From assembly GCA_950295325.1 (NCBI GenBank), contig OX485809.1, positions 30,566,001 through 30,630,000 of the forward strand: a stretch of DNA of 64,000 bases. Reading direction: 5' to 3'. Positions 1 to 64,000 of the stretch are shown here, in pieces. A model generated the notes under the pieces. It saw only the letters and a list, made by a program, of their open reading frames with translations. It was not told the origin of the DNA and did no database searches. The stretch's first letter is position 1. Each line of letters opens with the position of its first letter. The stretch is from Polytrichum commune (taxonomy: Eukaryota > Streptophyta > Polytrichopsida > Polytrichales > Polytrichaceae). A program made the translations under genes and the position numbers.

Positions 1-360
1 TGCAGACAGCAGGATGGAAGATTCAGTCTGCACGTTCCAATCATTGTTGCCAGTCTGCCAACTTATATTAGACAAGTAATAGCAAATTGAAATGTCCAAG
101 AGAGAAAACCTACTTTGTGCAAAATACAGGAAGAGTGCCATTGATAACGTTGAGGCAATTGTTCAATAACTTGATATTAATAGGGCACCTATACATCTTG
201 AGTGTCCCCATGTACATTCTAAGTTTGTGAATGCCTAACTTAGTGGATTAATTTGTATTTGGCAACAAATTAATTCAGTTAGTTAGTGGATTTTTTTGTT
301 TTGAATTCCTGGCGATCCAATACTTCTTGTGTTTTGTATAATGGTGACACCTATGGTAAG

Positions 361-692
361 TAAGGTAGACATGCTTAATTCCAATAATGCAATATTTTGG
401 ACACCTATATTTGAGTGGTATGTGGTTAGGTGTGGATCTAAGAACAAACACCAAAACTACATGTGTTTAAAAGAGATTGGTCTAGGTTCAAAATATGCTA
501 ATTGTTCTAGGTTCATTAGTCAACATAATTGAGGGAACCTATGACCACTTAATGAGTACAAGAATCTTCACTTTGATAATGAGTAAAATATCAGATGAGG
601 TCGAAATTTTTGAGGCAAATGGCTACATGCACGATTTGGAGTTGCTAATCATCTTGCACTATATGCATGTTTCATATCTTACTAGAAGTGGG
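361..692 (+). repeat. MITE family A copy, right end eroded
   Basis: It starts with the family-A terminal motif taaggtagacatg and continues with the hallmark internal blocks (gagtggtatgtggttagg, then ttaaaagagattgg) seen in copies near 12.9, 27.8 and, in reverse, 17.0, 18.6, 28.2 and 30.4 kb. The inverted partner of the left end is not recognisable. The copy fades out near a family-B copy that follows. Confidence 0.6.
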
Positions 693-779
693 TGCCTCTT
701 TTTTTGAGAACATGAAAATTGACTTCCATTTGAGCAGGAAAAAATTGATTTTCGCAAACAAATCAGTGTGGACCCCAAA

Positions 780-1137
780 TTATCGGGTTTGACATTGAAT
801 TTGTGCCAATTAGATTTACACGATGAAACTCGTGTTGCACTAGGAAATCTAGAATGAAGCACCAACAAAAATTTGTTTGAAAATCGGACCTCTCCTGATT
901 TAATCATGGTTTTTGAAAATACATGTTTGTCAATTTCCTTAATCGAATGCACAAGTCCTCCCAATTGTGTTCACTATTGAGTGTGGAATAGTCAATGAAA
1001 CTTGTAAACATAGTCTACTCTCTTTCAAACATGTGTCTTCATGGTGTTTGTTGTTCGATCCTCATCTAACCACACAACACAATAAAACATAGGTGTTTGA
1101 TTAAGAAAGGTAACCAAATAACACCCGTGCACCTTAA
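780..1137 (+). repeat. MITE family B copy, left end lost
   Basis: The internal blocks (gccaattagatttacacgatg, then cctcccaattgtgttcac and the caaacatgtgtctt block) match the copy in the last mTERF intron (19642-20005). The right end aataacacccgtgcacctta is one form of the family-B terminal repeat. No matching left terminus is visible. Confidence 0.6.
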
Positions 1138-1139
1138 CG

Positions 1140-4100
1140 CTAATATTCAACCATGGGTATTATGGGGCGCGGGAATTTGTGGGTCATAATTCCCACGTGA
1201 TTCTTTGGATACACCGTACGGATCTAGGTTAGTGACTCCACTCACAACTCTTATGCCACATGTTCAAACTCTTTATGGATTTTCGACGAGATAACACTCA
1301 ACCCCCATCCAATATTGTTATGCATGAAAGAGATCTCACGGAAACCCATGAAACAAACCCGCCTCGATACATGTGACGTTCGAATCCCGTGTTGTGGAAT
1401 CGCACACTAATACACACAACACACCCATTTAGCATATTCAAAGAATCCGCCTCACAACCCACGTCGCTTGATGACGTCGGTTTCACCAATGACACAAGCT
1501 ATCAATGTTGTCTTTGAAAAGTTATCGGATGGACCCACCATCGTCTAGTCCATGAAGTTGTTATGCACCGCCCAAACTTGATGTTTTGGAGCATGGTTTA
1601 GGGTGCATTTATTTATTTATACGTTTTATTTTATTGAGTTGAGTTGAGAAGCATAAACGGAATGTTGATGTGACCGTGGTACCACTTCTTACAAGTGGGT
1701 AGTGTGTTTTGGAAAGATTCGCACTTGAACTTTAGCTTTCCATTTTTATAAAACATGTGTTTCAAGGACGTGGATGGACAATCTATCCATGACTAGTATT
1801 CATGACATAGAGTCTTGATGACATCAACATTCGGTGTTTTCGCTTCTCACTAGAAATGGATCCTTAGCCCAACGACCTTTCCCAACCTTGAAGCTTGGGA
1901 GGCCCATGATTGGCCAATATAAAGCAAGAGTTCGATGCATGGTGAGATTGTGGAGTTAGTCCCATGAGCTACAAATATTCTCAAGGATACTCATTGAATT
2001 GATGTCCATTGAAAAAGGATTTTTTTAAGAAAAATAATTAATATTTTTAAATGACTATGGAACTAGACACAACTTTTTGCTCATCCCTCGTTATGAGCCC
2101 TCCAATCATGGAGATCAACGCCTTGGAATCAATTTGAAAGTGGAAGAGGACGAGAATTGTGTCCATTACTGGGAAGTCTTGTTCTTTATCAAACTCGGTG
2201 CACAACCTCCACTAGGATTGAAATGGCGAACGGTTGCATCTTAACTCATAGAACTTAGACATTAAAATAAAAAAAGTAGTTGACCATGACATCACGTTGA
2301 CTTTGGTGCTTTAAACCATTCGTATGAGCAAGGAGATCAAGATTGCACTCAAAATGACGTGATTTGTTGGTCCTCCATGCTTACCGGAGTCTTATGGCGG
2401 TTTGGGCAAATAGTTGTCAACTATTTAATCTATTTTCAAGAGTTTACTCCACCAATGAAATCTTCGGTTATATTCTCACTTTTCACTTACAAAAATGGAC
2501 TTTTTGGAAGAAAACTTCTACAAAGTCCCTACTAATATAATGAATGCCAAAATCCGCCATGATACTATGGTAATATCTACTCCCTAAATACCATTGTCCT
2601 ATGTCATCCTAGCCCGTGCTTTCAACACTTAGACTACATGATCTTGATTTCACTTTATATTGGCATGATCGAGCTATGTACACAATCTTCTAAGGAAACA
2701 CGCCACTTGTATGACGCACTTGTTCAAGCCAAGGATCGAGAATCTTCTTCATAAACTTTATTCTTGTGATAGTGCTAAGTGGCCCAATGTAGTAATGAGA
2801 TTATGATATCCTCTAGTCTTGCTTTCTCTTTTCCCTTGCCAATATTACAACACTACAAATCCATTTGGGAGGCTCACATTCCAATCAAGAATATGCTTTC
2901 TTCACTCATCCAATCAATAAGCCACACATTAACAAAAATGCACTCTTGCCCAAAAGTGGATAATCTTGACCACCCACAACCTTCAACAATACTGTAGCTC
3001 TCTAGTAGCTTGGGAACCTTCATGTCTAATAATTAATCAAAGTGTGAAGGTAAGTTGAGCAACCTAGAAAAATAGTTTTCTAAATTTGGGTTGATCTAAA
3101 AAGTAATTTAGGATAAGTTAAACATTCATCCAAGTCATTTCTATAATTCATGGATGGCTTTCCTAATTTCATCTATGACGGCTACGATTAATCTAAACAC
3201 TTCCCTTGACCAACATTCCTTACCCTAAAGTTTGTCTTTTACTAGTATGTCAGGGTTTTGTTTGGCAACAAATTTTGCTTTGTGTGAGAGTTATATGGAG
3301 TGGTCTTTGGGAGAGACTATGTTGCTATGGTGTTTGTGAGAGATTAAGCTCGAGAAGAGTGACAATGGCAAGGCAAAAGTCATAGCAATGTATGTTTAAA
3401 TCCATTGATAGAGAGGAAATGCATGTACATGTGGAGCATGAATTTGAGAGCTTAGGCAAAAGATTGGAGCTAGATTCTAGTGAATGTCGCTTGCATTATT
3501 ATGATTTTAGGCACTCTTTGTCTGTTTTTTTTTGACACTCAACAAAATTAGTTTCTCAAAAATTTAGGCACCTTAAAAATTATTTATTTTCCGCCCAAGA
3601 TGTTGGAGAGCTACGGTACTCAAATCAAGAAGTTGTTGTTGTTGTTGTTGTCGTCGTCGTTGTCTAAAGTATTTGTTGTGGAGTATGTGCACCAAGAATA
3701 ACTTTCCATTTTTTGTTTGTGAGCTTCACAACACATCTTATCGCAAAGAGGTAGGAATGCTATGGTTGTTTGTTGCACCAATGACCAAATATGCTTAGGA
3801 TCTACAATGGACATCATGAACCAACTATCTTGGCCTTGGATATTAGCTTAAAAAAAAATCAACTTAACAAGTTCTAACTTACAATGTTTGACAAAGTTCA
3901 CCCAAATCAATGAATACGTAACCATATTGTAATATCAAATATGCATCACAAAGTTTTTGCAAATCTTGCAAATCTTATCGTGCTGTTTGACAATGCAAAA
4001 ATAAACCATGAACCCTCTTCAAATTCTTATATTGAAATGAGCATATTCTCTGTCTAGATAAGTGAGTGTATGACCACAATTTCACTAATTAAGATGGTAT

Positions 4101-4630
4101 GTATTTTATCCGTTTAAGTCTCTATACAAACACATTTGACTAGGAGAGTGTAAATGATGAATTACCTAGTAGATATGGTGGGTGAATGACTAACCATCTG
4201 AGAGGCATTTGAGGACCTTTCAAGTTAGAAAACAAAAATTCTAAGACACGTATTACTAGTTGTGATTGATCCTTGTCAAAAACCTCATGCTCATCTACTA
4301 GAATTGCCCATTCACATCAATCAAGGATTTGAAAGCGAAAAAAACGAGTACTTACAAATCTCACTTCCAAAAAACCCAAAGAACATTCAACCATTCATGA
4401 TGAGTCCACAAAACCTTTTGATTCGAAAGGACATCCTTAGAAGCCAATAGACGCAACAATCGTCTATGACTCAAATTCTCGCATAAAAATGATGATTCGC
4501 CAAGACCCATTCTATAGTGCCTTGTCACCAACGGTTCTATCCCTCGATCGGAGTTGTCAAGCTGAACATGTCAAAAGGGCCAACACTTATGCAAGACTTA
4601 TTCAAGCACGGTCATAGGGCCCCCTTCAAT
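1140..4630. other. Intergenic AT-rich DNA, no gene recognised
   Basis: No open frame here shows a recognisable protein family or plausible exon chain. A short (gtt)n/(gtc)n microsatellite lies near 3630-3662. The rest looks like old, decayed repeat sequence that I cannot classify. Confidence 0.5.
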
Positions 4631-4632
4631 AT

Positions 4633-4668
4633 CGTTCCCTTGACTGGGAACGTCGGGAACGTATAAAA
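4633..4668 (+). promoter_or_regulatory. Possible eIF4A core promoter: inverted repeat plus TATA box
   Basis: A clean TATA-like box, tataaaa, lies at 4662-4668. Just upstream, cgttccc (4633-4639) is followed by two copies of its reverse complement gggaacg (4646-4652 and 4655-4661). This arrangement faces the eIF4A gene. Transcription would then begin near 4690 and run through the GC-rich repeats. A start nearer 5050 is equally possible because no transcript evidence is available. Confidence 0.35.
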
Positions 4669-4731
4669 GTGGCGCCAAACTAGATTCTATAGCTGGAAGG
4701 CACGGGCCCGCGGGTTTCAAAGGGCGGCCCA

Positions 4732-5048
4732 GTGTTTCAGAGGGCGATAACCTCGGTAGAGGAAGATCCTACCCGGGGTTTAACCGGGTCGCCCGACCCT
4801 TTGGGGAGAGAGGGAGAAACCCGGCCCGCGGCCTCTCTGCGAGACCCGATTGCTAAAGAGGGGTTCGGCCCGGAGAATAGCTGGGTGGCCCGGAGATTTT
4901 GGCTGGAAAGCGGTCCGGAGGATAGCTGGGCGACCCGACGATTTATGCTAGGGAGTGGCCCGGACGTTGAGCAGTCGGACCGGTGTTTCAGGGGGTGGGG
5001 GGCTTGGTAAAGGGAGATCATACCCGGTGATTTGTCTGGTGACCCGAA
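4732..5048 (+). repeat. GC-rich direct duplication (66 bp, offset 251 bp) upstream of eIF4A
   Basis: The segment 4732-4797 reappears in diverged form at 4983-5048. Both copies begin gtgtttcag and both contain a ggag/ggaagatc(c/a)tacccgg block followed by g(t/c)gacccga or gtcgcccga. The tract is far richer in GC than the surrounding DNA. Confidence 0.7.
4867..4956 (+). repeat. Two 45-bp tandem repeats between the 251-bp duplicate copies
   Basis: Copy 1 spans 4867-4911 and copy 2 spans 4912-4956, with identical length. Shared landmarks are ggYccggaRgatagctggg and a central gNcccgRcgattt block. A third copy starts at 4957 (ggcccggac) and then diverges. Confidence 0.75.
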
Positions 5049-5151
5049 GATTTCGAGCTCAAAGACCTACGCTGCCGCAGAGGAAGCTCTTTTGCTTCGT
5101 TGCTGCTGCGCCGCTCGTCGTCGCCCTCCTCCCTCCCCAAACCCCAGATCG

Positions 5152-6468
5152 GTGCGTCCCTAACCTCCACATTACGGCCATCATCTCTCCTTGTTGCCCT
5201 TCTCTTTCTCGTCATTTCAAGTCCTTTCTCAACGAATTTGGTGCTCCTTTGCGATTAGGGTAAGGGTGTCAACGGAACAAGGGTTTCGTTGCGGCGGCCC
5301 TTAAATTTCTTTCCTCACCTCCCCTGATTTCATTCTGGTACATCCTTTTGTGATCAATGTGAAAGCTTGTCTGTTTCGTGCAGCCTTTTTTTTTTTTTTT
5401 TTTGGTCGTTGTGTCTGTCTCTTTGCCGAGGCCTATGTGGTCCTGTTAGATGTGCGGATGCACTGTTATGGCTCAAGTGTGTCTGGAATTCTTGAGGCAG
5501 TGTCCCTTAGCCGGCCTTGCCAAGTAGGACGTCAACTGACTGTTTTTTTGCTGCGAAGACCTGTGATAACACCGTGTAGTCCTATTAGGGTAAGATGATA
5601 TGTTGGATGTTAGGGTCCAGGGAGTGTCATGTGTATATGGGTGGCGGGTTTATCAACTCATACCTGTACACAGACGATCTGTGTGATGAGCTTGTATCAA
5701 AATGTCGATCGAAGGGCCTGAAAGCTTGATATTACTCTTCAACATATGCGAGAATCTTATGATGTATGCCATCTGTACAGCACAAGACTCTTGCTGTTCA
5801 ATATGCCCTTATATGTCTTCTGCTCTAGTTATGTACATTTCTCAGTGGAAAGCACCCTGCGGTTTATATGATGCTATATTTACCTACCGCATTTCGCAAT
5901 TGTATGGGCTGCCTACAGATGTCCTTATCCGCTCCTTAATGTGGGTGTTTGTGTCGAGTCCATTTTTTTGCAGCCATTGCTGCAGCTCTCACGTGATTCT
6001 CTTAAGTTTGATATAAATTTGCGATGTTAGATTGACTGCCCCTTTTTATTAAGGAACAGCATTTCTGTAACTTGGTCGATAGTGATCTGGAGCAGTTGCG
6101 CGCTTAGCAACTATATTTTGATTGCACTCTGTATTGTAAAACTTCAATAGAGGATACACAACTACAAGAGAGATGCTATTGTTTAGTGTTGGAACCTGTT
6201 TTTATCTCTTCACAGTGCAATTCCCTCCTTTCTGCCGGAAAGAAGAGATTAATGACGAGGCTTGACCTGGTGTCATGTGTGTTTTAGGTTTATGGGAAAT
6301 CCTTGTATTCAATGGACTGTATTGTGTTGTTTTATTTCCTTGGAAATGCAGTAGTCATGCTCTGGCCTCAAACTTCAGAGCAGCAAAACTTTGCTCGTTT
6401 TTGTCGGTTCAAATTATCTTCATGTACTTCAGTTTTTTGACAGCATTTAGTTTTGTGTTTGTCTGCAG
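5152..6468 (+). other. Probable 5'UTR intron of eIF4A
   Basis: The intron would start at the GT in agatcg|gtgcgt (5152) and end at tgtctgcag (6468), 12 bases before the ATG at 6481. Between them the DNA has no convincing coding sequence and contains an 18-nt poly-T run near 5386-5403. Long first introns in the leader are common in plant eIF4A genes. The donor choice is inference; the acceptor is a good polypyrimidine/AG site. Confidence 0.5.
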
Positions 6469-6480
6469 TTGTGAAAGAGT

Positions 6481-8544
6481 ATGGCAGGTTCTGCTCCTGA
6501 AGGTTCCCAGTTTGACGCTCGCCAGTATGACGCCAAGATGGAGACCATGTAAGTTCTCCTACTTGTAACATTCTTTTGAATGCACAGCAATACTTTTCAT
6601 ATATTTAATCCTCGAGAAGCTTGGTACGATAAGTCTGTGAGCTACGGTTGAGAGACAGTGAAGTAAAAAGGAAAGGAAACTATGGAACTGTATTTCTTCT
6701 GTTCCCTGATATAGCATTTAACAGCCTTTCTGTGCAACAAGGTTGTCAAAGTGATTGAAACATTTTTTCAAACTTAATTTTCGAACTTATTTTGGCCTAA
6801 ACTTTCAGCTTGAGCGGCGAGGGTGATGACTTTATTTCAACATGGGAGGAGGTCCACGATACCTTCGATGCTATGGGACTACATGAGAATCTTCTGAGAG
6901 GCATTTACGCATATGGTGAGCAACACTATACCCATTCTGTGGATTTCTTGTTTTTCCCATCATTTGTGTTCTTAATTGGACGCAGAGTGAACCTGTTTCG
7001 CTTGGATAGTATGAAATGAATAGATAAATGTAGTAAGAGTTAAATGAGTTAGTTAAGGGATCTCTGCATATGAAAACCACACACAGGAAGCTCCTGAAAA
7101 AACCTGATCTTAGAAATACCCATACTTTGGTCAATACAACTACCGTTTTCACTCAATACTATCCATCTTTCAATGGATAGGTTGGTTGTTATCAGTTTCA
7201 TCTTCAAATTATGATGGCCCACTGTAGTGGCTGTTGAAACTCTGCTTGAAAGTTTTATGTAAAGCCTAATTGCATTTTAGAGCTCGACTGATTCTCTGAA
7301 TAAAATGGTGACAGGTTTTGAGAAGCCTTCTGCCATTCAGCAGCGAGGTATTGTGCCCTTCACAAAGGGTCTAGACGTTATTCAACAAGCACAATCAGGC
7401 ACTGGAAAGACAGCTACTTTCTGCTCTGGTATCCTTCAACAATTGGATTATCAGCTTCTTGAGTGCCAAGCTTTGGTCTTGGCACCTACCCGTGAGCTTG
7501 CCCAACAGATTGAGAAGGTGATGCGCGCCCTTGGTGACTACCTTCAGGTCAAGGTACATGCCTGTGTTGGAGGAACCAGTGTAAGGGAAGACCAGAGGAT
7601 ACTGCAGAGTGGTGTCCATGTTGTTGTTGGAACCCCTGGTCGCGTGTACGATATGTTGCGAAGGAATGCACTCCGTGCTGATTCCATCAAGTGCTTTGTA
7701 CTGGACGAGGCTGATGAAATGCTTTCTCGTGGATTCAAGGATCAGGTGTGTTCTCACTCAATTATGTGCTGTGGAGCCTTGACTTATCAATCATTTCTTT
7801 TGGTTCTTTTTTGGATGATTGAACATGTGAAGTTTTCAGCATCCGAGGAAGTTGCGAGTCTTATAGACTGCTACATGAGTCAACTAATACTTAGTGTCTA
7901 TGATGCAGATTTATGATATTTTCCAGCTGCTGCCTCAGAAGCTGCAGGTAGGTGTGTTCTCTGCTACTATGCCCCCAGAGGCCCTTGAGATCACCAGAAA
8001 GTTCATGAACAAGCCTGTGAAGATCTTGGTCAAGAGGGATGAGCTGACTTTGGAGGGTATTAAGCAGTTCTATGTAAATGTTGACCGGGAGGAATGGAAG
8101 TTGGATACCTTGTGTGATCTCTATGAGACTTTGGCCATTACCCAGAGTGTTATCTTCATCAACACCCGCCGAAAGGTCGACTGGTTGACCGATAAGATGC
8201 GTGGTATGTCAAGTTTACTGGTTGTACTCGTGAATGCAGTAATTATTTCAGTTGCCTGTTATGTTACCGTTTTAGTTCAAGGAAGGTGTTGTGCATATAT
8301 GATGTGCTCACTTGTTCCTTTTATCCTTGTATGAAGTCTTGGATCTTCAAATGGAATGATCTGATAACATGTCCATGCTGTTTACACCATCCTTAGCTTG
8401 TGGGCCTTCTGTGTTCTGTGTTGTACTTATTATTGTGAATGATCTGCAGCTCGTGACCACACTGTGTCTGCAACTCACGGAGATATGGACCAGAACACCC
8501 GTGACATCATCATGCGTGAGTTCCGCTCTGGCTCATCTCGGGTC

Positions 8545-8576
<32 letters not shown>

Positions 8577-8790
8577 TGATGTCCAGCAGGTTTCCCTGGT
8601 CATCAACTACGACCTGCCCACCCAGCCTGAGAACTACCTCCACCGTATTGGTCGTAGTGGGCGATTTGGACGCAAGGGTGTGGCCATCAATTTTGTCACC
8701 AAGGATGATGAGCGCATGCTCCAGGATATCCAAAGGTTCTACAACACTGTGATTGAGGAGCTGCCATCCAATGTTGCTGACCTCTTGTGA
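6481..8790 (+). CDS. eIF4A: Eukaryotic initiation factor 4A (DEAD-box RNA helicase)
   Basis: The product is the ATP-dependent RNA helicase of the cap-binding complex eIF4F, which unwinds 5' leaders in the cytosol. Coding exons are 6481-6548, 6809-6915, 7315-7745, 7909-8203 and 8450-8790, total 1242 nt, giving 413 aa, the usual family length. All four introns are GT-AG and the joins keep frame. Motifs in order are the Q motif (FEKPSAIQQ, residues 60-68), motif I AQSGTGKT (84-91), Ia PTRELAQ (116-122), DEAD (189-192), SAT (220-222), the ARGIDVQQV block, [11 protein letters not shown] near the end, and the family C-terminus PSNVADLL. The start [15 protein letters not shown] is the standard plant eIF4A N-terminus. 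No catalytic residue is missing and the gene looks intact and functional. Codon choice is visibly richer in C/G at third positions than in the AT-rich flanks. An isoform-level assignment is not possible. Confidence 0.97.
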
Positions 8791-9350
8791 GTTGAGGATA
8801 TTTCTCCTTAAGCACCAGCTAGAGGGGAATGAGAGTGATCTTTCCCTCCACAGGGCTGGTCGCGGAAGTAACGTATAATGGAGTGAAGGCTTGTTGGATC
8901 TAGGGATTATTTGGGAAGGATTTCTTGAGAGATGCCGGGCATTTATGAGCCTGTGTTGCTTGAGTAGCTTTGTCAAATCTGGAGGACTGGAAGCCCTGGG
9001 GCAGTAATGGAAGCACATATTTGCAAATACATTGAATTATCTTAGATGTTTTCTTGGTGTTTTTGCAGTCTGTTTGTGTGTGCATTCATGCTCGTTCTCT
9101 TTCAACCTTTGTTTATGCTATTTCTTTTTCAGGGTGATTGTTGCATCTGTGCTAAGTGATTGCCTTCTGATTCTTGCTGTATATTCTCATCCTTCTGTTG
9201 ATGAAGGGTGATGTGATTGAGGTTAACTTGTTGGTCCTGTGGTTTTTATAATTCTCTTCCTAGGTCTCATTTATTGCAAAGATATTCAAGGATTGCCATA
9301 ATGTGTTTACACAATGTACATTAGTTCAAGAGTGTCTTTTGAGGACACTT
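8791..9350 (+). other. eIF4A 3'UTR and downstream flank
   Basis: The sequence after the TGA at 8788-8790 is unique in style, T-rich and free of the repeat families that resume near 9520. A 3'UTR of a few hundred bases is expected here. I cannot place the poly(A) site. Confidence 0.4.
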
Positions 9351-9519
9351 AACTAATTAGTACGTGCCTTAAGGAAACACTTTCAAAGAGTAGCTGTTAC
9401 CTTGTACTTTTCACATTGTGGATGGCCCTTACAGTCGATCGTTTTGTATACCTCACCAAATCACGGAGGTTCATGATTGTTCAAGATCATACCAAGAGCA
9501 TTCGTGGATATTCTACACA

Positions 9520-9910
9520 CTATCTTACTCGACAACCTATTTTTCAAGTGGTGTGTGGTTAGTTGTTCTAATAACGGACATGAAAAAAACACAAGGTTTT
9601 AAAATAGATTAGACTGCATGTTTAAAGAGATTAGACTGTTTAAAAGAGACTAGACTATGTGTTCAAAGTTTGTTAACCTTTCTAGGCTCAGTAGTCACAA
9701 GCTAGATACCCCTTCCAAGCACATGCCTTTTTGTTGTCCATTTTTAGATCCACATCTAACCACCTACCCCTCAAAAACAGATATCTAGCTTGTTGTTATG
9801 TTGGAATACAAGACATAGTGGTTGATTGAAGGCCCAACTGCGAGAATTACATTTATACTATATGCCACTCCAATGTAGGTGTCCGATTAAGTAAGTGAAA
9901 TGAAATTGAT
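9520..9910. repeat. Fragments of MITE family A/B
   Basis: The blocks caagtggtgtgtggttag and repeated variants of aaagagattagact (9604-9655) correspond to the core of families A and B. Around 9740-9900 the reverse-oriented core appears (tccacatctaaccacctacc, then taggtgtccgattaag). The element is rearranged, with no complete ends. Confidence 0.5.
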
Positions 9911-9989
9911 TTTAAAGTCTAGGAAGTTGAAGAGCTAATGGGATTGAAGGTACATCAGGATGGTTTTAAATTAGTTAATTCTCTAGAGT

Positions 9990-12060
9990 GGCGGAGTGCG
10001 GTAGCCTCTGCGAGATAGAGGCTAATGTTAAGTTGTTGGTCTAATTGAGAGAGACTCGAGGCTCCTTAAAACTATGTTCTCAAATAGTGATGGAAACTTA
10101 TCTCTAATGGTGTTGTATAGGGGACATTCCAACATGAAATGTGCCTAATTTTCAACTGCAATATAAGAGCAAAAGTGGCATAGTCTAGTATCTCTAGAGA
10201 TAGGGATTATCGTTCATCATTTAGTTTCAATAGCAAATCTAGGGTTCGAGGTGCAATAGGCGGCAATGATCTTGCGTTGTGGTGGAGTTGATGGTTGCTC
10301 CAATTCACATTCGTATTTAAGAAAATCCTTCAGGTGGGGATAATCTAGTTTCTTCCCAAAGAGATGGAAAGCGTTTCACTCTTTAGCAAGAAAGACCTCC
10401 TTGATATCAACATATGTTGTTTTTTTGATGTGGTTGGCTTGTCATGGGTTTCCTTATGAGATAAACCCCATGATGTCTTCCACATGGTTGTTGATTTATA
10501 CCAAGTGTTAAAATTCTCATTCATCTAGGTGTGGGGATAATGAGGCTACTTCATTGACTAGCTAAGAGGGGGATAGGTGGGTGAACCATTGTTGAAAGCC
10601 CATAGTATGCTTGAGAGCATATAATTCTATGGGAGGTTCTCCGAGTTTAGCCAATAATATATGATAGGTAATCGAAGAACGCACTTTGATGTGAGACATC
10701 ATAGCGGCACCACGGGCCTTGGCTTGGTGGTTAGGGCTCATGACCCCCAATGAGGAGGTTGTGGGTTCCATTCCCCATGCCGGTGTGGTGCTCACCACCT
10801 TAGTCCACCCAACTATGGTGGGGGGTCCTTGGACCTTGTTGTATGGGTACCTCAAAGCCCTTTGGGGGGATACCATGTCCGGTATCTTCAAGGCACTAGT
10901 GGCTAGCTAGGAACTAGTATAGTGTGTCACTATAGTGCCCATCCTCGAAAGGGGAGAGTAGTATTGCCCCAATGTCCCCTTGTCCGGTGGGCATCGGGTC
11001 ATTGACATTACGAACGGACACTTTATTCACGCCGGCCCCTTCAAAGGGACCGGAGTTTCTATCTATCTATCTTTCTATCTATCTGAGACATCATATGCAT
11101 CTTCACGCCATTTTCAAAGACTTTCCAATGAGAGTTTTTTCAATTCGTCTTCCCAAATTTCAGTGCCATACATGAAAGTATGAAGCACCAAAGCCTTGAA
11201 TAGGTGAGACTTGGGTTCCCAACATGTGACGCCGACTACCGCTTCTTTCCTTAAAGTTCCCATCAAGGTTTTCATACTTGCGATTCCTCGCCTTTTACTA
11301 AATGGCTCAATCTAACCATGTGAATAAAAATCAATCCCAAGGTATTTGTATTCATGGGTGATCTCAATTTGGTCCTTGGCTAGGTAAATTGTCTCTTGGT
11401 TTAATTTCCTTTTGTTGCGGCCAAATATCATGATTTTAGTCTTAGCCATATTGACTTCAAGGCTAGAAGAAGTGCAAAACTCATATAGCTTGTTCAAAAG
11501 TCTTTGTAGCCTTGCGCTTGATCTAGAGAGTAAAACAACAACGTCAACATAAAGAAGAATGGCAACCACTGTGTTAAATAAGCATGGAGAATCCCCGTTG
11601 ATCTCGTCCAAATATGTTTCAAGTTCTTCAATGTACAAGTTGAATAGTATGGGGGAGAGGGGCATCCTTGTTTAACACCAATGTCAGACATTACTTCATC
11701 ATGTGTGTCACCATTTATTTGAACTTTTGTGTAGATTGCGGTGTGCATGGTTTTTAGAGCTGATTGCAAGTGAGGTGGTACCCCTAATCTTTGGAGGTAT
11801 TCCCAAAGATTGTCATGCGAGATTGTGTCGAAAGCTTTCTTGAAATCGACAAAGCAAGAATAGAGACATTGACATGCAAATATCTCTTGTTTGATTAAAG
11901 TACACAGTGTAAGGATGTGGTCCAAAGTAGATATACCTTCCTTGAAATATGCTTGCCCTCTTGCCCTAACCTAAATGAATTAGGCACGTCTACCCAAGAG
12001 GATGGAGTTTTAAATAAGAGCGAGGATTTGTGTAGAAAAGCACCCAAGTTTTGATGATGT
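9990..12060 (-). mobile_element. Decayed LINE (non-LTR retrotransposon) with reverse transcriptase remnants
   Basis: Reading down the minus strand, the reverse transcriptase is recognisable. A FVDFKKAFDTISHD block and IGVKQGCP (about 11850-11660) are followed, after a frameshift near 11650, by LSPILFNLYIEEL, a degenerate YVDVVVLL catalytic box (the family has Y/F-x-D-D) and YKYLGIDF. Beyond 11312 an in-frame stop follows. The RT-downstream region continues (FKALVLHTFMYGTEIWEDEL) and runs to a CHFC...HFMLECPLYN zinc-knuckle-like block near 10090-10170. Several stops and frameshifts show that it is dead. A SINE splits it at 10704-11083. The 5' boundary near 12060 is approximate. Confidence 0.85.
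10704..11083 (+). mobile_element. tRNA-derived SINE inserted in the LINE
   Basis: An RNA polymerase III A box (tggcttggtgg, 10720-10730) and B box (ggttccattcc, 10764-10774) are spaced as in tRNA genes. They are followed by about 280 bp of non-tRNA body and a 3' tail of (tatc)n at about 11058-11083. A perfect 12-bp target duplication, tgagacatcata, flanks it (10692-10703 and 11084-11095). Removing the insert and one duplicate restores an uninterrupted LINE reading frame (KMHMMSHIKVRSS) on the minus strand. The full tRNA cloverleaf is not preserved, so this is not a tRNA gene. Confidence 0.88.
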
Positions 12061-12208
12061 GGAGACTTCTTTGGTTAAAACCCACAACATGTGGGTAGCG
12101 CCATTACAATTCATAAATTTTTAAGGCTTGGGAAAAGGTTCATCCAACCGTTGTATGACCTCGCACTATAGAAAAATGGTTCAAAGATTCTTTTGCAAAA
12201 ATGATAGG

Positions 12209-12232
12209 TTTTAGGGTTTAGGGTCTAGGGTT
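12209..12232 (+). repeat. Short telomere-like (TTTAGGG)3 stretch
   Basis: ttttagggtttagggtctaggg is three near-perfect units of the plant-type telomere repeat. It is too short to be a former telomere and is more likely repair filler or a telo-box-like motif. Confidence 0.55.
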
Positions 12233-12240
12233 GAGTGGAC

Positions 12241-12304
12241 TCCACATTACTCAACTTAAGCCAATACATTTTGTGGGTTATGGCTAAGTTGGGTAACGTT
12301 ATGG
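12241..12304. repeat. Diverged hairpin, relative of the 24435 palindrome
   Basis: The left arm attactcaacttaagcca pairs imperfectly with the right arm tggctaagttgggtaa around an attttgtgg loop. The arms and loop match the near-perfect hairpin at 24435-24499, so the two are copies of one foldback unit. Confidence 0.6.
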
Positions 12305-12854
12305 AGGGAATGTTGTAGATGTGTATCCAACACTTAAAACGACAATTCTAGGGAACTTTTGTTCCCCTACTGGGCACTTTGAAGTTGGATGAGCGGGGTA
12401 GAGGTGTCCAAATATGTTAGTGACCTAATTTTGCTACTTATTTTCTATCCTCAAGTTGGTTGCTATGTACTTCAAAACACTTAATTATAATATTATTCTA
12501 AGGATGGAAATGCAAATCAGTGGTTGAGAGAGACGATTGTCAATGGTCAACAATGTTTGTATTAACTCTAAATTATAGAATGTTTAAGTTTTATGGATTT
12601 GACATCTTCATGCATTTCCTAATTCTTGAACATTTGAGTGGCATTTTTTTTTATAGTACGTTAATAAGGAACTTGAGTGCTCAAGGTGTTGCTATAGTAA
12701 TAGGCACATCTACATTAAAAAAAAAATTGAATGCCAAACAATCCAAGATGAACTCTTTGGAATGTTGAATCCAAGGCATGCATAACTTACCAAACCAACA
12801 TTATGTATTAGCGTCATACACTTGAAACCTCCAAATATATGACATTTGATACAT

Positions 12855-13357
12855 AAGGTAAACGTGTGTGATTCAAGTAGTTACATTAATTGGACATCTA
12901 TATTTGAGTGGTGTGTGGTTAGGTGTGCATCCAAGAACATACGCCATAAAGACATATGTTTAAAAGAGATTGGATTACGTGCTCATAATGTGTTAACCAT
13001 TTTAGGTTCAATAATCAACATAATTGGGGGGGGGGACCTATGTGACCTATGGACTTTGATAAGTCATAGCAATTCAAGATTAGCTCCAAAACTTTATGGG
13101 ATTGATTATGTCTTCTTTTGATACATTTGCAGAGTGGTGTGTGGTTAGGTGTGCATCTTAGAACGGACGCCATAAAGACACGTGTTCAAAAGAGATTGGA
13201 CTACGTGCTCATAATATGTTAACCATTATAGGTTCAATAATCAACATAATTGGGGGGGGGGACCTATGTGATCTATGGACTTTGATAATTCATAGCAATT
13301 CAAGATTAGTTCCAAAACCTTATGGGATTGATTATGTCTTCTTTTGATACATTTGCA
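12855..13357 (+). repeat. MITE family A copy with 226-bp internal tandem duplication
   Basis: The left end taaggtaaacgtgtg near 12855 is family-A-like. From 12906 the core (gagtggtgtgtggttagg to atacatttgca) occurs twice, at 12906-13131 and 13132-13357, with exactly 226-bp spacing and few differences. Each unit contains a run of about ten G followed by acctatgtga. The duplication is young compared with the divergence between family copies. Confidence 0.8.
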
Positions 13358-13506
13358 AACACACATAAATTTCGACCTCGCAAATTCGAGTAATATAAGA
13401 TAGAAAATAACAACAAGTAATCAAATAAGGCCCATCTACCTTAATATTGGTTTTAAGTTCAATGTCGGTTCTGGTAGCCTACTTAATGCAAAAAGTTTGA
13501 TATATG

Positions 13507-13878
13507 TACACTCTAAACTATGTAATAACAACCTCCTTAATGTCACTTCTTCTCTTATATCCAAAAATCCATAGAAAACGGATGTTCTCAATGTAAATCT
13601 CACTCCTTGTTTTCATGTTTCCCTCCCATATAGCATGGGTTTTGACATTGAAATAAACCACCAAAGAATTCAAACCACACACTCACATGCATCACGGTGT
13701 CATCATTATAATTATTGTCATTATTGCAATGTTGACTTTGTGTTATTCGATAATATCACATGCTACACATATATATACATATATATTTTATCACGCATCT
13801 ATATTACCACTACAAAACTCCTTAATATCACGTGCACTTTGGTTGCCACAAGCGTGATAGTTATGGAGTTTAGATTGT
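13507..13878 (+). repeat. MITE family C copy
   Basis: It starts tacactctaaactatgtaat and ends with its inverted counterpart (ttatggagtttagattgt). It is closely similar over its whole length to 29982-30346, and in reverse orientation the outer parts match 31737-32220. Near the right end a nested inverted repeat (actccttaatatcacg and cgtgatagttatggagt) flanks a conserved ctttggttgcc block. Confidence 0.75.
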
Positions 13879-13879
13879 C

Positions 13880-14999
13880 CGTAGTCGTAATTTGCGAGGT
13901 GGTCTGAAGGAGAAAGTCAAGCGGAGATGTGAGCAGATAAGTTGTTCCTTTTGGTGCTGTCTCTGTTCTGTTCATCCCACAGGAGAGGATATGGATGAAT
14001 GAAGTTTCCAAGTAGCAATGCAGCGTGGGAGGGACTCGGGAGCTCAATTGTGTTGTGGATAGATTCATCAGGTCCGCTGTAGATCCCACTTCAGGATATT
14101 CACTGCTGGATATGTTGACTTAGCAGGTCCATTTAGGCAATTGTATCTTCTCACACTCATCAAGTTCACCACCTAAGTTCAAGAATGCAGTTCTTTGCTT
14201 TTGTAAGCTTGCAGGTTCGATGCAATTCCCTTGTGTGGAGTAGTAGCTGGAACGTGGGGGGAGGGAGACTCTGAAAGAGATTCAAGTATCTGGGATTCTC
14301 TGCCCTTGAGGTTTTGGGTCTTGGGTGGAGAGGTTTAGGGTTGCAGAATCAAGCAGCATTGCTTACTCTCATGATGCTGATAGGTAATGAACTTGCCAGC
14401 AGTCAGCTCTGTTGCTTCAAGTAGCCTCGTCACTTGGGTGCATTGTTGATCCATTTTTTTTTGAGGTTTCCGGAGGTGTAATCAAGTTCAGCTGAAACCC
14501 TTCTTTGGTTCTTCATAGTTTGAGTGAGAGAATCTTTAGGGTGTGGTTTTTTTGCCAGAGATTCGCAGCTGGGAGTGTTTGGAATGAACCGGTGTCAAAT
14601 TCTGGTACCAAACATCATCAGCGGTCAGAGCCGTTGAGGTAGCATTTATACGAAAAGAGGACCTTATCTTACACAAAACTCTCAAGACTTTGACAGAATT
14701 CTGAGAATCAAGAAAACTGGGAAAGAAAGAAGTAAAGAAAGGAGGCGAAGCAAAACCTTTCTTGCTGGTGTTTCTTAGGTTTAACATTGCGTTAGTGATA
14801 AGTAAATTCTGGACAAGAAGAGTGTCGTGGCTTTGGGTTGTCATCAGATTGGATAAGTTCACATCCCCCACAATGAGTAGAAGTTTCTGGCACACGGAAC
14901 CCTACAGGATGAAGCTCAAGACTCTCTTAATCTTTGAGCAACGAGATGAATGTTCGGAGGTAGACCAAGGAAACTCTCCTTAATTTTGACACCCACTGC
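13880..14999. other. Upstream flank of the mTERF gene, no supported gene
   Basis: This kilobase is less AT-rich than the repeats and may hold the mTERF promoter. Near 14605-14635 the sequence ttctggtaccaaacatcatc followed by ggtcagagcc vaguely resembles a retrotransposon primer-binding region, but no LTRs or coding remnants support that. No ORF here resembles a known protein. Confidence 0.35.
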
Positions 15000-15004
15000 A
15001 GCAC

Positions 15005-15037
15005 ACAGACAGACAGACAGACAGACGGACAGACAGA
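15005..15037 (+). repeat. (acag)n microsatellite in the mTERF leader
   Basis: About eight acag units, one interrupted (acgg), end 24 bases before the mTERF start codon. They probably lie in the 5'UTR. Confidence 0.85.
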
Positions 15038-15060
15038 AATTGGGGTTAGCCTTCAAGGCC

Positions 15061-18000
15061 ATGGCAGCGAACTGGGGTGCTTTGAGCTCTTCTGCCCTAC
15101 CCGGTGTTTACTTCTGCCATAGCCACCATGGAACACCTCTCCCTTGGACTCGTGTGCAAATCCATTTGCATCATTTGCAGCAGATCTTGGTGTTCAACAA
15201 GCTTCAGCCTGCAACGGCACTACCCTCATCTTCTGCTGCAGCAGCTCAACATTCTAACGCAAGAATTGCAAAGAGCAACCGGCGGTCGCGGTTTGGTGAA
15301 TCCCTGCCCACTTTTAGTCTGGAGGATGAACTGGAAGGCAGCATCAATCTTGTGGCTCAGTTGCGATCTGCCGTAGGTTTCCTTTCCTCCCCTGAATCCA
15401 ATATCATCATGCTTTGATGCTTCTCTATCCTTTTTATGGCCTTTAGCAGTTTATTACTACCGCGTTGAGGTGAGTGGACGTAGAGCGAACACTTTTAGCT
15501 CTGCACCTACTTCTCCTAGAATGTTAACATGCGATTAGTATGAGATGACAAGAAAAATTCAAATTGAGGCCGACTTAAACCACTTTCCTCATTAGTTTTG
15601 GAGCTCATATGAATATCTTTTTCATTATCATGCCTAATGGTGCAGCTTTAGTTCATCCTTTGTCTGCATTGAATTCTAAGTACCTTGAACCTTCTAAGTC
15701 GTCGGCCTTGAAGATTCTACAAGTTCAAATTTGGGCCTGAGCTTGAAAATCTCCTTTTGTTGGATTGAATTCCACGTACAAGCCGAACTGGGGCTTGAGC
15801 TTGAAAAATCAATCCCGACAAAGCGGGAACTAACCTTGAGACAATGTAGCTCCCACCATCTTAGGCACCTGTAAGGAAGGGCTCAAATTTCCTCCTTCAT
15901 GTTTCAGTTTCATACTTCCACTATCGGTAACCTGTGGTAATGGTAGAGTTCTGTTTGTTTTCTTGAAGTTTTGAGGCTCTGTTTCCACCTTGTACAGTTT
16001 GTGTACCTTAAACCCTGGGAACCCCGGGGTTTTTTTTTTGTTGAAGGTTTTGGAGATCGATCACAGTAAGTTTGAGATTTGTGGCAGGAGCTAGAAATAC
16101 AGGAGCAGGAAGAGAGAGACGTGGGTTTGACCACAAAGAAGGCACAGCAGAAACTGAAGAAGCTGGGGATTGAATTCAAGAGAGTTGAGAAGATGCCGCC
16201 CGTGGTGACCCGCAAAGTGAAAGTAGTTTCTGCGTCTGCTTTGGAGGATCTTTCGGCGATAAGCTCCCCACGTTTATCTGTTGCAGGTTTGTTTTGAATT
16301 TGATGAGTGTTACAAATTCCATGTAGTAAATTCACACTTGCACTCATTTAAATGTAGACCCTGATCACAGAAAATACACACTCAGGTCACTACTAAATAA
16401 AGGCTTCCTAATCCTGCATCTAAATTGAGTCTATCTAGCTGGTTTTGCTGTTGACTCCAGTGCTTGTAAACTATCATTGCTATCACAGTGTCAACTGGAG
16501 CTGAGAACATGGGGACATTTGATGTTGTACTTTGTGTAAGAGCCGACCTAAATTAGAGTTTTGTTTCATACTTGATCTTTATACACAGTTTGAACACAGG
16601 ATGTGGAGGACTCGTATCTCTGTTAGTGAATGTCTTAAGCTATCACAGAGCTTACATGCAATTAGATGCATGTTTTCAAATGTGAATTCCTGGGGATAAT
16701 GTTCAGGTACAAGTGGCAGGAAGGTTCTCCAAAAGAAGCCAAGTTTTCCAGGGACCAAAAAACTATCTCGACATGACTGGGAAGAACAAGCATATCAGAT
16801 TATCCAGCGCCAGAAGCTACGAGACACTGCCTTCCGGGAGCGGGCTTTGGCATTGGAGGAGGCACAAAAGCCATCGAGCAGGAAGCCTATTCCACTCCAC
16901 GTTGATGCCCCTATTACAGAAGTTCTTCCTCAGTCAAAAGGGGTACAGCAATTCCTTACACTTTTCATGGTGTGCATGTGTTGCAGATCATGGATTATGA
17001 GCTGAGGTAGATGGGTTTTAAACAGTTACTTTTTCTGACTAGCCCACTTCTCCTAGGATATGAAACACACAATTAGTACAAGATAGTTAGCAAATCCAAA
17101 TCAAGGCTGTACCCACTTTCCTCATGATTTTTGGAGCTCATATGAATATCTTCTTCATAATCAAAGTGCAGATTCTTGTGCTCATTAAATGGTCATATAG
17201 GTCCTTTGGAATTATGTTCACTGTTAAAACTACAATGGTCATAATATCTTGAGCACGCAATCCAATCTCTATTAAACACGTGTCTTTTTGGTATCTGGTC
17301 TTGGAGCTACACCAAACCACATACTACTCAAATATAGGTGTATGTTCAAGATTTGTAACTGGAATACACATGTCTACCTTAGTGGTAAATTGAATCGATC
17401 ATGATAAGAGCTGCATATTTCTTGCTAGTGAATACAGGTACTTGATTCAGAAGTTCTTGATTTCCAAGAAGAAATTATGGCGTGGGAAAACAGATTGTAG
17501 TAATTACTGGCACCTGTAGCTGCATGTTGCTACTTCAATTAGCCCTAAACGAGCCTTTGAGCACATACTTCCATTTTTAGCAAATTGTGTTAAAAGTGAC
17601 TGTATCTTAGATTACCTCATGGTTCAAATGCACTTTTCGGACTTAGATTACCTTCATGTCACTGAAGATTTGGGTTTAAATACAGAGTATGGGTGCACAT
17701 ACATACTTACTATTTTGATCATCAATGTCACAAATGAGGATATTTACATTTTTTCCTTGACATAAGATAATGTACTAAAGAAATTATAAAAATATGATTT
17801 TAAGACATGGTGAGGCTCATAGACGTTGTGTATGTAGGTCGTACATTGAGCCCCTTAGACCTTTAAGGGTTAGTATGTGTGAAAGAAGCAAACCCAGTAT
17901 CCAGTTCATTCTTCACAGGCTGTGTAATGATGTTTTTTTTTGCTTTGTTTTTGGCATGACGATCCAGGTTGATCTTTTCAGTGAGATGGAAGATGCATTC

Positions 18001-20663
18001 TTTGAGCACTTGTCGGCAAAGTTACGATTTGAACCAAAGTGGCGAGCCTTGGTTTGTTACCTACACCAACTAGGACTTGGAGAGGAAGATTTTAGGAAAA
18101 TTGTTGACAGGCACAGAACTTGCCTTCAGACAAATGCCATCATGGTGAAGGAAAGAGTGGAGTATCTTGTTAGCGTGGGTGTTGAACGAGAAAATTTAAG
18201 CAAGCTCATTGTGCGGCACCCTCAAATTATAGAGTATACAGTGGAGAAGGCACTTAAACCCCGAATCCAATACTTGAAACGCCTGGGTGTTCCCGACTCA
18301 AAATTGGGTCGTGTTATCAGTGTGGCACCCTCCTTACTTGAATGTAGTCTGAACCGCTCTTTGAAGCCAAGGGTGGAGTATTTGAAGGATGTTGTTGGCA
18401 TCAAGGAATCTGATATAGGGCTCATTATTACTCGAAGCCCCCAGGTCAGTGCCGCCTTCTCAACTGTCAAAAAGCAACTGTAGAAATGGATATAAAATAA
18501 AGTAGTGAAACCATTGCACTTTTAAATACAGCTGTAAATGTTGCACAAAGCTTATTGAGTGGTATTTTTAAGTAAGGTAGATGGTGTTAAATGGTTCCTT
18601 TTTCCGACCAGTCCACTTCTCCTAGAATATGCAACACCTGAGTAGTACGAGATGGTTAGCAAATCCAAATCAAGGCAGTAGCCACTTTCCTCATTATTAT
18701 CGGAGTTCATATGATATTCTTACTCATTATCAAAGTGAAGATTCTGGTGCTCATTAAATGGTCATATAAGTAACCCCAATTCTGTTGAATCTTGAGCTTA
18801 GAATTGTTCATATTTTGCGCACGTAGTCCAATCTCTTTTAAACACGTCTTTTTGGTATCTGCTCTTGGAGCTGCACTTAACCATGTACCACTCAAAAATA
18901 GGTGTCTGATTAAGATAAGTAATTGATATAGGCACATCTACCTTATTGTGTCCTAGTGCCTGGAGTCAGTACGGATGTTAGAGCAACTCCTACAGAATAT
19001 GATTCTCTCAGTAATCAGCTTTCAAAGTCAAATGGCCAATGCTGCATGCTCATCACGCACATAAAGTCCATATATATCATAAATTTTCTTTGCCCGCCGA
19101 ATCCAGAGTGTATGAGAGAGAGACGGCCGTCTACAGTTTGATCCTCAATTCTTGAGGGTGGGAAGGAGTTTAGAGGGTTGACTCTCTCAAAAATTGGTGG
19201 GCAAAAAGAATTTGGAAAACATATAGGCTTTGTGGGTGGAATGTGCACGTGGTCTTGTCCCAGGAGAACCTCTAAAGCTGATTAGTGAGAGAATCATTTT
19301 CCAGTGACCACAGGAATTGCTCTATTGTAGTTGAAATCAATCTAAATCAGGCTCTGGGAATATCATTCAGGTATTAACACAAAGTATCGAGGATTCGCTG
19401 GAGCCTCGAGTGGAGTTTTTCATGGTAGAGATGGGGGTCACGAAAGAGAAATTGGCAAAGATGGTGACGCGACATCCCCAACTTTTACACTATAGTGTGG
19501 AGGATGGCATCTGTCCTCGTGTTGATTATCTCAAGAGCATTGGCTTAAGCAAAGATGACATTCTAAAAGTATTTGCTCGCCTTACCCAGGTACAACAATA
19601 AAACTGTGCTCACTTTGTTATGTGTTTTTTAAGCTCTGCTTTAAGGTATGTGGGTCTTATTCAGTTTGTTTATCATGTTCTCCAACTTCTACCAATTAGA
19701 TTTACACAATGAAACTTGTGTTCCATTAGCAAATGTATGATGAAGCATGATTGAAAATTGGACCTCCCTTGATTTAGTTATGGTTATTGGAAGTGCATGT
19801 TTGTTGATTTATTAATTGAATACATAGGTCCTCCTAATTGTGTTCACCATTGAGTGTGGATTGGTTAATCAAATTTGAAGATGAGTCCAGCCTCTTTCAG
19901 AAATGTGTTTTTATGGTGTTTGTTCTTGGACTCTCACCGAGCCACTCACCAATCAAATATACGTGTCTGATTCAGACAAGTAATTGAATAACACCCACAT
20001 ACACTAATTCAGTTGTATGAAGCCAGTGCAAAAATGCTCAAGGAAGAAAAGGGAACTTCGATTCCCATTGTACATGAGATGATCCTACCGATGGTTTTTG
20101 TCTCGTCACCACAGATTTCCAGACGCAATGTTATTATGTTAAAATGATCAAATATTGAAAGGACATCATAAGTCTTTGATGATAACTCCATTACTTATTT
20201 TCATCTATTATATGCCACATTATATAACTAGCTAGAAAAATTATTAGATGAAAAGAGTAGATGAACCATAGCATAATTATATTATACACCACTAGGTGCA
20301 ATTTCAATTCAAAAATTTGTGATGTGTGTGCAGGTATTGTCTCTTTCGATTGAAAATTGCTTGAAGCCAAAGTACGAGTATTTAGTGAACGAGCTCAATG
20401 GAGGGCCGCACACTGTGACCAGCTTCCCTGCGTACTTCAGTCTCTCCTTGGAGCAACGCATCAAGCCCCGCCATCGGTATCTTTCTGCACTTAAAAGACT
20501 GCCCAAGGGACCCTTTCCGATGAAATCACTAGCTGTCACAGATTCGTGTTTTTGCAAACAATTTGCAGATACGACCGTAGAGGAGTATCAAGCTTTCCGG
20601 AATGAGCTTCTGTTGAGCAATTTTGCAAAACAGTTTGAGTGGAAGAATAAAGTACAAATATGA
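15061..20663 (+). CDS. mTERF-family organellar protein
   Basis: The mTERF family consists of helical-repeat proteins that bind nucleic acid in mitochondria or plastids and act in transcription termination, splicing or ribosome biogenesis. Exons are 15061-15372, 16088-16286, 16707-16942, 17968-18444, 19371-19589 and 20334-20663, total 1773 nt, giving 590 aa. All borders are GT-AG and phases match. The N-terminal ~100 residues are rich in S, A, H and Q and poor in acids, as in a transit peptide. Exons 2-3 encode a charged linker. From about residue 250 come tandem mTERF motifs with the typical L-x(3)-P signatures (IVRHPQIIEYTVE, VISVAPSLLECSLN, IITRSPQ, MVTRHPQLLHYSVE). The C-terminus (FPAYFSLSLEQRIKPRHRYL, then KGPFPMKSL) is typical of plant mTERFs. 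The ATG at 15061 is preferred over one at 14950 because the microsatellite lies between them. The exact paralogue is not assigned. Confidence 0.9.
15505..15632 (-). repeat. MITE family A fragment in mTERF intron 1
   Basis: The blocks cacctacttctcctagaat, gagatgacaag...caaattgaggcc and ggagctcatatgaatatc match the left half of the reverse-oriented copies at 17003 and 18573. Terminal repeats are not preserved. Confidence 0.6.
17003..17383 (-). repeat. MITE family A, near-complete, in mTERF intron 3
   Basis: It is bounded by tgaggtagatggg on the left and catgtctacctta on the right, which are imperfect inverted repeats. The core reads ccacttctcctaggatatg, agctcatatgaatatc, aatccaatctct and ccaaaccacatactactc. 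Its length (~380 bp) matches the other complete copies. Confidence 0.75.
18573..18946 (-). repeat. MITE family A, near-complete, in mTERF intron 4
   Basis: Left end taaggtagatggtg and right end cacatctacctta are inverted repeats. The 374-bp body aligns block by block with 17003-17383. Confidence 0.78.
19642..20005 (+). repeat. MITE family B, near-complete, in mTERF intron 5
   Basis: Left end taaggtatgtgggtcttatt and right end aataacacccacatacacta are inverted repeats, with small differences from the perfect pair in the 45507 copy. The body contains ccaattagatttacac and cctaattgtgttcaccatt, shared with 780-1137 and 61699-62088. Confidence 0.78.
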
Positions 20664-23600
20664 CAAGTTGGTTGTCGTTCTGGCAGCTTTTCCTGCAGTT
20701 GTGTGGTTCTTAAAGCTGTGTGTGTATTGGGTTCGAAGGGACATGAGATCTCCACTGTCTTCAAAATTTATCCACCGTCTCCACCGATCTCCACTGCCAA
20801 GATTATACAATTTATAACGGGTTTCTGGCGATGTCCCACTGTTGTGGCAGCTTTTGGTTGGTTGAGAGAAGGGGTGTTATATCCTGTAACCGGGGATTTC
20901 CCCTGCCCACGTCTCCAGCCCTAATGTTGAACATATTCATCTTATTTGTAGAAACCAGCTACACCAGTTCAACCAACTTAACTGTCGATAGTATTGCAAC
21001 AATAAGTTTCGATTGACTGATGTAGATCCGTTTGGCTCCGAACATTGACAGGACAACATTCCCATAACAATGTTTATGTATGGCCAGACCTATCCCTATG
21101 TCTGTCATGGAAAGTACCCATGACACCTTGGACCAGGTTTGGCCTCTTGGCCTCACCTACCAGAGTGCCATAGCTACTGGCCATAATTGGGCTCCCCAAA
21201 AGGGTTGCCCAATCCATTAAAACATGATATACCCACCTTCTTACTTATATCGAGTTGGCTTCTCAACAATCTTATCTGTCCCCCATTGCAAGTATTCATG
21301 CATCACTCTGGAGATTGATCAGGAGGCAAATGGGGAACCCACAATTGCATCCACTCTTCAACACAAAGACTGAGGTCACAATTGTTTTTTAAAATGTTGC
21401 CATTGTAACTTCCTCAAGTGCCTGCCCAGGACGCACTCTGGTAGCTAGTGATGGAGTCTCTATTCACACATCACAGATTCTAACAAGACTAAATGATTTA
21501 TATGGGGATGTTCATTGCTAACTGATTAAGAGATGGTTGCCCTCCGTAAAGAAATCATTAATAGGTGTCAGACGTTGGGCGCTGGAGGGGCAGGGGGTTG
21601 GCTCTAATGTTGGTTACCGGGAGGTTTAACCCCTAATGTCGGTTATTGGGAGGTTTAACCCCTAATGTCCTATGTAACCATAATTTGGTCGTGAGCAGTT
21701 TCCTTTGACCCCTTTGACACTGGTTGGGATGGTTTCTTGATTATTTAACTACTCCTCTTGTTCATGTTCAAGTATGCTATGTTCTACCACATGGATAATT
21801 TTGATTCAATAGAGTTAGTCATTTTTGGATTAATTCAAATACGAGAGTGTGGTCTCAACTGGTTTAAAATGAAACTAGTCCATCAACCAAAACTTGAAAT
21901 TTTGTCACCTTTGTGGTTTAGGAGCAATATATCCTAAACATGTTCTTTGTTGATCTTTATGTGCATACGATTCCCAATTAATTTGGAAATTTGCATGACA
22001 CTCAAACGCAACATATCCTAAACATCTACCGTTAGAATTTTTAATTGCACATGTGTTGGAAGGTGTGTAGTTGTGGCACCGTTGTCTCAAATTGCAAAGC
22101 TTCCCAAAAATCACAAAGGAAGAGTTTCAAGATTTTTGAGTTGATTTGAGTAGGTATATCGCCTCTCTTTCGAATGAGGGTAACATCTTATCATTTGGGG
22201 ATGATTTGAGTGGAGATTCGATCAAAGAACCAACCCTAATTTAATTTCTAAACTTTTGCCCCTCAAGACCACTATTGACATTCCTATTATAAATCTCCTA
22301 CATAATAGAACTTCGATGTTTAAGATTTGTATTGTGAGTAGTCACCTAACTTGCAAACGTCTATACGATTGGATTTGTCAAAAAAACTTTAGATCTTTAG
22401 CTACGGTCACTGAAATCGAGGTCACATATTCTGGGCAGATTTGAGGGATATTGAGTGTGGGAAGTTAGGGGTTGGGTTTTAAAGAAGAGAAGAGTGAAAG
22501 GAAAATCTTCTTCAGTGGTCTCTGATCTTCAGCTTCCTTGGTAACCCAACTTAACTTCATTGCGTGCTTCATTTCCGGATTCCCCATATTGCAAAGTCTC
22601 ATCCTTAGAAATAAAATTTTGTTGCAGGCTCCAGTAGTGAGGTCACAGGGACTTGATTCAATGCAGACAATTTGGATATGGACGCTTTTGTGCCACTCCT
22701 CAACTTCATAGGTTTCGACAATCTAACCTGTCAACCCCAACGAACTCCGAAATGCTTACACGGGAGTATATGTATGCTTACTCAAGTGCTTATGAATCTA
22801 GATGACACATCACAAACAAAAGCGAATATCGTTGCAACTCTTTAAATTCCAGTTGTAAGTTGATTATTGAGAGTAATCAAAATAGTGATCTGATAGATAT
22901 GGTGAGGCTCACTTGTCCATGAGATAGAACGTTAACTGGGCTGTACCCGAGATTACGTAATCAAGCATGTAAGCCACCAAAATCAGGTAAATGATTCGTC
23001 CATTGGAACATATTGCACCAGGTTATAATTGATGTTGTTTTTGCATTCACTTTTGCAAAATAGTCACAAGATATGAAGTGGTACAAAGTGCAACCTACCT
23101 CTGTCAGTAATGAAACACTGTTGAAATTCAAGTGAGGTGTGTGTTCCCCTCATTTATCTTAACCCCTAACTTCTCATGCGACCCAAATCGGGTTGATGAA
23201 AGTCTTGGGTAGGCTCCTGCGACCAAGCATGTCACCCTTTTTCATCCAGATCTATGGTCATGGTATAGCAAGCATATTTTTGTGTGGGGCCCATTAATAT
23301 AGTTAGGATACCATGGTGTGTGGAGATCACTGTGTATGGGGAATGGAAGTTTTTCTTCTTCTTCTTCAAAGTGTTTGGAAAAAACTTTGGGCAGGAGAAT
23401 CTTGTAGGGATGTTCAACATTCGATTAGATTTCTAGCATATTGCATATAATTAATCTTCCCATTATCTGCCAATTGACAAACTCTAGAAATGTTTGATTG
23501 ATTCAACTCCACAATAATCAACTAAATTTCTCACCTTCCAATAATCAATTAGATCCTACTTTGTTTTAAAATCTAATCGGGTCCCATCGGGATAAATTGG

Positions 23601-24430
23601 GGTTCATTTTAGGGTCAAGGCTCAAATCAACAAAAAGACGGTACCATTCTTCACCTGCATCGAGGCAACAAGTTCCGAATCATTACTCAAAGACGTGGGC
23701 CCTCATAATATAACATTGGGATGTTGGGAGCTTAGTTTGAATTTGAGTCTCCCTGCAGAGCTTTTCAAGCATCCGATTGTTATATTCTGAGGGCCCCACA
23801 GAAACAAGAGTTGAACGTTGAATAATGTTATGTCTTCTGGGTGATTTGACCCAATAATTTGCACCAGTGAATTTGATTTATTTGAATTGAACTTGAGAGG
23901 GGGACTCTGGCAGCAATACCTACAGTAAGAAGCACTCAAAACTGGAAGGATCAACAGACCTTCTGATATGTCGCATGTAATTCCCAGGCTGGTTCTCCAC
24001 CCATGCAATGCTCTCCAAATTTACACCCCAAATATGAAGAACAACTGCACAAATGTCAAAGCTCGAGCCGAGCAATCGCTTGTGATGTTTGCAGAGCTGC
24101 TCTTAACAAGACGTTCTTCTTGATCAGCAGAGTTGATAGTAATCAATCTTTTACTATTGTAACAGCATGTGAGGTATGTGGGCCTTCTGTGGACACTCTA
24201 TAATGGGACATCTATTTCTATATGGTATATGGCAAGGTTTGTAGTTATGAATGAACATCCCAATGATACGTGTAACAATGAGATTGGATTACGTGCGCAA
24301 AATATATTTAAACTACAATCTAAGTTCAATACTGTGTAGTGCACACAATTGGGAGGGCCTATGTGCTCACTTACAACAAAGGAAACTCTTCCATATGACC
24401 TTTTATAACTTTTGAATGTCTAAGCTTAAC
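20664..24430. other. mTERF 3' flank and intergenic DNA
   Basis: The first few hundred bases are probably 3'UTR. Beyond that I see no supported gene. A partial family-A/B core (aatgagattggattacgtgc, 24280-24300) occurs near 24.3 kb. A 29-bp tandem repeat lies at 21605-21662. Confidence 0.45.
21605..21662 (+). repeat. 29-bp tandem repeat, two copies
   Basis: 21605-21633 and 21634-21662 differ at only three positions (core ggttaYYgggaggtttaacc). A third partial unit, taatgtc, follows directly. Confidence 0.85.
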
Positions 24431-24434
24431 TGCT

Positions 24435-24499
24435 ACATAACATTACTCAACTTAGCCATGGAGTTTTGTGGGCCATGGCTAAGCTGAGTAATGTTATGT
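24435..24499. repeat. Near-perfect 27-bp hairpin with 11-nt loop
   Basis: The left arm 24435-24461 and right arm 24473-24499 are reverse complements with a single mismatch (tcaac against gctga). Each ends in the palindrome ccatgg at the loop side. The loop is agttttgtggg. A decayed relative lies at 12241-12304. Confidence 0.85.
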
Positions 24500-24847
24500 G
24501 TTCTGAAACTCAGAATGATAGTCTGCACGGTTCGCAATTACTTAGTTGGAATAGATGATTCCCTAGCCAATCCAATGGCTAGAAATGTACGTGGAGTTGG
24601 AAGTGTTCACAATAGGGTGACATAGCTTACGTTCTGCCATTATTGCAAGGTGACTGGAGGCAATGACTCACTCAAACAGTTTCTGAATTTCAAAGGATTC
24701 TAGGATGCTAGGTGATGTAGCATCTAGGGTTTCACGAGAAGCTTCTATAGTATGTATAGTTGCATGCAAACACTGGTGCATAAGTTGCTTCCAAATATTT
24801 GCAAACACATCACCTCCGTAGTCCTCAAGATTTCTTCTGAGACTTTT

Positions 24848-25780
24848 AAATTTTTTTCATTTTTTGAGAAACGAAACAAGATTTATTTCAGTACAAGAAA
24901 ACATACAAGATCATCTGGACCAAGAACAAGAGAGCATGGAAACTCTCTTGGGTGCACCTTGTGGAACCACAAAACCCCGGTCCCCAAGCATGGTGATAAT
25001 CTAAGCATGATCAACTAAGCCAACATGAGGCGCCCGATTGTTCCACATGATTTCAGAATTTGACTTGTAGTAGAGGAGGTTGTTGTTGCCCCAAGTAGCG
25101 TGGAACTTAGCGAGGACGTCATCATAGGTAGCCTCCGTCTTTGAGTCTTCAAGGGCTTTTCTCCAAGCAAATATAGCATAATCAAGAAGGCCTCGCCAAA
25201 TTGTTTGCTCTACCCTACTAGCATCCCATCTAGTCTTGTTGAAGGTAAGATCATTCCTCTCAATCCAAATGGTCCACAGTGTAATTCCTCTAAGGAGGAG
25301 CCAAATTCTAGAGTACTTGCTAAAAGAGGCCGGGATCTTCTTGCCAAAAATGCCATGGTGCCAATGGAAAGCTTTCCAAGGTCCTTTTTGATGAGGATGA
25401 GCTTTCATGAAGTTAATGATGCCAATGGCATAATCCCAAGCTCTCCTCGCAAATTTGCAGTCCCAAAACCGGTGTGCAATGGTCTCAGGAATGTCGAGCG
25501 CACACATGAGGCATTTGTCATCAATCTCATCGATAAACCTAACTCTCCAAGAGTTAGCGGCCACCACCTTGTGCCAAAGTGACCAAATAAAATCCCCTTC
25601 CTTCTTACTCCTCATTTTATCCCAAACATTCCCCCATTTAAGCTTCTGGAATCTCTTTTGGGACTCCTGAGACGTCTTGGGTATAACGATCTTCTCTTTA
25701 CTTGGAAATTTGAAGCCTCCAAATTCAACAAAAAACTCGATCATGTACACAACACCTTTGGTAACAACCTTGATTTCGTG
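24848..25780 (-). mobile_element. 5'-truncated LINE, zinc-binding C-terminus retained
   Basis: The minus-strand frame encodes the zf-RVT region that ends plant LINE ORF2 proteins: W-rich DFIWSLWHKVVAANSW, then CLMC and HRFWDC (C-x2-C, H-x4-C), then LWTIWIERNDLTF. After its stop codon about 150 bp of 3'UTR lead to an A-rich tail (plus-strand t-runs at about 24848-24866). The upstream end falls inside the last exon of the oxygenase gene. The 5' boundary (about 25740-25780) is approximate, and no target duplication could be identified. Confidence 0.8.
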
Positions 25781-28700
25781 CATTAGGTTGCTGCCATGTG
25801 TGTTTGCAATGCACACTGCCATCCCAAGTTTTGGAGCAACCTATTTCCATGTACCATCAACACGACAATAATAACTTTGAGACCCACAAAATCAATAATA
25901 TTCAAGTGTAGAAATAGGGCCATTGATGATTCTTTCTCACTCTTAAATAGTATTGTGAGGGTGTCATTTTTCTCAAATACAAATGGGTAGGACATTGAAA
26001 CAAAACTTAAAAATTTGATACTTGGCAAATCAAAGGTATTGAAAATATTTGTTAAATATCTAAGGGTAGGGAAGTTATACCATGGGATTTTGCAATGGTT
26101 TATGTGTAAAATATCAAGTGGGTATCAAGATTGGTATTGAAGAATGCACATGATGCCACAAGGATCTTATATTCTATACCTAACATACACCCTAATCGAT
26201 ACCCAAGTTGAATTGGGATACCCCACAACATTGCTCTTAACCACCACTTCACCAATATGGCATTAACTAATGTATGAAATATTCAGCCACCTATTGCCAA
26301 CTTGCTTAAATTAGCAATAAGCAACCTCCTCTACTCCAAAAAAATGTGTCCTTAACATGAGCATATATCAAGCTAGGTATCAATGTATCATGCAAGTCTC
26401 AAGATTGATATGTACAATGTAGATTATGACATTGCAAAGCTACTTTGGGGTGGGGTTGGCTAGAGGGGGGACTCTATGATAAGTCTCAAAAATGCCAAGA
26501 CATACCTTCACAATTTGTTTTTGTTTTGAGTTGCCAATGAGGTATTGTTGTGAGTAGAGCACGGTCTCCCCTCCATCCACTATTGATGGTCCTCCACTAG
26601 AATCAACATCATCATCAACTTGACCTCCATTTAAGTAGAGAAGCACTTTAAATCCCATAGGAATTACCGAATTATACCCATAATTACTCTCGTTGGAACT
26701 ATGCGGCTCACACATTTCACCTTTCTCATATCTGCTCCACAAGACATCGGGGAGAAAGTAGATGTAAAGTGCATATCAACATAGTAGCACCAACATCATA
26801 AGTTTCCAATTCATGCTATGATAGTCACATGATGTTTGTAGTCTCCTATTGTGAGTCTACCTTCACATGATGAGCAAATTATTTTGTAAGATCAATACCT
26901 ACATGATAATATAGTGCATTTTGGACCACTACAAATGAATCTAACACAATCATTGCCACTAATACACCACCCTTTGAAATTTGTGATGTCAACTAGTACC
27001 TGTGTATCGTCGCACATTTGACACCAAGTGCGTGCGCATCTTTGAAGCCTTTTAGTGCAATGCCTTCAAAAGCCGCCTTTAATCCGGGTGTCCACAAAAG
27101 CTTATATAAATCATATAGCTGATGATCCGCTTTGTAAATGCCATTAGTTCTAGTAAAATGGACCTCCTCTGTCCATGGGGCACTCCATGTATGAGGCATG
27201 CATAGTGGAGGATAAGACTTCCGATACCCATTATTGACAACAAATATGGCTCCACCATAAGATCCCAAATTATTGAGTTGTGTCTGGTGATAAAATCCCT
27301 TCGCTTCCACTGATGTTATGATAGCCTTGCAATCCTTGGGCGTCAATATGTTGGAAACCTGCATGAAAATTAAAAAGTCCAAATGTGATTCATAAATCCA
27401 TCTATTTTTAAGTGCAATCAATTAACGGTTTGAGAATGTGGACCTCCTGTAGGGCATCCTTTCATGTCATTCCATTTCAATAGAAATTATAGTTTTGTTC
27501 CCAATTTATTCCCGTTTTATTCCTTTGATGCTCCCAATGACATAAAACTCAAACTAGGTAGTAGACACCTAGCACTCATGTGGGATGACGACATGTTTGA
27601 TGAAGGAATAGAGAACTAAGAAACTGCTCCACCAACTTGAAGGCACTAAAGTCCTTGGAGCTTCTTACGTCATGGGAGATAATTGTCAAGGGCGAGCTAA
27701 TAAATTTCCCTTCTTCACTAAAATTTCCCCTCCTCACTACCATTTCTTGTACAGCCTCCCCAAGTGATCTTTGAGCTTTAGAGTCAACTTATGGAGTATG
27801 GTATGTGGGTCTAATTCAATCACTTTCCTTGATTGAACACGTATATTGAGTGGTGTGTGGTTAGATGTGGATCTAAGAACAAACACCAAAAAGACATGCA
27901 TTTGAAAGAGGTCATCATGTTACACGCTCAATTTTTGTTAACTCTTCGAGGTTTGATAGTCAACAATACTGAGGGGACCTATATGATCATTCCAAGAAAA
28001 AGAGAATATCATTTTGATAATAAGTACAAATATTCGTATGAGCTCCGCATGATATGAGGGAAATGAATGCAATTACCTCAATTTGGATGTGCTATTCATT
28101 TCATACTAACCACGTGTTCAACATCCTAGGAGAAGTGGGTGCAGACTGAAAGTCGGGTAAAAATGCTCATTTTAGACCATTACCTTACTCATGACCATGC
28201 ATAATTAATGCATGTAAGGTAGATGGGTCTTAAATGGTTACATTTTCCGATTAGACCATTTCTCTTAGGCTATGAAACACGTGACTAGCACGAGATGATT
28301 AGCAAATCCAAATTGAGGCCATAGCCACTTCATGCATACCTTCTGGAGATGATCATATGAATATCCCATTCATTATCAAAGCACAGACTCTTGTGCTCAA
28401 TAAATGGTCATATACGTTCCCCCAATTATGTTAACTATTCAGTTTAAAATGGTTACCATACTCTAAGCATGCAATCCAATCTCTTTTTAACACATGTCTT
28501 TTTGATGTCCGTTCTTGGAGCCACTATACCAAACCACATACCACTCAAATATAGGCGTCTTAATAAGGTGGGATACCAAATTAGGGTTGTCTATCTTACC
28601 TAACTTCTCACATGTGTAAGAGCATGTTCACTTGTTATCAATACATGGCCCTATAATGGGACAATGTCAGGTTTAGTCTGAGAGCTAGACCCACATATCA

Positions 28701-29335
28701 AGCCCAACCGCTATGGTACCTCTAGTGGGATCCAGAAAACTCTCCCAACCCGGAATAGCTCGGGTATGTTGCAGCCCAACTTTCAACTCCTCTTAGATAG
28801 AAAATCAACTATCAATACCTCACAATCTTTGACCAAATAAAATCTTAGCTTCAGCTATTTCTATGTAATGCCTTATGTACTATAAGATATTAGTTTTGAT
28901 CACGGGACCCACAATTTCTTAAGCTCATACATATGGACATATACTGTAACTACTCCCCTCTAAAACAATGTTACCCAATTAGCACCCCTTTGTGTGAGCG
29001 TTTGGTGTACTAAATTATGAGGAGACTTGTGAAATGAAAAGAATTGGGAGTGTGTCGGTACCGCATCATACCGTGAAGAGCGTGGGGAAATCACGATCCA
29101 ATATCATGTGTCGTCGTGCTCCGATCTTGTGCAATCCGGTTCCTTTGAGTGGACAGCGAGGAATGATGCCAATGGCATTGGAATCAGACCTATCTTTCTC
29201 ATACTGTTTCTTGCTCCGAATTCGCATTGCCTCCACAGATGCTATGGTATCCACCACCCTCAATGTGCGGCCATCATCGCGGATAAGTGGCCAGGGAGAA
29301 GGAGCGACATCTTCTTCACGAGGTTTGCTCCACAT
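25001..29335 (-). CDS. 2OG-Fe(II) oxygenase (prolyl-4-hydroxylase-like) fused to LINE C-terminus
   Basis: Exons on the minus strand are 29335-29072, 27358-27000, 26731-26506 and 25840-25001 (1689 nt, 562 aa). Introns are GT-AG and phases fit. Residues 1-316 look like a 2OG-dioxygenase: LFTVSNILTPKDC, then HRYEKGEMCEPH, MGFKVLLYLNGG, GGETVLYS, and finally LMHEIKVVTKG with the distal His (304) and the 2OG-binding basic residue. From about residue 317 the same frame enters a LINE zinc-binding domain (C393, C396, H406, C411) to the stop. The Asp of the proximal H-x-D motif is absent (H218-S-S), so iron binding is doubtful. The ATG at 29335 is the first in-frame ATG of a longer open stretch. On the far side of the LINE (24831-24808, minus) a frame reads ILRTTEVM, resembling the normal family end. 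This could be a pseudogene or an expressed chimera. Confidence 0.7.
27795..28160 (+). repeat. MITE family A/B copy in intron 1 of the oxygenase gene
   Basis: The left side tggtatgtgggtctaattc resembles the family-B terminus. The core gagtggtgtgtggttagatg, then a decayed aaagagg...cacgctc block, is family A. The right side (cctaggagaagtgggtgc) lacks a clear terminal repeat. Confidence 0.55.
28215..28601 (-). repeat. MITE family A, near-complete, intron 1 of the oxygenase gene
   Basis: Left end taaggtagatgggtc and right end gttgtctatcttacc are imperfect inverted repeats. The body has the family-A blocks ccatttctcttaggctatg, gatcatatgaatatc and aatccaatctct in order. Confidence 0.72.
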
Positions 29336-29365
29336 AATGGTGGCGATGAGAGAGATGATCCGCAC

Positions 29366-29980
29366 GAAACGGGGAATGAAAATAGATTTTAATTTTAAGT
29401 AACCGACAGAAACGAATATATCAAAACTCGCACTGAACTTTGGATATATACACGAGGTGGAACGACTCTCGATCGATAGAGATCGGCACTCAGAGAAAGT
29501 TGAACCAGAGACGTGACGTACGAAATGGGTGTAAAATGGGACACTAGTTCACAAATATACACTGAGCTGTACAGAGGACGATGATGTTGTGAGATCAGTC
29601 GATTAGCGAGCCAGCTATGAATCGATTGAATCCTGAGTGAAGAGGCTCACGAAATAGTACTGGTCTGTTCAATTGAGTCTGTGGAGATTCTAAACTTTGG
29701 AGTGCAGGCCTACCGACTACGTACGAGTCCTCAAGAGTGTGGTGAATGGATAACTAAGCCAACAAGACTAATGAATCGCATCTGGAATTCTCGAAATCTT
29801 ATGCAGATACAGATGCCGTGGGCTTCAAGGTGAAAGATCGCCATGAAGCCATTGGATATGTGGAATGTCGATGGCGCGCACACTGATTTAGGGCCTTTGC
29901 TTGATGAGTGCGTTACGGCATTGTAATTTCTTTCTTTCCTATTCTGTATTCCGGTAACTTGGCAGAAATTGAGGCAGGTT
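29366..29980. other. Upstream flank of the oxygenase gene
   Basis: The minus-strand frame stays open for some distance above the chosen ATG without another ATG, so this is probably leader and promoter. No other gene is supported. Confidence 0.35.
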
Positions 29981-29981
29981 G

Positions 29982-30346
29982 TATACTCACTAAACTCTAT
30001 AATATCAACCCCCTTAATGTCACTCCTTCTCTTATATCCCGAAACCCTAGGGAACAGATGTTCTCAGATTATATATCACTCCTTGTTATCACGTTTCCCT
30101 TTCATACATCACAGGTTTTGACACTAAAATAAACCACCAAAGAATTCAAACCACACGCTCGCACGCATCACCTTGTCATCATTGTAATTGATGTCAATAT
30201 TGCAATGTTGACTTTGTGTTATTCCATAATGTCACATGCTACACTAATTCTCTTTTATCACACATTTATGTTAACACTATAAACTCCTTAATATCACGTG
30301 CACTTTGGTTGCCACAAGCGTGATATTACAGACTTTAGAGTGTATA
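29982..30346 (+). repeat. MITE family C, complete
   Basis: It starts tatactcactaaactctata and ends with tattacagactttagagtgt followed by ata, an inverted counterpart. The body is collinear with 13507-13878 (blocks tgtcactccttctcttatat, aaaccaccaaagaattcaaa, ctttggttgccacaagcg). Confidence 0.78.
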
Positions 30347-30393
30347 TAGGATGTCCAATGCATTGAAGCATGTGGGATGAAAGTCAATGTGTG

Positions 30394-30770
30394 TAAAGTA
30401 GATGCACGTTAAATGGGTATTTTTTCCAACTAGCCCACTTGTCGTAGCCTACATACAATTACTATGAGATGGTTAGCCAATCCAAGTGGAGGCCTTAGCC
30501 GCTTTCCTCATAATATTTGGAGCTCATAAGAATATCTTATTCATCAACAAAGTGAGGATGCTCATGATCATTAAAAGGTCCTATAAGTTCCCCCACTTAT
30601 GTTGACTATTGAGACTAGAATGGTTCATATTTGGAACAAATACAGTAGTCTAATTTTTTTTAAGCACATGTCTTTTTGGTGCCCATTCTTGGAGCCACTT
30701 CCAACCACATATCACTCAAATATAGTTGTTAGATCAAGGATAAGTAACTGAATCAAGTACGTCTACCTTA
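30394..30770 (-). repeat. MITE family A, near-complete
   Basis: The left end taaagtagatgcacg and the right end gtacgtctacctta are inverted repeats. The body matches 18573-18946. It lies only 47 bp from the family-C element on its left. Confidence 0.72.
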
Positions 30771-31190
30771 CTACACTTTCCATTTGCGGATCCATGCATT
30801 GACGGCGACTACTTTGAACTACACCATGTGCGATATGTATTGTCACGTAGACTATAAGCGTCCATCAATTGTCAACATGACATTATTGGTCAATGTAAAC
30901 TAGTTCTTGAAATGCATAATTATTTCCACTATGATATTTAGAGTAGCACATTGGATGGCTTGAGATAATAGTTTTATTGACGCCAAGTGCCATGAGGTTA
31001 TGATAATGGTCAAGTGTTAGGATGACAAGCTACCTTGAAATAAGTAGAGACTTTATTTCCATTGATCAGAAGGTAAGATGTGGCAACAATTGTCGTCTGA
31101 CAAGCATCATCTCCTAGTTGTAACGGCTTTTGATTAAATTGTTGTCCAAATGGGAAGTACCTATCATCAACTGGTGGCATTATGTTGCAT

Positions 31191-34100
31191 TCAATGTAGC
31201 AGTGGTTGCGACGTCAACCCTGCCGCCAAGAGTGTGGTGGCAAACCTCCCATTTGCACCTTTTGGGAAGAACAAACCCGGAATCGATGCATTTCCAGTTC
31301 CATACAACACTTGCAACATCTGTGGCCCCAACTCATCCCAGCAAAATGCTTTCAGCCTCAAAGATGAAACCACTAAAGAAAGCAAGATCCCATATCTTGT
31401 AGTCCACACATACATGCCATCGAACTACGTACTTGGAGCATTAAACACTAGATTACAGATTGTTGCAGATCCAAGCTAAATTCAAGTTTTGTTAACAAAA
31501 TGGCAAGAGGAGCTGTGTAATATGAACTCACCAGTGTTGGACTGGTATCATCGGTGTACCATTTGGATATCTATAATGAGGACTCCACTTTTTTTTTCTT
31601 GAGTACCACTTGGGTATGGGTATTTGATAGTATTTTCGTTTTCAACAACATTCGGGTATATACACAATGCAAGAACCTTCATACCTAGGTAAACTCGTCC
31701 TAATATAAATATGGTTTAGAATGGTGTTGACCCCAATACACTCTAAACTCCGTAATATCACACCTATGGCAACCAAAGTGCACATGATATTACAGAGTTT
31801 TGTAGCGTTAACATGGATGCGTGATACTACAGCTTTAATGTAGCATGTGACATTATGGAATAACACAAAGGAGATGTGAGGACAATTTGAATTCGTTCTG
31901 CCGTGACCTACGCTAGTGTGGTCCACGCCACTTGGACTTCCCAGACGATGTGGTGGATGCATGCACCAACATTCAACAAGTGGCATAAAAAGGAGAGGAA
32001 GAATAAGAATAAGAAGGTGACACTCCACATGTTGACACATGGCGCAATGCGAGGATGTGGGTTGACTTCTTGGGTGGTTTGCATTGATGACAAATTTCAT
32101 GATATAAGGGAGAGAAATGTGACAATAAGGAGTGAGATTTGAACTTTGAACATCTGGTTTCAGGATATTAGATAGTGTGTGACATTATGGAGGGTTGATA
32201 TTACGGAGTTTAGGGTGTAGTAACTCAAGTTTACACAGATTCTCTCACCAAACATCAATATTAGACTAGTATTACAATTTTGGAACCCATGGGAAGGTTC
32301 TTTGATGCCATTGTGGATGTTGATTATTTCATACCCATGCATTCCCCTATACAGTTGATACTCACCTGCTCAGGGGTGCGGCCAACAGACAGGGAGTTTG
32401 TGTCCACTGAAATGATGTTCCCAGTGAGCATGTGCTCCGGGGTTTCGTCGCCTGAGACCAAGACACCTTCGTCCACGGTGGCCGGGAGGGTGACTTCGCC
32501 GGTCAGTGGATCCAACACGGTCACGTTCGCACGATCGAGCTTGGACCGCATGGCCGACAGAACTTTGGTGAAATCTCCCACCGTCATGTTGTAGTGTGGA
32601 ACTTTCTGCCTGCGCCGTTGGTACAGCACAGTCCGAATTGCTGAGTCTTCGGCTGCTTTCACCCCCACAAGCCCCGCGACTAACTGCCACCAACCCCAGC
32701 GTTCGGCATTCACGAGATTGGAACCTTTGATCGAATACTGACAAGTGATTATGTTGCATGGCAAGAGGAAATCAACTGGTCTCGAAATAGAGATTGAGCA
32801 GGAAGTTCCTTTAGAAGAATCAGTTAACCTGTTTCTGATCTGATATCGTCCACTGGGGTACTTAAGAATTCCAGTTTTAGACGGCCTTCGTTTGTTCTGA
32901 TCAAGTACACGCTGTTTAGACAATAGAGGGAGATGTTTTCTGACACAAGAGGGTATGGTCGAACCTACACATTTGCCCCCACAAACCCCGCGACCAACTG
33001 CCACCAACCCCAGTGTTGACATTCACGAGATTGAGAGCTTTGATCTATACTGGCAAGTTATGATATTGCATGCCAACAAGAGATTGAGCAAGAACTTCCT
33101 TTGAAAGAATTAGATAACCTGTTTCCAATTTGATAGCATCCAGGATTACTTAAGAATTCCAGTTCTAGACGACCCTCGTTCGGTCTGATCAAGGAGACGC
33201 TGCTTAGATGAATACAGGGAGATGCTTCTGACAGAGGGTAGGAATGAACCCTTACACTGCGAGCACGCACTCCTCCGACGTGTTCATTGATGCCAACGTA
33301 GGCTGTGTAGCTGACATAAGGCAACATGTATGCCGCAAGTAGGAAGGCATTTCCTGAACTGTATGGGTTGAAAGACGGCCGCAGTTTGGTTCCAAAGGCT
33401 TCATTGAAAACTCCACCCCAATTGTGCCTGCTGATATCAATCTGTGGCCGGGAGATTGCCTTCTCGCCAAGATCCGCATGTATCTCCCTGTTGAAGGAAA
33501 TTCACCATTCATTCTCACCACAAACTTAATTTCTCATATGTTCAGGTTACCTTCACAGTACTACATGTTCTCAGAAGAATTACGGTGATCATCGACGGTT
33601 CCGATACGATTTTGTGCAGTCGTTTCAGATTTTTAAGTGAATTCATGGGGGTGTGTCTTGGCAGTTTACCCAGTGCAATGACATTTAATGTTATTTGTTG
33701 AGTCAGTGCCGTTTCGAAATCCAGTCATATTGTCGATGTTCAGAATGTAGTGAGAGATTGTGACAATCAGATTGCAGGATACAAACATTAAGCATATTAC
33801 TTTTTGGAACACCCTTGTCGTTTGTAGGATGCATTTTATAAAAATGCAACCCTTGACATTTGCTAATAAGTGTTCACCATCATCATCGAATCCTCAGGTA
33901 GGACATTCCAGGTTCACTTTGCTTTGCAGTACTTGAGTGGTGTGTTTATCAGTTTTCTCTCAGGCTGCAATTTTTGTGATATACGAGTTTAGTGATTCTA
34001 CAATGTTAACCTGATGTGTCCCAGAGATTGGAGTCCAAACTCTTTGGACATGTGCTCCACAAATTTGCCCATTCGGGCTTTCTGGGCCCCAATCGGCGAT

Positions 34101-34531
34101 GGACCGGAGATGTTGACTGCAGTGCCATTGAACTTATCCAGACCATAGCCGTAGGCAGCATTGAGGAAGAACTCTGCCTCCAAATACTCCGCATTCAACA
34201 CCACGTTCAGCTCATCAACGTCACGCTTTGTATATGCGGAACGTGGGTGATGACGCCTCCTGTGGTGACCTCCGTGCTGACGTTTGGGGCATTTGCACTG
34301 GAGATCGCTTGTGCTAGCAAGTTGTTGATCGCCAGCCCCCTCGGAATCCTCAGCGATTCCACCATATGGATAACTACTTCGGGTTGCAGCAGCATTGTGA
34401 TTAACCTCTTCGTCCTGGATGGCTACAGTGCTAGAAGTTTGCTCCGCGTTGGCATGAGCTGTGGGGAATGGAATTGCAACAGAGAGTATTGCGAAGGCTG
34501 AGAGAACCATCCATTTCAAAAATCTTGCCAT
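31191..34531 (-). CDS. Desiccation-related protein, PCC13-62 type (ferritin-like domain)
   Basis: PCC13-62 proteins accumulate in drying plant tissue; their molecular role is unsettled. Minus-strand exons are 34531-34011, 33487-33256, 32683-32366 and 31319-31191 (1200 nt, 399 aa), all GT-AG and in phase. Residues 1-28 form a signal peptide (hydrophobic core then PTAHA), so the protein is probably secreted or vacuolar. A basic stretch [15 protein letters not shown] lies at residues 83-97. The ferritin-like domain starts near 103 with [20 protein letters not shown] and continues through [29 protein letters not shown] and [17 protein letters not shown]. The family C-terminus LYGTG...[11 protein letters not shown] lies in the short last exon. 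The ATG at 34531 was chosen because it opens the signal peptide. Introns carry a duplication (intron 2) and a family-C MITE (intron 3). It looks intact. Confidence 0.92.
31737..32220 (-). repeat. MITE family C, long variant, in intron 3 of the desiccation gene
   Basis: Outer termini (tacactctaaactccgtaat and the inverted attacggagtttagggtgta) match over 24 bp with one mismatch. Compared with the copies at 13.5 and 30.0 kb it is reversed and carries about 240 bp of extra or replaced central sequence (31870-32110). Confidence 0.78.
32660..33256 (-). repeat. ~310-bp tandem duplication spanning intron 2 and the flanking exon edges
   Basis: The unit containing cgcgactaactgccaccaac (32675-) recurs at 32989- as cgcgaccaactgccaccaac. 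The following about 280 bp match block by block (cacgagattgga/gag, agattgagcaggaagttcct, cttaagaattccagttt, gagggtatgg). The unit runs from the end of exon 2 through the intron into the first bases of exon 3. Confidence 0.82.
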
Positions 34532-35270
34532 TGTTGCACACGGAGACGACAAATAGCAGCGGCAATGCAAGAAGTGTAGATCTACTTTTGCAACAGTCTT
34601 TAGTCTTGCTTCATCGAATCGGTGTATTGCAAAATGCCTCTCTCTAATTGCGGATAACCCGAATGTCAAGCTTGTGTTTCAAGGAAATTGCAGAGTGACC
34701 GAAAGCTGATGGAAATACTGGCAGAAGTCGATATCCTATGTAAACACCATCATTGGTGTGGGTTGAAATACTGCGCATCTGAGAGCTCAAGTCGTGACTC
34801 CATTCCCACACAGGTTTCAACAGCTTTTGAATCGTCGGAAATATCTGGAATTGTATCGAAAATGCTACCTACATCTCTTGTATTCAAACTGGGAATCACT
34901 TAATTTCAGTCTAGAATCTTGCAAGTCCCTTACCAATATCAATGCCCTCGCGTGTGTGTGTGGGGTTGTGCTACGCGCGAGTGTTTGCTGAAGCTCCAGG
35001 TCACACAGAAACTTCAAGGGAAGAGGGGTAGTTTCGTGGGACGTAGGTGCTGGCAGTTAGCAGTTACTTCCGTTACATTCATTCCCTGAATGGGTTTTGT
35101 GAATACATCCAGAGTCACATGCAGATTTCAACGTCCGTCCAGTGAATGGAAGGTTTTGCAACCCCAAACGACAAAAGTAGCATTCAAGATGATAACTCGG
35201 AGCAAAGTGAACCAATGATGAACCTCGGTTCAGAAAGTAGGCGACAGTCATCCATTACAATTGCTACACA
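34532..35270. other. Promoter-side flank of the desiccation gene
   Basis: This region lies upstream of the minus-strand start codon at 34531. It contains moderately complex unique sequence and no supported ORF. I could not single out a TATA box or stress element with confidence. Confidence 0.35.
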
Positions 35271-35273
35271 GTA

Positions 35274-35815
35274 ACACAGAACGGAGTCCATCTGTGCTGG
35301 TAAAACTACAGCCCAACAAGACGATCATTATCTGTCGAGAAACGAATTACACATGGAACGAAATGCTCGGAAAACAAAATATCCATTACAGGTCGGAAAC
35401 GTTAACCCTAATCAGCTTTGATGGCACTACTGAATGCCCTGATTTTCAAGGCAGTGATCTGAAAGTGAGTATCTTCTGCAGATTCATATATATTTATCAA
35501 ATGATGTTAACACGATTTGTAGAACACAGAACAGATTCCATCTCTGCAGGTAAGTTACAGCCCAATGAGATGATCAATATCTGTCGAGAAACGAATTACA
35601 CATGGAACGAGATGCTCGGAGAACACAGTATTCGTAACAGGCTGCAGCCAGTTTCCAATTCTGACATCGAAAACGTTATTTCACGTGGCCCTAATCAGCT
35701 TCGAGGACACTACTTAATGCTCGGATACATAATGCAGTGTGATCCGAGATGGAGTAGTCTCTTCTTCAGATTCAAAGAGTCAGCAATTCATGTCACAATT
35801 TGTAGAACACGCACT
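35274..35815 (+). repeat. ~250-bp tandem duplication between the desiccation gene and 36 kb
   Basis: Copy 1 (35274-35523) and copy 2 (35524-35815) share tctgtcgagaaacgaattac, acatggaacgaRatgctcgg, cctaatcagctt and ttgtagaacac in order. Copy 2 has a roughly 40-bp insertion. The combined stretch is open on the plus strand, which I read as chance, since the duplicates lack protein-like character. Confidence 0.8.
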
Positions 35816-35876
35816 TGAAATGTGCAATGAAGAGTTAGGGAATTAGGGTTGGATGCTCATGTCACATTGCCACTCA

Positions 35877-36092
35877 TTATCTGTGCTTGTTGGCTCGGTG
35901 AGTGACCTTCCGCCGCTTCGCTCGTGGCTTGTCACTGCTGCCCCCACCACGCTTAAAAAGTGAGGACAAACCCTTGGATTTGGCTGGCTTCCGCCCTCTT
36001 CTCGTGGATTTCTCGCTTGTCTTACCGAGACCTACCGTGTAATCCTCCTCGGGTTCATCCTCTGCGATGTAGCTGTGCGCTATCATCTCCAT
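35877..36092 (-). CDS. Small basic hypothetical protein or last exon
   Basis: I do not recognise this one. The frame from the ATG at 36092 gives 71 aa: an acidic start (AEDEPEEDY), then a Lys/Arg-rich half ending KPRAKRRKVTHRANKHR, which looks like a nuclear-localisation tail. The frame is open about 20 codons above the ATG to a stop. A possible acceptor (gagcaagcag|AGATGG) would make it a terminal exon of a larger gene, but no upstream exon was found. The opposite strand at 36162-36280 carries a rival coding possibility. Existence as a gene is uncertain. Confidence 0.3.
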   Translation of the reverse strand: MEMIAHSYIAEDEPEEDYTVGLGKTSEKSTRRGRKPAKSKGLSSLFKRGGGSSDKPRAKRRKVTHRANKHR

Positions 36093-36119
36093 CTCTGCTT
36101 GCTCAATTCCCACTCTTTC

Positions 36120-37235
36120 CCTAAACTGCTCTTCAAGCCCGGCTTCTTCCTCTTTTTGTTCAGGATGTTGTTATCTTTCCTCACCCAAAGACGCTCTTCC
36201 TCCTCCCTCGTCTCCCCCTTAAACCCTGTGGATTTCTGTGGCAAAATGATGATATCTCTTCCTCGCCACGCACTCACACCGTAAGCTACCTCACAAGGCT
36301 CCGATTCTTATCCCGAAGTAGTGGTAGTAGGCGAAGAAATAAACAGAAGAACGAATCCCCACCGAAAAACGCTTGAAACGCCACACCCTTTCAACATACC
36401 CTATGATTCCCGAACAGCAATTTTGACCAGTCTTGCCACCACAACAATATATGAGCGAAAGCTATTGGACAGCAACTGTAATGAATAAGGACTAACTCGG
36501 ACAAGTCTTGCTCATAATTGATCATCTCAGCACAATATGAGAGAAACTGCCGCTCTGAGCTCAATTTACAAAGCTCGCATGAACATTCTGAAGCAAGAGA
36601 CCATAGATTTGTTTGATAAGAGGTCTTAGATATGTTTGCAGTTACTTCAACTGTACATGAAATTGGATATCATTTACTCTGCTACTACTGATCATTGAAG
36701 GAAGGAAGATGATCAAAAGAGAAGACTCACATGTAGCAAGCTGCAGTTTACCACACACCAGGGGAGGTACTGTAAATGCCAGACATCATCCTTTACTATT
36801 AATCATTACAAGGAGCACAAATACCAATGAACCCCCAGCACATCCGGTTCCCGGAAGGACATCACAAGGTTCGGCAATGTGAAAATTCTATTTGCCGCTA
36901 TCACCAGCCTCGTCCAATATCATCATTTCTAGGTGAAGTCTCTCTCCACTTGCTTTCTCAACTTGTGTTGGAAATGAAGAAAATATATATTGTTGAAGAT
37001 GCTCAACGTTCATCAGCAACTTTCATACAGATGTGGCCACCTTCCTTCATGTTCCCTCCAACGTTTAATCTTTGCGTGGTAATTACGTACCACTATTCGA
37101 GAATGTTGAATGTCCCTTGGGTACATGTTGAATGTTTTAAGCTTGGTGCAGCAAAAAACATAACCCACGCTCTCGCCGCACCATAAATCAATGCTTTTGC
37201 AGATAAACAAGGGAGTGAGTTATGTTTTCCTTCGT
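36120..37235. other. Gap between the 36-kb ORFs and the cyclophilin gene
   Basis: On the plus strand, 36162-36280 could encode an exon with transit-peptide character (MLLSFLTQRRSSSSLV...) ending at a good donor (cacacc|gtaagc), with no partner exon seen. The part near 36.8-37.2 kb is probably the cyclophilin 3'UTR and flank. Confidence 0.3.
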
Positions 37236-37237
37236 GG

Positions 37238-40213
37238 TTACAACTGGCCACATTCTGAAATCACTATGGGAATCCGTGGTGTTTCATCTTCCTCGATTGT
37301 GCTGCTATTTATTCGTTCCACAACTTCCATACCCTCGATAACTTCACCAAACACCACATACTGGCCATCAATTTCTGGGACAGCATCCACTGTGATGAAA
37401 AACACGGATCCGTTTTTGTCGGGGCCCATGCTATCCATAGCCAGCAGTCCTTTCTGAAATCCAACAAATTCAATACACAATCATATCAGGTTTTGAAGTC
37501 AGCTAAACCATAATTCCAGGCAAATGTATCGCATATGTATAGGCAGGTTGATTTTCATCCTGTTTTAAAACAGGTTCCCGGAATAGCAATTGTATGTAAC
37601 AGATTGGAGTAAATAAGTTACTCGCATCTATGCATAAGATACTAGTGGGTCACATGTATTTACCAGAAAATACCCACATAACATAAGCCTGTGAAAACTT
37701 CCATATCATATAAGAGACAAGCGCAATAAGTTTGGGAGTAAGTTTCATGTGACTCAAAGTCGGTGAGTTGAAAAATTCACCTGGTCAAACTTATCATCGC
37801 GTCTCTCAGTCGCAAATGTGCTCCCATATATTGATACTACTTCACCTTCCTTCCCATTGCCTTCTGCAACCACATATTCATTATTTAACTTAGTCATCAA
37901 AGAACCTCATTGACTTCCTCCAACCCAACAGAAGCTCCACAATAAAAAAATGGCTGTTCCAGAGGCGACCATTTATCAAGGGATAACCATTTATCGCCAT
38001 TTATTACAAAGGGATAAGCAAGGTGACGAATGGTTCACCTCCTGGATAGTAAGGGAGGGCACTCCAATGTAAGTTTGCTAACATATATAGTTACGGGAGC
38101 CTGAACAGCAGATACCCTACCAGATGCTAAGAGCGTGTCATTCTCTATTTGCATTGCAGTATTCTTCATACAGGAATATATATCCCTTCAGGCCCCCACA
38201 AATTTTCCAACATGACTGACAATGCTCTGCTGTTCAGACCCTGGGCTACAAACATGAACAATTTGAAATATGAGGATGTTCTTCACCTTGTACCCTTCTT
38301 CTGATTAACTTTAGTTATGAGTATACAACAATTTAATTAGCACCACAATACATACCAGCTTAATACCTTGGTGAGAGGAGTGGATGACTTACTAAGAATG
38401 TCACCGCCCTGCACAAGCAGCCCATGAACTACACGATGGAAAGTAGTATTCTTATAATGAAGGGCAACCCCCTTTTCATTCACTCCCAGCTCCCCAGTTG
38501 CCAGACTCCTAAAATTTTCTACAGTTCTCGGTGCCTGCACAATATTGTTGACAATGTCCCAACCCACCAGCTCAGTTAAGGAAATCCGCACCAAAACATA
38601 CATAATACTTGACAATCTAAATTAACAAACCTAGATTAATATGGAGAAACAAAACTCCTTCGGCCTGAACTCCAAAACTGATACAAATTCAAATGCACCT
38701 GCCATTTTACATCAAGCTGCAATTACTCCTTGACACAACAATGTACAGTTTTCCTTGTCTAATCCTGCATCAACCCTTGTGAAGTCCAAACTCACTAGTG
38801 GATGAATGGTTGAGAAGAGGATAGGATCAACTCCACATGGTTGAGATATCTAATCAACCCAAAATAAGATCTATTTTCAACTATCAAACCCATTATGTCT
38901 CTCATAACATGTCAAGTATCAAACCTATCATGTCTTTCATCCGAACATGAACTCGTGGAATTGGCTGTTTTCACTTGAGATGGAAATGGAGGCTATAGAA
39001 TTACACTGACCAGTCAATGGAACTCCTCGTTCAAGCGTGCACCCCAAACCCTAAACCCTGAACCCTAGAGTGTGTCCCAGATGCAGAGTGAATCGTTTCA
39101 CTACACCGCACAAACGGCCTAAAGAAGGTCGATTCAGATGTTCAACTCTAGCTGTCGCGACTACTAGACCTTCTGAAGCAACTATGATGCAAACTGGATG
39201 ATTTGCAAGTGAATTCCTGACAGCCAATTTATAAAATCATCGAAATGTCAACAAAATGGTATAACAACCAACTGAGGATCTCTTTATTTCGTCGACCAAT
39301 CTACAAGAACCCTTAATGTAGTGCGCCAGACAAACTATGCATGTGGGGCCATTGATTCTTCTTAAAACTGGACTAAAAATGCATGATCATGACCGAATGT
39401 TCCGTGACCTGCACCTGCTTGTACAAGAACGCAATGTCTTGTTAGAGGTGATATTACACATTGAGACAGCAGTTTTTGGGCACGAGATAGTTGCTCGAAC
39501 ATCAGACCCTACCTTCGCACGAGGAACTTGTGCCCAGGTGTCGCAATTACAAGGGAGCCCGATCTATGAAGAAACAGAGGTGGTTGAATCCTAGGCTCCA
39601 AGTTCGGATTAGACTCATAGCTCGAAGGCTAAAAATGCATGGATTCGAGTCGCAGGAATGTATAGGCAGCCGAGAAATCGAAGACACCCGGCGAATCTCC
39701 CTAACTGCACAGAATTCAGGACTCCACTCCCGACATAGAAGAAAAACTACTGATGCTCATTTTCCAAATCCATCCGGAATCAATTTCGAACGCACAATTC
39801 ATCGTCTCCCTTTCGCACATTGTGGAACCCCCCCTCCCTCTCAACCAAAAAGTAGGAGGTGGGATGACACGACACGAAGAGCAGGCAAAGTTTGGGGAGC
39901 ATAAGGGTACCTTCTTCTCGTAGAGCAGGAAGATGATGCGACCGCCGAGCTCGCCGTCGAAGGTGACATCGAAGAAGACACAAATATGGGTGAGGCATGC
40001 ACGCCCCTCGGGCCCCAGAGACTGCTGATGATGTGCAATCCTTCGTCCCACATCGTACGAAGACGACGGTGACTGCTTGCGTCCTCCTCCTCCTCCTCCT
40101 GCTCCTCCTGTGCCTACAAGTCTACCGTACCCCACAATCTGAAAGAAGGCCACGACCCCCAGCATGGCGGCAACTGTGAGCAGCAAGCTCCTCTTGTCCC
40201 GGGACAGCGCCAT
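37238..40213 (-). CDS. Cyclophilin-like peptidyl-prolyl isomerase, N-terminally membrane-anchored
   Basis: Cyclophilins catalyse cis-trans isomerisation of Xaa-Pro bonds and assist folding. Minus-strand exons are 40213-39911, 38534-38393, 37863-37781 and 37453-37238 (744 nt, 247 aa), all GT-AG with matching phase. Residues 8-28 form a hydrophobic segment (signal anchor), followed by a Gly run (about 36-44) encoded by a (cct)n-like tract. The fold core is clear: CVFFDVTFDGELGGRIIF, APRTVENFRSL, FHRVVHGLLVQGGDI, SIYGSTF, NGSVFFITV, GQYVVFGEVIEGMEVV. Against human CypA the catalytic Arg in FHRV is kept. Phe60 is Leu (GLL), Gln111 is Val (NGSV), the CsA-binding Trp121 is lost and His126 is Tyr (GQYVVFG). 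Activity is therefore likely weak or altered. Location is probably endomembrane, organelle less likely. The ATG at 40213 is the first in frame and opens the anchor. Confidence 0.9.
39041..39068 (-). promoter_or_regulatory. Telo-box cluster in cyclophilin intron 1
   Basis: Three close copies of the aaccctaa-type telo-box (caaaccctaaaccctgaacc and ctag) lie in intron 1, about 1.1 kb inside the gene. Telo-boxes near 5' ends of plant genes are associated with expression in dividing cells. A role here is inference. Confidence 0.4.
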
Positions 40214-40799
40214 AGCCACATGGATTGGGCCACCCTTGACCCCCCTACCCTCTCCAATCCCTCCCACCCTTCCCTTGCCCCACTCCAATCTCAGCTACAA
40301 AATCAACCTTTCCTCCATATTGATTCAGATTGTCTGCCACACTTCAATCCTGCTTCCCGCAGCCTCCAGATCCGGAAGGGTTAGGGATCCGGGGATCCGG
40401 GGCACCTAGCGCAATGCATAAGGATTCTTGCAGGAAAGCACACACGCCACGACAAATTCGAAAGAATTTGTGAGATCAGACACTACTTCGCAGATGCCAA
40501 ACATGTGTTGGTGGCATAAATCCCAGTTGCCTGCCACTTCTGCGAATCTCTCTTGAAGAAAAAGAAGAATAAGATGCACCGAGCTCCTACTCCGGCGTCT
40601 ACCTTGACAAATCCCAGCTCCCCATCACGTACAAACAAAGAGCACAAGAATTTCCTACCTTCTACTCACTCCTCCCCTGCTCTCCCCATAAGCCAAACTT
40701 AAGTTACTTACCCTCCTCACACCCACTACAGGTGTCTCACTTCCGACCGACCTCGCGGAACAACTACTTAGATCCCACTTTCCCTTCGCGAAAATGCTA

Positions 40800-40840
40800 A
40801 GTTATTAACCTTCACGGCGCACACACACACATACACACGC
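40800..40840 (+). repeat. (ca)n-rich microsatellite upstream of the cyclophilin gene
   Basis: gcgcacacacacacatacac and acgcacgag form an imperfect CA repeat about 600 bp upstream of the cyclophilin start codon, plausibly in its promoter. Confidence 0.6.
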
Positions 40841-41194
40841 ACGAGGGAGGAAACACCGAAACGGACAACAACAAACACAAAAAAAGCAACTTGCGCTCCG
40901 CTCTCTCCGGATGACCTGGCAGCTGAGTGCCAGACAGCAGTTGAATCAATTACTAGAGCGAATCGTTCTTCAAGAGGAATGAATGAGCTTGAAAGCAGGC
41001 CTCCAATCCACCATCAAGTTCCAAACACCGCCTAACTTAACTATTAAGTTCACCTCCCCAGCTTCAAACTTACTACACACAGTAACAACTTAGTAGTCTT
41101 TGCTGTGGCGGGATGTTTGCTGACACGAAGTCCACTTCTCCTGCATGCACAACAACACACAGGCCCCGATATCGGATGCTTCGGTGTCGGATCC

Positions 41195-41262
41195 CCCCTC
41201 CCTCTCTCTACACTCTCTCTCTCGCTCTCTAATCTCTCTCTCTCCCACCTCCCAAGAGCATT
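41195..41262 (+). repeat. CT-rich tract
   Basis: A run of ctctctctc and ccctcc motifs, like the pyrimidine patches near plant transcription starts. It is followed by a partly palindromic ttattaaacttaataataag. No supported gene starts here. Confidence 0.5.
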
Positions 41263-41442
41263 ATTAAACTTAATAATAAGTTTAGAATCTTATCTACCAA
41301 GTGACCGAGTGAAGTGAGTCCTTCTCTCTGACTTTCTCTCAGCTAGTTAAGCAGAACCCCCGAACAACCAAGCAGCCTGTGAATTGGGGGGGGGGGAGGG
41401 TATCTCGGAGCCTACCCATCCACATAAGCTTAGCGGCTGTGC

Positions 41443-41579
41443 AGGTAGATTCAGAAACGTATTTATTACAGACCAGCGTAGCTGTAGAAGTAGTACCGCA
41501 GATAGCTACAGTGCAGAGTGACAAAAGTGGGGCTTTTGGGGCAACAATTGAAGCTTTGGAGCTTTGGAAAAGAGGGTGA
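41443..41579 (+). CDS. Possible orphan exon, unknown protein
   Basis: A good acceptor (gctgtgcag|GTAGATTC) opens a frame that reads VDSETYLLQTSVAVEVV and then SGAFGATIEALELWKRG before a stop. A donor-like GTGACT follows AAAGAGG near 41574. The composition is protein-like and unlike the surrounding repeats. I do not recognise the family and found no partner exons. It may be a gene fragment. Confidence 0.3.
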
Positions 41580-44500
41580 CTGAGTAGGTTATGATGGGCT
41601 CATCAGGAGGGAGGCGAGCAATTTGGCTGTACACTCAAGTGATCTCTTGTGTGAAAGATGCCGCCCGGTTTGTCCCTGCCTACTCCGGGTGGGTGGGTGT
41701 CTGTGTGTGTATGTGTGTGTTGTTTTCTGTCCACGTGCTTATCGGACACCTACTTACTGCTGCTCGAGTGTGTACCCCATGAACAGAGAGAACCGACCGT
41801 TACTTTCCAAATGAACCTGTTGATGAGTTTGAGGAAAAACCAGTCGAGGTTCAAGACTTCACTTCAGGAAAACTACCGGATGATCCCAATTAGTGTGTGT
41901 TACTATTCGGAGTTACGCAGCACTACAACTGTTTCATGAGGCTGTGATGTTTTACGGACCAGAGTCATTTATGTTGCTCAATGCTCCGAACAAACCTATC
42001 GAACTTCCATTCGTAACAATTGAGCTCATGAGTAAGAAGTTACCGCACTGTGTAATTCCGAATACTACTAACACGCATTTAAAATGGGGATGATCAGTCA
42101 GTGCACCGACCGCTTCAGAGGAATCTATCATAATATGCCTCCAATTAGTCAAGAAAAACCCCCGAAAGATCATGACGTGTGACCCAAAAATGCACCGGGA
42201 GACTGGTGCACGAATACGAGTGAGGTATTGAACGTGAGTGATCTCAACTCAAACGTGGCAGCTTGTTGAGGTGTCCAAGGTTCCGAGTTCAAAGCTCAAA
42301 CCTACCATGCGCAAGGTACAAGAGTTACTGCTGTGTGTTCATATATTATCTAAAGTAACTTGCGAAGAAATGATGCAGAGCTGCAAACGTATGCTTGTCT
42401 CACACCGGCCTTGCGTCAACGAAAATGCGTGGAAAGTGGGAGGGGTTCATGTTTACTATGGTGTGGGAGTCGACCTTATTTAAGCCCTCAAAGGACCAAG
42501 GGGCTTGATGTACGGCCACATAGTACACAATTTCTACGAGCTTCAATAAGTCTAAAAATCAACATGTTTATTGTTTTTGGATTTTGGATTTTGTCTTATG
42601 CATATTCTTTTGTCAAAGTGGGAATAAGGAATCTATTCGCACATAATATTGATGAACAAATTACCAAGCATGTGTTTTGCATCCAAGGACACCCGAATCT
42701 TCAATAATAATAAGATATTCAGTTGTTTTGGGAAGTGCACTAGAAAAATGAGTTAATTCTAGATTTAAGGTCATTTTTTACACATTTCATTACACACAAT
42801 GGAAGGATGCAGTTCGAATACATGTTTTTGTGCATGAAGATACCCAAATTGGTAGTATTAAACAACGAGGGGTTAAGCCTTAAGGGACCATGGAATACGT
42901 GTCGATTTGTACGAGCCCCCGACAAACATGAAAGTAATGTTTTCCTTTTCCCTATGGTATTGAATCTATATCTAATACAATTTTCCATAAAGATGAAGTG
43001 AGAAATTAATCATATGTGAAAATTGTAATTAGTTGTATGGGGTATGTGTTTGACTATTTTCATTAATACAAGCTTAAATATCTCTCTAATTCATTTTAGA
43101 TATATACATATATAGATACACCTCGAGCTTACAATATCAAGAAGTAACTTTAAGCCCCCGCGATATGACACCTTGAGACTTAAAATAGGCCACTTGGTCC
43201 TTTAAGTGTAAAAGTAGCATTTCCAAATGTTTGTCGTGTGGATTGCTAATGAATGTATGCAAACTATGTGTGTTGTATGATAGGCAAATATATACAAAAC
43301 AAAACAACACAAAACAAACCAGATACAATGTGATGTGAGACATCTCTTTGTGGATCCTAAAGAGAAGTTGACGGGTGGAATGTTCACAACACCTACCGAG
43401 GGGAGGGGAGAGGGTGAAAACATTGATAAATATCGCAAATTCCAAATGTTGTCATTTTAAGCTAAATCAACCCCTAATCAGGGTTAGAGACCCCAAAATT
43501 AGTCTAGTGAACTTAAATTGGGGTGAACCGGCAACCAACTTGTAAGGGGTGGTCAATTTTTACTATTGCCCCCTTAGCATGTCTTAGGAAACTAAACCAT
43601 AAGTTGATTAGGTTTATGTCACGATAACTTTCAAACTACCTATAGTTATTTTGTGGTAAGGCATTAAAATGGCAGGCCCGTTCCTTCAAATACCGTGTTG
43701 AGAGAATAATAATATCCATTTTTTATTCTTTATTATGTGTGTATCTAATTAAGTTTCTGTTAATAATAGGTAACTTGTTTTCTCCTTCCTTTTACCACAT
43801 CAAATAGCCTCAAAAGTAAACATTAGTAAGAGGATATGATGTTTTGTGAAGAGTTGCTTAACCCATGGACCAAGAGTTTCTAAGGGCCCTTGAAAATCAT
43901 CCAAAGGCCGCGCATGTGGAAGCTAAATATGCAATTATGTAATTGATGGGCCCTCCAAACTTAATGTGAAGCAAACATGGACCATGGTGAGGGAGTGATG
44001 TCATTGCAAAGAGTGACATTACAAAAGAGAGTGTACTGTGGCGGAAAGTCAAATTGCAATGTCATTGCGAAGACTCCCAACAAGATATTCTTAATTTATG
44101 CAATGTAGGAAAGGTACACGAGGTGGCAAAAAGCACAATTTCCATAATTATGAGGGAATTTGTAAAATGATAAGGAAACATTTGCGGTTGGTTTTTGTGC
44201 AACTCCCAAGTCAATGAAAGTTCAAAATGTTGGCAAAGGAGTTTGAAGCAATCTATGGAGTACATCACCATTTGAGTAATTGATGTACCACACATGCCAA
44301 TTCTCGCACCAATAATTGGAGGGGAGGATTTTTGATGTTGAATGTCTTTCTATTTGGCATCACTTTAAGGCATTGTAGTCACAAAATATGAATTGTTGTC
44401 TCAAGTATTCATATACGCCAAGCTAAATGCCATTGCGTAAAACATCATTCAATTAGAAAGACAACTTATAAAGATAAACAATGTAATGTTGACAATTAGC

Positions 44501-45500
44501 AGATGTGACATATCTAGGCCTCTAGGCTACTTAGGTTAGATGCTTCGCAAATAGTGTACATGACACGACATACCACAAAGAATGTATAGGGCATCTTCAT
44601 TGTTGCCTCTACAATGCCCTCCAATTCTTATTGCAAAGCAATAGCCACAAAAATTTATAGCATTGAAAAATGTTTGACTAGGGTAGAAGAACCTCTAGTT
44701 TCATCACCAAAATAGAGTTCCTTTTCATTTTGGTCTCCATAAATAGAATTTCACATTGACAAAAGTTGAGGGAGATGTGTGGAATGCATACATGATCATT
44801 GTACCTCTTCCCCCTCTAAAAATATGGTATGCAGGCATTATTCAATCGCCTTTCTTAATCAATTTACTATTTTTGGGGAATGGTGGGTGGTGCGTGGTGG
44901 GTGTGGATCTAAGAACAAACACCACACATACATGTTAAAGGAGATTGGCCTACGCTTTCAAAATTATTAACTACTCTACACTCAATAGTCAAGATAAATC
45001 ATAAAACTTAGTATTCATATAATAAGGTATTAATACGCAATGTGCACTCCGATTAGCATGGCCAAATCAGTGGAGGTTCGATTGTTTTGTATGTTTCATC
45101 ATAGATTTGCTAATGCAACACAAATGGCAATACACAAGTTTGATCAACCACAACACAATAAGCGAACATTTAATGTTCACTTACTACTCATAAGTAGGGA
45201 AATATGATACTAGTGCCAAATTACATATCCTTTATATAACTTTGAAGGGGGCTCATGATGCATCACATTTAAAGTAAACTCGGGATTGCACCCCCTTCAT
45301 ATTCAAATTGAAAGGGTGACAAATGCAAACATTTTGTGATGAATACTACAATCTTGGCTTCAAAGTCCTAGCCCCACCGAATAGGTGGGAGGAGTTGAAG
45401 AATGTTATAATACAAGATGGAGAAGAAGAAAACTAAGTAACCAATAACACCCACATACCTCAATGTTGGAAGGAGATGTTGCGAGAAGGGTAGAGATGCT
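41580..45500. other. Intergenic, no supported gene; some repeat fragments
   Basis: 41.8-42.2 kb contains short protein-like phrases (for example NEPVDEFEEKPVEVQDF) broken by stops, perhaps an old retroelement. 44.87-45.15 kb carries MITE family A/B core blocks (ggtgggtgtggatctaagaac, then aaaggagattggcctacgc) without ends. The rest is AT-rich and featureless. Confidence 0.4.
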
Positions 45501-45506
45501 ATGACC

Positions 45507-45884
45507 TAAGGTATGTGGGTGTTATTTGATTATTTTTTCTTAACTCGACATCTATATTTGATTGGTGTGTGTCTTGGTGAGGATCAACGGGCAAACACAA
45601 CAAAGACAACACATATAACAAAGATCGGACTATGCCTTCAAATTTTATTAGCTTGTCCACACTCAAAACTTAGCACATTTGGGAGGACGTATCTATTCAT
45701 GTAAGAAATCAACAAACATGCACTTCCACTATCCACAACTAGATGGAAAGAAATCCAAACTGCAACTTGATTTTTATTGATGCTTCATCGTAGATTTGAT
45801 AATGTAACTCAAGTTTTGTTTTATGAATCTAATTGGTAGAAATTGGAGCACGACAAATGAACCAAATAACACCCACATACCTTA
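45507..45884 (+). repeat. MITE family B, complete, perfect 20-bp inverted termini
   Basis: Left taaggtatgtgggtgttatt (45507-45526) and right aataacacccacatacctta (45865-45884) are exact reverse complements. The outer TA can be read as a TA target duplication, which would fit Tc1/mariner (Stowaway-like) elements. It has no coding capacity and is 378 bp long. Confidence 0.9.
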
Positions 45885-45954
45885 TAAGGAAAACCCCTTC
45901 CAACTTAGTTGGGGTTGGGTGCCAAAGCACGTCGGGAAGGCTTGGGATATATTC

Positions 45955-46090
45955 ATGGCATCTATGTAAACTCATCCATTATGGATGAAGGGGCTCCACT
46001 ATATATATATATCCCCTACAAGATCGAGAGTTGACTCGTTCCGATTCGACAACATTAGACTAATTTGGGGCCTCTGAATCTATTTATGAA
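45955..46090 (+). repeat. Family F foldback repeat, half copy
   Basis: ggcatctatgtaaactcatc leads into an attatggatgaa block and a gggctccact(at)n cccctacaag stretch that is the reverse complement of part of the element at 57164-57385. A short start of the same family lies at 62470-62510. Confidence 0.55.
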
Positions 46091-46566
46091 GTCCACTTAT
46101 GTAGAAATAATTAGTTACAAGTTATAATATTATTCAATACGTTTTCTCTTTGCAATAGATGGGTTTAAGGGCCGCTTCACACTACGGCTGAAGGTCGAGA
46201 GGCCGTCCATTTTCATCAATCAAATTGCAAGAAACCAAGAATTCATCCTATCAACCTTTCACACTAGAGGCCAAAGTTCAAAGGCCATCACAATTTAAAA
46301 TGCCTACATGTCAGTATTTTTGACCAATGCGATGGACTCTTGAAGGAAGGTTGGGCCGGACATGAATGGAACCCAAACTATGGTCGAGAGGCTGTCGATT
46401 TTTTTTCATGAAAAATTAGAAAATTGACAAGATCTTGACCGTTAGATTGGAGGGGGTGTTTTGGGCAAGGAATAGAGTGGGATGCTCCTTCTTCCTTTGG
46501 ACTTTGGGCTTGGCCTTTGGAGGCTTCACACTATGCCCGGCCCAAGGCTCCAATTCCTATACAATA

Positions 46567-47211
46567 ATCTCCCGCTTAAGTACGCACTTTGAACCATAGC
46601 CGTTGGTGCGCACTTAGTTGGTTGATGTGTATTTTACTCATATCCCTTTTCTAGACCCTTTGATTTGATGAATCACAACGGGAAACGGATGAAGCCTAAG
46701 GCAACCCGCTTGACTGAAGTCCAACGATGTGAAATCATTGCAAAGTTCAACAAGCCGAACGCACCGAGTAGGCGGGCACTAGGGCCAGAGTATGAAGTTA
46801 GTGAAGGCGCCATCCGGAAAGTTTGGGACAATCGGGAGAACATATTGCAACGAATCATTTGTTGCGAGAGCCTATCGAGACATTTGTTGAATCTGAAAGT
46901 GCTACTAACTTCAAAGGCTTTGAAGCTCTACACAACATTGTTCTCACCATCGACAAGCAATTGCTTTGCTATGATGTTCAACCGGAAGTTGTCAAAAATA
47001 TGTATGATGAACTACAACGATCATTTGAGACGTTTTAGCAAAACGTTAACAAACTAACATTGAATGTCAAGCGTAAAAAATCCATGTATTCGCAAAAAAT
47101 GACTCTACATGACATGTTCAAACAATAAAGTGTGAACCCAGATTTTTGTCAAAAAAATTGCGCACTTAACCGGGATGCGTACTTCAACAAGTGCATACTT
47201 AAGCGGGAGAT
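46567..47211 (+). mobile_element. pogo/Tigger-like (Tc1/mariner superfamily) element, nested
   Basis: Termini atctcccgcttaagtacgca (46567-) and the inverted tgcatacttaagcgggagat (-47211) match over 23 bp with one mismatch. TA dinucleotides flank both ends (46565-46566, 47212-47213), as expected for TA target duplication. Inside is a CENP-B/pogo-type DNA-binding domain gene fragment. At 645 bp it lacks a DDE catalytic domain and is non-autonomous. Confidence 0.82.
46665..47038 (+). pseudogene. Transposase N-terminal HTH domain remnant (pogo/CENP-B type)
   Basis: The first frame reads TRLTEVQRCEIIAKFNKPNA, then SRRALGPEYEVSEGAIRKVW, a helix-turn-helix typical of the N-terminus of pogo/Tigger transposases and CENP-B-like proteins. 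After residue ~62 a frameshift moves the likely continuation (ESATNFKGFEALHNIV...) into another frame, ending at the TAG near 47036. The catalytic domain is missing. It lies inside the nested element and between its inverted termini, which supports its identity. It is not a host gene. Confidence 0.75.
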
Positions 47212-47399
47212 TACTCTACTTCATTGGCAATCTATTTTCAGCCCATTTCTTTGGACTCTCAACAAAGTTTGGCCATTCAATCCCACGGCCTCTCGACTTG
47301 GACGGCCATAGTGTGAAGAGGCCCTAACTAGACCGGGCCACGGAATCCCTAGCAGGTCAGGAATGAACTTGGCAAACGAGCCTACAACAAACAAACGGG

Positions 47400-48090
47400 A
47401 TCAGGCTTATACATATATAGTCTGCATCAATACCTCGTAAATTTGTAGTATTATTTCTATTATTCTTCCCCTGCTACTGTCTCTGCCAATGAGCCCAGTG
47501 CTCACTACTATTTGCATGCCAGCCATCCTCCCTCCACCTTTAATTTGAAAATATCCACCTGGGCACACTATGATGTTGTAAGATTTATGCGTTTTATTTT
47601 TATTTTTATTTTTTCCCTGACAGGCATTAACAACACTCACGCATCGCTTGTGGGTAACGAAATGGGTTAGGGTAACATAAACCTGTCTTAAATGGTTACC
47701 TTTGTTGTTGTTGTTGTTGTTGTTGTTGTCAACTTTGTATTTTAGAGTTAGAGTTTCTCTTGGGTCCATGATAAGAGATTTAAGCAACAATACTGTATGT
47801 GCAATATAATGAGCTTTCATCTTGTTATGATTTTTCAAAGTCAGAAGCAGTAGAGGCGTAACACGACCAAGTAGCCTCCACCCCCTCTCCCCTCTCCCCA
47901 ACTATTGTATGTTGAATATGAAGCATGGAATGGTTAACAAATCCTAAGCACGTAGTTCAACCTCTTTTGAAAACGTGTGTTTTTTTAGTGTGTGTGTTTT
48001 TTTATTGTGTGTTTTTATATCCACATCTAACCACACACCGCTCAAGTACATGTGTTCAATTAAGATAAGCAACCGAATTAGGTGCTCACC
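47400..48090. repeat. MITE family A fragments with a (ttg)n microsatellite
   Basis: A ttg microsatellite (about ten units, 47701-47730) sits in a family-A context: cttaaatggttacc before it, then gaatggttaacaaatcctaa, cctcttttgaaaacgtgtg and ccacatctaaccacacacc in order up to 48020. No intact termini remain. Confidence 0.5.
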
Positions 48091-48099
48091 GCATAGGCT

Positions 48100-51000
48100 T
48101 AGGGCAAAGTCCAAATTTTCTATGCCAATTGTATTGCAAACAAATTAGACTTCACCAATTTTGGCAAAGGTTTGGACGGGGTCTCTCAACATGATGTTCG
48201 CTGAGCACTTCCATGTGAGTGGAGTGGGGAGGGGGTGAGGGAGCCTCCCAACATGTAAGTGAGGATACGTGTTTGTTGTTCAACATGCTTGAATGTGGCT
48301 TGAAGGTTTGAATATTAAGAATATGCCATCATGAAAACATTTAGGGTAACATAAGAAATATCGGGCATAACATCAGTTAGCAACGAGAGAGGCTTCCATG
48401 CCCAAAAATAGTTATGCAAGTTTGAGTTACAACAATTTTAGCAGGTTGCATTAGAAGCATGGTAACTTTGAGAGCTTCGCATGTCAATTGTTGGAAGCCC
48501 TTGGTGTGGCCCACACCTCTAGCATGAATAAGCAAGTAGACTTGGCATGACTAATTGATTGCCTTGTTGGTGCCAAGGTCACATTGCAAGCCGAGTAGAG
48601 TCATTACCCACCACCATGGACTCAGTCTAACATTGTAGTGCGGCACAAGTAAATGTCGTGAGATGCCAAAACATAACAACCCATATTCCGTGGCCCCATC
48701 CAAATTATGGTGGCCTACTGGCCAATGCTATGGGTCCACACCAACAAATTTATGAAACAAAGTTGTGTACCGTTTGCTTTGCAACCTTAAATCTCCCTTT
48801 TTGATATTTACGAAATTTTGTACGTTTTGGATATAGCACAACTTGTCCCTTTTGTGTTGAAGATATGAAACCCACATTTTGAAGATTTCCATTTAAAACT
48901 AAAGTCCATTACCAATGTTGTAACAAAAAGGTAGTCAACTCCTCTAATTTCCCCTATAGTTGTGCCAACCATAAATTTTTACCCTCCGGATAGAAAATTA
49001 GCACATTTCCATCTGGAAGGGCACATGTGGGGGGGGGGGGGGTCAACTCTTCTCATTCAGTGATTTAGGGCCACTTGGATGGCACATCTAAGTGTGCCTA
49101 AGAACAAACTAAACTCTCGACTTTGTACTACTCAATGTACACGTCATATGTGAAGGCGTCTTTTGGGGGTTTATGTTAAAGTTTGCATCTAATATGGCAA
49201 GTTTATTGGATGTTGAAGCGTCTAAAGGAAACAAGAAAGACATGTTAAAATATCTAACAAATGCTCAAATGTCATGCAAAGACAAAATTGTGGACCTCAA
49301 GAGGACCTTTCATCGGTGTTACTAGTCGTTGGTTGGCCGGCATTGAACACTACATGAATTACATTGGTCTTACCGTTAGTTGCTTGCCAATGGTAAATCT
49401 ATAAAATTGGGCTTAGAATCTACTCTCACAAGAAACCAAAATATTGTAGACTTCAATCGATCACATTTGCAAACTGTCAAAACCATCTACAAGCTCCATA
49501 ACATAACAATGTTAAGACCCGGGTAAGTTAATTATTCTGCCTAAACAAGTTGCCTATGTAGGCTAGAGTAAGATTCTCAACAGTGTTATGAAGCGGTAAC
49601 TTTGGGCATGTTTACACAATAGCTAGTAGGCCATGGTTCTTGGGAGTCCTTGAATTTTCATTGGTTGAGAGTGTCATGGACCCTCGGCAGGGGGGGGGGA
49701 CCGGCCGCAAAGTAGAAACCGCATGAGAACAACTACATGGTGTTTTTTATTCAATGGCAAGATAAATTATAAAAACTTTGGATCTACCATAGCCTACTTA
49801 AATTATGAAACATGTGATTATACATATTTTAGCATAAGGGGAAAAATCCCCACTTTAGGTTTGAGGTAGAAAAAAATTAGTATGAAAAAAATATTGGAGG
49901 GATTTTTAAAAATAAAAATAGATTGAGTATATTCATATATAATACATGCAAAATGAATGAAAATTGAACGACTTGGTTATGATGTGTACACTCTTCTTTC
50001 ACCAGTATATAGCAACGTGGATATATGCCATGCCATATTGGAGTCTTAAGTTTGCCTTCGTATGGAACGAGTAAATCAAAAATTTATAAGTAATTTAACG
50101 TCGTTTGAAATAGTCTAGGTTTTCTTTTATAATTACCTATAGGGTGTTGAATATTTGGTGAAGTTGCTTTTTTTTCTACTAAAAGGGTTCCCTAAAATCC
50201 AAATGAGGAGGTAATTAGCCCCCATAAAAATGCCCTTTGTACACACATGGCTACATAACATAAGAGGGAGTGACCCCCCCCCCCCCCCGAGCATGGACCT
50301 CCGTTTTAGGTTTACATGTGGGTGGTTTTGGATCATAGTCCATAACATTTTCAGTGAATGAAAAATCGACATGGAATCCCACATGGCAAGTATGGAAGAT
50401 GTTGGTTGGGATTGTAGGGAATCTTTTGGAGGCGGCTCTTGAAGCTAGGCATGAAGGAATTTGGGGGGGGGGGGGGGGGCAAGGGACACTTAAAATTACA
50501 TATTCTAATACTATTCATGCTTAATTCCGTATGTGATTATTGGAGCTATTGTAGAAGGTTGTTTAATGCGTAACAACTGTACAAGACATTTTATTGTGTA
50601 ATAATTTTCTATAGTGCAGTAAATGAAGCTATTTCTTTTTTCTAAATCGTTGCTTACAAATAGAGCTTGCATGCTCAAAACTTGTTGAATTAGCATATAC
50701 AAACACCAATACACAAACAAATCTACAAACACTTTCTTTCTTCTCTCCTTCACGACGCATTATCATTTTTAATTAGATTATTGTGAGGTCTTTTTAATGA
50801 TCCCATTTGGATTTACACTAAGGGCGTGTGCCCTCCAAAGGACCATGGGTCGTATTTCATGGACTTCTCTATATAAGGCAGAAAAAACCAAAAAACGATG
50901 AATAACCACTCTTGGTGTACTAGACTAGGGATACATTGATTCTTGTGTAGACCCAAAACAACTAATTGTAAAAGCGGTAGCCCAAAAAGGATGCAATGAT

Positions 51001-51800
51001 TGGATGGATAGGTGTCGTTCCACACCACTTGCGATCACTTTTGGGTGCCATGGAGTTAATTATTTTGTGCTCGTTCATATGCAGAGTAGCATAGTTTGAT
51101 GCTCAAATTAGGGAGACTCCACTATACAAGCAGGGGAGGTTTTATGTATTTACTCTCCTCTTTGGAAAAATGTAACTGCTTATTTACATGAAAACAACCA
51201 TGAAACAACTTGCATTCCTCCTCGATCTATCTACTACATCTTTGAAAAGTAATGCACAAATCGCAAACCACTCTTTATGACCAAATCAACTTACTTTCGC
51301 CGTTTTCCGCATTTCTACTTTATCGTCTCATCCAAAATGCAAGGTACCATGGTCACTTAAGCGCCATGGCCTAGCAATGCCGCCTTTCGTGTAAACAGAG
51401 CCATATGCACAAATGTGAAGAAACTCTTGGAATCTAAGGTCCTGGAAACAGGGCCCAAGGAAGCGATTCCGAAAGGCTTGACTGCCGGCTCAAGAATCTT
51501 GTTCCGGTCTTGTTCCCTTCCATTTGAGGCTCTAATGGACTCACGAATTCATCATGCAAAACGACGTTCAAGAAGAGACACCACTAGAGTCTAAGTGCAC
51601 TCTACTTACACTGGACAGGAGAGCCTCTGACATGCACTTCTACAGATTGGAACTTGGAAGTAGTCAAACCATAACTTCTGGGTTCAAAAAATAATTGCAC
51701 TCCTTCTGACTTGGAAGAGCGGTTGTTATAAAATACATAACAATCTCAGTCATAATCACTGACGAACCGTATGTAGAAACTCTGGCGTCAGTGCCTGGGA
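48100..51800. other. Intergenic DNA with long G/C homopolymers, no supported gene
   Basis: No coding region is recognisable. Homopolymer runs stand out: 14 G at about 49029-49042, 15 C at 50274-50288 and 17 G at 50463-50479. Confidence 0.5.
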
Positions 51801-51822
51801 AGTTTTTGGGCATATAGCTAGA

Positions 51823-52265
51823 GCAGTGATCGGGGAGGATTTTTGGGCATGAACGGTTGAGATCCAACCCTAATGTTTGAAAGTCGAACCGGGTACATGT
51901 TGACATCCGCCGGTTTTCCTTTATTAAGTCGGGGTATATTTTTCTATAAATTTCTCTAAAATGAGCGGTAATTATCCTGCAGTCTTGAACTTCGACCAGT
52001 TATTTCTCAAACTCAACCGATTCACTTGTAACTAACTGCCGGTTCTCCTCGATCGTTGATATAGAGTGCGTCAAGATCCTAGCTAGTGATTCTAAATCCA
52101 GCCGGTTACATGTGGACATCTTCTTCCGGTTTTGCTTTCATTCATTTGAGGAGGTATATTCGTCTCTACATTCCTCTAAAATGATCTGTGATTCTCCTCA
52201 AGTCTCCAACTTCAACCGCTTATTTCTCAAACTCAACCGTTTCATCTGCAACTAACCTCCGGTTC
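51823..52265 (+). repeat. Family E terminal-repeat units, two in tandem
   Basis: Unit 1 (from 51823, cagtgatcggggaggatttt) and unit 2 (from about 52068) both contain a ccggttacatgt/gggtacatgt block with gacatc, tccggttttgct-like, cctctaaaatga and ttatttctcaaactcaaccg in the same order. The same sequence occurs at 58821-59045 and, inverted, at 60960-61197. Confidence 0.7.
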
Positions 52266-52284
52266 TCCTCCTCCAGCCCTGTCC

Positions 52285-52445
52285 GGCATAGAATACTTAG
52301 AATGGTGTTGATGTTATGAGCATGCAGTCCAATGTCTTTTAAACATATTTTTTTTGGCACTTGTTGTTGGAGCCACACCAAACCACGTATTACTCTAAGC
52401 AAGTATATGTTTCTAATAAGAAAAGTAGCCGAATAAGGGTTGTTT
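52285..52445 (-). repeat. MITE family A fragment
   Basis: gagcatgcagtccaatgtct, tttaaacatattttttttgg, ggagccacaccaaaccacg and attactctaag match the right half of the reverse-oriented family-A copies. It directly follows the family-E units. Confidence 0.6.
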
Positions 52446-52449
52446 CCCT

Positions 52450-55300
52450 TGTTCCTAAGTTAGTGAGATTTTGTTTTTGGTTGTCTCTGGCATAACATTG
52501 CTAGGTAGGAAGGTTGCCTACCCTTCCCACTCAACCCTTAAGGGTCAAGAGGCCCGAACCGGGTCTCTCCATGCACAACATGTATTTGAACTACGTAGTC
52601 TCATTATAAGCATCGTGTCAAAAGTGGCATGTCTAAAAATAGATTAACATTGAAATATGATTTTTGGGTTGGTTAACAACCTCGATGTTATTGTAGATTT
52701 TAGTTCAAATACGCAAATTGGATGTCCTTGGATGCAAATACATAAGTTGTATTTTGATAATCAATGTCAAGTACAAGTATGTTTCTATTCTTTCCTTGAA
52801 ATCATAAAATGTACTAAATAAGGTTTCAAACCCATAGATATAGAATGTATAAACTCGGTGAGGCATGTATAAATGTGTATGGCAGTATATTGAGACCATA
52901 TGTCCTTTAAGGGTTAAAGGGAACCAAGGCTCAGCAATGGTTTTTAGTCCACCCTGCCATGTCTTGTGTGCTTTGGAGTAGCAACCATGCCCACAATTCA
53001 AAAGCCCCACATCATGCCAAGAAGCTCTCCCAATGCTTCACGTGAAGAAAAAGACCTTGGTCAAGCGGCAACATTTCCTCATATTTGTTGGTTTACCCCC
53101 CCCCCCCCCCCCTGGCATGGGAGGAGGCAACATAGCTTGGCAATGTTATGGAAGGCATTTACACACACGACATTGTTTATTTTAAAATTAGAGAAGTTGA
53201 AATAAGGCTAACTGAATTCATAAGAGTGTTGACATTTCAATCTACAATGCCTACCAAGAGGGTCGGGGCATAAACATTGCCCCCCCCCCCCCCCCTTAGT
53301 TTGTTGTCAATTCATGTAAATAGGATTCATTGAAGTAGATTGGGTTTTTTAATCTTGAATTAGGGGTCAATTTGGGCTATAAGTAGAAACTACCATGGCA
53401 TACATTGTTTCTCTATGTTTTCACCTTTCCACGGTAAGTGTCACAAAAATGTACACGAGCTTCGAAGTGCAATACTCTGTTTGAAAATATCGTACATTGC
53501 TCTTTGGTTAAGCATAAAGTAACTCAAAGAAGGTTGACACGTGTTGACAAATCTTTGGTCAAGACCCATATGGAATCACACCATGACACTAAAATCAAAG
53601 AGTTGGAGAGTATGGTGGGGTATTATGATTATTTAAATACATTCAACATACATGTCCTACATAACATGCCATGTGTCACCCATAATAACTACAAATGGTC
53701 TACTTATATTATATTGGGTGGTACTCACATAGTGGTAGGGCTACTACGATTGTTTTGGAATAGGAGAAAAACCAATCTTTAACCAACAAGGAAGTTGTAG
53801 AGGGAGGCTTACTCTATAATAGAATGAACTTCTTATTTAATCTCGTTTGTAGAACCATTTACATATACATTATGTTCTCTTTGGCAATTGGAATAGTTGG
53901 CTTCCGAGCGATTTCATGAGGGTCAATCTATAAGGAACTTGAGGTGCAATAAGCAACAACAACTTAACATAAAGACAATTATGGCAAAAATGGGCACATA
54001 ACATTGTTCCACGACAATCCCATATTATGTGGGTCCAACACATATCACGAGCTTCTTGAACAAGGCATTGGGATTCGATATATTGAAGTGATTTTAACAT
54101 GGAACCGGACTTGCTTGGCTTGTCGGTTAGACAATTGACCACCATTTGATAGCGATGGTGAATAGAAAATACTACACCGTTAATGGTAATTAGTGCCACG
54201 TACACTATTTGCAAAAGGGCCTAAAATAGATGCCCAAAGGTTTCAAAATCTCGTGTTCGTTAATTGCAAATATGGTATTGTTTGTCATAAGTAACTTTTT
54301 AAGCGAAATTTGTTTTTCATTACGACATTTAGCGTGGCATATTGGAATACTTGAGATGATAGTTTTTGCGTTTTAGTATGCAAGGGGAAGCTATTATTGA
54401 TCATAGTACCCATAGAGGGCTTCCTATTCCATCTTTACATGTGTTGGAATGTAGTTTCCACAAGGCATTTAAGTGGGTTGTGGCGAATGTGAGCATGACA
54501 CGTGGCAAATTTCGAGGGAAAATCAATATTTTGTGTTGGAATGGAGAGGCCTCTACGTACAGTATCGGTGAGTGCCATGTGTTTACATTTTAGCATGCAA
54601 GAGGATGACATTCTTGAGCATACCAATGTCAAGTGTCATTTGTGTACATTTTAGTCAACATGTAGACCATTGTGTAACATAGGGGGGGGGGTACACCTCA
54701 TAACACTGTTCAATATACTCATGCCAAGATAGTAGCAAGTGCACTTGAATACCAAAGTGTCATGAGGTAACACTACTATAGGTGAAGTTGTTGATCATTA
54801 GTGTAACCTAAGATACGCCTTTAATAGGGTAAGTGACACTATTACACATGTGACACTAAATACCATAAATGGTGTGGTAGTAGGGTTCTAACATGTCAAA
54901 TGCCACTCATTTGTATTATGCTAATTATATATATCCTCATCCAACGGTGATTCTACTGACACATATTGGTTGCATGATACATCATCTTTTGCAACATGTT
55001 CTCATTCACTCATGCTACTAAAGTAGACGTAGACTATAAGTGTCCGCATTGGAAGGAGAACATGTTCAGAAAAGAAAAGAAAAGAAAAATTACGCCCGTA
55101 CATTGTACCGGCATGGATGTGAGCCCGTTATCCAAATGCTTAACACGGCGGACCATGTTGTAGCATGAGGAGTTATGCCTCTTTTCGGAGGTGGGCTCTT
55201 TTAGTTAAAAGGTTCATTCCCCTTTTTAGGGGGGTGTGACGGTCTTTTGTTTATTGTCAAGTTTTCTTTTGTTTAGTACAAGATAGGTGGGTATTTAATG
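52450..55300. other. Intergenic DNA, no supported gene
   Basis: Two 17-nt poly-C runs (53096-53112 and 53280-53296) and a 10-nt poly-G run (54682-54691) occur here. A 114-codon open frame near 53.4-53.8 kb has no protein-like features and I do not call it. Confidence 0.5.
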
Positions 55301-55371
55301 GCATTTTGGTGTATGTTTTTCATGAGTTTTGATGCTAGTCTTTTGGGATTTTAAGGGAGAACATGTTCATA

Positions 55372-55751
55372 TACAGTAGATGGGTTCTAACTCATTTCTT
55401 AATCAGACCCCCTAGATTTGATGGTATGTGATTTGGTGAGGATCAAAGAGCAAACATCATAAAGACACATGTTTAAAAGAGATTGGATTGTGTCTTCAAT
55501 TAATAATAATTACTCTACACTCAGTAGTGAACACAATTGAGAGGACATGTGTACTCATTTAAAAAATCAACAAACATGCACTTCTCATAACCATAACTAA
55601 ATCAAGGGAGGTCGATTTTCAGTGTAGTTTTTATAAATGTTTCATTGTAGATTTGCTAATGAATCACAAGTTTTTGTTGTGTAAATCTTATTGGTAGAAG
55701 TTGAAGAACATGAGAAACAAACCAAATAAACTATAACACCCACATATGTTA
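55372..55751 (+). repeat. MITE family B copy
   Basis: It starts tacagtagatgggttctaac and ends ataacacccacatatgtta. The body has the family-B blocks ggtgaggatcaaagagcaaa, tgtttaaaagagattggatt, caatcaacaaacatgcactt-like and ttcattgtagatttgctaat, shared with 45507-45884. Confidence 0.72.
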
Positions 55752-55886
55752 GATTGAAAGTGATACTAGAATCCGTTTCAAACTTGGTTGTAGTGGTGGA
55801 ACCACCAATAAGAATGTATTACTTTGTCATACTTAATTATACAACATTTAAATGATTGTTGTTTTAGTAAACCTGTATCTAGATAT

Positions 55887-56380
55887 TAGGGCCACTTCAC
55901 ACACGAGACTGGGAGCCCGTGACCAATACACTTCAAGCACTCTCATTGGTGGAAAAGGTGGAGCTAGTCCAAGTTCGCTTCACACTACGCTTGAGGGACC
56001 AACGAAGTATGTGAATGCAAGATGGGTGTAAAGTCTACAAGGACTCCTACGTGGCATCGAATGGATCATGTTTCATGGTCACTTGGACTATTTTCAAAAA
56101 CCACCTCTTGGAGGTAGGCCTAACACAAAACCAGGAGACCATGGCACTCGAAACGCTTACAACCGTTGATTTATTCTATTTTATCATGTGTGAAGACCCA
56201 CGTGAATAGAAATTCATTGAAATAGCATTTGGTTGAGGGCCCGGTCACATACTACACTTGAGGATCCATGACCACACTACATGATTTTGGAGGTGTCTTG
56301 GGACGGCCTTTGGGCACTTTCTTTTGGGCTCTCGCAATTTCATGGTCACGGCTCTTGGCTCATGTGTGAAGTGGCCCTTA
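55887..56380. repeat. Family D MITE
   Basis: The left end tagggccacttcacacacga and right end (reverse complement taagggccacttcacacatg) pair over about 38 bp, including gagcccgtgac against gagccgtgac. No coding capacity. Internal repeats of cttcacactacgcttgaggg style are present. Confidence 0.75.
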
Positions 56381-56619
56381 ATTGCAAAGGTACTGAATAA
56401 AAAGTCATATAAAAATAAAAGTCAGAGACGTCTTCTACATGCAGTGGAATCGATCCTTTGTTGTACCTCGTTGTCCGCTTCACTCCTAACACTAAAAGCC
56501 AAAATATATTTCTGAAAAGAAAATGCTCATTTCAAAAGATACTTATGCTGACAAATAATGTCATGTTGTTGATTACATTACATATTGTATTTAGTGTTGT
56601 ATGTTTTTTCATGTCACAA

Positions 56620-57830
56620 TGGTAACTTTTCCATTGACACTTCTTATGAATAACTTTACAAGTATTGTCATGGATGGTTGAAATTTGGATGAAAAATCAC
56701 ACAATTTAGTATGTGACAATAATTGCAACATTGTAAATCTACATGCTGAATGTTTCTTGAAATGAATGACAAATATTGTTAGGTTTATATTTAATGTCGG
56801 TGACATTGCCAAGAGCCCACCCACCGCAAGGTAGGCAGTAAACCCCACCCTACGCCAAGAGGATTCTTGAGTAGGGTAGGGCCAACAGGCTCAAATTCAC
56901 ATTGGATTGCCCGACATTGGTTATTTATTTATTTATTCGGTGACATTGCACATGCGATTTCAGTTAGTATTGAGCAAGACTAATAGAATTGGTGACACCA
57001 AATACAATATTCAATGTAGTGTTTGTGACATTTCTAGGGTTGTGAACAATTTCAAATAACTCTTCACAAATAGTGTGTTTGACATTATAATATACCATTA
57101 AGCACGTAGCATGACTTAATCCACACGTGTTGAAATGATGGGGTCCATCCATGTTAGGAATATGTGGTGTCTATGTAAACTCATTCGTTAGCAAGGTGAA
57201 ACAAAATGAAGTGTTTTGCAATCTGGACACAACAACTTTTAGATTATTTGACTCCGGAAATGGCATCAACGACCCCGAGTTAGTCCAGTAGATTGAAGTT
57301 GGAATGAATCAACCCTCAGAGTTGTAGGGGACTTGTTTTTACTGGAGCCCTTTCATCCACAATGGACGAGTCTCCATAGGCGCCACGAACTCCATGTTGT
57401 ATGTCCATTAGGATATTGATTTCAATAATTGGTCCAATAATGATTCATGTAGAGGCATGTCCATAGGTGCACTGTACATTGAATTTAGTATCATATGGTA
57501 TTTTATGTCATTGTCCAATAACATTTCTAATGACACTCCTTATGAATAAGTTTACAAATATTGTCATCCCAACTTATTGTTCATCCGCTTTTGGTATATT
57601 TTTGCATCCCAACAATTTTGCAATGAAAAACTGTCGTGAATGATTGAAATTTGGATGAAAAATCACTTTGTAAGTGACACTAATTGCAAGATTTTGAACC
57701 CATAATGCCCAAATGTTTTTACAAGGGATGACAAACAATGTTAGGTATACATTTACTGTTGGTTACTGAGCAAGACAAATAGAATTGGTGACACTAAATG
57801 CAATATTTAGTATAACTAATAGTTATCATG
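56620..57830 (+). repeat. Pair of ~300-bp direct repeats, ~900 bp apart
   Basis: Blocks cttatgaataactttacaag, ggttgaaatttggatgaaaa, tgacaaatattgttagg and gagcaagactaatagaattg in 56625-57030 recur in order at 57530-57830 with modest divergence. A family-F element lies between them. Confidence 0.65.
57164..57385. repeat. Family F foldback element
   Basis: tggtgtctatgtaaactcat at the left pairs with ...gacgagtctccataggcgcc at the right over about 35 bp with mismatches. It is about 220 bp long and partially repeated at 45955-46090. Confidence 0.6.
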
Positions 57831-58054
57831 GTCAACTCAAAGGGTTGAAGGTAAAAACATGTTAAGCAATTCGCATGGTTAAATCATTTAGATATTTTGC
57901 AAATTATGGTTGGCAAGGTAATACTTCAGTACCAATATATGCTGAATTTTGATTATTGTATTTAGGGTTGGCCACTCTAATTTTGATGTAAGATTTAGTG
58001 TGGGTGCAACAAAGATACTTTACATCATATGCTTAAAAGTTCACCAACCCACAC

Positions 58055-58596
58055 TAAGGGCCACTTTACACCCAGAGGCCGGGGCGATTCATTGTGTAAG
58101 AGGCTTGAAATCCTCACTTGTGATTGGCCAAAAGGCTGAAATCAGCCCCAACCCCTTTACACCTAGAGGTTGGGGCGATTTGGTGGTATGAATTTTTCAA
58201 TCAAAAAATGCATGGTATGACATGGCCCGAGCTCGTTGAATTGGGTGCACCTAAAATGGAGGGCCAATTCTTGGCCTTGGGGCCAATGTCAGATTTCAAT
58301 TATTAAAAAATGTTTTAAATAAAATATGATTTTTTTCAACAAACCGTACTCATTGGATTATGTGGAAATATGAACGGCTCTATGCTAGATTATGCTAAAT
58401 CCGTTGGATTATACTAGATTTATTGAATCGGCCTAGCTTCTTGGCCCTAAGGCCTTTACATATGAAAAAATTGGCCCCCATTATAATCTTATTACAATGT
58501 GTAGTTGAGGCTGGCCTCCAACCCAAAAAGGACTGAAATTTCATGCAATTGGCCTCAAGAGGAATTGGCCCGGTCTGTAGGTGTTAAGCGGCCCTA
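58055..58596. repeat. Family D MITE
   Basis: The left taagggccactttacaccca and right (reverse complement tagggccgcttaacacctac) termini pair over about 30 bp. An internal echo of the left end (cccctttacacctagaggtt, 58151-58170) suggests a rearranged terminus. Confidence 0.7.
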
Positions 58597-60049
58597 ATTT
58601 TTCATACACACTACTACCGTCATAGATGCCTAGTGGTCGGTGGTATGTTCAATTTATCAACCCTCAATAGCTTTGGTAACTTGTAAGCATCCCAAAATGG
58701 ACTCTTAATTTAAGTTGATTAGATCTTGTTCAAAAGTCAATTTTTGATTTGCAAGTTAAAAATACATTAAAAAAATGTTATAGTTGATGAAAATGTTGTT
58801 TATTACCTCAAAAGCTTGATCAGTGTCAGGGGAGATTTGGGGTGTAATTGGTGAAGATCCTAGGGTTTCCCAAGTCTAGCTGGTTACATGTTGACATGTC
58901 TTTCAGTTTTGCTTTATTAATTCGAGGTATGTCCTCTAGATTCCTCTACAATGCTTGGTGATTTTTCCTGAAGTCTTGAATATGAACCAGTTATTTGTCA
59001 AACTCAACCAGTGGATCTTTAACTAGAGGTCGGTTCTCCCCATTCATGAAGCTTAATTCATGAATGCTTGTCCACTATGCCGTATGCCACGTTCACATGT
59101 TAGGAGTCATTTTGATAGTTTAATTGCCTTAGCATCATATTGTGTTGAAATTTTTCCGACAATGTAAGTAAAGTTAATTCTACCCACTTGTATCAAGTCT
59201 CTCATGAACTGCCTACCAACATACGAGTCCTAGGCAACTGTCTTACATTTTCCAATTATGCAAGAAAAAAATGTCCAAGCACCATGTGCTTGTAGTGAAC
59301 ATCCATGAGATTGGTGACAATGATGAATTTTAAAATATTTTCAAATCTAAATGCATGTATATATGTAACCCTTTAAGGGTTACAAATGGTTGAAATAAAT
59401 ATGGATTTTACCCAACTTCTCGAGAGGTTGTTATCACAATTTGAGTAAAGAGAACCTTCCTAGGTAATTGTGGCGTAAAAATGACACTTTAGGGTCAAGT
59501 TCCATGGGAGGGGGGTCACAAGCGCTTTTGTATCCCTACAAAGGCTCCCTTCCATCGATCATGTTTCCATGACAAGGGTGAGAGAATGCGTGCAATGTGC
59601 ACCTTCTTGTCACTTTCCCTAGTTCATAAAGAAAAAATACGCCCGTATCTAAGTACCGACGTGAATGTGAGCCCATTGGGCATATGCTGATCACGTTGTT
59701 CCTAGTTCACATTGTAGGGTCCAGTGCCTTTTTGTTTACCATGTAAGCTATCGTCCAATCAAAACCCTACATTTCATGGGTAGGTTTGGGCATGCCGGTG
59801 GCTCAAATGCTACGTGCACTTGCTCGATGTGTTCACATTCTCTTGGTGTTAGTTGTGGGGTGAGGTGTCAACTGAATAGAGATTGAGAATGCAAACCTAA
59901 GAGCACAAAAGTCACATCCTAAGTCCAAAGAACCAACCGAGAAAACATCAAACATAAACTCGAGGTGTTTCTTGAAGGCATGCAATTGAGATATGAATGC
60001 TCATTGCATGCAAATGGTTGAGAGTTAGAGACGACCTTAGTGTCTTTAA

Positions 60050-60075
60050 AACACACACACACACACACACACACA
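60050..60075 (+). repeat. (ac)n microsatellite
   Basis: Thirteen ac units directly precede the first copy of the 190-bp direct repeat. Confidence 0.9.
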
Positions 60076-61000
60076 AAACTCTACAAGTTAAATTATTTAT
60101 GTATGAGAAAAAGAACAACATCTGAAGGAGATATCATTGTTGGTTTCTTGGACATGCGATCTTATGTAATGTGGATTGGTAAATAATGAGCACCCACAAC
60201 ATTATCCCGGACATTTTTAGCATTGGTTCCTCGTTAGTAGTGTGGCCCACAATATTTATGGTACGTTCTATAGCTCAACGAGCAAGGAGAATTGGCTGCT
60301 AGTTAAAGATAAATTGGTTGAGTTTGAGAAATTGTTGGTCGAAGTTCAAGATTTCATGACTTTTCCTTTTGTTTATGTAGTACTATATATAGCAACTAAT
60401 ATTATTTTGATTGAAAATTGTCAATTATTTGTGGATTCTTTTTCTTACCTCAAAGTGTATGTCCATTCTTAATATAATCTTGAAAGGTTGGACTATAATT
60501 TTATTGCATATATTTTATCACAACCTCTTGAAGTTAAATGACTCTATATCAATTTTAAAAAATCACCAAAACTACTAATTATTGCTACATTATTGATGTG
60601 TTCTTAAAATCAATAGCGAAAACTTTTCTTTTAAGTACAATAAAAATCGAGCTCCAGAAAACCTATTTTTTACACGCTCCAGGAGGTTAGGGGTATTTAG
60701 AAAGAACACACGAAACTCTACAAGTTAAATCATTTATTTTCGAGAAAACAATAACATATGAAGGGGATGTCATCATTTGTTTTGAGATGGACATACGATC
60801 TTATGTGATGTGGGTTGGTAAATAGTGTGCACCCACAACATTATCCCCAACGTTTTAGTATTGATTCCTCATTAGTAGTGTAGCCCACAACAAGTACCAT
60901 AAGATGTGTAGTAACTACAGTCTGCCCTCTATAAGTGTTAACACTTTCTAATTGGGGGGGGTCATATCTAGGATTGGGGCGAACCGGCAGTTAGTTACAA
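60075..61000 (+). repeat. Segmental duplication inside the family-E element
   Basis: 60075-60265 and 60706-60902 share actctacaagttaaat, gaaggRgatRtcat, atRcgatcttatgt, gcacccacaacattatccc and ctcRttagtagtgt in order. Each copy is followed by an inverted family-E fragment, so the duplicated unit is about 630 bp. Confidence 0.72.
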
Positions 61001-61698
61001 ATGAACCGGTTGAGTTTAAAAAACAATTGATTAAAGATCAAGACTGCAAGAAAATTACCAATCATTTTAGAGGAATTTATAGAATATACCCCAATCTAAT
61101 AAAAGCAAAGCCCAAGGATGTCAACATGCAACCGGTTGGACTTGCAAACTCTAGGATCTCAACCAATTAGTATGCCCAAAAATCTCCCCCATCACTCACT
61201 CATATTTGGCCCGAATTATAAATGTTAACACTTATAGGTGGCACAAGTGTAGCTTCATAATTCATTGCACCCAAGCCCTTTTCTTCCCAAGGTCAAAAGG
61301 GTGAGAGATTGGAAGTTGGGCCATGATCGAAGAAGTTAAATATGTTGCGTTGACTATATATATATACATCCGTCATCATGATGCCAATGGGCCCGGCTCT
61401 TTGTAAGCTTGCAGATGATGCGAGCCAAAGTTGACCAAAAGCTTCTCAAAACTTCACGCCCACAAATTTAAAAAAGAAAAAAAGGAAAAAGAAAACCGAA
61501 TTGATCTAGAAGCCCAAAGGCAAGGACAAGGGATTATATATAGCTTCGGTGTAAATAATTAAGGCTGGTGGGAAAACGTCATTTTTCAAAGAACCGTAAT
61601 GAATGGTCAACATGAAACATTGTAAAGAGTTTGACCTCCTTGCTAGGCAACTCCGATTCCTTCCTTCCCCCTTGGACGCCACGTGTCATTAATCCGTC

Positions 61699-62088
61699 AT
61701 AAGGTGCATGGGTGTCATTTGCTTTGTTGTTTTTTTCATGTTCTCTAACCTCTACCAATTAGATGCATACACCAAAACTTGTGTTGTTGCATTAGCAACT
61801 TACGATGAAACATCGACAAAAACCGGACTGAAAATCAGAAGTCTTTGATTTAGTTATGGTTATTGGAAATGCATGTTTGTTGATTTCTTAATTGGATACG
61901 TAGGTCCTCCCAGTTGTGTTTAGCATTGAGTGCAGAGTAAATGTTGGTATTTGAAGAAATAGTCCAATCTCTTTTAAGCATGTGTCTTTACGACGTTTAC
62001 TCTTTGATCCTCACCGAACCACGTACCAATCAAATATATAGTTGTTCGATCAAGAAAATGAGGCACTTAAGGCCTATCCACCCCTTAC
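61699..62088 (+). repeat. MITE family B copy, right end decayed
   Basis: Left end ataaggtgcatgggtgtcat. The body matches 19642-20005 (ctctaccaattagatgcata, tgatttagttatggttattg, cctcccagttgtgtt, ccaatctcttttaagcatgt). The right terminus ending near cctatccaccccttac is diverged. Confidence 0.68.
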
Positions 62089-62099
62089 TTTGTTGTAAC

Positions 62100-64000
62100 A
62101 CTAGTTGGAAATATTTTGAGGATTGTTGATTTCTACACATAGGCTTTAGTTGAGGGTTACGGACACTACACGGCCAATGGCACTAAATACTATAGACAAT
62201 GTTGACCTCGAGACCCTAGTCAATACAATGCATTGCAAGCAATCATGTCGATTATGGTTTACGGTAGACTTTGCTCTTCATGTGCATTTTAATACACAAA
62301 CAATGGTACGGCCTAAGGTTGGTGACTTGGGCTTTATGGCGTCTAAGGGTGAAATAGTTTCACATCTAACGTCAATCGTTGTCCTTAGGGTGTGGCCAAG
62401 GATGTTTTTACGAACAAACACTCTATTCAATTCTGGCCTCCTTTCGGAGACCATAGTTCTTCTTCTATGACGTCTATGTAAACTCATTTATCATGGATGA
62501 AGGCGTTAAATTATAAATAAATTCTCCATCCCGGTGTGCCAAACTCCCATTTACATCCAAGAGTCCTTGAAATCATAGGGTAAAATGAGGATTGGTTTTG
62601 CAATTTTTTTGTAAATATTTGATATGTAAATCTAGGCTAAGTGTGTAAATCCACAAACTTAAAAACAACAAACATGATGGAAGCACTATGGAATTCCACC
62701 ATTGCACATGGTGTAATGGAAAGACCAAACTCCTTGTATTTATGTAAATACAATGTGTTCAAAACAAAGATAGGAGGTGGGGTTTGTGTGTGTGTTGGGG
62801 GGGGGGGTCATTCCCTTGTATTTGGTGGGAAGAAATGAGAACACAAGATGTTTCTAGGGGGTATTATATTGGAGAAGGTAAATAATATGGACCCTACTAT
62901 TATGTAATTTTATAATATTCATTATTTTTTAGGACCCTATGGGTAGGTTAACTTGGTGTTTATTCTTCTCTACATGGGCATATGGTAGTTATAAATTATA
63001 GTTTTTGTCAATCTCAGGTAAAATATAACACTTACACATACAAGATCATAATTCACAAATCACCACAACATGCACATAATTTAGTTTCCTAGTATGCACT
63101 CTACTCATATAAAAACATACACACATGGAAATGGTGATAAAATGCTTGTGTTAAAAAATACACCCAAATGCTTTCAAATTTTGTGTTTAAAAACACAATT
63201 GCATACATACATGTAGTATTAGAATTTTACATCAATTATAGAATTTGTTTGAGCTTTACACATCCAAATTTGAAGCAATTTGTGTCATTGTTCAAGTCCA
63301 AGTGGTTATAACCACTCAATACACAACATCCAACTTTTTGTGCTCAAGACACAAAGTCCACACCCTAATTCTAATCCTAGAGCTGCAAACTATGCAATCT
63401 ACCAAAACATTGGGACAACCTCTACCTAAAATTCTACCCAAAAAATTCAACGACCAATTAGGGAATTATACTCGTACATTTCCTCATACAATCCAAATTT
63501 GAAATTCATCTACACATCATAGTAAGAATCACATAGGGCATCTTTGAGAACCTTCAACTCAATGACACTCGATTAAGCTAATGGCTAGATTAGCTTTCAG
63601 GTCTTTCTTGGAGGACAAAGATGGAAATAATCCCCACAATAAGTACAACAAACCTTATACCTAGAGGACCTAACTTCCTTCAATTTATGATCCCCAACTA
63701 GAGCAAATAGTTTCTTTCTCATCCGCCCAAGTTTCATTCACTACACTTAATATCTAAATGCCTTCAGCAACTATTGCTTGATGGTTAGACGCAATGTTGA
63801 CAATAGACTTCCCTTTAAAATCCTATGATTGAAGATGATCACTAAACCGGACTCCCTTCCTTCGGCACCAATTTTGAATATGTATGTTAGACACGAGGTG
63901 ATTTTTTAAAAAAATTGGCAAAGAGGTTATGGATTGTGTTCTTGGAACAATCTCCAATGGTGGATCCGAACTCTTTACAACACTCCACACAAAACACCTT
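62100..64000. other. Intergenic AT-rich DNA to window end
   Basis: No supported gene. A family-F start (gacgtctatgtaaactcatt, 62470) and a 10-nt poly-G run (62797-62806) are the only structured features seen. Confidence 0.5.

Follow-up and report, generated by a model that had tools for sequence, protein, structure and literature searches.

The locus lies on the minus strand of a 64,000-nt window of the Polytrichum commune genome (the window being the whole stretch of DNA analysed, to which all coordinates refer) and comprises a four-exon gene, whose last exon passes without a stop from an oxygenase-like host sequence into the C-terminal part of a LINE ORF2. The gene model of the sequence-only reading, with its four exons, intact splice borders and phases and a frame of 562 aa, was reproduced in full: all the introns (3/3) show GT/AG borders and the minus-strand frame is open through the four exons. 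The features of the locus are listed below in the direction of transcription, the numbers of H218 and S220 having been obtained by hand count.

29335-29072, minus strand: exon 1, residues 1-88, with the donor ACG/GTATGA
27358-27000, minus strand: exon 2, GT/AG borders; the protein search of the genome matched the locus and one distant paralogue
26731-26506, minus strand: exon 3, with PHSS (H218, S220) where the paralogue has PHYD
25840-25001, minus strand: exon 4 as a whole, ending in TAG at 25001
25840-25646, minus strand: part of exon 4 that belongs to the host (residues 284-348), with the distal histidine H304, GVVY, MIEFFVEF and a stretch unmatched elsewhere in the genome
25665-25651, minus strand: probable 5' copy of the target-site duplication, AGTCCCAAAAGAGAT, from the best ungapped 15-mer pair
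25645-25001, minus strand: 5'-truncated C-terminus of a LINE ORF2, read in the LINE's own frame and giving residues 349-562 and TAG, with zf-RVT and its CCHC ligands
25000-24866, minus strand: LINE 3' UTR, through which the alignments of many copies extend
24887-24882, minus strand: AATAAA in the LINE 3' UTR, read from the sequence
24865-24845, minus strand: interrupted A-rich tail of the LINE, AAAAAATGAAAAAAATTTAAA
24844-24830, minus strand: probable 3' copy of the target-site duplication, AGTCTCAGAAGAAAT, from the same best ungapped 15-mer pair
24827-24825, minus strand: probable former host stop TGA, which follows QKRS when the empty site is read in the host frame

As judged by sequence comparison, the LINE homology of the tail is beyond doubt. 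The tail matches the zf-RVT family (PF13966) with 31.9 bits against a curated cut-off of 27.5, and the zinc ligands already pointed out (C393-x2-C396, H406 and C411) are present in it, the ligand motif of zf-RVT being C-x2-C ... H-x4-C. A protein search of the genome (408 Mb in 64 contigs), with a query that started at V314 of GVVYM, gave 152 matches including the tail itself (150 of 2027 candidates scored). Among the matches listed, at least seven sit in open frames of more than 1,000 aa with 42-45% identity, and because the protein matches fall in such long open frames, the frame of the tail is taken to be that of ORF2. Many of these listed matches start at query residues 35-37, that is, near 25645, and three, own locus aside, start before residue 31 (at 2, 19 and 30). 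At the DNA level, 44 matches including the own locus (40 of 316 candidates scored) showed 67-87% identity over the aligned stretch. Dispersed copies homologous to the tail thus occur genome-wide, and the element ends in an A-rich tail, as for an L1-type insertion.

The upstream border of the LINE was located with a short junction query, which detected four other places; the match began at query base 116 (window 25645) in three of them and at base 122 in the fourth. Moreover, anchoring at the junction succeeded for 21 copies; several of these have common sequence upstream of 25645, and the own locus shares nothing there with any of the 21 at E 0.001. The LINE at this locus is accordingly read as 5'-truncated, several copies going on upstream of 25645 where the own copy does not. 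The stretch 25750-25646 had no other match in the genome in a search that skips common words, and for lack of such a match the sequence upstream of 25645 is read as host exon. The LINE boundary, the frame and the A-rich tail are all visible in the sequence. The earlier proposal that the tail is read without a stop was right, but its start right after VVYM and its length of about 240 residues have to be moved to 25645 (residue 349) and shortened to 214 residues.

The LINE and its A-rich tail are bracketed by the probable duplication, whose two copies are identical at 12 of 15 positions, the three differences being all transitions. When pairs were drawn at random from the window, 56 of 20,000 reached 12/15 or better, and a looser local alignment of the duplication gave values of 0.032 (shuffles) and 0.038 (random pairs). 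Five nucleotides (25650-25646) separate the 5' copy from the LINE. When the flanks are joined to reconstruct the empty site, the host frame reads ...KTSQESQKRS-stop, and the frame with the letters of the 3' copy, followed by eye, runs into the same TGA. From the position of the duplication, the insertion is placed in the last codon before this in-frame TGA and the ancestral host protein would be 347 aa long, the exact insertion point resting on a diverged duplication. The three differences in 15 positions suggest, with a wide error, that the insertion is old. The proposal made from the sequence at the outset, in which the 3' end of a LINE entered the last exon and left the frame intact, finds support in the position where the LINE begins, in its A-rich tail and in the diverged target-site duplication.

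According to the explanation that we consider highly probable, target-primed reverse transcription would have put a 5'-truncated plant L1-type LINE, probably an old one, into the last exon of the host, landing at the last codon ahead of the stop in a divergent 2OG-Fe(II)-oxygenase-like gene. The truncation point would have joined ORF2 in ORF2's own frame, and the stop would therefore have been displaced by 215 codons, so that the gene would now close with the zf-RVT region, the stop, the 3' UTR and the poly(A) signal of the LINE. The LINE-derived C-terminal extension is real and the event is of a known kind, its function being putative. As predicted from the frame, the plant could produce or use the extra 214-residue tail; the making of the whole 562-aa chimeric protein is possible, although we lean slightly towards doubt.

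The host part of the gene scored 19.1 bits with the 2OG-FeII_Oxy_3 profile (PF13640), below the cut-off of 27. When both parts were searched separately, the tail returned zf-RVT, whereas residues 1-316 hit no Pfam family at E<=1. In the genome, the PF13640 profile recovered six places, among them the locus L016 and not the host gene, while a protein search with a query lacking exon 1 found the own exons plus one distant paralogue, L016 again, on contig C1. L016 (G000:C1:72944912-72945289), which alone turned up as a relative when the genome was searched with the host protein, is a compact 2OG-FeII_Oxy_3 gene with a single open frame of ~221 aa from Met; its 37.8 bits with PF13640 lie above the cut-off. 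A single BLASTP comparison of the host part with L016, a canonical paralogue, gave an E of 1e-15, and the alignment reaches the final VVF of the paralogue, with the in-frame MIEFFVEF set ungapped against its last strand. In a search against solved proteins, L016 had hits to 10 distinct sequences (E<=1), prolyl hydroxylases for the most part, and a host query of 324 aa, which included the formerly supposed end ILRTTEVM, had no relative at E<=10. The description 'prolyl-4-hydroxylase-like' thus holds as a distant kinship through the BLASTP match to L016, but falls below the PF13640 cut-off as a family assignment.

The 2OG oxygenases are characterised by an HxD...H iron triad and a 2OG-binding Lys/Arg. 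As in L016, the host part keeps the order of the motifs, the distal His (H304) and a VAP-x2-GMA block, and it differs from this 2OG-FeII_Oxy_3 protein in its score under the family cut-off and in the two residues that follow. The PHYD and GLKY of L016, whose Asp and Lys we take, as in prolyl hydroxylases, for the iron-binding aspartate and the 2OG-binding lysine, are replaced in the host by PHSS and GVVY, leaving H218-S-S220 instead of HxD and V314 at the position of the paralogue's K, an incomplete motif. With both the HxD aspartate and the 2OG lysine replaced, catalysis by the host is unlikely, and the encoded protein is probably not an active hydroxylase but a 2OG-fold protein that is likely dead. 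These same two changes make it doubtful that it was a 'metabolic enzyme' that captured the LINE tail.

The open frame of the tail was then set against 40 other LINE loci aligned to the own copy, four duplicate loci having been dropped. Two LINE matches of the protein search with identical scores (G000:C1:4555-4902 and G000:C63:6672-7019), one near the start of C1 and one in the small contig C63, possibly reflect redundant assembly. The frame test covered the 31 copies in which 100 or more complete aligned codons were available; seven with fewer, together with L011 and L012, were left out. None of the 31 is open, that is, without stop or frameshift, over its aligned span, and 30 contain at least one in-frame stop; the frameshift counts take the own copy as reference and vary with how BLAST aligned the copies. 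An open frame is therefore unusual for this LINE subfamily; intact elements exist in more distant LINE subfamilies.

Of the explanations for this open frame, the one that fares best, at a little under an even chance, is that of a pseudogene, in which decay of the oxygenase-like gene had begun before the insertion or was brought about by it, the frame staying open by luck in a less mutated copy and any chimeric protein being of no consequence. The replacement of the paralogue's D and K by S220 and V314 agrees with a host gene that may already have been decaying. In a tree of 36 copies, the own copy shows the shortest tip of all (0.079), and its divergence is lower in all site classes, the 3' UTR among them, where it differs at 10 of 128 positions, about half the ~11-23% of the other copies with UTR counts above 60 (a divergence judged by counts). 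The close subfamily (L018-L026 and most of L031-L043) gave a star-like tree with tips of ~0.13-0.2, support values not being part of this reading, and because the tree of the close copies is star-like, the subfamily would seem to have expanded in one old burst. Part of the own tip may be older than the insertion. The content of CG, summed over 20 pairwise comparisons, is 194 for the own copy and 141 for the others at the same positions, a surplus compatible with methylation as the cause of the lower divergence and also with a younger age. Moreover, for the ratio of branch lengths between codon positions 1+2 and position 3 (0.51), 11 of the 35 other copies have an equal or lower value, although within the close subfamily only L018 does. 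The poor score of the exon-4 acceptor (-0.93 with a rough matrix) and the fact that the case was selected for its open frame point in the same direction. On the opposite side, the four exons carry no stop despite their deep divergence from the paralogue, which indicates a long past constraint on the host part. Scaled to the tip of 0.079, an unselected tail would be expected to have accumulated 2.9 stops and 3.6 frameshifts, giving a rough joint P of ~0.0015 for its being open, a value taken on a case picked precisely for its open frame.

A less favoured explanation, which we regard as rather unlikely, would be an exaptation, with the LINE tail being kept by purifying selection to serve a catalytically inactive 2OG-fold protein as its nucleic-acid-binding module. 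The frame is open and the four zinc ligands are retained, but the ligands are kept in 18 to 23 of 26 copies regardless. Compared with the subfamily at >75% identity (20 others), the own copy showed 23 synonymous, 19 non-synonymous and no stop changes in 170 usable codons, codons being dropped when the majority in one of their columns fell below 60% or a column contained less than six sequences, whereas the 20 others pooled gave 311, 583 and 66, respectively. The difference in the synonymous to non-synonymous counts had a Fisher P of 0.0125, but that in stops alone reached only 0.11, and these counts pool the period of the active element with the period after the insertion. The dN/dS of the own tail (0.26) is the lowest among the 11 copies, own included, with at least 120 usable codons, but is equalled by the shorter copy L041 (60 codons), and the codon-position branch ratio is ordinary among all 36 copies. 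Three indels relative to the own copy, common to about half of the close copies (8/17, 8/16 and 7/12), are all confined to the 3' UTR, outside the coding part; however, they may be older subfamily differences, and one coding indel is common to 4 of 19 copies. Altogether, with signals at the codon level that are weak or mixed, it appears rather unlikely from these comparisons that the tail is maintained by selection, and we would give similarly little weight to the full scenario of a dead 2OG-oxygenase-fold protein that gained a LINE zinc-binding C-terminus through a displaced stop and has been kept by selection since the burst of the subfamily.

The insertion point itself was formerly read differently, with VVYM-ILRTTEVM as the end of the enzyme, the LINE inserted right after VVYM and the following 96 nt as filler or a second insert, so that the host sequence of the empty site would not run on through GGFKFPSKEKIV. 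We now find this quite improbable. Compared with the paralogue's end VLRSDVVF, ILRTTEVM scores 14, a value reached by 0.12% of the stop-free six-frame 8-mers, yet with an estimated ~60 8-mers near the end of the LINE the chance of such a score is ~0.07. A regular expression built after seeing ILRTTEVM gave one match in 127,996 residues. When gaps are allowed, ILRTTEVM has 14 against 13 for the in-frame end, but its score is equalled by 448 of 11,649 random 10-mers, and over 21 residues with gaps the in-frame end is ahead (45 against 42). The in-frame MIEFFVEF, taken at a fixed position, has a P of 0.02, and the frame of ILRTTEVM is off by one. The best duplication at the VVYM site reaches 8/15, and a junction there was rejected given the LINE boundary at 25645 and the lack of a duplication. 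The 96 nt between VVYM and the LINE showed no convincing match to an inverted LINE among the fetched copies and none elsewhere in the genome in the search that skips common words, which leaves their origin as an inverted LINE or repeated insert unsupported. That ILRTTEVM is the displaced end of the enzyme is consequently disfavoured, there being no duplication at VVYM, an ungapped MIEFFVEF and an empty site that reads into TGA, and the resemblance is probably due to chance.

Even less probable is that the LINE is spliced out as a new intron, or that transcripts end early, leaving the tail untranslated, since, in a rough scoring with plant frequencies, an acceptor-like CAG at 24839-24837 does score 3.31 (above the gene's own exon-3 and exon-4 acceptors, 1.47 and -0.93, and below that of exon 2, 6.66), but no donor above 2 lies between 25840 and the TAG, and the single phase-compatible GT, found by eye, would remove GVVYM.

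Returning to the LINE-derived extension, the tail resembles the zf-RVT region (PF13966) of plant L1-type LINE ORF2 in sequence, frame, CCHC ligands, 5' truncation and a 3' UTR with an A-rich tail, but differs from the related copies, 31/31 of which have stops or frameshifts, in continuing the frame of a host exon. A study on Arabidopsis gene-TE chimeric transcripts (PMC10241880) describes TEs in the 3' part of genes that provide termination and poly(A) sites; the present case is alike in its 3' TE with a poly(A) signal, whereas here a coding frame is lengthened, as known from sequence alone. TE-derived exons have been reported to have a low coding potential on average (PMC2203978). The likeness to the exonized TEs treated there lies in a TE-derived sequence within a predicted CDS, with the difference that the tail described here, unlike Alu exons, was already coding in the LINE. 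Among the top literature matches listed, none described a plant gene that acquired a zf-RVT tail by such a route, and none reported an oxygenase-LINE fusion.

Should the tail prove to be translated and conserved, the locus would be a clear case of a plant protein lengthened by a LINE in a single step, with a ready-made domain added at the stop codon, and if a dead 2OG fold with a kept tail is the true state, it would join, in a plant, a fold that binds small molecules to a nucleic-acid-binding domain from a retrotransposon. If, on the contrary, the tail is not made, the locus would be a useful illustration of a chimeric protein suggested, but not proven, by good splice sites and an intact frame. 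An old and still open insertion is one where relatives can test selection. Regarding the surroundings of the gene, five long neighbouring frames were scanned, two of them without any match, and the frames at window 7281-7913, 17779-18480 and 34001-34678 match DEAD helicase, mTERF and Ferritin_2.
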